Shown here: positions 1 to 64,000 of the stretch, piece by piece | How positions within the stretch are numbered: position 1 is the first letter of the stretch | Layout: each line of letters begins with the position of its first letter | Origin: Thuidium tamariscinum | Lineage: Eukaryota > Streptophyta > Bryopsida > Hypnales > Thuidiaceae | NCBI GenBank assembly: GCA_947034885.2 | Contig: OX344756.2 | Span: 15,248,098 to 15,312,097 of the forward strand | Length of the DNA: 64,000 nucleotides | Reading direction: 5' to 3' | Position numbers and translations under genes: made by a program | Notes under the pieces: model-generated | Told to the model about the DNA's origin: nothing | Database searches by the model: none | The model's input: only the letters and a program-made list of their open reading frames with translations

Positions 1-3000
1 AAGTAAAAATAGAAGCCCCCTATTTTGTACCCAAGTAATTTACCAAAAGCACCTCTCCACACAAATTTGAGGCCTTTGATTACAAATATGAATACAAAAT
101 TTGTAAATTTTATCATGTGTGGAAAATAAAAAATTTCAGCATTTTTGGAGTGGGATTAGTCCACCCCAGCTCAACCCAAGTGCACCAAAAATGTTGTCAC
201 ATAACTTGGAAGTCCAATTTCAAGTGCTCTAGTTTAATTTTTTTATTAGAGCAAAAATGGAGTTTTCTGCTCTTGTAGTTTCTTCAAGCTCAAGTGGCAA
301 TCATCTCTCAACCCCCCTCTTAGATTATCTCCTTCATGGGCTCTTGATTAGCCTTGGTTTTTTTGGGTTTTTTAAGCAACGGTCGCTGTCTCTTTGAAAA
401 GAAGAGAAAGAACTTATATTTGATGTTTGAATTCAATAAAATCCATTGGGAATCTTGTTCTCTCTCTTCTAAAATTTGTGAGGAAATTTTTTGATCAAAA
501 TGCGCTCATTTTTTGGAAGCCAGAATTTACTGGTTCAATTTAAATTCACTAAATTGCATTTTGATGGCTCCAATTTTGGAAGCTTATATCTCTTTCATTC
601 AATGTTTGTTTTCAATAAATTAAAAAATTGGATTATGTTCCCCTTAAACTCTAGTTAGTTTAGTGACTTTTTCATACCAATCAAATATACTTTTTTGAAT
701 GTTTGGGAGTAATTCAAAGTTCAAAATCCAAATATTTTTGGACTACATTGAACTAAGGTGGCTTGTTTTGTCTTCATACAATGTCCATTTCCAATCATTT
801 CTTTTAGAAAAGTTACACAAATCAGTCTAGATTATGTGGCTTGAATTTCATATCAATCCAATAAGTGAAGAAACACTAAGAAGCATTTTAGTAAGAGGAG
901 GTTCAACCTTATATGTGCTTTTTGCCTCTTTTCTTGCTATTTTTTGACATTTTAAAACCATCTTGCAGACACAATGATGATGAGTCCATTGATTGATATT
1001 TTTCTATTCGTACTAAATTTGTTTGTTGATTTTGAAGTGCTTCATAAATTAAACTTATTTCATTTGAGTAGGATTAGAAGTAGAATTTTACCTCCACAAG
1101 TGTTATTAGGAAAATTTTAGCGTCCATTTTCTATTAAAACATTATATCTTGCAATCTCTATAGCCAAATGACTCCAAATTTCTATACCTTCAAATTTTAC
1201 CTTCCCTAGAGTTGCCATCATCACTATGTATACATATCCAATTTCAATATGTATGTATGTATGTGGAAGAAACAACTTTAGAACATCTAGTACCAAAATA
1301 ATCCATAATTCTTTGTAATTTACACATATGCAATCCAGATGTTGCATTCTTTGGTGTATTGGAGTTTTTTTTCACTTTCCAATAAGAAAATACAAAACTT
1401 TGATCAATCTAATGATAGTAAATAATTACAATAAGAAAAATGTGTCTATTTGGAAGATACCTACTATATGCATTATAGAGATTTGAGCTCTTGCAGAATG
1501 TACACAATCAAGTGGGGTGTATTAAGTGATATGAAATGTTTGACCCTCTACTCCATCGATTTGACTTGATGAGTCCTAAGAATGTTGAGAAGAAGATGTT
1601 GTATACAACACTATAAGAAACAAGTATTTTTATGGACCTCTAGAAAAACATGATAAAACATCACCTTTGACAAGATATGGATCAATGTTGATGTCATCTC
1701 AAATCCATCATAAAAAATGGGCAAAAAATGTGCTAAAATTTCAGGTTATATGTCTAAATTTGGATTTTTTTTTCTTGTATGTCAAATAAAATGGGGTCTT
1801 GCAAGCTTTGCAAAGGCTCTATGTCGAGGGATTCTAAGTGCCACATAAGCTCTTTTGGAAATAGGCAATGCCACTTGGGACAATTTTCATCCAATACCAT
1901 TTTGACCAAGGTTGTGATATTAAATTAAAAAAAAAGTGACGTGAACCCCAAATTATGTTGAAGTGGCATGCTTTGTCAACACACTTTTGTGTCATTTCAA
2001 AATTTTAATGGTGTTTTTGAAACGTCAAATTAGATGTTTTTTGAAGTATCAATTGGTGCATACCCTACCTATAAGGCAAGATCAATAAAAAAATATTTTA
2101 AAAAAATTACAAAATAAAATAATATGAACAAGAAAATTTGTTGAATTCAACAATAATTGAAAAAAACTTACCATTTCCTATTTACCATTAAGAGAATTTT
2201 TTATGGTGAAATGAAGGAATTATTTCATTGGAAATTAATGAGTATGAAGGGGAGAGATACTATATTTATATCTATTTTTAGCCTAAAGTGAGACAAAAAG
2301 ATATGAAATCCTAAAATATGTCAATTTGACCATTGAACAAGTGGACACTATTTCAAACATTTAGATGTTATTTCAAACATGTAGATGCTGTTTCAAACAT
2401 CTCGACGTTGTTTTTGACATTTCACATTGAATAGTATTGTTGCTTTATGTATCCCATATGGATTGTTGCTATTCCTACTACACCACTTGTATATAGACTA
2501 TTTGTTTTCATCCATGCTAAGCATCCTCGTCATCCATACATTTCCTTTTTTTTGCAAAGCTTGCCATGTGGTTGCCCTTTTCCTAAATTTTTCACTTACA
2601 GTAAATATTTTACCACAAATTGTAGTAAATTTTATTAATTTATCCATAATCAAAATGGACTTCTTGCCGATGTGGTAGTCTATGTTTTTTGGGATGTTAC
2701 AAAAAACATGAACTTGTTTTTTTAAACATCATTAAGAACATGTTTGTCTATGGTCACATCTACTTGTTTTTTAATTTAGTTGCACATGTTTTCTACAACT
2801 TCACATCAAATTTATAGTTCTACAACTGTTAATCATTAACCTATGATGTCTCAAGAAACATGATATGTTTTTTTTCCTGTGACACAAAAATGTAGTTTTT
2901 TTATAGTACAAGGATGCTAAAAGTATACTTGAATTTTTTTTAAAATATTAATAAAGGAAATTTTACTACACAAATAATAAAAACAAGAACCCAACTACAA

Positions 3001-5050
3001 ATAGCAGGGGAGGGGGGGAGCAAATGATACACTTGAGATTTTGATGTCATTAGATGGAATTTGAAACAAAGAGAGGGCCATTTCAAGCATGTGATATATA
3101 TCATAAAAGATTGGTTTGTTGTCATAATATTAAATAAATAAACAAAATTATTTCATTTTTGAATGATTTTTTTTTTCAAAAACATTTTTATTGTCTAGTA
3201 TGGCCAAATTTTAGCCATGTTAGACTATTGATGTCGCATGGTTCCCACATTCCTTGCAATTCAAGAACTCATGGACTTGTTGAACACTAAATCTCATCTA
3301 CTGTAGTTTATGAAGTAAAGACTTCATGACTATGTAGTTCATCAAAAATACCCAAGCACTTCCCAAGCAAAAAAAATTTTAGTGCATGGAAGGATTTCAT
3401 CAAACTACTACACATCATTAGAAGGGATTTGAAGGCAAGAGAAGCCCATTTCAGGATTGTTCCCTTGCATGTTCTTTATGTTGTTTAGAAATTGTGAATC
3501 AACCCTATTGGTTGAAATTTTCAAAATTTTGGAAGAATTTCTTTTTTCAAAAATTTGAAAGAATGTTCATAAACCTAGAACTGATTTAAGATTTTTTTTT
3601 CCAAAAATATATTTAAAAAATCTATATCTATATCTATTTTTTGACATTGCAATGTCTTAATCACATCAAACTGCTGATGTAGTACGTTCCCACAAATCGA
3701 TTTGAAGTGGTTTTCTAAAGTTTTAAGATAGATAAATGCATTAAATTTCATACAAGAATTTTTATTTATTTTGATTCGTACCTAGGAGCAAAAATTATAC
3801 CACAATAAGCTCAAAATGATGGAGACTGGGTTTAAAAAAAGTCACTAAACCTGAAATTGTAATTATTAATATTTTAATATATTATTTTTTTGTTTACAAA
3901 TTAAATAGAAAGCGTTGATTCATTTCATTTGGACTATTGATATAAAAGTAATGGTACTTCTTATTTTGCAAGCAATCATCATATCTTTTTAAGATTGTAA
4001 TGTATTGGTTTGATTTTGAACACGATTTTCACAATTTAAAAAATGTTCCACGAGGTTAAGTAAGCTTTGCTAGAACAATCTCATTGTTGTGCTTGGTGTG
4101 TACAATTCAATTCCATTTTTAAGCAATTAATAACTTATTTTTTCCTCCAATTTTATACCTATTTTTACTACACAATTTTTGAACTTTTTTTCTTTGACTT
4201 TCAACTCAAGTCTTCAATATAATTAAAAAAATTTGTAGTGCAAAAGTTTAAAGTCAAGAAGACTTAAAGTCAAATAGTCTATCCATAGAACATATTCAAT
4301 AAAAATAATTTCTTCACTTAGCAGTTTCTACTTTTTTTAACTCTTGGGAATATAAAATATTTTTTTTCAATGTTTTTTTAATGAAAAAGAGTCCTTGAGA
4401 CATCAAAGACGACTAAATGTTGTATATTCCCACTGTATTTCTAAAGATATTGAAATGAAGCATATTTTTTGTTCTACAATTTTATTTTATTTTATTTTGA
4501 ATTTCAACTGTTGAGTATATGTTTGCTATGTTAAACAATCTTGTAGGCACAAATGAAATGATCTAGGACATTTCTTGAACTTGGCAAACGTCACCTTATA
4601 GATATGAGGCACCTTGTATTTGTTGCTTTTCCAAACAATAGTGTTGATGTTGGGCTTAGTGTCTACTTGGGTGTTGTAAAGATGTGTTCAGAAAGTAAGC
4701 TAGATTTCCTTTACACTCAAGAATAAGGCCAAACTATTCATATTCTTGGAACAACATGGCGCAAGCCAAATCTTGGGAACATTGCAACTTGAAAAATTGA
4801 GGTGGATTTTTCAAGTAGCCTTGGTGGGATATCAATGAAGGTTGCAACTAGTGCGATGCTTTTTCCTCCTCAACATGCAAAAACCATTTGTATGAATAAT
4901 ATTGCGTGCCTACTGCCTAGATGGAGATGCTTTAATGGAAAGAATTTTTAGAATTTTTAGTGGGACAAAAGGAGTATTTTTATATATTAAAATCTCATAA
5001 ATGTTCCTTAGAAAATTGTTACACATCATTACCTAGAATTCCAGATCGAT
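1..5050. other. AT-rich gene-poor region, decayed repeats
   Basis: No open frame here has coding character: the longest are under 90 codons and low in complexity. Poly-A/T runs are frequent. From 4540 to 4950 the plus strand shows short coding-like stretches broken by stops, probably a dead transposon fragment of unknown family. The phrase around 3785-3820 (accacaataagctcaaaat) recurs near 45200, so the same AT-rich repeat family occurs in both places. Confidence 0.6.
2341..2420. repeat. 20-bp short tandem repeat, about 3.5 units
   Basis: Units begin with tttcaaacat at 2351, 2371 and 2391. A degenerate unit (tttttgacat) follows at 2411. The second half of each unit varies around the pattern tagatgttg. 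This is a small minisatellite with no visible function. Confidence 0.7.
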
Positions 5051-7060
5051 TTTCATGAGTATAAAATGTTAAATACTCTATATGTGTTCCTGTATTGTCT
5101 GCGCTCCCCTACAAAAACACTAATGAAGGGCTGACTGTCATAAGTGGCGCCTGTCGTCTCGCTTCTTTGGAGGGATTTGCCTGCGCCAACCAGGGACGAG
5201 GCGACATTGATGGGGTGCGTCCAAGCGAATGGATGTGTCGTCATAAATCAAAAGCTTGAATGCGCGGTTTAATAGTAAGCCAAGGGCCCTGGCATGAACG
5301 TTGGGACGACTGGCGGAGCTCGCAGGTGACGGGAGAGTGTTTTGTCTGACTTTGCTCGACCACGGCGACGGATCGAAGGGGTTGCGATTCGGATGGCAGT
5401 GTGCTCATCATTCTTCTCTGGAGGGGTCTGCCATCACGAGCACATCTGGTCGAGACATGAGCGGGAACCCAGCGAGTCTTAGTTTCATCGTTTAGCTAGC
5501 AGCTAGCTTCTGATCGAACTGCGAAACTCACATTGGAAATTCAGCGATGGAAGATGGCGGAGATCGTTGCCGTCATGACACTGTGGTGGCCGAGGTTGAT
5601 GTTGTAGCTAGAAAAATGTCTACTTCATGGCGTGGTTGACAATTGGGGACGTAGTCGGGGGACGCGCATTTTTTGTTTCGTGGCCGAGCTTGGGTTCGTT
5701 CTTCATCTAGTCGTCTGTGTTTGCGTTTTAGTGGTGTGGCATTGGCTGCAACATTTCGTCTTCTGAATGTTACGGTCATCTTCTGCCAACTCCAGTTTAA
5801 AGTTTGTCCGGTTCCTCAGCTACAGAGGTTTGTTTGGAGATGTATTGGGATTTAAGGTCAACGTAGTATGCCGCCATGGCGCTCCAAGCAATGCAATGTC
5901 CATCGCACTTGAGACGGCTGCTGCGCACATCAACAATACTACTGCGCAGGTGATGAGGGTTCTCAGCTCGGCTTCTGGGTCTTCTTTTCAAACAGTCAGA
6001 GAGGTTCGAGACTTTCGAAGTCCTGCAGTTGTAGTTTGAGGTGGTTGACTGGCCTCTGAAGTCTGAACCCATGAGGGTGATGGACGAGCTCACCGAGGCT
6101 CACCGGCGGACGCCGTCCTTCCAGCACGCCGGAAACCAGTCGCCACGAGTGGGCAGTAGCTGTGCTGGCGCGGTTTACCATTTTATTCAAGATTGGAGCC
6201 TCAGCAAGCGCTTCTCATCCACCAAGTGCATCATTTCGGGTACGCTAATCAGCAGCTAGCCTGCCTACTCACCCTGAGCTACGCTTAATTCAAACATCCC
6301 CTAAGAATAGCTTCGAAGCTCGTTCAGTGTTTTTCTCCAGTGCGTTACTCTGTGTGGCTAGTAGCAGTGCGTAGTGAACGGATACACAAATGCACATTGA
6401 TTTGCTCATTGCTAGCTTCCCTACTACTGCATAATTTCATGGAAATTCTACCAGCATTGGAGCGATGGTTTCTTCTTTGGCTGCATTTCCCTGTGAGTAT
6501 CGCTGGTATCGGTTCTTAGAGTGTGGAACTTTTAAGTGTCCCCTGTTTGCGTAGCCCTAGGTGATTAGTACGCAATGTGAGTAGGTGCTGCACTTATGAC
6601 ACAGTGGTGAGGAGATTTCGCAAGGTTGCGTTGCTGATGCTTGGAATTTGGCGGTCTGGCAGAAAGGCTAAACCAAGATGCACTGTACTCTAGGGGGGAC
6701 GGGAGCCTCATCGAGAGTGCAAGTCCCGCCGCCTCGAACCTTCCACTTCCACTGGTAAGAGCTCAAATTTATCAAATGGATTGAGCAATCTTGTTGCTCG
6801 CTGGATTGCAACACAAGATGTTGAGGAAGTGTCTTTTTCTTCGTATACTAGGAGAGTTCCGCCCTCTCAAATGGTATCTCAACTTGCACATGCAGGAGGT
6901 TATTGTCGTACTCGTTCAACTGATGTGCGTCAGAGTTCTGATGTCGTGACGTTCAAGTGCCTAGACCTGCAGAAGAAACTAAGACTGTTGTAACACTTGC
7001 GTGTCAGTCGGGTGATTGAAACTATCCCAATTTTCACCGTTATCTGCCGTTTTGACAATT
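5050..7060 (+). promoter_or_regulatory. GC-rich upstream region of the TRM-like gene (promoter, probable 5' UTR exons)
   Basis: Base composition changes sharply near 5050, from AT-rich to GC/CpG-rich, and stays so into the gene. Several open frames of 60-100 codons exist on both strands (for example plus 5767-6039 and 6781-6993), but none resembles a known protein. They are best read as upstream open frames or chance frames in a long leader. A good donor (gtaagagc) stands at about 6755, and an acceptor (atatgcag) at 7071-7078 precedes the first clear coding block. At least one 5' intron is therefore plausible. The transcription start cannot be fixed from the sequence. Confidence 0.45.
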
Positions 7061-10000
7061 ATGAATTTGAATATGCAGAAGGAGGAGGCTCTTTCTATCT
7101 CGAAGACCATGCCGTCAGCATTGCAGTCCACCCCGAGCCCCACGTCTGTGAAGTCGGACGCCACTAGCAAACGTTCTCCTGGGGTTGTAGCACGGCTCAT
7201 GGGCCTTGAATCTCTCCCCGAAAGAACGTGTAATTCGTCTTCAAAATCTGGATCGCTGCATTCTGAAACACCGGCATTGCTTGGACCTCCTCCCCTGTTA
7301 CTCCCAGAGCTTCTTCGCCTCGAGCTGCAGCACTCCAAAAAGTCTTTCAAGGACAAACTTCCAAGCTTTACGAAGAAGGCACCGGATTCGAAAGGGGCTA
7401 TGCCCCAGAAGAAGAAACCAGTATCCCATGTTCGAGAACAAGGGCACCCGTATGTCAATTCTAGAGCTCCGAAAGCTTCATCAGGACAGGAAGATGTGAA
7501 AGGCTTTGGGAAGCAACCCTTCCTTGCGCGGCTGAAGCATACAGGTGGTCCTTCCATACCCCCTTCTTCAAAATCGCAGAACTCCCATTCCCCGACTCTC
7601 CCTTCAATGTTTCAGAAGTCACATTCCCCGATGCTGTCACCGGCGATGCTCGGGGCAAGGAATACCGTTCGGCTGCTGGAGGCCGCAGTGAAAGCTCTGG
7701 AGCCCCCACCTGCCCCAAGGAGAAAATTTACTCTTACAAACGGTGACTCAAATCGAAGCGAGAGCGGCCGATCGGAGAAGACGGCCTTTGGAACTTCCAA
7801 CTATGGCCGAGGGGGAAGTCCGTCTAATTCCGCCACCAAGCCGGGAAGAAACCAATCTAGGAGTGGGAAGGATGACAGAGCTGAATCGAACTCTCCTGGA
7901 AGCCGGAGTACTTCCAGAGCCCCAAATAGACAAGCTTCAAGAGCAAGGCACGACACAACCCTTGTAGCTGCACCGTCTACCTTGCAGTCTCAGAGATCGA
8001 GAACTCCAACTTCTAAAAGGATGAAGGAATCTTCCCGACCGTTACTACGCACTCACGAGGCTTCAATTCGAGGTTTCAAAACTGACCTCGGAGACTCTCC
8101 TTTAGGAAAGAAATTGAAAAAGAACGACTCCCGCCCGCAAGCTGTAGAGTCTCAGAAACCTCTCGGTACCCCATCTCCGAATAAGAAGACTGACTCTGCT
8201 GAGCCGTGTACTCCTGACCGAAACCCTAAAACTGATGGCAGTGAAAGTTCACCAACCGTTGTACCAGAGAAGCCTCGTGGTTTTCGGTCCATTCGGTTCC
8301 GAAATAGAGGCGGGAAGCACGAGACGTCAATTGCACCGTCGCCTCCAAATGAACCAGGAGAAGTCAATTGCAAAGACCAAGGAAAGCATGGATCTCCCAC
8401 TGAGGAGAAGCGAATTGCAGTGACACCTCCGAAGGAAGCGAAAGTGTCTGGATTCAGCTACAACATGCTCTTCAGAAAACAGGGGACTAAGAAGGAAGGG
8501 AATGAAACTGGTGATGCCCTCGTTATGAGACGGGCAGATAGCACTTGGATGCGGCATCTCATAAGGAAGCCGAGTAGCATCCCGGGGACGTCGAAATTGA
8601 GCGAAAAGGTGAATGTGGAAGTGACGGAGGTTGTGGAACAACAAGAAGTTGTTTCACAGGCGCCTGCATTATCACCGGTTCACCATGAAGAGGGACCCAA
8701 TGTTGTGCAAGCAAGGTACAGATCCATTGATGATGTTTTCCCGGAGCTTCCAATGGAAGAGAAGGATGCATGCGGGCCCTCACCTGAGCTTGCGAGGACC
8801 ATCCATGCAGTAGAGGAGCTGCATTCACTGCGACACGATGATGCAGACTACCGATCTATTGAGCGAATGTTTGGGAAAGAATTTTGCAGGTCACGTATGG
8901 CCGCGGAACTAACGAGCCCTGAGATGTCGCCAGCCCCTGGGACAAGTCCTGAGTATGGAGTTCCGGGGACGTTTCCGAATAGTCCGAAGTTTGAGAAGAC
9001 CGATTCGTTCTCGTCAAGTAGTCAACTCAATCTGCACGATATGTTTGAAGTTGTTTCGGGGAGTCGCTCGCATGACATGGGTCGAAGACGTAGCTTCTGT
9101 TTGTCGGAGCCTCAAGAGCGTGTTTTGAATGAGTCGGATGCCGAGGAAGTCGAATCCGATGCATGTAGTAACTGCGTTGGCGAGCATCTTGAGGTATACT
9201 CCACGATATTTCGATTTTGAAATCTCCCTGATAAATTCTCTCGCAATTCAAGGTAAACCATAGGAAATCAGAGTCGAATGTGATGAGTGGTGGAATTTAG
9301 GTGTTGGAGCATCAGGAATGTTCCTTAGATCTCTCCACGTAGTTGTGATGCTTCTTCAAGGATTCGACTGAAATTGCCCGGCCTATGTTTTATGTGCAGA
9401 ATTTCAAATTTTCAGTAGCTGCGGGGTGGATGACTCCACCAGCTTTGAGGGAATTTGAACAGAAGCTAGCACAGGAGTGTGTGATGTCGACGCCACCTTC
9501 TTCTTCGAACTCTGAAGAGGACCTGGAACATGAAGATCGGATTTCGACACCACCTGCTTTGAAGAAGTTTGAAGAGGAACTGGAACATGAAAGTGCGATG
9601 CTGACGCCACCTGCTTTGAAGAAGTTTGAAGAGGATCTGGAACATGAGAGTGTGATGCTGACGCCACCTGCACTAAAGAGTTTCGAAGAGAAACTGGAAC
9701 ATGAGGGTGCGATGTCGACGCCACCTGCTTTAAAAGAATTCGAAGAGAAACTAGAACTTGAAGGTGCGATGTCGACGCCACCTGCATTGAAGAAGTTTGA
9801 AGAGAAACTGGCACTTGAGGGTGTGATGACTCCGCCTGCCCTGAAGAAGTTTGAAGAGAAACTGCCGCAAGGCTTCTCAGATATAGACGACAGTCATGTT
9901 TTGTGTCCTGACGAATTCGGGCAACCGAGTCCTGTCTCCGTTCTTCAATCGCCTTTTCTTGACGAGATTCCTACTACTCCAGATGCAAGCCTAGCTGGTT

Positions 10001-10845
10001 AGTTCTACTTCCACGCAGTGACTGAGTTTCCAAATCCACTTGTATTTTCATGTAAACCAAAATCAGAGTATGCATACTGATCACTTCGATTTTATTTTGC
10101 TGAACTTGCAGAGGCTCAGCGTGTCGGAGACACAGAGGCTTCTGGAACCAAAGACGACGACGAAGATGAGACGGAGGAAGCGAACGAAAATACGGCGACC
10201 TCGAAGCTTTCAAACGCGGTCATGCCGGAGATGATTCAGACGGACATGATCGAGCAAGTGATTCTGGACATTTCCAGGATTCGAAGTATTGATGTGACGA
10301 AATGTGGTATTGAGCCACAGATTATTGCACCAGTAGAGCCACAGCAGGAATTAAACTACATCAGACAGGTCTTGGATCTGCCCAGAAAAGGAGACTTTCG
10401 ATGTCACTCTGCCGTGAACCAGTCCTTGTTCAAGAGACTTGAGTTCGGAAGCAGGACACATGGACCAAGCATACGATCGGAGCGGAGGCTTCTCTTTGAT
10501 TCTGTGAACGAGGTGATGGCGCTTGAGCCATGGCTGAAAACATCGTCCTTCTATGTCGAGCTGCCGATGTTCCCCGACCTGCACGCGAACTCCAAGTTCC
10601 GCTCGCCATTATCCGGAGAGGAGCTTGTGCACGAAGTGTACCGAATGTTCTGCCACTGGAAAGATATCGCAGGCAATTGCCTTGATGATTTGATCGACTA
10701 CGATATGAATGTCCCCGAAGGCCGGTGGGTAAACTTCGGCCATGAAGTGGCGGATGTCGGCCTCGACATTGAACGCACGCTGTTACACGTTTTAGTTGCT
10801 GAGGTTGTCGATGACTTGACCTCCCTTATCGCAAGACGACGTTGA
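7061..10845 (+). CDS. TRM/LONGIFOLIA-like protein (three coding exons, 1154 aa)
   Basis: By family this is a cortical-microtubule organiser of the TRM (TON1-recruiting motif) group, which includes LONGIFOLIA and acts with TON1/FASS/PP2A. Exons by hand splicing are 7061-9193, 9400-9997 and 10112-10845; junctions GAG|gtatac, gtgcag|AAT, CTG|gttagt and ttgcag|AGG keep phase. The signature SPGVVARLMGLESLP lies at residues about 39-53. A long basic, Ser/Pro-rich disordered region follows. The C-terminal exon carries a DUF4378-type domain (LFDSVNEV, EELVHEVYRMFCHWK, LDIERTLLHVLVAEVVDDL; truncated here to key words). Exon 2 is mostly an eight-unit TPPALKKFEE repeat. The ATG at 7061 is the first after the last upstream stop; if the acceptor at 7078 is used, the true start is in an upstream exon. 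Family assignment is confident, the exact N-terminus is not. Confidence 0.88.
9430..9875 (+). repeat. Coding tandem repeat, eight units of about 54-60 bp
   Basis: Inside exon 2 of the TRM-like gene, each unit encodes roughly TPPALKKFEEKLEHEGAMS (19-20 residues). The units are imperfect: the second has TPPSSSNSEEDL, the last two are shorter. The array keeps the reading frame throughout and ends at LPQGFSDIDD. The units are acidic and likely helical between TPP caps. Confidence 0.9.
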
Positions 10846-12150
10846 AATCACATGGTCGTCAACCGATACAATTTTATGTCCATTGTATTTTTCTGAAACT
10901 CAGAGGGTCACAAACAAGAACGATATCCGACGCCTATGGTGACTTCTTTTCCACCCAATATTCGTAGGTCCGGTGGAGCTGAGCGAACAGTGAACTTGTA
11001 CATATACCAACGGAGGCGAGTATGCCAATTTGGAAGGACCTGCTACCCTAAACTTTCTTGGAGCGTTTTCGACGCAGATGATTTCTTGTGACTTCACACA
11101 GGTGATAGCATTAACCCTGAAGGCTTAGCGGAGGAGATTGAGGTCTAGGCATATGATTTCTTTCGGCAATTGTGTGCTTTTTTTCGGTGCAATCTTAATG
11201 AGCTTCAGCGACACTGCTCGAAGAGCGTCGGTGAAAGTATTTCTACTCATTGTCTCCGACATATGCGCGTCTTCCTTCGCGTGTTTCGAAGTTTAGTGCG
11301 GCCTATATACAGGCATTTATTTGTCACAGCTGTAGATAGCATTAGGCCCATGGAGAGAAGCTTAGCGGTGAAGAGAGAGAGGTCCAGGCATTAGCGTCGC
11401 ACACAACTTCAGTCAACAATTGTGTTCTATTTTTGGTTCAACGTGATGAGTCCAGCGGCACTGCCCAGAGGGCATTGGTGAAAGTATTTGTCTGCTTCTC
11501 ATCGCCACATCATTCCTCACTTTTTAACGTCTTTGATGATTAGGTTCAAGTCAATCGTCCAGTATTGCAGCATTGCAACCTAACCCTAACGGAGTTGCCT
11601 AACCTGAAACGTAACCGCAGAAGCTACACAAGTTTCCATTTGAACATGCCTGCTGCAAGTCCGCTAACGGACAAGGCTATCCTATCTTGCCGGAACTTAG
11701 GTTTTGAAGATGAGACTTCCTCTGAAGACGCTTTCCTAAGCTGGCATGTCTGTTGTACGATGACAGCTACGCTAATTCTACTTCCGTTACGATGTTTCTT
11801 TTTAAATGTTTGTGTCATTCATATTCTGGCGGAACTGCTCGCAGCGAATGCATTCAAGAAATTCCATAGCCCGAAGCTACAATGAGGCAGATAAACTTGA
11901 TCCTGCAAATGGTTCAGCTTCCGTTCCGCAGAGACATTCAACTTCCATACCGATTTCTTTGAAAGATTTTACACAGACGAATCTATGAATCTATAACTAC
12001 AACTCTGTTGCTTACAGATTTCGCCGCATTGTATGAAAAATGGTAGGGTGCTCTCGCGGTTATAGAATTCGGAGGTTGTTTGAGTATTGGATTGTCATAC
12101 TACGTGCGAGACTCCTCCCTTGATTTGAAAGCTTGGCAGCACGTACAATC
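10846..12150 (+). other. 3' flank of the TRM-like gene and 5' flank of the next gene, with a diverged tandem duplication
   Basis: No gene is supported. Two copies of a block about 170 bp long lie at about 11104-11270 and 11335-11510. Both contain tagcatta, then gcttagcgg, gaggtc(t/c)aggcat, caattgtgt and ggtgaaagtattt in the same order. The region from 11560 to 12130 has short open frames only, and probably holds the promoter and leader of the gene starting at 12151. Confidence 0.55.
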
Positions 12151-15100
12151 ATGGGCAAGGGGGCGAAGCAACCGACCCCGGAGGCATCCCCGTCTCCCAA
12201 GAGCGACGACACCGTGATCCAGCACCGCAACTCGGTGTTGACGACTGCCAACCAAAATATTTGGACGGAGATGCTGAAAAAAAATGAGAGTTTTGCCAAA
12301 GTCGTTCCGACGACGTTCCCACAATCGACCCTTAATAGCCGTTTGCCGTCGCGAGTTGCCAGTCCTGTAGAGTTCCGCCCGAAAATATTACAAGATTCGT
12401 ACAAGATAAACCATAACGTGGGCGTCGGCCTCCCTACTCAAATCCAACTCTTTCCCCAGCGGCGCAGGTCATCGCTCCCAGGCAGCGGCGGGGCGTATGA
12501 GCTTGTTTCTGGCGTTGGAAGGAAAAGCAGAGATGGACCTCAACTTCGGCGTAAGATCAATCACATTATGGTTAATCACCTCATTGATCTCATTCATTTC
12601 ATTATTGAAGTGGGCTGCGCGTATATGCCCTTCCGCTGCAGCCATCTCCATGACTATTCAACTCTGAACATTTGCTCGTGAAACCGAAGTGTGTTTGAGA
12701 CGCCATTTTTTGCAATGCAGAACAGGGGAGGCGATCGACGTTGCGAGGCCAGCGCTCCTTCCTGGAGAGCTCGTCCATGTCGCAGAAACTGCAGTGGATG
12801 GATCTCCAAATGCGCGTGCCAGAGTATTTGGAAAATCTTCGAGGCTTATCTCGGCAAGCTCACAACCGCGATGCACTTCACGCAGACGAGTCTCATCTTC
12901 CTCAACTTGGACAAAAAAGACGCAGCACGCTGGTTTTGAACGAGGACGGGTGTGAAGGAACGGGGCAACTGCCGTGGTTCAACAGATCGTCCTCGGCAAA
13001 TCGAGTCTCCGTCATGAGGACCTCCAGATCGGTGAGCAGGTCGTCGTTTACAAGGCCGTTAGTGAGCAAGACTGCTACAGAAGAGAGGATACTTCAAGGC
13101 AGGGCTGTCGAAGACAGAAGAGCTCGTCAGGGAAGCGTTATGGAGGTTCCTGTTAATCCAAAACATTGGCTCTTGCAATCTCTGGGATTGCAGGACCGCG
13201 AACTTCAGGAGCTTTTTGATCAGGTATGCTCGAATTTCTTCAAAGCTTACGGGAGGATCACCACGATCAGGGACAATGGCTAGGGCATTTAGGGTTTCAG
13301 AACTCGAGTTAGCATGCATGTTTCTGAGTCCTTCACTTTGAGATTACAATGAGTGAGAGGTCACAATCTGTTGCACCCTAATCATTTTCCAAAATCAAGG
13401 AGTGTGACCTTCGATTAATCAGTATAGAGTCCTGGAGACATCATTTTGCCTACAATAGTCAGATTTTTTGAGAATCACATTTTTATCATTATGTGTTTGA
13501 ATTTCGTCCGCATAAAATTTCAAAGTAGGAGGTTGTTGACCAGTATAAGTGACAATTGACAACCCCATTTCCATTCAAAGATCAGTGTCCATAGACATTA
13601 ACCCAAGTCCTGCTAACACATTTGCTAGTTAGTCCAAACAATTGTTTGACAAGGCAATAAGCATATGAGACTGGATCTGGTTTCTGACGGTTTTCGTATC
13701 CTCCATCTAATGTGAGGTCTCTGTTGGAATTGTATGTGCAGATGGAAGATGTGCCTGAGCTGAACGCATTTGATATCTCTGGGGTGCGAGATGAATGGAA
13801 CGAGCTTGGCAAGCGGACGTCGGAGTTTCTTCCGGATGTTAGCATGCTCGTGAAGGATCAAACTCTGCTTGACAAGGTGAAGAATCTGCTCACGCGCTAT
13901 ATCGAGGTTCAGGTTGCGGTGAAATCACAGAAACGTGAGGAGGGGGAGGAACAACTCGCTGATGAGGAAATGCGAGTGAAATCCCCTGCCATCTTCCAGG
14001 TACGACACCCTCAAACTTAAGGCGTCGCTGCACAAATTTTTTCTCTTGCATTGTTTCCTCTTGAGAGCTACAATCGAGTTGTGTGACAACCAATGCGCAC
14101 ATGTTGTAATGCATCGCTGAATCCTCTCTGAAGAACATAGTCACCTCTTTATCTTCAAATTAAACAAGGTGTCAGATGACATCCTTCGTCTCCATCATCC
14201 CCGCTGAATTCTTGAGGTATGAACTTCCCTTTGCAATATGTGAAAGGTTCTCCAAAATGCAACGTGTACATCTGTCTGAAGCTCATGTTACTGTTGCTGC
14301 AAGTGTCCCAACCCTCGTAATGCGTATGCAGAAGACGAGTAGTGCTGAAAGTGGAAGTCTCGAGTAGGAAGACTAATAAATGTGAAACAGCTTTCTAAGA
14401 TTTGCGTTGGTGTTGAATAGTGATCCAGGGCTTTGAGCGGAATCAGGAAGGAAACTTGTTGCCGGTATTCAGCAAGGGAAGCACCCTGTGCTCTCTTTGC
14501 GGTCAAATGAAAATAAAGAAATTGACACACGATAATTTGAGGTCCACGAGTCCGGTGCTTGAACCAACGCACGCTCTTCCCTCGTTCATTCCTTTTGAAG
14601 ACTACGTCATCTTTCAATCTATTGTGCAGGTACTAGTCTGACCTTCAATCGATCTGAATCGCATATGCTTCAGCAAACACTAAAAAAACCCTTCCATCTT
14701 TGAGAGAGTTTCCGCATCCAAGACTCGTCATTACCAAGGTTCCAAGATTTACGAAATTGACAATCTGAAACATTTGTTTGCGAGTATTCTACTAGGAATT
14801 TGTGGATAGCAAGGGCAACTGACATGCAGGATCTGGTGGTGGTGGGAAGAGATGTTAGCCAGTGGGCCATGAGAAGGAATATAAGTCCGTCTACAGTCCT
14901 CAAGAGAAACTGTTCTGCACAGTGCTATTCCCTGCACTCCAGGTACAACCTATCCTCGTTTTTATATTCTGTTGATTTTCTTAAGGAAAGAAACCAAATG
15001 TTCTCCTTGATAGAGGAAACCGTTGATCTCTGACGTTGGGATGACATTGGAGCATTGTGCAGCCAGGAAAGAGAGAAGACGTGATGTTGTTGGGGGAGTG

Positions 15101-18100
15101 GCTTCAGCATGCTGTGCACAACAAGAAATGTCACGACAGTGACGGCCATGTTGCTGATATCGATGTCTCCTTCCATTTACATTCCATTGCCTTCTTGGAA
15201 ATTCTTCGACAGGTACACAGAAAAAACTGATGTATGATGTTTTGCAGCACATTCTCAACATGCTTGAAGTGTTCTTGTCTATTGAGTATTCTGTCGCTTT
15301 CATGACCTCAGAGTTTGACAAATATTGGACACTATTGAGGGAAAGATAATGTGTTGTGCGTCCTGTTACGTGAAATGCTTGGTTTCTCACTAAGCTACAT
15401 GCCTGGCCCATGCTCGGTCTAAAAAAGTGGTTTATCAGGTGAGCTTTGAATGTGAAGAAAGAGGAGACATGCTACTTCACTTGTGGCGGCAAACGCTTCG
15501 CATTTTCAACCAGGTGTTCAAGCTTCTTCGGTCTAAATAAGACTTTTTGTGATACTTTTGTCTTGGCCAATTTGATATTGGTTCTGGAGAGTTTTTATTA
15601 TCTTATCCTCAGATTGGGCTGGGGATGAAAACATGCATTTATAATGTGAAGATTATACGTGATGAAGACATCAGCTCACATCTCTTATAATTGAGAATAC
15701 TTGAAACTGAATTGATTTTACAGCTGAAATTGACTTGAGTCAATACCGAGTAGAGAGTGCTATATTAGTCACCATTTGAGTAATTGCGAAATTTTCCTGT
15801 CTTCAGCTGTATGATCCAAACTCCTGGGGTTAGTGATTGACCAAAATCACCCCTGATCCTGTAGACATTGTATCTTTTATACATGAGTTATCTGTACTGT
15901 GTGTGTATTCTAGCACGGCCTTCGTGCGGAAACCTCCTCGTATGTTTAGTGATGCGAACAGTCATTTTCTGATAACGCCAAATCAATAGCCCTTGCAAAC
16001 TTCTTAATTCAAGGCTTATCCGGGAAGAATTTTTTGGGTATCCAGGTGATGGCGAGCACTGAGCCCAAAATGGCATCAATCTCAGCTGAACTCGTTCGTT
16101 TGAGGGAGGTGATGGATCTAAGCGAGTATCAGTTTTCAGATTTGACGCGAGAGCTGACATCTATTGCGCTCAAGCTAAAGATGGTTTCGGATAAGCTCAA
16201 GCAGCAAAACATGCAGATTACGCGCCTTCAACGGTGTCGCCTCTGCCTTGCTGAGAATCTCACCCCACGTACAAGAGAGAAATTTGTTCGAAAAGTGACT
16301 CTGAAACGATTTTCCAATAATGCCGAGGCGTTGCAACTGCAGGAGGATGCGAAGGCAGCGGAGGAACTGCTCCAAGAGTATCGTACTTCAAAGATTACGC
16401 CGGCCCCAAGTGGACCATCTGTGCAAGGTTGACACGATACACATGACATATTTTAGATACACGAATATGTGATTTGTTAAGAGTTTTGAGTCATTTCGTG
16501 ATTTCACCACCAGAAAACACAGTCTAGCTAAATGTGACTACTCTAGTACGTCTTCGGTGCACTTACAAGGGAAGTATTCGTAACAGTTGCGGGTGAGAGA
16601 TTGTGCAGGAGGTGGAAAAGGTGCCCCACCTGAATCAAGAGACAAAGGTGGATCAGGAGAGGTCGTAGGAGAGTCTGCGTCTACAGGAGCGATTGTCAGT
16701 GACAATGGCATAGCCGTAGGTGCGCCAACACCGGAAGCCATAGCTGCAAATGTTCAAGAACCTGCTGCCAAGGGTAAAGAACCTGCAACTGTCACAGCTT
16801 CTCCAGGAGATTTAATAGCTGGGTCACCCGAATTCAGAATTTTCAAAAGGATTTCACAGGGGCTCACGCATGATGACGGACTCCATGCTGATGTGCCGGC
16901 GCAAACCGATGATCCTGCAAAGAAGCATCCATTCTGGGACGTTTTAGAGAGGCCCAAAACTGCACCTCCTCGCTTGAACACCTATGGGATGGAGGTGTTT
17001 GAGCCCTTGTCAGCTGAGAAAGCTGCAGCATTCAAGAAGCTGAAGCGAGAGAAGCGGTTGAAGCATGACGAAGAAACTAGGAAAAGAGGAAAAGTTGTGG
17101 AAAATGTGGTTGAAGGTGGAGTACAAGAATCAGAAGAGAGCATCAGAGAGCTGGCAACCGAGACAATCATGCTTCTCGAGCAAGTGACGTTGAACCCAAA
17201 GATGGCCAATCGATTCCGTGGAATTCTTGCGAAACTTCGCATGTTGAAGGAAGGTGATCTTTCTGTTGAAGGAGGATGGCTCGAAGGACTTGACCCTGAG
17301 ACGGAAGCGAAACTTACGGAGTTGATGACCAGCATGGGCCTTGAAGCTGAAGCAGACCGGAAAAAGAGAGGGAAGAAAGAGTAAGTTACAAGAACCTGTA
17401 GATTGAATTAGTTTTTCTAAAATCAAGTACACATTGAGAGGCTACATTTTCAAAGTCCTTAGCTGTACTGTCATATTAGGTGAAATTAAATTAGTACGGA
17501 GTATCATGTAAGTAAGCCTGCGCTTGCGACGATCTCAAGGAATGTACACAGGCGAGTTCATAGCAGATATTCTGAGACATTCTGGCTTTGACTAGTGATG
17601 ACACCTTATCGTGCAACCAGGATGATATGGTTTGAGATTATTGAGTGGGATCAGTTATTTCTCATTTGATCTGATAAATCTTATTATTTGGTGCAGTCAA
17701 TGGGGCAAGCTGCGACCCGGGGATTCCAAACGAGGAAGCAAGATGGCGGATGTTGCCGATGAATTGATGTCCCGTAAAGGATCTGCGCGAGGATCTGAAA
17801 CTAAACCGTATGATCATCTCCCGATGTGCTTTACTGTTTTGTTGCTCAATCTGCTTGGTGAAAGTGTGCGTATTTGCGTTGCACTAGCTATTGTTATTGA
17901 GTCAATTTCAAAACAATTTCATAATATTTTGAGGGCAGTGTACACATCCGTGGATTCACGTGCTGAATCTGTGATATATGAATTTATCTTCTAAATATAT
18001 ATTAATTTTGCGACCTTTACGACCTTTACGGCATTGATAACTGGTTTACTTAATGGTAATGAATCCTGTTCATTTCATCTACTTTGAACCAAACCAAGTT

Positions 18101-20999
18101 AGTCTTTAATGTTACAGGTTGAAAGCGAAAGACCTCCCATTTGTGCCGCTAGGTTTTGCGAAGATGATGAAAATCAGCCCTCCTCCCAAAGTCATTAAAA
18201 ACTTCAACGAGCGGCAGGTTCGTAACAAACTCTACCAAGTAAACCGCTCACTTGACAACATTCTCAAGTGTTCTATACAGCAAGAACTTGGTCTCAATTC
18301 TCAATGTTCAGTACAGGACTGAGCTCTAGCTTCAAGTGAGACATATCTCATTGAATGAGCCGCTCTATTCTGATTTATGCGTATTAAAGACAGAAAAATT
18401 GGAGAGTTTCTAACATATTGGTGTTATCTTCCCCAGTTGTTAAAACTTGTGGAGGGTATCTATACTTCTAAAATAGTGGCAGATGCGGTGGATGATGAAG
18501 TCAATAACGATCGGCAGACTGCTTGTGAATTCGTTTATGACTACATGCTAAATATCTACGGTCTAAAAGGCCTGGCTGAGTCTGCTGTCCATGGCGTCTT
18601 TAAGAAGATCAAGAAAATGATGGTTAGCAAGGGCATCGAAAAATGTCACAAGGTTGGGCTTTCCTGCTGGATTCTTCATCTGTATTGTAGATTGCTGTTG
18701 CTTACCAGTTTGTAGTTTTGTAGTAAGGGCTTGTGTTATTGTAGTGATTATCTGGTGCAAGCCTGACATAGTTCTACTGAAGTATGTCTTACACGACCCA
18801 TATGATTACAAAACAATTCTGTTAAGGAAGAACAATGTCTGAATTTTTATCAGAATCTAAAACCAATACCATTTGGAAAATGCACGCAGGTGAGGTTGTT
18901 CCAGCGCTTCTGTGGCTTTGACCCTGCCAAAGGATACGCCGAACCAGATCTTTATATGTATCTGAAGGTGCTCGCAAGAGGTCAAAGCAAAGTAGGTGTT
19001 TTATACACGGAGCAGGATGATGGGATCGTATTCCTCAATTGTGCTCAAGCTGATTACTTGTTTGATGAGCCCTCCCTCGTGGAACATTTCAATGGAGACC
19101 GGGATGCCGCTGCAGATTTTATCAATAAGTTCGCAGGGCTCCACTCTACAACGGAGAAAGTTACACCAGAAGTACGCCTTTCACTTCTAATCTAATCGTT
19201 TTTCTCCACTATTGAACATGTTTTCTCTACTACTGAGCATGCGATTTTAATCAAATTAACTGTTTATTGATCAACATGCACCAGCTACAAAAGATTCTGA
19301 AAGCAACGCAAGTGAAACGACTGGACTTTGACCTGCTAATGGAGAACGTCATTGATTTCAATCCTTCCAAAGTAATATGTCTAAACTTCACCACTTGATT
19401 TATCAGAGAATTCATTTGAATTTTTTTTTTCATGAGTATGTTCCCTTCTCCTCGCCCTTGCGGTTTATGAAAGTAAGGTGGATCTAGGCAGTATATCCTG
19501 CTAAGATTTCTACGCTAATGGTATATCAAACATTGCGACGTTGAAGTTTTGTCAGTAGTCGGACATAGTTCTTGACTTCCAAAGTGTTCACGCTTTTTCA
19601 CATCCTTAGTGAAATCCTCTTAAAATATGTGCAGAATTCAATTTGCTTAAATAGATGCCACTTCCATGTCTTACAATACGCAATCAAAACACTAAATATT
19701 TCAAGGAAGTTGTTATCCATTCACTGAATCTTCAAGAAGGTATACACCAGGATATTCTTTCTCAAATGGTTTGTTAAATTCTTGCAGGAGATTTCGAAGA
19801 CAATGAGATTGAAAACACCTACAAAAGTCCAACCTCTCACAGAGGAAGAGGTTAGTCTATATTTTTCTTATAATGAGCGTCATTTTAAAGACTTTTGCAT
19901 AAAATGTTACTTTAACTGAATATGTTCGAAACCACTCGATGTTCTCATCATCAACCCATTTCTGAGAGCAGTATTTTCTGCTGAACGCACAATGGAAGTT
20001 CTCATCATCAATGGATCACCGTACCCTCAAGTGGTAAATGGACCGATTGAAACATGTCATATATCTCTGGCATGCTACATGCCTCGCCATCCCAATCGAG
20101 TTTGTCAGAGCTCTGTGTAGTGTCTTTTAGATTCTAGTGATGATAAATTGGAGGGAATTCTTCAGGGCTTTGCAGTTCATGAATTGGGTCATGATCGAGC
20201 CAGAAAGTGGATACAATGAATATGCTTCTTGACAAGTCTCTTATGCTGTTTTCGTGAAGTCATTCTGCATTCTGGAATTTTTGCAGGAGAAGGCACTAGA
20301 GAATCTGTTCGTCGCTGGGGATGCAAACCAGGACGGCGTTTTGACATTCACAGAGTTCCGAGAAATTATAAGCTCTGCCGAGCCTTCCATTACCCAGCAG
20401 AACGCACTACGCATGTTTCGTGAAACTCTTGTTCTCATGCCTGACGGAGGCGATAGCATCAGCCCTCAAGCTTTTGCAGCTGTTGCACATGCACATGGCA
20501 TTAAGGCACCGACTCAGATCATTTTCAACCTGTTGAAAAAGACGTGGGACCAGGTATTGGAGAAATGTCGCATTTTCTGAAACAAAAATGAATTCTAGCT
20601 GCATAGTGTAGTGACTGCCAGAATTCAAGTGCATTGGGGTTCTCAATGAACATGATTGCAGATCCTTTATTCACGGGTCGGTCTTCGTTTTCATTGAGAA
20701 GATCTGCTACAGTGGCAATACATGTTTGTTAACGCATTTGAATGAAGAAAATCTGATGCCTACTGTTTTCTGATGGCCAGATCCAAGACGACGTAAATCC
20801 GGACAAAATGGAACAGGAAGCACAGATGCAAGAAGCATATGATCTCCGAGTGAAGTTGGAAGAACTGATATCATCAGGTACTATCGTCTCAGAGGCAGTG
20901 TTGGCATTCCGTGATTTCGTGCTCAAGTTCTGTGGAGGCAAAGAGGATGCCGATGAGAAGCCTGCCGACGCAGGTCACGAGTCTGATGAGTCTGAGTGA
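12151..20999 (+). CDS. 17-exon gene for a 1389-aa EF-hand/coiled-coil protein of unrecognised family
   Basis: Exons: 12151-12550, 12721-13223, 13742-13999, about 14429-14629, 14859-14942, 15063-15212, 15439-15513, 16046-16427, 16609-17380, 17697-17807, 18118-18217, 18437-18652, 18890-19171, 19285-19371, 19788-19850, 20287-20553, 20781-20999. All junctions are GT-AG and phases agree, giving 4170 coding bases. Start is MGKGAKQPTPEASP. Exon 8 (NMQITRLQRCRLCLAEN region) and exon 9 (AAAFKKLKREKRLKHDEE) look coiled-coil. Exon 12 has a block FVYDYMLNIYGLKGLAES, exon 13 YMYLKVLARGQSKVG. Exon 16 carries a canonical EF-hand loop DANQDGVLTFTEF, so Ca2+ binding is likely. The tail is acidic (HESDESE). 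I do not recognise the family. The exon 12 block reminds me of algal/protist ciliary EF-hand proteins, which would fit a plant with motile sperm, but that is recollection. Least certain boundaries are exons 4 and 5. Confidence 0.82.
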
Positions 21000-21766
21000 T
21001 CACAACACCTTTCTCCGACATTCTTCTGTCCACTTCATGGTGAGGGTTCCGGAAATGAGTAGGCGCACCTCCTTTCGTTGAAGTTTGGGAGTGTGATGAG
21101 CGTTGTCATCACGCCGTTAGATTGTAAGATGATTAGTGTTGTAAGAGAATTTCATGAAATAATAGCCCACGCTAGATAGAAAAAAGAGTGTAGTGATAAC
21201 CACTCTCCTGGAAGCACCTCCTTTTCATCGAAATTCCAAATGAGAATAAGAAATGTCAAACGCGAGAGATGGTGCCAAAATTGCTGAGAAGACATATTCC
21301 CGGCTCATAGAAGAGAAAGGCTGCTGCTTACATTCATTTTGTGCAGACCCAACTCACAGTTTTCAGGAGGATTGGAATTTTTTCGACCGTACCTTTCGTT
21401 CAGTTTTCGATTCAAGTGGCACGTTTCAGCACTATCGTCGTAGACATAGAGCAATTGGAGTCAACCTGGAAATGGGAGACAAACGATTTGATATTCTATT
21501 GGAAATTGAAATTCTCTCTTATCAGGTAATAGCTTGGCAGGGTCAGAACTTTCTCGATCCCATCCAAGGAAATGTCTCGTTGACGGGTATGTAAAAAACA
21601 TTTTTCTCTCACAAAAATCAGCTTGCTTTTGTCGAATTCAATCAGATCTAACCAACTGAAGAGGGTTTCTCGCAAACGAAGTGACGAGCTACGAGATTAT
21701 TACGATGATGCTGAAGTAATGCTATATGGACTGATTTGTAACGTGGAGTATGCAATTGAAGCAGGA
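21000..21766. other. Intergenic region between convergent gene and pseudogene
   Basis: Holds the 3' UTR of the EF-hand gene (an aataatagccc context near 21160 may be near its end). A 113-codon open frame at 21253-21594 (plus) has no recognisable motif and is not called as a gene. Confidence 0.5.
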
Positions 21767-22841
21767 TTAGTTTTTCGACAACCATTCATCTCCGTCAATG
21801 AAGCTCGACGTCGTCATGAACGGCTTCACCTGCTTACACGTCTGCTCCATTGCACAGTCGACTCGCCGACTGCTATCTGATCCTGGACCAGAGCAGTCGT
21901 ATTGCCCATTAAACACCGTCCTGAAAACAAACCGTCCAAACAATGTCTGGGCACCATTTTCTTTTCTCAACGTAACTTCGAACAAGAATATTTTAGAAAT
22001 TGATTGTAAGAAAATGATAAGTAGATTTGCACAGGTGCTGTTTGTTTGAAAGATGAATTCAAGGGTAGAATTGGTCTTACTTTTGTCGGTTGCTTTCACC
22101 CCAGTCATACCATCCCTCGGGAAGAATCACGTCGGCAAACCATGTGTTGATGAAGACAACTCGGGAGTAAGGACCCCGGGCCTCGTCCAGACACAGTGCA
22201 TCTCACGAAGGCGAAGCCAGAGTCATCTTTTGCACTTGACCTCTTCTGGGTTGTCAAGGAGCGGCTGTTGGGGTCGGCAATTACATTCAAATTACAGTTC
22301 TGTGATCAACAGATACAGAAAAAAGGTAAGAATCTTATTATAACTTTGGGACACAGCAAACTCGAACTTTATGCAAGTTTCGTTATCAAATAAACCTCAT
22401 TGTGGACTAGGTAACTTAAGCAGGTTATTGGACATAATGTCAAGTTGTTTCCTAGAATCTCAAACATCCAGATCTGTACTTTCTGAACGATCATCAAATG
22501 CTCCTATTAAGCAGAAGTTTTGTGGATGATAACCTTCATCTGACCAGCCAACGAGAGAGTGGCGCCATTGCATCAAAACTCATGTTACCGTGTAATAGGA
22601 TTGCCAATTGCCGAAGATGGAATCGATGTTGCCCCGCATGTAGCAATGCTGGAAGAAAGGGCGACCTTTCTTGTCATACAAAGTGTCGTGGCCGCCGGTG
22701 AAAGAACAGTTGTAAAACTGAGCCATGTCGCCTTCGATCATCAATGCCACTGCTTGTCTTCCCACTGCTCCCCCTGGAGGCACCTCTGCTGAATTCTGAT
22801 CCCTCCACCGAGAACCAGAAAATCAAAAGCAAGAAATTCTC
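21767..22841 (-). pseudogene. Pectin methylesterase (PME, CE8 family) pseudogene, 5'-truncated and frameshifted
   Basis: PMEs de-esterify cell-wall pectin. Three minus-strand exons are recognisable. 22589-22841 encodes QAVALMIEGDMAQFYNC, then GGHDTLYDKKGRPFF and a DSIFGNWQS motif. 22081-22299 has NVIADPNSRSLTTQKRS, DDSGFAFV and GPYSRVVFINTWFADV. 21767-21920 has TVFNGQYDCSGPG and the end SFIDGDEWLSKN. Splice sites remain good (ACG|gtaac, atcacag|AAC, AAAA|gtaag, ttttcag|GAC). Breaks: a frame change in the first exon near 22795 (before QNSAEVPPGG), and an indel near 22195 that merges the frames around the usual L-G-R-A-W-G segment, so the middle exon is one base off phase. The conserved FGN-G is FGN-W. 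All exons for the N-terminal half are absent, and a LINE relic starts about 100 bp upstream. Confidence 0.85.
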
Positions 22842-22929
22842 CTGCCAATTCAAACAACATTACAGCTAGACCAGTCCTGCATTGTGAGTCAGCCAAATCT
22901 GCACACTTTCTTCTCTTTTAAGTTATTTG

Positions 22930-23700
22930 TCTTTAACAATTACCACTCGGATGGACCAAGGGATTAATCTCTCTCATTCACAAAGGGGGGCCCAAGAATC
23001 GTCTTTCCAATTGGAGGCCAATTACCCTGCTCGACACATCCTACAAATTTTTTGTTAAGGTACTGCAACTTTGACTTCAGCCTGTTCTAATGGAGATTAT
23101 TGATTTGAATCAATCAACATTCTTGCCCCTTGAATTTATCCTAGACAATATTATCTTGACACATGAGACCATTGCATGGACAAAGCACTCAAGGCAATCC
23201 TTGATCTTCCTCAAGTTGGACTTCTCTTAAGCTTTCAACACAATGAATTGGCACTTCCTTTCAAGGGTGATGGCAACCTTCGGATTCCCCTATGGATTCA
23301 TCTCCATGACAGAAATACTTCTTCATGGCGCTCAAGCCTCAGTCAATTTTAAGTGAATGGAATGGTGTCCCTAGCCTTTCCAATTGAAAGTGGTGTGAGA
23401 TAGGGATGCTCGCTTGCCCTTTACCTTTTTCTCATAGTCGTTGAAGTATTGAACATCATGGAACACCATGGTAAAGATCAAAGAGGTCACTAGACATGTC
23501 AAAGGGATCAAATTACCAAACAACAATAAGCAACAAATCATCGTGCAATTTGTGGACGACACTTTATTTTTCCTCATGATTGAGCGAATAGGTCTTTGTC
23601 CAAGCTATGATTGCACTCTTGGATCAATTTTTCTTGGTAGCATGTTTACACCTTAATTGGTCAAAATCGAGAGGCTACTGGTAAGTTGTGGGATGGGATA
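22930..23700 (+). pseudogene. LINE (non-LTR retrotransposon) reverse-transcriptase fragment, dead
   Basis: Read across frames on the plus strand, the order of motifs is that of a plant LINE reverse transcriptase. They are NWRPITLLDTSYKFFVK near 23012, LDNIILTHET near 23145, LDFS-stop-AFNTMNW near 23215, SGVR-stop-GCSLAL near 23395, and QFVDDT (the catalytic aspartate pair) near 23547. The two stops replace codons normally for K and Q, and other stops and frameshifts occur. Only the polymerase core is present; no endonuclease or complete 3' end was seen. It abuts the truncated PME pseudogene. Confidence 0.82.
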
Positions 23701-25750
23701 AATTGACCAATATGGACCAACCAATTGTGGGTGGTTTGGATGGACAATACCATCATAAATAAGCTCTTGAGGATCCCATTTAGTATGGGCCAAACTATCC
23801 TATCATTTGATTTTTGCCTCAAAGAAAGAATAATCAAAAACCTAAAATACTAGTCTATAGTCAAAGACAGGATACAACATGATTGTGAACAATACCTTGA
23901 TCAACTCCACGTTCTACTTTGTCCCCATATAGGGGGGGTACTATGTCTAGTATAAAATAAGTAACTTCAATGATTCAACAATTCTTATGGTTGGGTATTG
24001 TGGGTGATTCTAACTCCACCTTTGAACTATAATTTATCATATAGGTTCTAATGAAAATTTTAAGTAGTAAATTTTAAGGTGATCAAATTAAATGTCTTCC
24101 AAGCAATAGACACTCAAATGATGTGATTTGTTCCTACAAAAGTTAAAAAATAACTAAAATTATAAAAGTTAGTCTACTTTATGGGTTAATGGTTAGCTAA
24201 TCAAATGTCAAAGTTTATGAATTCTAATCAAAGTTTTATCTAATCGTATCTCTAAATCTTGTTTTAAGGTTTTTAAAATGGTGAAATATGTGAAATTTAA
24301 AAATTCCCTTCAAAAGTTATGAGAGGATGAAAAACAACCCCTAAAAAGCCTTGAGAACTTCATCCATTGTTTAAAAATAACAAATTAGATTGATTTTGTC
24401 CCAAATTTTATCCCTGGACTCCTAATGAATTCTAGGTTTAGGTTTAATTTTATTGTTAATTTTGGGCTATTTTTGTAAAAGTTCATCCAAATGAGTTTCA
24501 AACTTCATCCATCGATATTGCACTCAAAAATGAATGATTTTTCAAATGAAAAATGGTTTTAGAATCCTATTTAGATTTTCTAAAAGACTCCTTAACAAAA
24601 TATCCCTTAGGTCTTTTCTCAAATTCTTAGTTAAAAGGTTGTTTTATCTAATCTAATGGCAAGTTCAATCTAAATTACTAATTTTAGGTATTTCAAAAAT
24701 TTAAGTGAAAATTAAGAAATCTTCTTCCCAACAAAGTAAAAAGGGGTGAATGCAAGAAAAACTTGTACTATTTGGTGTCACACTTTGAGTGACGGAGTTG
24801 TCATGAGTTATAACTTTTGAAGCATTAACTATTTGAACTTGAAATTTTTATTTGAGATGGATGACTTGATTTTAGGCAAAACCATTATTTTTCAGAAATT
24901 TTCAAAAATCATTTTATATTTTAATTTTAATTTAGCTAATTTGTCTCACTTTGCGGTTAAGGGTTTTTTAGTACTGGGGAGTACTTAAAATTAATGATTT
25001 AGAGATGAGATTTCTAGGGCCTATTTCTACACTAGGTAGGCATGTTTCTACCAAAGGAAATTTAAAAAACCATTATTCTCTTTCCTCTACATGTGTGCTA
25101 ACAAGCCTCTCTTGCATGCACATTTTTGAACAATCAAGATAGTTTTAAGATCATTATTTTGGTGAAATATCTTTGCTATAAAGTCTTCCCAAATGAAAAT
25201 TTTTTAGTTTTAAGAAAAATTACTTTTCCTTTTTTTACAAATTAGAATGTGAAACTATAGTCAAAGTTAGAATTTTCATGAAATTCTGCACTTTTCTAAT
25301 TCTCCTACTTAGAGAATTTTCCTATGCTTTTCCTTCCTAGGGTACCTTCTTCTTAAAGTTAAATGGTATTGAAGATGAGCATAAGTATAATTGACCATTA
25401 AACTGGAATAATTTTCAGGACTTGAAGTTGAGTCCTCAATATGAAGAAATGGATGGGACGGTCTCACATTGGTATTGTTGTGTATGATTTTTATATTAAA
25501 ATTATCCTCGAGTCGAAGATATTTTCTTAATAAACTAAGCACTTTATGATGTTGGGAACTTGAAAGGATAAGTGCATCAATTTATTTTGGAAAATTGACG
25601 TGATGCTTGGTTTACACGTCTATTGTGAATGGTCATCCATTTGTAATAGTTATCGCTAATTCGATGATAACTTCTGATTTAGTAACTGTTGTTATGATTA
25701 ATTACTCTAACAAGTCTTACCTTAAAAAATTAGTAAGAACTTTCATTAGT
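23700..25750. other. AT-rich sequence with no supported feature
   Basis: Only short, low-complexity open frames occur. Nothing recognisable as a gene or as the ends of a mobile element was seen. Confidence 0.5.
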
Positions 25751-25752
25751 AC

Positions 25753-26070
25753 ATATATGGGGAATTTCGTTAAAATGGCGGTATTCCACATGCCATTTTC
25801 ACACCTTGACATCTAGGACAAGTATACATTGCTAATATCTAGGACACTTTTAGATTTCTGAAATCTATGACAAGCATAGATATTAGACCAAACAATCTAA
25901 AAATCTAGGATTGGTATAGATTTCAGAAATCTAGGAGAGTTGTAGATTTTCAAAATCTAGTACAGGTGTAGATCCTAGGATAGAAAAAACGGTTCAGACC
26001 GCGCAGTCTAAATTGCTCAAAAGCGCCAATTTAACGAAATGGTGCCATTTTAACGAAATTTCCCATATAT
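25753..26070. mobile_element. MITE-like inverted-repeat element, about 318 bp
   Basis: The left end (25753-25779, atatatggggaatttcgtta...) and the right end (26044-26070, ...taacgaaatttcccatatat) are inverted copies, about 27 bp with one mismatch. Flanking AT repeats hide the target duplication. Between them, 25805-25985 is a degenerate direct repeat built on (a)atctaggacaagtatagat-like units of about 30-35 bp. There is no coding capacity. The class of DNA transposon cannot be told without a clear duplication. Confidence 0.7.
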
Positions 26071-26198
26071 ATTGTGTATGAATCAGGGTTATCATCAGAT
26101 CGAGGATGATGAGAAAGTGAAGAAAGTTTATTAACTTTCAAATGTTAACATAAGTCACATTTTAAAGAGTAATTATAAAATTGATTACAATATCCCCC

Positions 26199-26594
26199 TT
26201 TAATAAGGCCCTGACCGCGTTAAGTCCCGCGCCGCTCCTTTGGCGTGGCTAGCTCCTAACTTGCAAAAGTCCATCTTCACAAGTTAGTAATTCCAAGGTG
26301 AGAAATGGACCAACTTCTAATCTGCACCCTATACTCTTGAGGTCTAACTTAGTCTCACCCATGGGCTCCTCCAACTCCTCACTTGGAGTTGGGAATGGGA
26401 GCTAACTCCCGGTGCCACGCTTACCTTCGCATCGCCGCCCTTCACATCCAATTCCAAGGTATAGGCCTCCCTTCCTTCCAAGTGTGGGGTCCTCCCGCCC
26501 CACACTTAGCCCAATCGGGGTCTGCCTATGACTTAAGAGTCACAATGCATCCCCGCCGTGAACCCAACCCCAAGCCACTCGTGGGGGCATTACA
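26199..26594 (-). repeat. 3' LTR of the nested Gypsy element
   Basis: It aligns along its whole length with 46676-47072. Shared text includes ccaactcctcacttggagtt and catccccgccgtgaaccca. The differences are mostly transitions, as expected of old, methylated LTRs. The adjoining purine-rich tract on the right marks it as the 3' LTR. Confidence 0.88.
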
Positions 26595-26605
26595 TCCTCC
26601 CCCAC
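26595..26605 (-). promoter_or_regulatory. Polypurine tract of the nested Gypsy element
   Basis: On the minus strand, GTGGGGGAGGA lies directly before the TGTAATG start of the 3' LTR. This is where plus-strand DNA synthesis is primed in LTR retrotransposons. Confidence 0.8.
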
Positions 26606-26712
26606 TTAGAACACTTGATGTCTTCATTAAAACACATCTTTTAGCGTTCTTCCCTCGCTAGTTCACAAAGGAGTCACATGCACTTTACTTCAGGGTGACC
26701 ATTCTTGGGTGC

Positions 26713-29700
26713 TGTGAGTCCTGTCATTGTCACTCAGGCCTCGGATTTTTCTTTTTTCGCTTATCGCTCATATTTAGGGTTATCATGGTTAAAAATCAAC
26801 TAAAAAGAGAGTTCAAAGTAGGATTGATACAATTCCCTATAATTACGAGGAATTGATTACAATTATTTCGGAGTACCTTAAAAGACTCCTTAGAGCCAAT
26901 TTCTATGTCTTATTAGATGATGAAATATGATATTAAGCAGTTACCAAGAGGTTGCACTAATTAATATTTGGGAGACAAATTAGTGCAAAAGTACCAAGAC
27001 GAGCTTTATCATAATTCTTGAAGGGTCTTGGTAGGATTGGGCTAATTGTCAACCATGGGATTCCGATAGTCACCTAAGAATGTAGCGGCGAAGCTAACTT
27101 GTGGAGATTCCCTTGTAGAGAATGATTTTTCCCCGGAGGAATTAATTTCGCTATAGTATAATCTCGATTTTATTTAGATAGTGTGGGTTTTTAGTGAAAC
27201 TTTGCACTTGTCTTTAGGGGGCTTCCTAGAAGATCCCCTAAAAGTTTCGTAATTTTCTAAATTCAAGAAATGACTCCATGGGAAGACAACTGCTTTTACC
27301 AACAATGGGAAATTTATAGGAAATTTATAGGAAATTCCATGATGATGATAAAATCCCACTAAAAATTAGGATAGTATGTTTTAGCATAAATAAGCGCTTT
27401 GCCAAATTTCAAGACATTTTGACATCAACAAGTACCAAAATTGGTAGTGGCAACAAGTTCTAATGGTTTTACCAAATTTCTTGCGAGTTGACCAGCGTAC
27501 GGGGAGCATACGGAGTCCAATTTGGGTCAACTTAGACTCTTTCTTAACATTCTTGGACCTTCTCAACAATCCTAGCTAGTCAAAAAACTTTTGGGAAAAA
27601 TCAATTCCAAAAGATAGATTTTCTACCTTTTTTATTGAATCGTAATTGTTAGCTTTTGAGCGCAATTAGGCTCCGGGAGAAAGGGGTACCCTTACGCTAA
27701 TTTGGATCTTCTGAAACTATTGGCACTGTCCGTTTGGAAATCAGACCATTTCTCCAAAAGTTAGAGTAGTTATAGCAGTAGAATAGATTTTTTAACATTA
27801 ATTTGGTTTTTTCTTAGGTAGATTAGAATGTAACTTGAAGGGGGAGGAGGCCTTGAAAATGTATAAAAGGCCTCCCCCTCCCCTCATTCCACACCTCTTA
27901 CCTCATATACACACAAATCTCTTACATCCTATATACCTTATACGCCATAACCACATTCTATACATTCTTTTTCAAACATCCTCTATCATTCTATATTGCA
28001 TTTGATTTCCTACATGTCCACATTACAAGGTTCTTGGTACTACCCAAAACTCTTGCCTCTCTTTTATGCATTTGAATTTCATTACAATCTTGATATTTTC
28101 TTGTTGTAAGACATCCAAAGGACTTGGAGGTACCTTTGGGGAGCTTAACTAATACACTTGTGTTCTTGCTTGAAGCCTTGACACCAAAATTATGTGATTT
28201 AAGTCTTTTGACAAGGGATTCACAGCCTGGATTGGCTTATCGAGGATCCCCCTAAGCTTAAACATTTAATTGAGGTCCTTGTTTGCATTGCAGGAATTTG
28301 GGTAGGATCCAAACTTCTTTTAGTCTTTGAGTAGACAAAACTTTGGCAAAATTATCCTAAAATTTGAGGTTAATCCCTCTTATACGGTGAAGCTATCGCC
28401 AAAATTTTAAGATTTTTGACAAAATTCCATCACGTAGTTTCCAAAGTTTGGGCTTAATTCTCCAAACGGCGAAGTTTTGACTTACTAACAATTTTTGAAT
28501 TGAATTTGGTTTAAAGGGTCCCTCAAGGAGACCCCAGTTGGTTTAAGAACCATTGTGGCAACAACCACCTTAATATTCTCAATCCAATATGAACCAACAA
28601 CCAACCCAAAGGAATAGACAATCCATTGATACCCGCCACCACCGGCCGGCCTATACCCGACCAGGTCGATGTCCGACCGAGCCAGCTAATGGCTAAGCAG
28701 GCTGTCAGATGGCAGAGGTTACTTAATCACAGTGGGCAGCTGATTGATTAGCGAGCCCATTCTCACATCATACATCAGTTTCTAAAAAACCAAAACCCTG
28801 GGAGGATACCTTCAGGTCTCATTTTGGATTTTTTTCCAAATTTTCAAAGCAATAAGCTTTGGAAGGAAAACTAAAAGTTCAAGGAGAGAATTTAGGGAGG
28901 GATTTGTCAGAGGGACATTAAATTTCAATTGTTTGGAATTCCTTTCTCTTCATAGAATCAAGGTAGGAAGAACTTCCAAAATAGATAGTTTGAGGCAAGA
29001 TCCAGAGAGAAATGAGCTTGGGAAAGGGTCTCAAGAAATCTGATTTTTGCTAAAGTCAACTCAGTTTGACCAAGCCAAAATTTGGAGGGACAACCCATCC
29101 CACAAGGGAGCATCTCAGCCACTGAGTAAGCTTACAGACTAAATACAACTTCAATTCAGAACATGTGGGGGGTGCATCAGTTTGGAAAAATTTGAATTCC
29201 TTCAAAGTCAACTCAATTTGATTGGCCCAAAGCTTGGAGGAGACAAATCAGCCCCATGGGGAGCACCTCACTCATTGAACACACTCACAGGCTGTGATCC
29301 AGTTTCAAAACTCACAAGAACAATCAATCCAGCACAAGTGCATTCAAAGAAAACATCTCTCAAACTCTCAAGCTAAAAGTATATTAGTATGTGTGGAAGT
29401 TGGAATGATATGCAAGTGTTAGTGTTAGGGAAGGAAGGTTAGGCCCAAGTAGAGAATCATTGACTTTTGCGTCACGGTTAGGCTTGATAGAAAAGACAAA
29501 TAGAAAAAAACAAATAAAAAAATAGTTTGACTTTGAGAAGTTTAGAGGTTTGCCAAATTAGAGAAAAATTGGAAAACCTCAGTTGTAGTAGAATTGACTT
29601 TTAAGAGCATTTAGTGATTAATTTTGAAAATTAGATTATATTAGGATAATTTATAGGTTGACCTTGGAGGCCATTTAAAAGAAAAGAAAGGAGCTCAAAA

Positions 29701-32059
29701 GATAAAGAAAATTACAAAAAGAAGTTAAAAAAAAAGAATGAGGCTTTGAAGGAAAATACCCCATTCAAAAGTATTTAAGAAAATAACAAACACCATATTC
29801 AAATACGAGAACGTCGAGATGGAAGTGGAGTGAGTGCAACGTGGGGAATTTATGGAGTCACGTGAAGACCTTGAAGTTGTCATAATGGAGGTTAGTCTTT
29901 AAAAAATCTCTTTTGTTCTCATTTTTTCCACAATTTTCTTAAACGTAGAATTTAGCCATTTAGAAAATAACATGAATTTAGAGTTACCCAAAGCCCACAA
30001 CGTCATTGAAAATTAAACAAGATAGAATTGATAGGGAATATAGATTTTTGAATTTTAGACATTTGATTAGAAGTAGAAGTAGAAAGTTAAAAGTCATAAG
30101 GAATTCTAAAGAAAAGTAATTGATAGGGAAATTTTGGTGGACCGGATAAGGGTCAAAATTTACTTATGACAATCTTATCCAAGGAATAAATAGTGAAAAT
30201 TGACATTGATAAACTAAGGATGGTAAAAGGATAAACCCAAAGGAATTTGACCATTTAGATAAATAAAATAAAAGAGTTTTAACAAGGTAAAATTTTGATG
30301 AACCGGTCAACGGTCAAAATTTACCACAAAAAATCACTTTTATTCTAAGGTCAAATATTGAGGTTTTTACTTTTGAAAGGATAAAATTATTCCTCTTTTA
30401 ACTCAAATTGTCTATTTCGAGTAGTCAAAATTAGTCAAGTAATACACTAATGAGAGTAAAAGACAATCGAAGGACAAATTAGGAATAGAATCCTATAGAA
30501 GACATCTTAGAACGAAAAAAACCCACATCTACTTTGAATTTGATCAACCGGTGAAGAAGTTAGAATAGAACAAAAATTTAGCTAAAACTTGCTCATTTCT
30601 ATGAAGGTCAAATAAGATTGACCAAATCAAGTGAAACTTTAGACTCCTATAGATATTAAAAAATAGAAAATAATCAAAAATACTTATCCAATTTCGATAA
30701 TTAGAACATCCACAGTCAACGAATGAAATTTAGAAGGTTAACCCCTAAAGCCCTAAACAACATTTTTTGAGATTATAAATTTTTTGGGCAGCTCACTATA
30801 GATGGAGTTTTTATTTTTTCTCTTTGAAATTTTGAAACAATGTGTGCCCAAAGAGTAACTTTAAGGCCCAACAATTTTCATAACTTTTGACTTCACGGTT
30901 AAAAAATTATGGCAAGATATGTTGTTTTCTTTACTCGGTGGGCAGACTAGGCAGCTGAAAAAACTTCTTCAAAATTTTTTTTTTTAAAAAGTGAAATTTC
31001 AAATTGGTTCTTTAGGTTTATACAGATATGGGAAGCTTTGAATCAATCCATTCCAATCAATGAGTCAAAAGTTATGAAGATTTTGAGTTTGAGGTAGTTT
31101 GTGGCCAGTTAGAGAATCTCTACAATACAAAAAAAGTTTGAAATTCTTCATTTAATTCAATTTTTCATATTTTTGGAAAAAAATAAAAACAAAAGGTCTA
31201 GATTGTTTATTATAACATTTTAACCATTGGGATTGAAAATTTTCAATTCCATGAATAAAATGTTCACAATTTAGTATTTTGGCTCATTTTTTACTTCTTT
31301 CTACTTACTTATTTTTTCCTATATGTTGTACAATTCCAAATGGTTTGAAATTTTTTGAGAATGTAGCCAACTTGCATTGAAGTATGAATTCAAAGATTCT
31401 CCACCATTTTGAATTTTTTTTCACACAAATATGACCTTGTGAAGTGCAACTGCCCGGATTTTCGCAGGGATAAAAAAACAATTTTTGTCAATTCAAATGC
31501 TTCTATCTTGCAATCTACACGGTGGAAATTTCTGAAATTTTTTCCACATGTTTACAAACCACCTTACTACAAGATCATACGGTTACATGTGTCAAAAATG
31601 TATTTTAAGAAAAAAATTGCACTTGTATTAGAAATGGCAGTTTTGGAGCATTTTTGGTGAAAACATAGTCAAAAACCTTTAGGGGTTAAACATCCAAATT
31701 TCATTTGCAATTAATTGATAGGGAATTAGGATTAACCATAGGTTTTTTTAACAAATTAGGAAGAACAAGACGAGTTCTATAAAGTCAACCCAATTCGCTT
31801 GACTTTTGAATATCATTCGATAATACTTAGTTGAATTGTGGTAGCTAAATTCAACCAAACCTTAGAGTAAAGTTATTTCAACCTAGCAATTGCAAGCAGG
31901 TCGACTAGGAGTAGGAAATTAGAAAGATCCATTGCTTGGAAGGCGTAATTGGATTACACATAGGTCAGACACCTACTAGGAATTATTCACAAAAATAGTA
32001 GAACCCGATTGTGTACACTTTATTGAGTTTATTCTAAGGATGGGAATAAAGCGCCCACA
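26713..32059 (+). mobile_element. Element B1: 5.35-kb TG...CA insertion, probably a solo long LTR or non-autonomous element
   Basis: Starts TGTGAGTCC and ends GCGCCCACA. The 5-bp duplication ggtgc is at 26708-26712 and 32060-32064, which proves a single insertion into the Gypsy 3' region. There is no coding sequence. A TATA box (tataaaag, 27862-27869) lies 1.15 kb in. The first 1.85 kb matches 53096-about 54710 closely and 40300-42200 more loosely. A GC-rich block with CCGGCC/CCGACC words follows at 28625-28700. The last 110 bp (31950-32059) matches the end of B2. No second copy of the start is found near the end, so a two-LTR structure is not visible. Confidence 0.8.
27862..27869 (+). promoter_or_regulatory. 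TATA box of element B1, inside a hairpin
   Basis: tataaaag lies between the arms GGAGGCCTT (27846-27854) and AAGGCCTCC (27867-27875), with further G-rich/C-rich pairing outside. The same arrangement is in the copy at 54150. Confidence 0.7.
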
Positions 32060-32064
32060 GGTGC

Positions 32065-32711
32065 CATACCCTAGTACTCATGACTCATCCTTAGAGCGAG
32101 CATTTTTCTAACTTTCATCTTAAGCAATTTTCGTTGGTCTGGCTAACACTCTTTTAGACTAGCTCTTTGTTAACTCCTTCAAATCTCTTTTCGTGGTGTG
32201 CCCTTCTGATCTTGCATGCCACAAAACAAGTTACAGACACTTTTTTTCAACCGGTCTGCCGGTAGAATGTGTTCCGGGATAGCAACTTCCATCCTTGGTT
32301 CACCCGTTGGGACATGATTGGCCATCTATGCATGCATCACTCCTAAGTAAGCCTAGCTAGAGAATCCTCTAGTAGCTTGGCTTCCACACCTCGGACTCGC
32401 CACATCCTCGCCTATTGTTCATCCCTTCTAGACTTCAAATAGGTCCCCTAGGTGGTGTCCATCATCATGATTTTCACTTTCCACTATGGTTCCCTCTTTG
32501 ACTTAGTACTCTCTCCCTTAAGGTAGAACTAAACATTCATAATTCACCATTCTATTTCTAGGGGGTTGTCTTTATTATACTCCCCATTTTTTTTATCTGA
32601 ACGTTGAGAGTTGTCTCTGAATTCCAAGGTGTCCCTTCCCTAATTAAAAGATGTGATGTCCTCATAACATGTTTACTTCCTTCAAAGCTTTTGTTGAATC
32701 TTTTTAGTTAT
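32065..32711 (-). other. Gypsy 3' untranslated part, between pol and element B1
   Basis: It continues the nested Gypsy element downstream of its last coding fragment. No open frame or motif was recognised. The text resumes on the other side of B1 at 26707-26606. Confidence 0.5.
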
Positions 32712-33278
32712 TCAGTGCTTTGGTCTAGCAGCGATCCTCTTTCTTCCCATATCCTCTCCAATGTCACTTGATTGGATGTTGTTGTTTTCCACAAGGGGTT
32801 CTTTAGTGCCTTTCTTTACTTTAATCTTGCTAACCTCCTTCTTTTCCTTTTCCATTTGCTTCTCTCGGATGTCCCAAGCATGCATTAGATGCTTCATATG
32901 CCCCAAGTAAACCGTGCTAATCCATTCAAATTCGAATTGAGAATAGCCATGCATGATACACTTATACTGTTTTGCCATTTTGCCTATTTTCCTTGACCTG
33001 ATGATAGACTTCACCTTACCTATCACACCATCCCAAGTCTCATGCTCATATGGCAGTCTAGGGTCTTCTTGCCACAAATACAAGTTCCTATCATCCATAT
33101 GGTACTTTTCCAAAAGGGATACATGAAACATTGGGTGTATCGGCTTACTTGTTTTCTTTGGCAAGTCTAAGACATAAGTGTCTTTATAGATGATCTTCTC
33201 GATTGAAAAAGGGCCTATCCACTTTGTTGACCACTTGAGTGATATTTTAGGCGAGATGTTCAAGTTTTGGGAATTCAA
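32712..33278 (-). pseudogene. Gypsy pol C-terminus: integrase tail with chromodomain-like region
   Basis: The frame includes KWIGPFSIEKIIYKDTYVLDL and HPMFHVSLLEKY, the usual integrase C-terminal text of Ty3/Gypsy elements. A segment VIGKVKSIIRSRKIGKMA...FEWIS then sits where chromoviruses have a chromodomain. The aromatic cage is not clear, so the chromodomain call is tentative. It is followed by a Lys/Glu-rich tail. Confidence 0.7.
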
Positions 33279-33602
33279 CCATACTTTGTCTCCTACTTAA
33301 AACTCTACTTCTCTTTTATGTTTGTTTGCTGCATCACAGTAGTACAGTTACAACCTCAACAAACGCGCTCTACAGTTCCTTAGAAGTACTTCACGGTGCT
33401 CCGTGACTTCCACTACTTGGTCGGAATAGAAACCTGAGAGCCTTTCTTGGTTGCGGTGCTATTCACCCCGCCCCTTGGCTAAGTCCACTAGCTTCAATGC
33501 CTCTTGTCCATAGACAATCTTGAAGGGCGTTTTTCTATGAGAATGCATGGGTGTTGTGTTGTAACAATGTTTTGCCACTGAGATTACATTTGGCCAGTCC
33601 AA

Positions 33603-34496
33603 TTAATCCCCTTCACAAAACAAATGCATATACATATTTATGACACGGTTTATTTTCTCCGTTTGACCATCACTTCCAAGTCTACAGGCCGTTGTTATTG
33701 TTAAGTCCATACCCGATTTGCGCAACAAGTGTTGCCAAAAAAATGTCTGAAACACTTTATCTCTATCACTGAAGATATTCCAAGGCAGTGCTCTCTCTTT
33801 CATCCAATGCTTGAAAAATAACTCCTCCATCAGCTCCGCCGAGTACTTCTTCATGGTGGGTATGAAGGTAGTCCACTTGGACAACCGACACACTATCACC
33901 ATTACACAATCATATTCCTCTACTTTGGGAATTCCAGTCAGAAAATCCATTGATATAGAATGGAATGGCCTCTCTAGGATGGGCAATGGCAAAATCAATC
34001 CCACCTTTTTTTGAGTCGTGTGCTTGCTCATTTGGCATTTGACACAAGACTTAATATAATCCTCCACATCTATTTTCATCAAGGGCTAAAAATACTGCTT
34101 CTTCAACTCCACTATGGTGGTTAAGACATCCTTGTGCCTCGCCATTGGCGTATCATGATAGTTATGCAACAACTCCTTTCTCAGGTCTCCCTGTGGAATG
34201 TAGAGTCGGGTTTGCTTGGAATAGTGTAACCTATTTTTCCTCTTAATCTGATGGATCCTTTTGGACAAAATCGATTCCTTCACCAAGTCCTTTCTTCCAT
34301 CAAAGAGATGGTTATGTGCGATCGCGTCTGGATCCACTTTCATTGCCTCACTCACTCTGTACAAAAAGTACCTTTGTACATCATCTTCTTCATCTTGCTC
34401 CACTAGCATGAGGATGCGCTGCGACAACCACTCTTCTTCTCTACCTAATGCATCTGGCACCAAGTTATTCTTTTCTGGCTTATGGATGATTTTCAC
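33603..34496 (-). pseudogene. Gypsy integrase core with zinc-binding HHCC region, one nonsense codon
   Basis: The upstream half ends RNase H with HKPEKNNLVPDALGREEEW and starts the integrase with HNYHDTPMARHKDVL. A TAG at 34086-34088 then interrupts the frame, which continues in phase as KIDVEDYIKSCVKCQMSKH (the paired cysteines). The core has SMDFLTGIPK (first Asp), IFSDRDKVF (second Asp) and GQTEKINRV (Glu). The TAG stands where a Trp codon is usual in this family, consistent with a G-to-A change. The remaining frame, 33300-33600, is broken. Confidence 0.8.
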
Positions 34497-34503
34497 ATTT
34501 ATG

Positions 34504-35054
34504 GAAACGATGGTGTCATACCACCTTAACTCTTTTGGAGTCGCTTGTACCTTAGATTGTAAGTACTTGAGTGAGATATTATTAGTGAAGACCTTGGTCT
34601 TTTTACCTCAAATCACATTGTATTTTCAGGCCTTCAGGTAGTGTACCATTGCATACAACTCATTTTTGTGCGTAGGCTACCTCAATTGACACCTACTCAA
34701 TTTTTTGTTCTCATAAGCAACATGATGTTCACCTTGTATGATCACCCTACTAATAACAAAGTTGCTTGCATCTGTGTGCACTTTGAATGGCTTGTCAAAC
34801 TTTAGGTACTTAAGTACATTTGTACTAGAAAAGAGCTTCCTCAACTCCTTAAAAGTCCCATCTTCTACCTCAATCCACTTAAGGACTTTGCCTTCCTTGA
34901 CCAACAAGTCAGAGAGGGGTTCCGCCACTTTAGAGAAGTTCTTAACAAACTTTTGGTAGTAATTTGCCAATTCTAAGAAAGACTTAACTCCTTTTTGAAT
35001 TTGTAGCACTTCCCAGTCCACTATGGCTTCTATCTTCTTGAGGTCAGGCCTGAT
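34504..35054 (-). pseudogene. Gypsy RNase H region (left half of the split pol)
   Basis: Begins after the inserted element with IRPDLKKIEAIVDWEVLQ and runs through FLELANYYQKFVKNFSKVAEPL, LFSSTNVLKYLKFDKPF and VHTDASNF (RNase H catalytic Asp). Frame breaks follow near 34680. The text joins in sense to the RT fragment ending at 37069. Confidence 0.78.
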
Positions 35055-37068
35055 CTCGAGGGGTGCACTAAATATAACCTTAAGACATCACGTGCGTGCA
35101 AGGCCCTATTGGGTTGGGGCTATGTAGGTACATTTGTTGAATTTAAATTGGGCTATCTTTAGGTAAATTCCTAAAACCATCTCATTTCAATCACCCTACC
35201 TTTCATTCTAAAATTTTTGCAATGTAAATTTAGAATACCCTAGGTTCATTATAAACAAAAAAGATCTACACCTTTAGCCCCAACATTTGTAGGATCAAAA
35301 TGAAAATCTTAAAGGTTTAGAAATTTTCCTTACATGTGATATTGCAAAGAGGCTAGAAAAGCAATTTGGATACAACCGTTGCAATGTAAAACAATTAAAC
35401 GTGGAATACACCATAAAATGTAGAGAAAAATAACAAAAAATAAAAACCAACAAGATTCACAAACCTGAGACAAATGTAACACATTGAAACGATGGAGCAA
35501 TGGAAAGAAGGCTGAAACCATGAAGATATACAAAGCATAGCCACAAAAATTCTTACATGAATGTAGTCAAAGAATGCTTTGTGTACAAATCAATGCACAG
35601 TGTATTCAGAAACACAAGACAAAATTGTCAAAATATAATCCCCAAAGCACAAGTTGCATAAAAAAAACGTCTATCATTTTGCTCTTTGAATGCATTACAA
35701 AAATGTTTGCCAAAAAATAAAGCAATAGTCTAGCAAAAAAGAAATGCAAACCAAAATGGCAGCTTCTAAAACTCTTCCCTTTCACTTCTAGAACGCAATG
35801 AAAGAACTTGCACATTCCACAACAACACTACGATGAATATAAATAAGGAAATAAGGTTGACATGGCAAAAGAATTGAAAGAAGTGAAGGATTCAGTGATT
35901 GCAGAGCAACTGACCTCAACGCATTGTACAAGTAACCCAGCATTTGGGAGACACGACTTCAGCATTTGCACCATGAATCTTGATCTCTTGTTGCCATCCA
36001 CTTTGAAGAATCTATTATAGCTCATGTAGCTTTGTGGCACTAAGTGCATCCAATGGATTGATTTGCAGTTTCTTTGGGGCTTTAACCCTAAACCTGCTTC
36101 ACCCTAAATCCTAAATTGAATAACCTGCCCCCACCCTAAGCAATTCTAAACCAAAGAACTTGCCCCATCCTAAGCACTACAAATTGTAAGGATAGCCTAA
36201 TTAGTTGCTTGAATTTTCAATTTCATACGCAATTACACTCTTAGAGTTTTTTGCAAGAATCATATGCGCATTCTCAAGACAAAAAGAAACAAGAATCTGT
36301 TGCCCTCAATAAGCTCCAAATCCTAAATGCAAAAATTGACCCCCAAAATGCAAGAAGAAGTGAGTGAGTACACCTCATTTTCATACATGCTAAACATCCA
36401 CGTCGGCAACTCTCGACTCTAGGGTTCCGAGTAAAACCGCCCTGTCCATGTTGATTTGCGCCTGCAATTTTTGGATCACCCACTCAGCTATGTACTTCCT
36501 TGCTTTGAATATTGAATTCATTATCTAACTATGTGAAATTCTTAACAATGCATTTCAAAACATTATAACCTTCCTCAATTGTCACTAGCGTTCTCAAACA
36601 AACTGGACGAGACAAACTGCAGCAAAACTCCAAAAATCTAACTGGAGACAAATTCATAGAACAATCAGTTTAACGGGAAGTGAGCGTTGACCATCCGGAA
36701 GAGGTTCATCCAAAAATTCCCATCCATTGTCCCCAAACGCCACCCAAGACGCCAGCTTATTACATTAACAGTCTGATTTGTATTTACAACTTAGCCCTTT
36801 GGATTCCCAAAATCTAACTTAGTATACTTTTCAAAAGTTCAGATTTTTGGAGGGACTTTTTGGTAGGCTACCTTAGAAAAAAAAATAGGTAAAGTGATAT
36901 AATATCTACTAGCCTTTAGTATTTATAATGAGGAATAACCCTTTCTAGTGATGCTACTTTAATTCTAAAAATTGTCTAAAATTTAGGACAAGTTAATTAA
37001 AACCACCCTTCATTCGATTGCACGTTACAGTTAAAGAAATTGGGAGTGCCCCCCCCCCCCCCCCCGAG
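35055..37068. mobile_element. 2.0-kb DNA-transposon-like insertion with 8-bp duplication (hAT-like)
   Basis: The Gypsy pol text breaks at ggcctgat, present at both edges (35047-35054 and 37069-37076). The inserted segment starts ctcgaggggtgcac and ends gtgc, a run of 17 C (37049-37065), then gag. Its ends are thus short inverted repeats, with the right G/C run expanded. An 8-bp duplication is typical of hAT elements. No transposase is visible: only short minus-strand frames of 60-73 codons, so it is non-autonomous. A CCCTAAAC-like patch lies near 36080. Confidence 0.68.
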
Positions 37069-37076
37069 GGCCTGAT

Positions 37077-37856
37077 ACTTTCTCCACTCAGGATATGTCC
37101 CAAAAACTCTAACTCCTCTAAGAAAAATTCACTCTTCTTGTCATTTGCATAAAGCTTGTGTTCTTGCAATTTGGTCAACACCTTGGCCACATCCTTTGTA
37201 TGCTGCTCTTCTATCTTTGAGAATACTAAAATGTCATCAATGTAGATAATCATGCACTCATCCAAGATGCCATGAAATAGTAAGTTCATAAGCAAGGTGA
37301 AAGTTGCATATGCATTGCAAAGCCCAAATAGCATCACCAAGAACTCATAAGAACCATACCTTATTCTTATGGCACTTTTATGTACATTCACTTTACTTAT
37401 GTAGATTTGATAGTACCCTGACTTCAAGTCAATCCGGCCGAAGTATTGAGCTCCCGCCAACCTATCCATCAAATCATCCGTCCTAAACAACGGGTAATTA
37501 TTCTTGATGATAATTTTATTCAAGGCCTGGTAGTCGATGCACATTCTAAGTTTATATCTCTTCTTGCTCACAAAGAGCACCGGCGCCCCATATGGTGATT
37601 TGCTAAGCTTGATGTAACCTTTGGCTAGCAACTCAGAGATTTGTCTTTTGAGCTCATCCAATTCTTTTTGGTTAAGACTATATGGTGCCTTGTTAGGGGG
37701 CTCTGCCCCTAGCTCCAATTCTATTTTATGGTTCACCTCTTTTCTTTGAGGCAACTCCAAAAATAATTCATTAGTAAGAACATTATGAAATACTTCTAAC
37801 ATCTTAAGATACTTCTCTTTTTGCATGGTAACCCTAAAGTTGGGTTTTGATGGCAA
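37077..37856 (-). pseudogene. Gypsy reverse transcriptase (right half of the split pol)
   Basis: An open frame of about 260 codons carries RT motifs in order: KRYKLRMCIDYQALNKI, GRIDLKSGYYQI, FLVMLFGLCNAYATF, and IYIDDILVFSK with the catalytic YIDD near 37225. FLGHILSGESIRP follows, exactly where the 2.0-kb element cuts in. The usual Pro in FGLCNAP is Tyr. Upstream the frame reaches the protease-RT linker. Confidence 0.85.
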
Positions 37857-37859
37857 AGA

Positions 37860-38310
37860 TTTGACCTTGTCAAACTAGAAAAGAGTTTCACAAAGAATCA
37901 TTACAAAACACTCCTCATGGAGTTGGCTCATTTTGCACATGTTAACACCTACCTCACTTAGCCTAGGTTTCCTCATACTCAAGGAGTTTTGGTTTTCCTT
38001 GATTATCAACCATCACTATTTGGAGTTTAGGCCACTGCCTAATTTCTACCCCATAATAAGCTAAGAAGGTGTTTTTCAACACGTCGTCCACTCTCCCAAG
38101 TTCATAGATGGTGAATTCCTCCTTGAATTTCATGTCGCCTGATCCGAATTGTACATCCAGGGCCACCTTAGTTGCTTAAGCGTTGTCTTGCCTGAAATTG
38201 ACTTTGACGGGCATCACCATATCTTCTTACCCCAGCCCCAATGTCGTGGCACATTGCGGGGTCAAGACTGAGTTTGTGGCCCTATTTTCAACAACAAAGT
38301 CATGTGAGTC
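37860..38310 (-). pseudogene. Gypsy protease region, degraded
   Basis: Read with frame shifts: SHDFVVENRATNSVLTPQ (retropepsin-like surroundings; the D-S-G is lost), then DVQFGSGDMKFKEEFTIY and DDVLKNTFLAYYGVEIRQWP. The position between zinc knuckle and RT supports the call. Confidence 0.6.
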
Positions 38311-38514
38311 CCTTTCAACTTAGCCCACAAGTAGACCAACCATTTAGAACCCGTGTTTATCGAAGAGAGGGTAGTCTCAAAGCCACCCTCGACCAACCAT
38401 TTGCTTTAGGCTCATCCCCCTTAGGACTTTATTCCCCTTCTTAAAGGATATTTTGGTTGACTCTTTTACCAAATCATACCCACTAGTGTCACTAACCTTA
38501 ATAGCACTACCATC

Positions 38515-40114
38515 CTACATGGCGTTGGAGTTTTGACTCAATGTCATAACTTTCACATTAGAACCTTTTGAGTCAACCCTACTTATAATTGTGACTTTGG
38601 GCCCCTTCTTCTTTGCCTTGGGGTAGTCCCTCACTTGGTGACCTTGCTCCTCGCAGCTGAAGCAGGCTTCAGTTTCCTTAGCTGCTTTTACATCCATCTT
38701 GTTCTTTTTGGCCTTCTTGTGGTATTTGTCACCACCCTTGACATCATCACGTGCATCCGACTTGGACTTGTGGAACTTCTTCTTGTGACCCTTTTTTGGT
38801 AGTTTGCACCACCTTAATGGCCACTCCCTTGCCCTTCAGGTGCTTTGAGTGCATCTTGAGCATCCCTAAGTTGAATGACTATGTCAAACAGTTCCATCAG
38901 TTCCATCATTTGTGAGTTTTTCACATTTCTACACTTTGCTCTTTATGCCATCATCTAGACTTGCTAGAAAGGTGCCCATCATGCCATACTCATAATTTTG
39001 ATGAACTTTGCATTGGAGGTACTTGGCCTTGTAGCCCTCTACAAACTTAGTGAAGTTCTCACTCCTCCCTAAATTCATTGTTCTCAACAAAGTGACATCT
39101 AGAAGGGGTTGGTGAGGTTTGCGCCATAAGACACAAGCCTACACTTTCACTTGGTTCCACATCATGGGATTCACTTGGAATTGTTTCCAAACTCCAAATG
39201 TAGCCACGGCCATTTCTTTCATAAAGGCCTCAAAACTCCTCACCATGATATCGTTATGCGAGTACCCGCGTGCTTTATAGTAGGTCTCGTAACCCGTAAG
39301 GAATGCCTATGGTACGAGGATCATTAGTATCCTAAGCAGCTGGCTTGTGCATGTATTTCATATACACTTGCCGCTCTCATGATGTTTGCACTCCATGCAC
39401 TGATGTTTGCATCCTATGCACTGCTAAGGTACTTAGCATCATGGTGTTGATGTTAAGCGCAATTGCCAATTGTTCATCCCTACTAAGTGATGAGATGTCC
39501 ATCCCATCTATAATTAGTGGTACTGGTTTGGGTGCAGGTCAATCCACTCCTTGTGGTATAGCCAAAGGTTCTTGCCTCACTTGTAGTGCAAGAAAAAGCT
39601 TCCCCCTTTGTTGCAGCCACAGTCTCCCCAATTCTTGTGGTTATGGCCACAACCCAACTACTTGGGTTGCGGACAAAGATCCCACCACTACTTGTGGTGC
39701 AGGCAACGCCTTCACTACCACCATAGCTAGGATTCCTTTAGGAGTTTCACTTGGTGGCCCTGCCACCATGTTCACATCTACTTCCTGGACTGCTACCTTT
39801 GGCTTGACTGGCTTGCGTCATGGGGCAACTCAGTCTGAGTCTTTACTTTCCCCATCATCGCCATCGCTTGGCACATTGGCCATATTGGAGTCACTTGACT
39901 CACTTTGTGGGGCCATATTTGAATCTTTCGCCTCTGGTGTTATAAGTTTCTCATGTAGGGGTGAAAGTACTTTATCACCCTTGTGACCCTCACTTGATTG
40001 GCCTTGGTTTTCATCCATCACAACATCCTTCCCTTGGCATGATGAAAGTCCAGATGTTTGTTTTTTTCTCTTTATTACTTTGGGCTTAGATCTCCCGCTC
40101 GCCCTTTTGGCAAG
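38515..40114 (-). pseudogene. Gypsy gag (major part) with altered zinc knuckle
   Basis: Enters after element B2 with AKRASGRSKPKVIKRKKQ and a Ser/Asp-rich stretch ending SDGDDGESKDSD. The central part, about 39300-38700, is broken by stops. The end has a nucleocapsid knuckle, ACFSCEEQGHQVRDYPK: C-x2-C-x4-H-x4-Y, the last Cys replaced by Tyr. The first piece of gag lies beyond B2 at 43684-43785. Confidence 0.72.
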
Positions 40115-41487
40115 TGTGAGTCCCTGATTCGTCACTAGGGACTTACGGGTTCTTTTTTCGAATTCCTACATAATCTAAGGCATAATTAGGCTCGTAAAAC
40201 CCACAAAAGGGCATTAAACCGGTATCGGCATTACATATACCAATGTGCCATTTGGTCATTAGAGGGGGGTTAGGATAGTTTACATCCAAAACAGGCCTTG
40301 TCTTAGCTAAATAGACGCCAAACTGATAGTGATGTGCAGGATTAGGGTAAGAAGCCTAAAAAGGCCCTGTCTAGGCTAGGAAGTCCTCAGGGGGGAATCT
40401 AGAGGGAATCCCCCACTCCCCATAGCATCGAAGAGAATACGGGCAGAATACTAACCTTGAAATGCAGGTACCGGGCGATTTCCTAATTCTAGGAGCACGT
40501 AGTAGGGATGCAGATTTGCATCCAAGTGGGGGGATTCCATGGGTGGTCCCCTCTAAAGTTTGAGAATTTTCCGACATTGTTTGGATATTTTCCCAGACGG
40601 TCAACCGTGGTGGACTTTGGGTGGGAATTCGAAAGAATATCCCAAAGTGCAATAAAATCCCACTAAAAATATGGCGAGGCGGTCTCACACCAACGGAGCG
40701 CTTCCCCAAGTTTCAAGACAAATCGATAGTTGGAAGATCCCGAATCGGTGACATTCTTCCCCAACTGACAATTTAAATGACGGAAGCTGCAGTTGACCGG
40801 CGTACCGGGGCCATACGACATCGGAACGAAGACTATCTTGGGTCTATTCCTACCCCCCTCTATCTACTTAAGAGATTGGTAAAGGTTTGGGGTCCAAAAT
40901 TGCCAAACTCCAAAAGTTGGGAATTTATCCCAACTTTGACCCCAGCTTACACCAAGATTCTTTGAGAATTGGGACATAATTTAAGGGATAAGGGATTCCC
41001 CAAAGGCTAATTATGGCCTTCCGGACCCAATGGCCAATCCGTTTGCCATTCAGAGCTAAACTCCAAAAGTTAGTTTGGGGACAACACATGGAGGAGAAAT
41101 TGGGGTTTAAGGCCCCCCAATGCTTTTTTGGGGAGTTTGGGCCCCAATGGCCGTGGGGAACGTGTAGGGAACGCGTGGAGAACTCCGGGCACATGTGGGA
41201 GCAAGTACCACCTCAAAAAGTTTGTGGAGGTGGCTCGAAGTGCTTGATGTAAGTAATTTCAAATTAAGTAGGTGGGAACACATGGGAACTTCTCCCATGT
41301 GAGAACTTGTAGATTTTGGGGAAGGTAAATTAGGTGGTTTTGCAAGTTCTTGTAAGGTTAGGTAAGATTTGAATTTCTCAATTCAAATTGTGTAGATTTT
41401 AGGTGGATAGTTAGATTTGGGATTGGTAAACATGTACGGACCTCCTAAATTCCCTCATCTAGTTATTCTTAGTAGATTAAGGGGAGG

Positions 41488-41519
41488 TGTTGCTCCTTTT
41501 GAGTATAAAAGGGGCAACA
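41488..41519 (+). promoter_or_regulatory. TATA box and hairpin of element B2
   Basis: Arm TGTTGCTCCTTTT (41488-41500), loop containing gagtat, arm AAAAGGGGCAACA (41507-41519), with 12 of 13 positions paired. tataaaag overlaps the loop and the right arm. It sits at the same place as the B1 and B3 hairpins but with unrelated arm sequence. Confidence 0.7.
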
Positions 41520-42586
41520 TTCTCCTCTCATTCTCTCTCTCTCTCACTCCTACCCATTTAAGGGAGGAGCACTATTGGGCCCAAGTTATGCCGGATTTCT
41601 TTTGGCTTTTGATGCCAAAAAAGCCTTTGATAGTTTTGGGGTTGTTGCACCCTTGGCTCTTGTGGTTTGTACTTGGGGACTTGAGACCCCCCCAAGTTGT
41701 GTGGGAACTTTTACTAATTGATGTTGGGTCACCTTTTGCATTGTAAAGCAAGTGAATGTTGTTGTGGGAGAGGCTTGTGAGGAATCGAGGGGTGACTTGG
41801 GATGTGACTTAGAGAGTATGTTGCAATTTGTACCCACCTTTCTCTCCATCTTCTCTTGTGCACAAGATTAAACTAGTCCCATAGGGGACGGTGAAGCTTT
41901 GACCATTATTCTTGAATAGGCAATTGTCACTCCTCACCTCCCTCTTCTCTTGTGCACAAGGGTAAGCTAGTCCCATAGGGGACGACGAAGCTATGGCCCC
42001 CCTCCGTCTTTAGGAAGATAGGAAGTCTTAGTCACGTGTCAAAAAACCTTCCCTCACGGCGAAGCTTTGAATCCCCTAAGTTTTAGCGGGGTGTCAAAAA
42101 AGGCCATCTTTGAGCTAGTTTCAACGTTTAGTATCCAACATGTTTGGCACTAATGCAACGTTTAGCATCCAACAATAGAGTAGTAACTTTCTTAAAGGGG
42201 TATGTAAGGACCCACCCTTTGGGTGAACCCTTGTGTGGTCATTTAGCTTAGCATAGGTTTGGTTAAGTTAGTTTCTTAAAGAGTGTGACTAGTTGTTAGG
42301 CAAAAGTTGTGAAAAATAGAGAACCAGCCAACTTAGCCAGCACTTAGCCAGCCCAGCCAAGCGCTCAGCCAGATCAGCCGGGCTCCCCTCCAGTCGGACA
42401 CCGCAGCAGCCAGCCGAGCTCCCCTCGGATGCCACAGCAAATCCGCCGGGCCTCCCTATCGGGGGCCGTAGCAGACCCCGGGCTCCCCGGGTATCGGGAC
42501 GGGGTCAGGGGTTCGGGACAGGGTCCAGGGGTTCGGGCTTTGGGTTCAGAGGTTTGGCCTTGGGCCTTTCTTTCTAAAAACTAATT

Positions 42587-42693
42587 GGAGTTAGAAAAAA
42601 GACACTTAGGGGATAGTATAGTTGGGGTTAGAAAAAAGACACTTAGGGGATAGTATAGTTAGAATTAGAGAATACTTAAGAGATAGCATAGTT
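42587..42693. repeat. 37-bp tandem repeat in B2, two close units and one degenerate unit
   Basis: gttagaaaaaagacacttag followed by gggatagtatagtt occurs at 42587-42623 and 42624-42660. A weaker unit (gagaatacttaagagatagcatagtt) follows to 42693. Confidence 0.8.
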
Positions 42694-43089
42694 TGGAAAA
42701 GCAAAACCCAACCACAAGGGTAGCTTGGGGAAGTAGTCTAGGAAATAGTAGAAGTATAAAACAGCCTAGGAAAGAGGCCTATTTGTAAATCCACCCGGAA
42801 AGGGGATAATTAAAAGGACAGAATTGGGTCCCAATCGAAGCCGAAGGATGGCTATGGTGGACATGGCGTGGGGAGCGGGGGAGCTAGGAGAGGCCGCTAC
42901 ATACATACTAGAGGTGGGTTCCTAAACTTTAACCCAATCCCTTCTCTCTTTAGTATAATTGATTAGAATGAGCAAGCGGTTAGAATTAAAGGCCACGAAC
43001 CAGTTGAGATTAGGGGACCGTGATTAGCAAGTAGGGACTGAACCCAAGGAACGAACCACAAGTTAAAAGGAACGAGCAAAAGAGATAAA

Positions 43090-43330
43090 ATACGTAGAGT
43101 AGAATTAGATTAAGACAAATATGTAGAGTAGAGGTATCCAATTAGGATACATAGAGTTGAATTAAATCAAGACAACTACGTAGAATAGAGGTATCCAATT
43201 AAAATACGTAGAGTAGAATTAGATCAAGACAACTACGTAGAGTAGAGTTATCCAATTAAAATACGTAGAGTAGAATTAGATCAAGACAACTACATAGAGT
43301 AGAGGTATCCAATTAAAATACGTAGAAGTA
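43090..43330. repeat. 57-bp tandem repeat in B2, about four units
   Basis: Units start with (a)atacgtagagtagaatta at 43090, 43147, 43203, 43260 and partly 43317. Each unit also contains a second tacgtagagtagaggt half, so there is an inner dimer structure. The motif tagagtag continues loosely to 43500. Confidence 0.8.
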
Positions 43331-43683
43331 GGTTAAGATAAATACCAATGCGTAGAATAGGATAAAAATACAAAGACGTAGAGTAGGCCCAAACAAAGAC
43401 AAATACATAGAATAGATTAAAAGCAAAGACGGACACATAGAATAGCCTAAAACCAGACACAAGGCATAAAAGTAGGACAAGAGAACGAAACAAGTAGAGT
43501 AGGGAACCACGCCTAAGTAGGACCAACACACACATTAAGATAAGTAAGTTAGTAAGGAAGATCCATTGCTTAAAAGGCACAATGGATTGACGCTTAGACA
43601 CCCATAGGTAGTAGAATCATTAGGACCAGAGCCTGGTTGTGATCGCTTAATTCCAAGGGTGGGAATGAAGCGCCCACAACAAG

Positions 43684-43785
43684 CTGAAGTAAATCATCCT
43701 CACCCTCCATCTTTTGACGTGGTCCTTCAAACCCCACCTTCCCCTTGATTACTCCACTTGACACTCTCGTCGTGAAGCGCTTCAA
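43684..43785 (-). pseudogene. Gypsy gag N-terminal fragment, cut off by element B2
   Basis: Reads KRFTTRVSSGVIKGKVG then EGEDDLLQL up to the B2 duplication; gag resumes at 40114. No clear ATG: the frame opens at a TTG near 43785, so the real start is uncertain. Confidence 0.6.
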
Positions 43786-43789
43786 GTCT

Positions 43790-46660
43790 AGAAAAAAAAG
43801 GATTCGTTAAATCGAAAAATCGATGTCCGATTTAGTAGAGATGTTAGTATATTGGTCTATTTTTTTCTACGAAAAGAATTGATTAGGACAGCTTGATTCG
43901 GACACTTTTTAGCATAGTTCAGTTAATTATGCCATGTAGGATGAATGTCTTTATGAATGTGCCACGTTATATTTAAACAACTGCCACGTCATCAAAATTT
44001 ATTTTTATTTTATTAGCAAAAAATTTGCCACATGGACCACCACATAGGAAAAATCTGCCACATTAATTAAAGTTTAATTAATTAATTATAATTAATCAAA
44101 ATTTAATTAATTATAATTATAATTTATTAAAGTTCCCAATATAGATTCTATTCTTCAAATGAAATGGGTCATAATTACAACACCACATTCTAAGTAATAC
44201 AATAGAGAGGGAAAGTGATCTTTGAAAGACACTTACTTTGGTGCTTCCATAGAGGAGAAGACAAACTCTTTATACAAGTGGGGTGGTAGGAGGTCGAGCA
44301 AACCATATGGGATGTGATTTTAGAATGAGTAGGAGTTCAACCGCTTGTAGTTAAGTCAAAAACTAGAAAACATACTCTAAGTAAAATTTCAGACCTCATT
44401 TAGACATAGTAGAATGATTTTTTTCAAAAAATTTTGTACTAAGAAAATGTGGTGAATCAATTCAACTTTCATCTCCAAAAATCCATTTGGAATTTGGAGA
44501 CTCCAATCAAAAGTTATGGACAAATTTCAGAGAAGATGTTTGAAATTGTCAAAGAATTTTTTTTTCCAATTTCTCTTTGAAATTTGCCCATAACTTTTGA
44601 TGCATAGGAGGTTCAATAGATATTGAAGTCTAGTTTTAGTGGTAGAATTTTCAATTTTTAGTAAAATGTTTGGAAAATTTGACAACCATTTTTCTAAAGC
44701 TTGTTTGGCCGAAGTTAGTTTAATTCATTCATGTCCACTGTATTTTTACAATCAACCAACTTTGCAAGACATTTTCTCCTTTGTCGTAAGTTTGATTTCT
44801 ATGAAACTTGTTGGATTTAATAGATATTGAGGTCTAGTTTCACTGGTAAAATTTTTTATTTTTTATAACATGTTTGGAGAATCTGACAACGAATTTTCTA
44901 GAAGTAGTTTGGCCAAAACTTGGAATTAAATAGTTTTAATCTAAAGTTTGAATAGATCAAATATTTAATTTTGAATGTTTCAAATTCAAATATTTGAATA
45001 TTTGAAAATTTATATTTTAAATAGTTCAAAGTTTAGACTTTTTTTTTTAATTTACCAGTGTCCCTTCAAAAGACAAAATGGATTTCAAGCAAGTTTGTAT
45101 GACTTCAATTTATGATGAAACTTTGACACATAATAAAAATTTTATTATATTTTTATAATTATAATTTGTATTTAAATTAGTGCTTGGAAGCAAAAGCTAT
45201 GCCACAATAAGCTCAAAATTAAACTTGGTAGACAATACAAACAACCCTACAAATTGTCAAAATAAAATTGGTTATTTTTCACTCAAACATTGTGTTCTAT
45301 GTATATGTGAAGCTTTGAGTCTCTAATTGTACTAGTGTTGAAAAAGTTATAAAGATTTTTAATTTATATGTATTTAAGTAATTTAGTGATAAAATAACCT
45401 ATAGGTTTCATGTGTTGATGTAATCTTCTTTTAAATCAAAATTTTATTTCAAGGTTAAATTTATTTGCTAGAATACATGAATACCTAGAATACTTAGCAT
45501 ATGATCTAGGACAAGTGAAGTGGCCAATCCTATGAATTGATTAAAAATAAATATATTTTTGGCTTCTTGGATGAGTGCACGAAAAATTATAATATTAAAT
45601 GTTTTAGTAGAAAAATGTTGTTGACAATTTAAGGCTTGAAGAGCTCATATTCAAATAATTGAAAGTTTGAAATTGAATTATAAATGGTACAAAATCTTAA
45701 CTTTTTTGATTCAAAACTAGAATTAGAATTAAATTAGAATTAGAACAAAAATATTTCAAAATATAAGTTAGAAATTTAATGAACTTGTAAGTTTGAACTC
45801 TAATGAAACTGTATATTGTATTGAATAAAAATTGCACTAGAATTAGAACTAGGATTTTCATCAAATTTGAATTAATCAAACTAAGTTGAATCAAAGTTTG
45901 AATTTTCATTACGTTATTTGAATCAAAATTTGAGTTAGAGATAAATTTGATCAAATTTTTGATCAAATTTTAAGTTTGAATCATAATTATTAAATTTCAT
46001 TGGAATTCAAATCAAAGATAAATTCAAATTATATTTGATAAAAATTTAATTAAAATTCAAGATTGGAATTCATACTTTTTGAAAGATTCCAAATGATTTC
46101 AAAAGATTTTGGAAAATTAAATTTCTTTTTAAGATTTGAATAGATTCAAATAAATTTGAAAAAATTTCAATATATTTAACAATTTTTAATGGATTTAAAA
46201 AAAGATTCTAGTAATAAAATTTAAATAGATGATTTGAAGATTTCTAAAAGACTTTGAAAGATTTCTAAAGTACTCTAAAAGTTTTTTGAAGGATTCAAAT
46301 GATTCTAATAGATTCCAAAAAGATTTTTGAAAGATTCTAAATCTCCTAAAAAATCACTTTAATTTTGGTTGGAATCTTTATTATTTGATGATTGTACATT
46401 TCAATGTGAATAGAAATCAACAATTTTAGGCAATCTATGTTGATTAAACTCAACATTTTTAGTTTATTGATCATTGATTTATTTCAAATCAACAAAAATC
46501 TATATTGATTACACAATCTATGTTGATTGTCCATACAAAATGGACAAATTAGCCATTTTAGCATAAATAATTGTTGGAATCAACAACAATCAACTCAATT
46601 TGTGCAAAAATGGGCCCCATTTTCTAGTAGTGGTTTCCCACCGCGCTACCAAGCTCTAAA
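43790..46660. other. AT-rich stretch between Gypsy gag and primer-binding site
   Basis: It is too long for an ordinary leader and probably includes one or more unrecognised insertions. A diverged duplication is visible: 44600-44730 and 44790-44935 share aatagatattga(a/g)gtctagttt, the g(g/a)taaaattttt run, and tgtttgga(a/g)aat(t/c)tgacaac. 45690-46370 is low-complexity with many gaattagaatta and aaagattc(t) words. There is no gene. Confidence 0.5.
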
Positions 46661-46661
46661 C

Positions 46662-46673
46662 GCTTTGATACCA
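46662..46673 (-). promoter_or_regulatory. Primer-binding site of the nested Gypsy element
   Basis: On the minus strand TGGTATCAAAGC follows the 5' LTR after a TG spacer. It matches the complement of the 3' end of plant initiator tRNA-Met (TGGTATCAGAGC) at 11 of 12 positions. It fixes the orientation of the element. Confidence 0.78.
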
Positions 46674-46675
46674 CA

Positions 46676-47072
46676 TTTAACAAAGCTTTGGCTCCATTAA
46701 GTCTTGCGCCGCTCTTTTGGCATGGCTAACTCCTAACCTGCAAAAGTCCATCTTCATAAGTTAGTAATTCTAAGGTGAGAAATGGACCAAGTCCTAATTT
46801 GCACCCTATACTTTTAGGGTCTAACTTAGTCTCACCCAAGGGATCCTCCAACTCCTCACTTGGAGTTGGGAGTGGGAGTTAACTCCCGATGCCACGCTTA
46901 CCTTTGCAGCGCCGCTCTTTACATCCAATTCCAAGGTGTAGACCTCCCTTCCTTCCAAGTGTGAGGTCCTCCTGCCCTACACTTAGTCCAATCAGAGTCT
47001 GCCCATGATTTAGGGGTCATGACGCATCCCCGCCGTGAACCCAACTCCTAAGCTACTCATGGGAGCGTTACA
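46676..47072 (-). repeat. 5' LTR of the nested Gypsy element
   Basis: A 397-bp partner of 26199-26594. It begins on the minus strand TGTAACGCTCCCATGAG and ends next to the primer-binding site. The left end (tttaacaaag) lacks a perfect CA terminus. No TATA was evident. Confidence 0.87.
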
Positions 47073-47077
47073 CCCCC

Positions 47078-47610
47078 TTGTAGATAATGAGTTTGAATTA
47101 TAAGTAAAAGCATAGATTATGAATAATGAAAGATTAAAAAATGAAAATTTGAAAGATATTCATGAATTTACAAGGGGGGCTATTATAACATTCATATTTG
47201 GCACAAGAACTTTGATTCATATTAAAAATAGCTTGCTGGGTACTTTCAACTTAATGGATACTTTTGGCTTGATGATTTTGAGCGTTTCAAAAATTTGTTA
47301 CATTATGCCAAATTAAAATGGTGATCGTTTTAAGCAATTACTTGAATTGAAGGGGTCATTGAAGGTTACTTTTGATAAACGATGTTTTATTCAAATTTTT
47401 GTAATAAAAAAGCAAGATGATTTAATTTGTACACAAGGGCTAAGAAAGTGCAAAATTATAAGAATAAATTAATTTTAATGATATTTTGTATATAAGATTT
47501 TATTTAGTGACATCACAGGACTTAATTTAGTAATGTTCAAAATTTTTAATTAAATGTTTTTCACATCATTTAAAGAGTACATCAAATTGATTCATTTAAA
47601 ATTGAATAAT
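47078..47610. other. AT-rich flank, no feature seen
   Basis: Contains only a 65-codon open frame at 47119-47316 with no recognisable motif. Confidence 0.4.
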
Positions 47611-47615
47611 TTTAA

Positions 47616-47721
<106 letters not shown>

Positions 47722-47813
47722 TATTCAAATAAGGGTGATTTGTATAGGTTGATTTTAAGCTTTGTTAATTAATTTTTTAAATCAACATTATTTCCAATAT
47801 TATTTTATTTTGC

Positions 47814-48450
47814 TCATGATGAATTTTCGAGTACGCTACATGAATGATTTGTTTATTTATTATCTCATTTTTTCAAATATGTACATTATATATGAGGTTT
47901 GTTGAATTTGTTCAGGAATTGAAACTTGTTGCATGGTTGGTTTTATGAGGAATGAATTCATTTATTGTCAACCCCCTTATTGACACTTAAGAAGGAAAAT
48001 TTTCACTATATTAATAACAATTTTTTGAGTACGGTATATGTTTGATTTGTTTGTTTATTGCCTTTTTTTTAAGTACGTATATTGTGTGTGGAGTTTGTTG
48101 AATTTGTTTGTGAATTGAGACTCATTGAGTGTTTGGTTTTGCGAGGAATGAGTTGTCTAATTGTCAACTCCTTGTTGACACTTAGGGAGTTAGGAATTTT
48201 TTTACTGTACTCATGATGAACTTTTGAGCGCAGTGTGTGATTGATTTGTTTGTTCATTACCCTATTTTTTTTAAGTACATATATTGTATTTGAGGTTTGC
48301 TAAACTTGTTCATGAAATAGGACTTGTTAGGCAGTTGGTTTTGCGGAGAACAAGTTATCTTGCCACCAGTTCCCTTATTGACACTTAGGGAATTGAAAAA
48401 AGATATTACTGTGCTAATGATGATTTTTTGATCGCGATGCATGATTGAAA
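47814..48450. repeat. About 200-bp tandem repeat, three units plus a partial fourth
   Basis: Units start at about 47814, 48011, 48211 and 48414. Each begins with taatgatga(a)tttttgag-like text, then gatttgtttgtttatt, gtttgttgaatttgtt, ttggttttgcgaggaa, and ends cttattgacacttagg. Neighbouring units differ at many positions, so the array is old. The small minus-strand frames at 48069-48442 are by-products of it. Confidence 0.8.
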
Positions 48451-48454
48451 TAAA

Positions 48455-49890
48455 AATATATGAATATTTTTCTTTTGAAGATAATAACGTTCATCATTTT
48501 AATAAATATATGTAACAATTTGTTTTGCAACATTATATTTTTTTCAAAAAAATTTAAATACCAAATGATGTTTTTTTATCATGATAGACATTTAAAAGTC
48601 ATTTTTTCAAAGTTGATGAACTATAACGATCTTCAATGATGATGAAATAGTCTATACTATGTAAAATATCAAAATTTTGTGAGATTTGTGTTGAATAGAT
48701 TATAATCAATAAATCAAAAAATATCTAATTAAGATTTTTTAAATTACAATATTATCATATATTTTTTTAATCTTCACAAAATAAAAATAAAAAGTGAAAA
48801 TTATTAATTGTGACAACTAATTGTGATTCAATCTAACTTGCATTTGATTTCAAGTAATTATAGAGTTTATAAGTGTTTCATTTTAAATGAATTCATCGAT
48901 GCTTACATTAACAACTATTGTAAAACACATACAAAATTAGTACATTCAATGTAGATCAAAACATTTTTAAAAAGAGGGGTGCATAAGATTTATTATCTTT
49001 GCATTAATCAACACACATTTTGATTTTTTCTCTATTGACGGCTTTAAGATTATGATAAGTATAAAGTCTTTAAAGTGATTTTTTGTTATTAAGATAATGC
49101 ATTTATTCTAAGATGATTTTTAAAATATTGATGATTCATTTTAATTCAAATTAATGAAGAGTGAAAATGACTTTTGCTAGACATTTTTTATTGTCATGTG
49201 TAGTTTGAGTAAATAATCACCGTGAATGTAAAAGTTAAGAAAGATAAACTTTCAATGTTTGAGAATATATTTCATTAACAATATAAAATTTTAAATCCAA
49301 TTTAGAAAAACAAAAATGAAAAGTTTAAATATTAAACTTTTGTAAATGTTACAAAAATGTAACAATCTACAATATTTTATTTGTACTTGAACACTGGATT
49401 CGTTATTTTTGCACTTGGCCAAGTGCAATCATACGACACTAACAAATATGGGTTTTCAAGACCTTTGTAAATGTGGTATACCATTTTCATAAGAATTTCA
49501 TAGCCACTTATTTTTGCAAGGTTTCTATGCAAACATTTCATTTCAAAAGCCAATAATATAATATTGGCCTCAAATAGAACAAATGTACATGTCCATTATG
49601 TACTAAGTACATTTTTTAATTATAAAATCATCCAAAAAGTACATTGTTTTGTACAAAAGAAACATGGCGTATCTTGTGTTGATCTTCCTCAAACCTTGTT
49701 GTCTTTTTTACTTCAAAAGTACCCATATTTTAGAATATTACACACCAAAAACTTACTATCATTCACTCATAAAACTGAAATAAATAATTTACTAAAATAA
49801 AATCACTTAATCAAAATATACTTTTATAAATAAAATTAAATATATTACTATGTACTACCATAACTTCCCATACAAAACTAGCAATTGTTT
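48455..49890. other. AT-rich stretch with no supported feature
   Basis: No motif-bearing open frame. A 78-codon frame at 49564-49800 is low-complexity. Confidence 0.5.
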
Positions 49891-49894
49891 CCTT

Positions 49895-52261
49895 TTAATC
49901 CATTGCCTTCGGTGTCTCTGTTATAATCCTTGATGATTGAGTGCCAAGTTCTTCCTTCTCTTCAGTATCCATCAATTGTGTGTTCAATGTTGAAGAGATT
50001 TGAAGAGGGGATACAAGTTCCACATCATCCCTATTTCCTTTGGCTTCGATTTCTGGTGAAGGTACTGCATCTATGAGCATTATATCATCTAAAACCGAAG
50101 TCACTTGTTCAAATGTATATGCCCCTTCTATTCCACTGTGACGGGATCAAATGCTTTCTCAATCATGAAAGAACCTATTTGCTCCTTCTGTCATTCCTTG
50201 GTCTTGAGAAGCCTACGTAAGAGATGTCTCCGAAAATTAAAATCCACTAGTTAACGTAGGATGCAAATGATCATCTTCGATACTAGTTGCCATATCAATT
50301 GGAAGAATATTTTCTCCCCTCAATTCTAGAACCCTCTTGGCCATTTCAATATTTGTTGTTTCTAATGCATGCGTTGAACTGTCCTCCATTGTTGTGTTCT
50401 CCCCTGCTTCTATTTGCACTTCCTCAATTGAAGGAATGACTTCCGCTACTACACCTTGTTCCGTTGATATATCTTCCATTCGCCTATCATTTCCTTGGTT
50501 TTTTTATCTTTTGTAATTGGAGGCAATTCAAGTACATCATTCATATTCATGTCCATCATGACATCTCTCTCTATAACCATCTCCCTATCCACTAGTTCAT
50601 GACCAGAAGAGCCATCCACCGTTTCTGCTTCATTTGTTCCTGATATCATATTTACAGTACCTGTATGTGCCTCACTACTCGTAGCTTTCAAATTTTCTTT
50701 ACGTTCTTTCACATGTTCTTTTTTCTCTTTTCCTTGGAATGCTTCACTAGATACAAGACTTTCTCGTTCTGATGACTCATCATCTTCATCTGATGAACTC
50801 TCTTCGGACTCCGATTCATCATCCTCTACTTCATCGTCTTCTTTCCCTTCCACATAGTCTCAGTCATCATCAGTACTTTCTTCTCGATCTTCCAACCCTT
50901 CTCTCTCTGGTGTATCTTCGGAATGCAAATCTTCACCTTCTTCTTCACCCTCTGCTTCAGTGTTGAATATATCTTCTTCTTCCATTTCTACCCTTTTTTG
51001 TACTTCTGTTGATTCTAAGGGGTCTGCATGAGATGTCACATTGCTCTATGATGCTTCCTACAATATATTGTACAAGAATCGGGTTTGATCTACTAATCCG
51101 TCCAATACAATCACTTGGGTACCTTCGAAATGGACTTCCATTACTATGGGCAATGAAGTGGTAATTCCAACTACTACAAAGCCCCATTTATTTGGTAAAT
51201 ATGATGCAACTAATCTTTGTAACTCTATTGGGGTTATCTCTACACAATCTACATCTGAAGGCATGTGATCATCACTCCACTTATCAGTGAATACCATTGG
51301 TACTTGCTCACGACTACTTCTAAGGTTATGTATCTCCCTTGATGATGTTGGGTGCATCATCACAATTCCAACACCTCCTACTGCTTAAATAGTACATTCC
51401 GTCTGACCATCATGTCAAAAATCATGAATGTAAGTTGAAACAGTCTGCCTCTGAAACACCCACATGTCTGGAAGCCAAGTACAAGCCTCCAATAGTGCCA
51501 TCCTTTGTTTCATCCTGCCATCAAAAAATATTCCGAGTGGAAATAACAAAATTGCAGTCCACCTATATGTTTCTTCCATTCATTAATACAATTTTTCTAT
51601 CATTGTATTGTAATCTGTGTCTGTCCAAGCCTCATCCTCTCCTCTTCCTCCACATCGCCTACAATCAAATATCCACAAACAAGGCAACCCCAATTTCACG
51701 ACTCTTTTTGTAAAAAAAAGCTCCTCTATATCGAATGGGAATGTTTGCAGTTCTATTTGCACGTGTGGTACACGATACAGGCACCTGCCAATCCCACTAT
51801 ACTTCGTTTAACTTTGTAACGTGTCCAGTCACACCTTGGTATCCTGATTCTCCGCGTTCAATACTAGCATAATAATCGAGAATCATTGAAGGTATTTAGA
51901 CTTGCAAATCTCCTCAAAGCCTTAACTGTCTTCACTACTGAAAATGACCAGGCGTTCTTCATTTTCTTGTTAACAACTTTAGCAAGCAATTTTAGTTGTT
52001 GTTGGCTCCTTCCTTCAAATCTTTGTACATTGATTGCTAAAAAGCTCTGTAACATCTTTGGAGTCTTCACTCCATTGTCAACCAACAACCATCGTATAGC
52101 ATTTCGTACAGTTTCCTTTCGTTGAATACAATCAATGGCTCATGCCAAAGACCTCTCATTAGAGGACTACTACCAACATTGCTGAAATAAAACCTTTGCT
52201 TAGGTCGTTCACCATTGATTATAGGTTTTGTTTTCATGTGATTCACCAAATGCAAGTACAT
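49895..52261 (-). pseudogene. Decayed coding region of unknown family (acidic C-terminal part)
   Basis: Several minus-strand frames line up in one direction. 52261-51864 has MYLHLVNHMKTKPII, then LVDNGVKTPKMLQSF after a frame change near 52080. About 51720-51440 shows FFYKKSREIGVALFVDI and DGTIGGLYLASRHVG with stops. 51363-51058 has ITPIELQRLVASYLPNKWG. 50853-49895 is a very acidic, Ser/Glu-rich part (DEVEDDESESEESSSDEDD). I do not recognise the family. The frame breaks argue for a dead transposon gene or pseudogene, though some gaps could be introns. Confidence 0.5.
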
Positions 52262-52318
52262 TGACTTAAAATTTAAATAAATTTAAGTGTCCAATAAGAA
52301 CGTCCTATAGTACCAATA

Positions 52319-53090
52319 GTGACAAAATCTACTGTAGTACGTGGAATAGCGAGTGTGGAAAGGGAAGATGAGGATCATGGAGAAGATCTTCTTGTAGTTG
52401 AGGAAACATCCGATGACGAAGATTATAATGTAGTATTGCACACTTCAGTAGTAGGAGGCCCACTCTTACAGTTTCCAATGAATGAACAATATTTGGTAGG
52501 GTACATATGGGGAATGGATCTTGTTTTCAATGTAAAAATAGAGAACATTCGGGATGTACGTAATGTGAGGACAAACCATCGAGCATTGACTAGAAGGCAA
52601 ATAAACGCAATATACAATCGACTATATGAGAGAGAAGAACTGAATATATTAGCATTTATCCTGCGACCACTTGCATATATTTTAGAAGGAGTGGAAGAAG
52701 CAAGTGCTACACTTCGAAGGGAGATAGCATTCATGAGGGAGGATCTAGTAAAGCATTTTGAAGAAGCTTTTTTACATAATGCAAAGGAAGTACGTAGAAA
52801 AAAATCGAGAGAAAGCCAAGTTGAATTAGTTGGAGAACAATATTATATGGGAACTAGTTGATGGTTAACATGTGGTGGCAGCATGCAAGTGAGCGTAGTT
52901 GGAATGTAAGGAGGGACTAATAGAAGAAGAAGAGTACCAAATCACATTTGCAAAGAGGAAGTCTCGATTCGTTGTGTACAATGATGAGAAGGTGTACATT
53001 GAAGCATTTGTGTGTATAAACGCAAAAGAATTTGAGAGAAAATTCTACACAACAATGGAAGAGGACCTCATTAAACTACGGGCCATTTGG
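52319..53090 (+). pseudogene. Unknown coding fragments, divergent from the previous region and cut by element B3
   Basis: A 180-codon frame (52319-52861) has an acidic start (ERE-DEDHGED-LLVVEETSDDED), LVGYIWGMDLVFNVKIENIRD, RALTRRQINAIYNRL, then a helical Arg/Glu-rich end. A second piece, 52899-53095, continues with EEEYQITFAKRKSRFVVYND and ends exactly where B3 begins. It starts only about 58 bp from the divergent minus-strand region, as in two-gene mobile elements. No family recognised. Confidence 0.5.
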
Positions 53091-53095
53091 GAAGC

Positions 53096-54950
53096 TGTGA
53101 GCCCCGTCATTGTCACTCAGGTCTCGGATTTTTCTTTTTTTCGCTTATTGCTCGTATTTAGGGTAATTATGGTTAAAAACAACTAAAAAGAGTGCTCCCA
53201 GTAGGATTGATACAATTCCCGCCAAGGATGGAGAATTGGGTCTAAATATTCTAGAGTACCTTAAAAGACTTCTTAGAGCCAATTTCTACAACTTAGCGGA
53301 AGATTAGATATGATATTACGCAATTCACAGGAAATGGCACTAGCACCACGGGAGTCCAACAGTCTCCTACCGGCGTCACGGCGAAGCCAACTAGTGGAGA
53401 TTCCCTTGTACGGGAATGATTCCTCCCCGAAGGAATTAAGTCCAGCACAGTGCAATTCCTGCTTTGATTAGACAGTGTGGGTTTTTAGCGAAACTTTGCA
53501 CTTGTCATGAGGGGGCTTCCTAGAAGATCCCCTAAAAGTTTCATAATTTTCTGGATTACGGAAATGACTCCATGGGAAGTCAACCGCTTTTACCGGCAAT
53601 TGGAAATTCATGGAAAATTCCACGATGATGGTAAAATCCCACTAAAAATTAGGATAGTATGTTTTAGCCTAAATAAGAGTCCCGCCAAATTTCAAGACAT
53701 TCTGATAGCGGCAAGTACCAGAACCAGCGGCGGCAACAACTTTCTAGGGTTTTACCAAAACTCTTGCGAGTTGACCAGTGCACGGGGAGCATACGGAGTC
53801 CGATTCAGGTCAACTTAGACTCTTTTCCAACATTCTTGGACCTTCCCGACAACCTAGGCTAGTCAAAACCTTTAGGAAAAATCAATTCCAAAAGATAGAT
53901 TTTCCACCCTTTTTACCGATTCGTAAATGTTAGCTTTGGAGCGCATTTGGGTTCCGAGAGTAAGGGGTAGGGGTTCCTTTAGACTAATTTGGGTCCTCTG
54001 GAGCTAATGGCGCTGTCCGTTTGGCGATCGGACCATTTCTCCAAAAGTTAGGATTGCTACAGCAGTAGGGTAGATTTTTAAATCGTTAATTTGGTTTTTT
54101 CGTGGTTAGTTTTATTCGTAACTTGAGGGGGGAGGAGGCCTTGGAAATGTATAAAAGGCCTCCCCCTCCCCTCATTTCACACCCCTTTTTCTTTCAATTC
54201 TCATTTCGTTGAATCGCCACGAAGCCCTTATTCTAAATTTTGGCCATAGAGCCAAACCTTTGCTCAATTTTGGAGAGACATTGTTCTCCTTATCTTCCCT
54301 CTCTTGCCTCTTGTTTTTTTGGAGTGTTTTCCAAGGACGTTGGGGTCCCTTGGAACCTCTTGCTTATGTGTTTGGAAGTTATTGATACCATCATCGGGTG
54401 AGTTAAGTCTTTGGACAAGGGATTCACAGCCTGGATAGGCTTATCGAGGATCCCCCTTGGCTTAAACATCGGTTTTAGGTACTCTTTAGGAATTTGGGAA
54501 GGTCCCAAACTTCCTTAGTCTTTGTGTAAACCAACCTCTGGCAAAATTTGCCTAGAAATTGGGCCATTTACTCCGAGACGGCGAAGCTTTGAACCCACTT
54601 ACAATTTTCTAGTATTTATTATAGTGAAAAAGATAGCAAAGAAAGTAGTTAGAAATCCAATTTGAGTTTTAAGTTGGAAGGGTCCCCTGAGGAACCCAAA
54701 TTTGATGTGGCTTCCACTGCCTGATCATATGTTTAGAAGTTAAAAAAATTAGTTTACACCACTAGCCAGGCCCCAGCCGGAGCTTCGAAGCCCAGCTAGA
54801 GCCACTCTGGCCCTTGAGCCAGTACCGTCCGGCCTACCGGCCTCAGAGCCCACCGGCCCTTGAGCCCACCGGCTGCCAAAGCCAGCCGGCACAGCTGCTA
54901 GCCTTGCGGCCAGCACTGACAGCTTAACGGCAGGTTAACCACCATTAGTA
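53096..54950 (+). mobile_element. Element B3: 5' part of a B-family LTR-like element
   Basis: Starts TGTGAGCCCCGTCATTGTC and follows B1 (26713-28560) nearly base for base through the TATA box (54150-54157), then a GC-rich CCGGCC/CCAGCC block at 54755-54930. The GCGCCCACA end seen in B1 and B2 is not found, and no target duplication of the left flank (gaagc) was located, so it appears truncated on the right near 54950-55000. Confidence 0.7.
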
Positions 54951-55600
54951 CAGGTCGATTAGGCCAGTTCGGCCATGCATGGTCTCATCTGAACATACCT
55001 CATAAAGGCCATATTCGTTAAATTGAGAAAATGTGGGGTCTCATTTTAATCATGATCCTAAATTTAGAAAGAAGAAGTAGTCATTAATTTGAGACAATTT
55101 ATTAAATTGAGACAAAAACATGCCAAATTCATCAAAAAATAATGAAAGGAAGAAATGAATTGGATTAGAAGATACATTCAATATCGAGTAGAAGTAGGAA
55201 ATTTAGAATTCAATATTGTAAAATATACAATAATATTCAATCTTAAATACAAAATATTAAAATAATGAAAATATAACAAAGAATCTAGAAAATGCTCAAT
55301 GTACCATAGACAATAACAATACAAATGTATTAAAATGAACAACATCCATGACATTTGATTTCAAAAATGTGATCAATACAATAATCCAAAAATAAATTTG
55401 CACACAAATTCTAAGTATTTTTTCCTACTTATTTATTTTTAATAGTTTTTTTCTATTATTTCCAAAGACAATATAGAAAATAGCATTTGAACTTATAAAA
55501 CTATTAGCAAACTTTTTTTTTGGTTACTTTTTTTAATATATTTAAAACCAACTACAATCTGCTGATAATAGCTATTCGACTTCTATATCTCTAAACTAAA
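54950..55600. other. AT-rich spacer, no feature seen
   Basis: Low-complexity sequence between B3 and the transposase-like gene. It probably contains the 3' end of the latter's element, but no inverted repeat was identified. Confidence 0.4.
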
Positions 55601-55605
55601 AATCT

Positions 55606-58452
55606 TCACGCCGATGATCCATTGTTGCCTTCATTGAGCATGTAAGCATGCACTGATGCCTTGATGATATCAATTTGGGTTTTGGGAATTTTGATCCTTG
55701 GATCTGAAGTCCCTGCTCTCACACGTGGCTTCCAACCAGTCATGATGCAATCTGTGTGTGCCCAACTTGAAGATATAGCTTTATCTTCGCACCAAGAATT
55801 CCCTTGTTTTGTATCCCAGCCATTGTAGGTGCCCTCATCAATGTGTTGAAAAGATGTAGGTGTCCGATATTGGAGTTGAATGAAATTGACATGCGCAGGA
55901 TCTGGATTAGGGTTTGTCAATGCCCGTGCAAGCCAAAATGGACGAAGATCACCATCAGCAAGACGTACAGCAACAAAATATCCTGCATAAACATCACGAC
56001 CAACACGAAATGAAGGAAGTGGACGATCACGTCTACGACCAACAAAGGGTGCATCTTCTGCAAATTCTTCACGCACTGTACCGTCATCATGGTATTGATC
56101 CACTTCCTCAGTGGAGATGATTGAATTTGGCCAAAATCCATCTCGCAAGGTCTCACGTCTCACAAGTGGTTCAAGCAATGCATTTGCCACACCTTCCCAA
56201 TACTTCTTCACTGGCTCAATCTTTCTCCGAAATTCTCCTGACAAGTTTTGATTGGCCATTGCACCCCACAAATCAATGTAGCCATCTAAACCCTTTGAAA
56301 CCTCATCAAAGCAACGCATAACGTGCGGAGCCAAAGGCTGAGGACTACCTCTAGGAACTTTAGGGTGACCATCTGCTGTCTCCTTCCACAAACGAATCCC
56401 TCCACCTTCCCTTGGCAACCAATCACTATCAGTACAAAGAATTTTATATTGCATCAACGGCCATCCGTTAGAGTCCTTATAAAATTTGAATTGTTGAGCT
56501 TGAGAATGCCCCTGTAGTGAATCATCACCTGTATGCAAGTACCCTTCTACAAACCCTTTGAAATCAGGAACCTCTTCAATGAAATGTGGAATCACAGGTT
56601 GTGTTTCGCAATCCATGAAGGACTTCATCAACCTTGGAATTGTAGGGTAGTCATTAGTCTTTAATTTGGTACTCCATCGACCAAAAAGAGCATCAATATC
56701 TTCATGAGTATGTCCAACAATAAGGAAATTGATGTATATTTCGCGAAATATAGCTCTATGAACAAGAAGAGAACAAAATGCGAAAACCCAACGGTTTTTG
56801 TTGTCCCCTAAGGCATTGTCAAGTTGGAGAGTCAATACTGGAGGAAGACATTGAGGTTGAATAACCTCTTGAGGAGGAGGAGCAAGGGAATCTTCACACA
56901 TCTCTGAGCCTTCTAGAATAGTTAGAGATAAAGGATGAATAGGATCATCCTTCACAAACAACTTCCGCGATGAGACTTTAGGCTCAGACTCTAAATCACG
57001 TAACAACTTTGCAATGGATCCAACTGTATGATTAGAATCTGTGGGGAAGATATCCAACCCATAGTGCGCATATCGAACATCTCCATGTCCATGAGCAATC
57101 ATGCCCGTAACTGCAATTGGCATCTTCATAAAAGAATCAGTCCCTTTGTTCTTGTGAGAGTAATGTGGAGAAGCCGTTTTGGAATGATCCATTTTGTCGT
57201 GGATTATAGTCAACATCTTCTCTGGACTTCTCTTAGACATCATGCGGTTTGCATAATACAACTCTCAATGCGCTTGCTGCCCTGCAAGGTGCACTTTCAA
57301 TTTTTTAGTCCACACTTCTTGAGCATGAGACCGTGGAGTACAAGCGTTCCTTAGTTGCTTCAATCTGTCACATTGCCCACAACGAGCAAAACTGTCACCA
57401 TGAGCCTTCGGAGCATATTCTGGAAATGAAATGCGACGGATGTTGCTCAATCCACTTGTTGAAACATGCTGCAATTGGAATGATGAATTCACGCTATTAA
57501 TCTCGGGCAATGTTTCACTCCAGCAGAAAGCTGAAGGAAGAACCATTGAAGGAACTTTCTCTCCTGATTGGAGAGTCCTTGATTTGTGTGGCATTTGGTC
57601 AGCGCTCCTATCAAGAACGAGTCGAAGGATAGCAGTGGCCTGTAGTGTATGCGTCCTAGGCTTCTTCAAACCAAGATTGCCATGATGCCCTGGTTGTTTA
57701 TCACTTCTTACTTGCTGTCTATACCTATAGAAGGTAGATTTGTGAACTCCATGAATGATGCACCAAGCAGTAGGACAAACTTCTCGAGATGCCAAAGTGA
57801 TCATCTCTCTTCCATTTGAGTCATGATGAACTTGCTTGTGTACACCAAGCAAACATGATTGACGATTGTACACACCACCATTAACGTAAAGCTGAGAACG
57901 TATGGCTTGAATCTCCCCCCGAGGAAATGGTTGCAAACAATTCTGTCGACAGCACAACATCGTCGAAACCTCGGTAATGGCTCGCGTTATAAGAAGGGAT
58001 TCTTTTTTGGGAAGATTTTCTGGCTCCTTCTTCTCACGCGAACTTTCATAGGAACGAACACCTGTTCGAGCACGACGTGTAGATGCACTTACAGCAGTCT
58101 TGAATATATGAGTTTGATCGTGATCGAATAGGCTTGCACCTCTGAGGAAGACCCTTGAAATGTGCCAAGACCGCATTGACCACATCCAAGAGAATGGAAC
58201 GTCATGCTCACTCAATGACTGTGCAATCTGAACTACAACATGATCGTCTCCGAGAGGATTTCCATCCATGTCGATGACAAGGTTGGCATCGACGCTGTGG
58301 CAAATCGCTCTTGCAACCTCCACCCCAGCTTCGTTTGTAAGGGTTACCCCTTTTGTAACCCAAGAAGATCGAGGGATACCCTCGCAGGCAGCTACACCAT
58401 CTGGTAAGGCTAGCAACGGAACTGCAAACTCATTCGCACTTGAAGTCTCCAT
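55606..58452 (-). pseudogene. DUF7869-type transposase-like gene, one in-frame TGA away from a 950-codon frame
   Basis: Two minus-strand frames, 58452-57265 and 57264-55606, are the same frame separated by one TGA (57265-57267). The N-terminal part has a Cys-rich spot (FARCGQCDRLKQLR) near its end, preceded by YRQQVR and CPTAWC segments. The C-terminal part has IIHDKMDHSKT, LTLQLDNALGDNKNRWVF and VGHTHEDIDALFGRW, which I recall as the core of DUF7869 proteins. Asp22/25, Asp148 and Glu187/Asp188/Asp190 (counting from codon 57261) are spaced like an RNase H-fold DDE/D site; this is inference. The ATG at 58450-58452 is the first in frame. No introns are needed. TGA in place of a CGA codon would be a CpG deamination. 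It could alternatively be a stop-codon readthrough or two separate proteins. Confidence 0.75.
57265..57267 (-). other. Internal TGA stop separating the two halves of the DUF7869-type frame
   Basis: Minus-strand text cat-tga-gag-ttg-tat-tat. The same frame is open for 395 codons before it and 553 after it. No ATG follows for five codons (ATG only at the sixth/seventh), so the downstream frame is unlikely to be a separate gene. Confidence 0.85.
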
Positions 58453-58492
58453 TTTGCGCAAGATGAAACCTTATTACTTATACAGAAAAGGA

Positions 58493-59258
58493 TATCTTCG
58501 ATTCGAAGATAAAGTATTCTAAACATCACTCACAAGCAGGGCCAATGACATATCATGATCAAAATTAATGAATAGAAAGAATTATCCCTATTCATGAGAA
58601 AATAGATAAAACAAAGTACCTGACATTACAACAATCCGTATAGGACCTACACATCAGCTTCTATTGTGTTTTTCCGTTCATTAAGAGCCTATTTTTCACC
58701 TTCACATTTATCTGCGATTCGAAGATAATATAAAATGTGGATCTCTACTGGACCCAATAATTCTAATCACGACTGCGTAAGTTCTTTATAATGGTTAGTT
58801 ATAACTCCGAACGAATCTACCCTACGGACACTTCATCACTTCAACAATTGGAATGGTTGATATATCTTCGAGTCGAAGATAATACTCCAAAATAAATCTC
58901 AAGAGAAAAATTATGCTTCATATTACTTAAGGCAACATTTATTCGTTCGGTAATATCTGTAATTTGAGAACAAATACTCTCGAAGGCGTTAGAATTTTGA
59001 AATCTATTAGAAACATCTGTGAATGACCCTGCCCATTATATTCTTATTCCATATGGAACATTAAGTTGTATAATTATCTTCGAATCGAAGATAATTCTTA
59101 TTTTGAGACCTAAGGTCTCCATATAAAATTGCCATGTATTTAATCAGCTCGAAATCTTGGATGTTAGTTATTATCTGTAAGTTCGAGAAAACACCCTTAT
59201 TGACCATGATTATGCTTGAATACAGAATACTGAAAATATTATCTTCGACTCGAAGATA
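58493..59258. repeat. Five 19-bp palindromes, TATCTTCGANTCGAAGATA
   Basis: Copies at 58493-58511 (centre T), 58709-58727 (centre T, one arm change to TCTGCGA), 58863-58881 (G), 59075-59093 (A) and 59240-59258 (C). Spacing is 216, 154, 212 and 165 bp. The arms are constant while the centre base and surroundings vary. They lie in the 5' flank of the DUF7869-type gene. They look like protein-binding sites, either for a transposase (subterminal repeats) or for a regulator of the gene. Confidence 0.88.
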
Positions 59259-59264
59259 ATGTAC

Positions 59265-60030
59265 AGGGTGACCCCAAATTCTTTATTCTTCGCGGAAATC
59301 AGCGTACAGAAGGCTCCGCTCCGAATTTTACGGCGCAAAATTCGCGCTCCACTAATTGCAATGTGTACAGCATACCGTAGAAGAAGACTATTACACTGAC
59401 TAAAACATCAAAATTGAAGGGAAGTACATAATTGCACAAACTAAAACATTGATAAAGAAGACGTACTCATCGAAACTGTGACCAAATACAACTGTGGATG
59501 CATCTCTACTACGACATAGCCAAAGCTTGTGCATTGGAATTCAGACAGGACATGAAATATGAATCACAAACTACAACAAAGTTAACATCAGGTACTTCAA
59601 CTTACAAGAACCCGAGCACAATAGACCTGTAGACACGCTAATGCAGCTGTCAACTAGAAGAAAGCGATGCAATGTTGCAAGGCAGCGGCGGAATGAAGAT
59701 AGAGGAAGGCGGCGAGCGGAGGAAGAAATGAAAGAGTGGTGCTCACTGGGAGAGAGACGATGCAAATGAAGTGGCGGGATGAAACGAGCGGCAAAGGTGG
59801 TGAGATTTCAAACTTTCAAGTTTTCCCGGACTCAGGGGAGAAGCACCTGTGGGGTTCAAGGGGAGTTGACATTCTTACCCTCCTTTATAAGGTGCTGACG
59901 GAACCTACTCAACAACTTTATATTAATTGAACTGGAATCTTAGAATTTGTCGATCACTTTAGCATATAAATAGGGGAATTTCACTTGAAGGCTTTTCTGA
60001 CAGCCGTCATTTCTTCCGGGCCACGGAATT
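59265..60030. other. Upstream region with a GC-richer patch, no gene supported
   Basis: acagggtgacccca at 59263-59276 looks like a transposon terminus, but no inverted partner was found. 59300-59340 has inverted GC-rich words (ggctccgctccg, aaaattcgcgctcc). Open frames of 64 codons on both strands at 59571-59930 carry no motif. Confidence 0.4.
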
Positions 60031-60039
60031 TACTGTTAA

Positions 60040-60310
60040 GGTGGGTACACCCAAAAGCGCCCTATTCCTAAAAGCGCCATCTACAGTGCACATACATTTC
60101 CGAAATCAGTCATGTATCCAGACTGTAGATGGCGCTTTTAGAAACAGACTTTGACTGTTAATAACTTTTGCATACGGTATCCAAATCCTGCGTTCTTTGG
60201 TGCGTTGGAACATGCTTTCACTTGCCAACAAGACTACATAAAAATTTGAACTAATTAATAGCAGGAAGTAGGCTCAGTATGAATAAGTGGCGCTTTTGGG
60301 TGTACCTACC
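60040..60310. mobile_element. 271-bp MITE with TTAA target duplication
   Basis: TTAA at 60036-60039 and 60311-60314. The ends are inverted: GGTGGGTACACCCAAAAGCG on the left, and ...CGCTTTTGGTGTACCTACC on the right, differing by one base and one indel. An inner perfect 20-bp inverted pair (60068-60087 with 60122-60141, containing AAAAGCGCCATCTACAG) forms a hairpin with a 34-base loop. AAAAGCGCC is shared by inner and outer repeats. A TTAA duplication points to piggyBac- or Kolobok-type transposition. Confidence 0.82.
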
Positions 60311-60319
60311 TTAAATGCT

Positions 60320-63000
60320 CTTCCACAATTGGAATTCATCACATCATATAGTTATCTCTAAATTTGACGTTTTCTCTTTTTCTTCAAAACCACTCATTCT
60401 GAAAACAAAATGTGGACAAGGGATAATGCATGTGGCAATGCAAATTTTGAACAAAATGTATGTAATTATTTTACTAGAAATTTAATATGGAAGATTTTTT
60501 TAATTCCACGTATAAAGTATAGAATATAGTTTTGGAGTTACAAATTTAAGGTTCGAGGCTTACATTTCAACTTTAGGATCTACATTACATTAGTACTTCA
60601 AGAATTTCGCTATCCATTTATTGCCTAAACCCTAATCCTAACACTAGGTGGCCTAAACCAAGAAATATATATAGAATCAATTAACTTTACCAAAAAAAGG
60701 ATGCAGAAGATGACGTTTACTATAATCTCTAAACGTTAGAAGAAAATAGGTGGGATTCAAAAAAAAATGTGCAGGAAGCATTTCATACGGAGAAAAAATC
60801 CACCCTAAACATGTAAAATACTTGGCCACCAATAAAAACACATTGCTTACAAATGGTAGTTACATAATATCTTTTGAATCATTAAATGACCTCATTAAAG
60901 ATGGCCACTTGTCCTCTTTGTATTCTGTAATTACAACGTTGTTCACTAAAATCACCTAGGAGTTCAAAAAGAAATCTTTAGGTACACAATGCCAATTATA
61001 AAATTAATATGCACTTAATTTTTTTAATGTATAGGATTAGCTGAAAATTTTAAATAGAAAATAATATAACATCATTCCCTAATTCAAATTCCTAAATCTC
61101 AAGGAATTCATGAGGGACCTTACAATTCCTAGAAGCCTCCTTCTAAACTCAAACAACTTGTATTGGTTGTAAATGAATTGATCCTTTAGACATGAATAGT
61201 TCAAAAATAAATCACAAGTATTACAATAGAAAGTCCTAAGTACAACTCACAGACTATTTTTTCCAAGCTAAGGTATATATCCCTCACTATATTTCATAAT
61301 TACCCCTTGTGTGGCGAGAAGATATTTTATAGTGTGAAATTTACATACATGTCAAAAATAAATATCTCTTTAATATAAGCAATGATTTCGTAAAAACGAT
61401 CTTTACAAGCCAAATGTACCTTTTCTTCTACTGTTGCATATAAGTATTGAAGTTTATATTAAAAACTTACATTGTTAAATAACATCAGTCAAGAGTAATT
61501 GAAAGTAAAATGTTTGAGATTGAACCTAAAGAATACCTGCAAATTTAGTTTCTAAAAGTATGAATTTTTATTTCTTCTAAATTGTTATAGTTCCTACATT
61601 ATTTTGTAGTTCATGTTTACGGTGGTATCATTAATACTAATCATTTGCAAAGAAAGTCAAATTCCAATAGCTTCTATTTGTTTAGAGTCCCCAAAACATA
61701 CAAAGTACAAGATTATAGTGTACCCTAAAACAAAGACAAAAAAAACCTCAATAAGTTTGGAAATACTCAAAGAACAAATGATATGAAGAAGAAAATTACT
61801 AATAGCCTTTATTAAATGTTTCTTTTTTGATGAAAAAAAAAAGAAACAATAAGATATCTACAAGCTAACAAGGACAATAAGTGAATAACCGTTTGAATAT
61901 AATCAAAGGTCAAATTGTGCATTCAAACAAAGTATTCACAATTGCCACCCTAAGCCCAGGCATAATTTTTACTTCTTAGTTTGTCACTATATAATTATGT
62001 GGAATACCTTCTTTGGTACAAAATTGTTAGAATCATTCTCTTTCCAAACAATTGCCTTTAAACAAAAGAATTAGGATTTTTTTTTTTTGCAAAATTGCAT
62101 CCAATCAGTATGAAGTTTAAATTCAATTAATTAAAAAAAATAGCTTTAATATAAAGGAGCACCTTTCTAAAACTTTATAAAGGCAGCAAGTACTTTAATT
62201 TTTTTTTAAATAAAATAAAATGAAAGACTTAATTATAATGAATTGTCTACTTTCAGAAGCAAAGGTACATATTCATCTTAAAAGAATATTAGTTTTATTA
62301 GATATAATTAGATGATGTCATAGGTATTTCATGTGTAGGATTTATAAGGTCACCAACCCTTCTTCATTGAGCTAAGGGAATTGCAATGCAAGAACTATAT
62401 ATGGCCCAATATTAGTACAACTAAACTTCAAATTATAAAAAAACAATTAGAGTATAAAAATTATCTAGATAGTTGGAAGACATCAAGAAGATCTAAGAAA
62501 GAAGATAATTTTTTTCCCTTAATGAATAGTCATTGAATAAAGTTATTTTCAAAGAAAGATACGAAATGTAATTTGATCCCTTCTTTAAAACCAAAGTGAA
62601 ATGTAGCCAACAAAAGCCTTTTAATCTTTAGAAGTGGCTGAATGCTCTAAACCGTAAACAACATCAAAGGTGTTCTATGGTCAAAGAATGAGAGTACATT
62701 CTGCAGTGCAGGAGCAAACTACAGGCACTCATCCACAGAGATACAATTAAAAAATAAAGATCTTCTACAAATACTTGACTTCAAATGCGCACTTTTGAAT
62801 TTCACATGTCCAATGATTCCCATGGTTGCATAAAAGATGGTTTTCTTCGTGACCCCATAATCGTTGAAGGGTTAAATGGTGATTTTTTGATAAACACTTT
62901 CTAGGTTTAACCCTACACCCATTAAGGGGTACACACCAGTGATCCCAAAACTGGCTAAATTTCGCTCAATTGCTACATAATTTCTTCATGTCCTCACTGT
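60320..63000. other. AT-rich sequence with no supported feature
   Basis: Contains only short frames (for example 60750-60959). A CCCTAA-like patch (aaaccctaatcctaacac) lies near 60627. Nothing else was recognised. Confidence 0.5.
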
Positions 63001-63029
63001 AAATTCAGAAAAAATCTTCCCAAAATGAA

Positions 63030-64000
63030 CATTTGGCTAAAAACCTTGAACTTGTTTTGAGAACACCATCACATACGGCTATAGGTCTCGGGCACGGGTA
63101 CCAACTCTCCACTCCCGCGGTTATAGGGTCCCGCGAAGTTCTCCTTCAGTGGCCGCGAGGGTTTACCACGACATCGTCGTGGCTCCCATTTTCTCTGAAT
63201 TATGATTGCCGCTTGTGCGTGTTTGTGCTGCTTCGCGTGTTTGTGTTTTGTTCTCTTCTGTTTCACTTCTGTTAGTGAAGTTTGTGTTTCATCTTTTGAG
63301 GCGGAGGTGGGTGCGGCATTGCGTGAGTGCTGTGCACACAAATTTGCCGGCGCGCTGGTGTTTTTGATCTGGGCCTTTGCGCACATTTCTCCACTTTTGT
63401 CATTTCTCGAGTGTGGTTGGAGCGCTTGGTTGGAGCGCGTGGTTGGAGCGCACTTTCTGTCTTGTGAAGTGTCATCGTCTTCATTTGGTTCACGCTTCGT
63501 ACTGTTGAGCAAGCGACAGATCTTTGTGGGCGCTTTGCTTTTGAGGTAAACCCTAGCCCCTCCTTGCGTTCAATGCATTCTTTTCGTTTTTAATTTCTAA
63601 TTTGGGTAATGTTGCACCTTAGGGTTTAGGGTTTTAGGGATTCTGGAAGGACGATCATCAGACGGTCTTCTTCCAGAGATTACTGTGATACTGAAGTGCA
63701 CACTGTCTTTGATTCAGTTGTGGTATTGGTCTGTTGTTTTTTTGCTCTGTTGGCCTCCGTGAACTCCACGAGTGTGGTCACATTCTTCACACAGAAGTAC
63801 TCATAGTTGCAGTGTGTAATGCAGGCGCCAGAGAGCCTGAAGTTCAAGAGTGCCTTCCACATCAAACTCAAAACCAGATAACTCGTAAGCAGGAAATTGG
63901 CAGGTAAGCTCATTCCACTTCATTTTATTTCTAACTTCTCAGAACACACAAAAATGCACAGAAAAGCAACAGTAACACACTGGATTAGGGTTTAGTACCA
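63030..64000 (+). other. GC-rich patch at the right edge; possible 5' region of a gene continuing outside
   Basis: CpG-rich from 63080 to 63540, with open frames on both strands (63202-63549 plus, 63069-63512 minus) that show no known motif. gaggtaaaccctag at 63543 could be a donor. Telomere-like ttagggtttagggttttaggg lies at about 63621-63641, and another ttagggttta near 63986. It resembles the promoter and first exon of a plant gene, but no product can be named. Confidence 0.35.

What the first reader, a model, noticed from the sequence alone, without database searches (positions are those of the whole stretch)
58493..59258. Five constant 19-bp palindromes upstream of the DUF7869-type gene
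TATCTTCGA-N-TCGAAGATA occurs five times in 770 bp with only one arm change and a free centre base, while the DNA between is unrelated. Such conservation in AT-rich decaying sequence is striking. The simplest view is dimer-binding sites: subterminal transposase sites, an origin-like array, or an autoregulatory operator of the adjacent gene. This pair, gene plus palindromes, is the best candidate for an undescribed system here.
Basis: seen in the sequence. Interest (0 to 1): 0.85.

Follow-up and report, generated by a model that had tools for sequence, protein, structure and literature searches.

The report
Palindrome array at a moss transposase gene
Five near-identical DNA palindromes sit in front of a moss gene that looks like a transposase, and a distant cousin of that gene carries its own, different palindromes of the same design, which suggests that each protein recognises its own landing marks on the DNA.

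The parts
58493..58511 (.). palindrome 1, TATCTTCGATTCGAAGATA, 40 bp upstream of the ATG
58709..58727 (.). palindrome 2, one arm change (TATCTGCGATTCGAAGATA)
58863..58881 (.). palindrome 3, TATCTTCGAGTCGAAGATA
59075..59093 (.). palindrome 4, TATCTTCGAATCGAAGATA (symmetry extends to 25 bp)
59240..59258 (.). palindrome 5, TATCTTCGACTCGAAGATA (symmetry extends to 23 bp)
55606..58452 (-). single-exon DUF7869 gene, 948 codons plus stop, one in-frame TGA; 84.8% identical to P0001 over 948 aa
57265..57267 (-). in-frame TGA at codon 396
56143..57264 (-). codons 397-770: modelled RNase H-like core with DUF7869 (PF25273)
25503..25521 (.). sixth copy, one mismatch (TATCCTCGAGTCGAAGATA), no DUF7869 remnant found in the window outside the gene
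25651..25669 (.). possible decayed copy (5 mismatches), 148 bp from the sixth copy
26090..26108 (.). possible decayed copy (5 mismatches)

Best explanation
This is one flank of a moss DNA transposon whose gene encodes a DUF7869 protein, a DDD transposase with an RNase H-like core and a more variable N-terminal half that holds conserved Cys and His residues. The palindromes are the element's own recognition sites: a symmetric dimer of the transposase (probably through its N-terminal half) binds each 19-bp site, one subunit per TATCTTCGA arm, skipping the centre base. Several bound dimers gather the element's ends for cutting, and sites this close to the ATG could also let the protein hold down its own transcription. 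Shown: the sites, their clustering, the transposase-like model and acids, the same site design with different letters upstream of the L001 gene. Inferred: binding, dimer, role in transposition, self-control, and that sites and N-terminal half change together.
Confidence: 0.66

Rival explanations
1. Operator only: the DUF7869 protein (or a repressor) binds the palindromes solely to control its own gene, with no role in moving DNA.
For: All five sites lie upstream of the gene, the nearest 40 bp from the ATG; none with fewer than 5 mismatches downstream; in L001 too the well-formed palindromes are all upstream.
Against: L001 has further copies of its motif downstream, up to about 630 bp behind the stop codon, with 3-5 mismatches.
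Confidence: 0.15
2. An unrelated repeat family that happens to lie beside the gene.
For: A gene-less copy with two weak neighbours at 25503-26108.
Against: The DNA between the sites is not repeated, so they did not arrive as recent copies of one longer unit; a distant DUF7869 locus has the same design with other letters.
Confidence: 0.08
3. Host regulatory sites (a dimeric plant transcription factor) or a replication-origin-like array captured by the element.
For: Perfect dyad symmetry fits any dimeric DNA-binding protein.
Against: Arms differ between the two DUF7869 loci while the design is kept, which one conserved host factor would not explain.
Confidence: 0.07
4. RNA hairpins in the 5' leader of the transcript.
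For: Inverted repeats near the start codon.
Against: A one-base centre is a poor loop (established knowledge); sites reach about 800 bp upstream; the letters themselves are kept among the five sites, not just the pairing. No RNA folding was run.
Confidence: 0.03

Closest known systems
Subterminal repeats of CACTA (En/Spm, Tgm) transposons, bound by TnpA-type proteins
   Same: Many short element-specific motifs near the ends; in soybean Tgmt the repeats can form palindromes (2 in the left border, 12 in the right), and the motifs diverge between subfamilies, in step, its authors argue, with the DNA-binding protein (PMC2613891, passages seen).
   Different: Here the sites are odd palindromes 154-216 bp apart; no CACTA-type end was found; no TNP2/Transposase_21 match in Pfam; one protein seems to carry both core and DNA-binding parts (inference).
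Dada transposons
   Same: DDE transposase, no terminal inverted repeats, short subterminal inverted repeats (PMC3706591, passages seen).
   Different: Dada acids are spaced 67 and 175 residues with a DxxH motif behind the second D; here, by my assignment of the acids, 122 and 39/41, with no C/DxxH between the second and third acid (window translation).
Tc1/mariner transposases (Mos1, SETMAR)
   Same: Among the closest fold matches of the core; third acid on the last helix, 39-41 residues after the second.
   Different: No sequence match to a solved transposase; 948 aa with large N- and C-terminal additions; no terminal repeats found.
Hermes (hAT) ends bound through several BED domains
   Same: Several dimers of the transposase contact one transposon end (PMC10368747, abstract in a search listing only).
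   Different: hAT sites are not long palindromes (recalled); Pfam reported no BED domain.

Membership tests
DDE/D transposases (RNase H-like) | RNase H-like fold of the core | tested here: met
DDE/D transposases (RNase H-like) | three conserved acids at strand 1, strand 4 and the last helix | tested here: met
   D422 94/94, D545 93/93, D585 and D587 91/93 each; places in the model.
DDE/D transposases (RNase H-like) | element bounded by inverted repeats and a target duplication | tested here: inconclusive
   None convincing in one copy; no second copy with full flanks available.
DDE/D transposases (RNase H-like) | multi-copy, dispersed | tested here: inconclusive
   366 related proteins, of 120 listed one 90% cluster holds 647 sequences, but copies per genome were not counted; the genome search unanswered.
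CACTA (EnSpm) | TNP2/Transposase_21 transposase domain | tested here: not met
   Pfam reports only DUF7869 for the window gene and for 7 of 7 relatives scanned at E up to 5. A distant relative, P0146, has a weak N-terminal Transposase_23 match below the curated cut-off, two of nine others weaker ones.
CACTA (EnSpm) | CACTA terminal repeats and 3-bp target duplication | tested here: inconclusive
   No terminal pair found; true ends unknown.
Dada | acid spacing 67/175 with DxxH after the second D | tested here: not met
   By my assignment of the acids spacing is 122 and 39/41; Dada values from passages.
TnpA-type subterminal site system (works like) | element protein binds repeated sites on both flanks | tested here: inconclusive
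   Motif on both flanks in L001, degenerate downstream; one flank in the window; binding not testable here.

The most novel reading that the evidence does not exclude
DUF7869 proteins form an undescribed superfamily of eukaryotic DDD transposons in which each family is marked by its own set of odd palindromes with a fixed TCGA-N-TCGA heart, the outer arms changing together with the N-terminal half of the transposase: a natural lock-and-key series for DNA recognition.
Probability: 0.4. Interest if true: 0.78.

Novelty: new variant of a known kind. Interest (0 to 1): 0.6.

Why it matters
It gives a domain of unknown function (DUF7869) a testable job, transposase, and supplies its probable DNA target letter by letter. 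If each DUF7869 family carries its own palindrome, hundreds of natural protein-site pairs become available to learn how recognition changes, and the palindromes become a search tag for gene-less derivatives in moss genomes. In the held library of open-licence papers, searches for DUF7869, for DUF8039, DUF6589 and the motif strings GHTHEDID and HTHEDID, and for PF25273 and PF26133 found no paper; repeat databases such as Repbase were not searched.

Full report
What is there. TATCTTCGA-N-TCGAAGATA occurs at 58493, 58709 (one arm change), 58863, 59075 and 59240, as reported; the centre base is T, T, G, A, C. Shuffles of the window give 0.02 matches at up to 3 mismatches, against 6 seen: these five and one at 25503. 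A scan that knows no motif finds 7 odd palindromes (8 of 9 arm pairs or better) in 55606-59700 against 0.62 expected, five of them one family; none of 300 simulated sequences holds a family of three. In the whole window one other family of three exists, inside a repeat near 25850-25960. The stretches between the sites are 135-197 bp, 30-36% GC and unrelated in all 12 comparisons. Start-to-start spacings are 216, 154, 212 and 165 bp. All ten CpG steps of the five sites are intact; CpG stands at 0.62 of expectation in the window and in the gene, and at 0.77 between the sites, so this is at best a weak sign of selection.

The gene. Reading minus from ATG 58452 gives 948 codons in one exon with one TGA at codon 396; P0001 matches over all 948 residues at 84.8%. 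Pfam reports DUF7869 (PF25273, E 3e-47). Relatives number 366 at E 0.001 or better (120 listed), among them named proteins of Ceratodon purpureus and Physcomitrium patens, and further out Riccia sorocarpa and the brittle star Amphiura. The window is therefore probably moss nuclear DNA; no other test of the organism was made.

The second locus. The one scan of genome contigs gave 44 pattern matches, of which one encodes a relative: L001, a 4327-base contig filed under an uncultured cyanobacterium, CADCWO010000071.1, 46% identical to P0001 in its best segment. It encodes an intact 944-aa protein whose best relative in hand is P0031 (75%) and which is 59% identical to a named Ceratodon protein, P0117; I take it for moss DNA that strayed into that assembly, which is inference. 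Upstream of its gene lie TTTAGCTCGAGTCAAGCTAAA (34), TTTAGCTCGACTCGAGCTAAA (114; symmetric over 27 bp with its flanks, as printed) and TTTAGGTCGAGTCGAGCTAAA (489). In the motif-free scan these are the only three odd palindromes of the contig, 0.49 expected, and no simulation of 300 holds a family of three. Downstream lie four copies of the motif with 3-5 mismatches at 3573, 3750, 3821 and 4071; they keep the motif's letters in part but are no longer good palindromes. With up to 5 mismatches 7 sites are seen, all outside the coding region, where 0.025 are expected in the contig. The window motif and the L001 motif share odd symmetry, the free centre and TCGA-N-TCGA, but not the outer arms; L001's motif does not occur in the window at up to 4 mismatches. 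The two proteins are 26-34% identical in the four 50-residue blocks of 1-200, 38-48% over 201-400, 38-70% over 401-700 and 30-66% beyond. One pair of loci cannot prove that sites and N-terminus change together.

Against the reading. A sixth site at 25503 (one mismatch), with two weak ones at 25651 and 26090, lies where no gene remnant is found; weak matches of that grade are 7 in the window against 2.4 expected. It may be a gene-less or decayed derivative; a short inverted-repeat element at about 25753-26070 lies between the two weak ones. The window copy has no downstream site with fewer than 5 mismatches; between the gene and 54730 the best has 5, at 55156. No convincing terminal repeats with duplications were found.

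Mechanism. A 19-bp site with two equal arms and a free centre base is what a symmetric dimer would contact over about two turns of DNA (established knowledge). Several such sites flanking the gene, with letters that change between families, work like the subterminal motifs of CACTA elements, where TNPA recognises the repeats, is needed for excision and can block transcription, and where the motifs vary among elements (PMC2613891, passages). I do not file the element under CACTA: the TNP2 domain test was not met. Nor under Dada: acid spacing not met. My confidence that the gene is a transposase is about 0.85, that the palindromes are its sites about 0.7, and in the whole reading with a role in transposition 0.66.

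Noticed in passing
window 60036-60314: Short element with 26-bp inverted ends (96% complementary) beginning and ending in TTAA; looks like a non-autonomous element of a TTAA-targeting family.
   Followed up: no
window 25753-26070: Short element with 27-bp inverted ends (96%) and internal inverted AAATCTA-type repeats, lying inside the possible decayed palindrome array.
   Followed up: partly
window 26792-28296 and 53175-54500: Two copies (77-87% identical in pieces) of a long repeat, possibly a long terminal repeat; the second ends about 1.1 kb behind the DUF7869 gene.
   Followed up: no
window 9400-9885: 57-bp tandem repeat inside an open frame (9385-10002), coding a 19-residue repeat of the type TPPALKKFEEKLEHEGAMS.
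   Followed up: no
window 43086-43370: Another 57-bp repeat array, A-rich, with no open frame of 150 aa listed over it.
   Followed up: no
window 59264-59275: CAGGGTGACCCC directly behind palindrome 5 resembles a transposon end; no partner found.
   Followed up: partly
L001 3554-3621 and 4052-4119: A 68-bp segment carrying a copy of the motif is duplicated (74%) behind the gene, so sites may multiply by local duplication.
   Followed up: no
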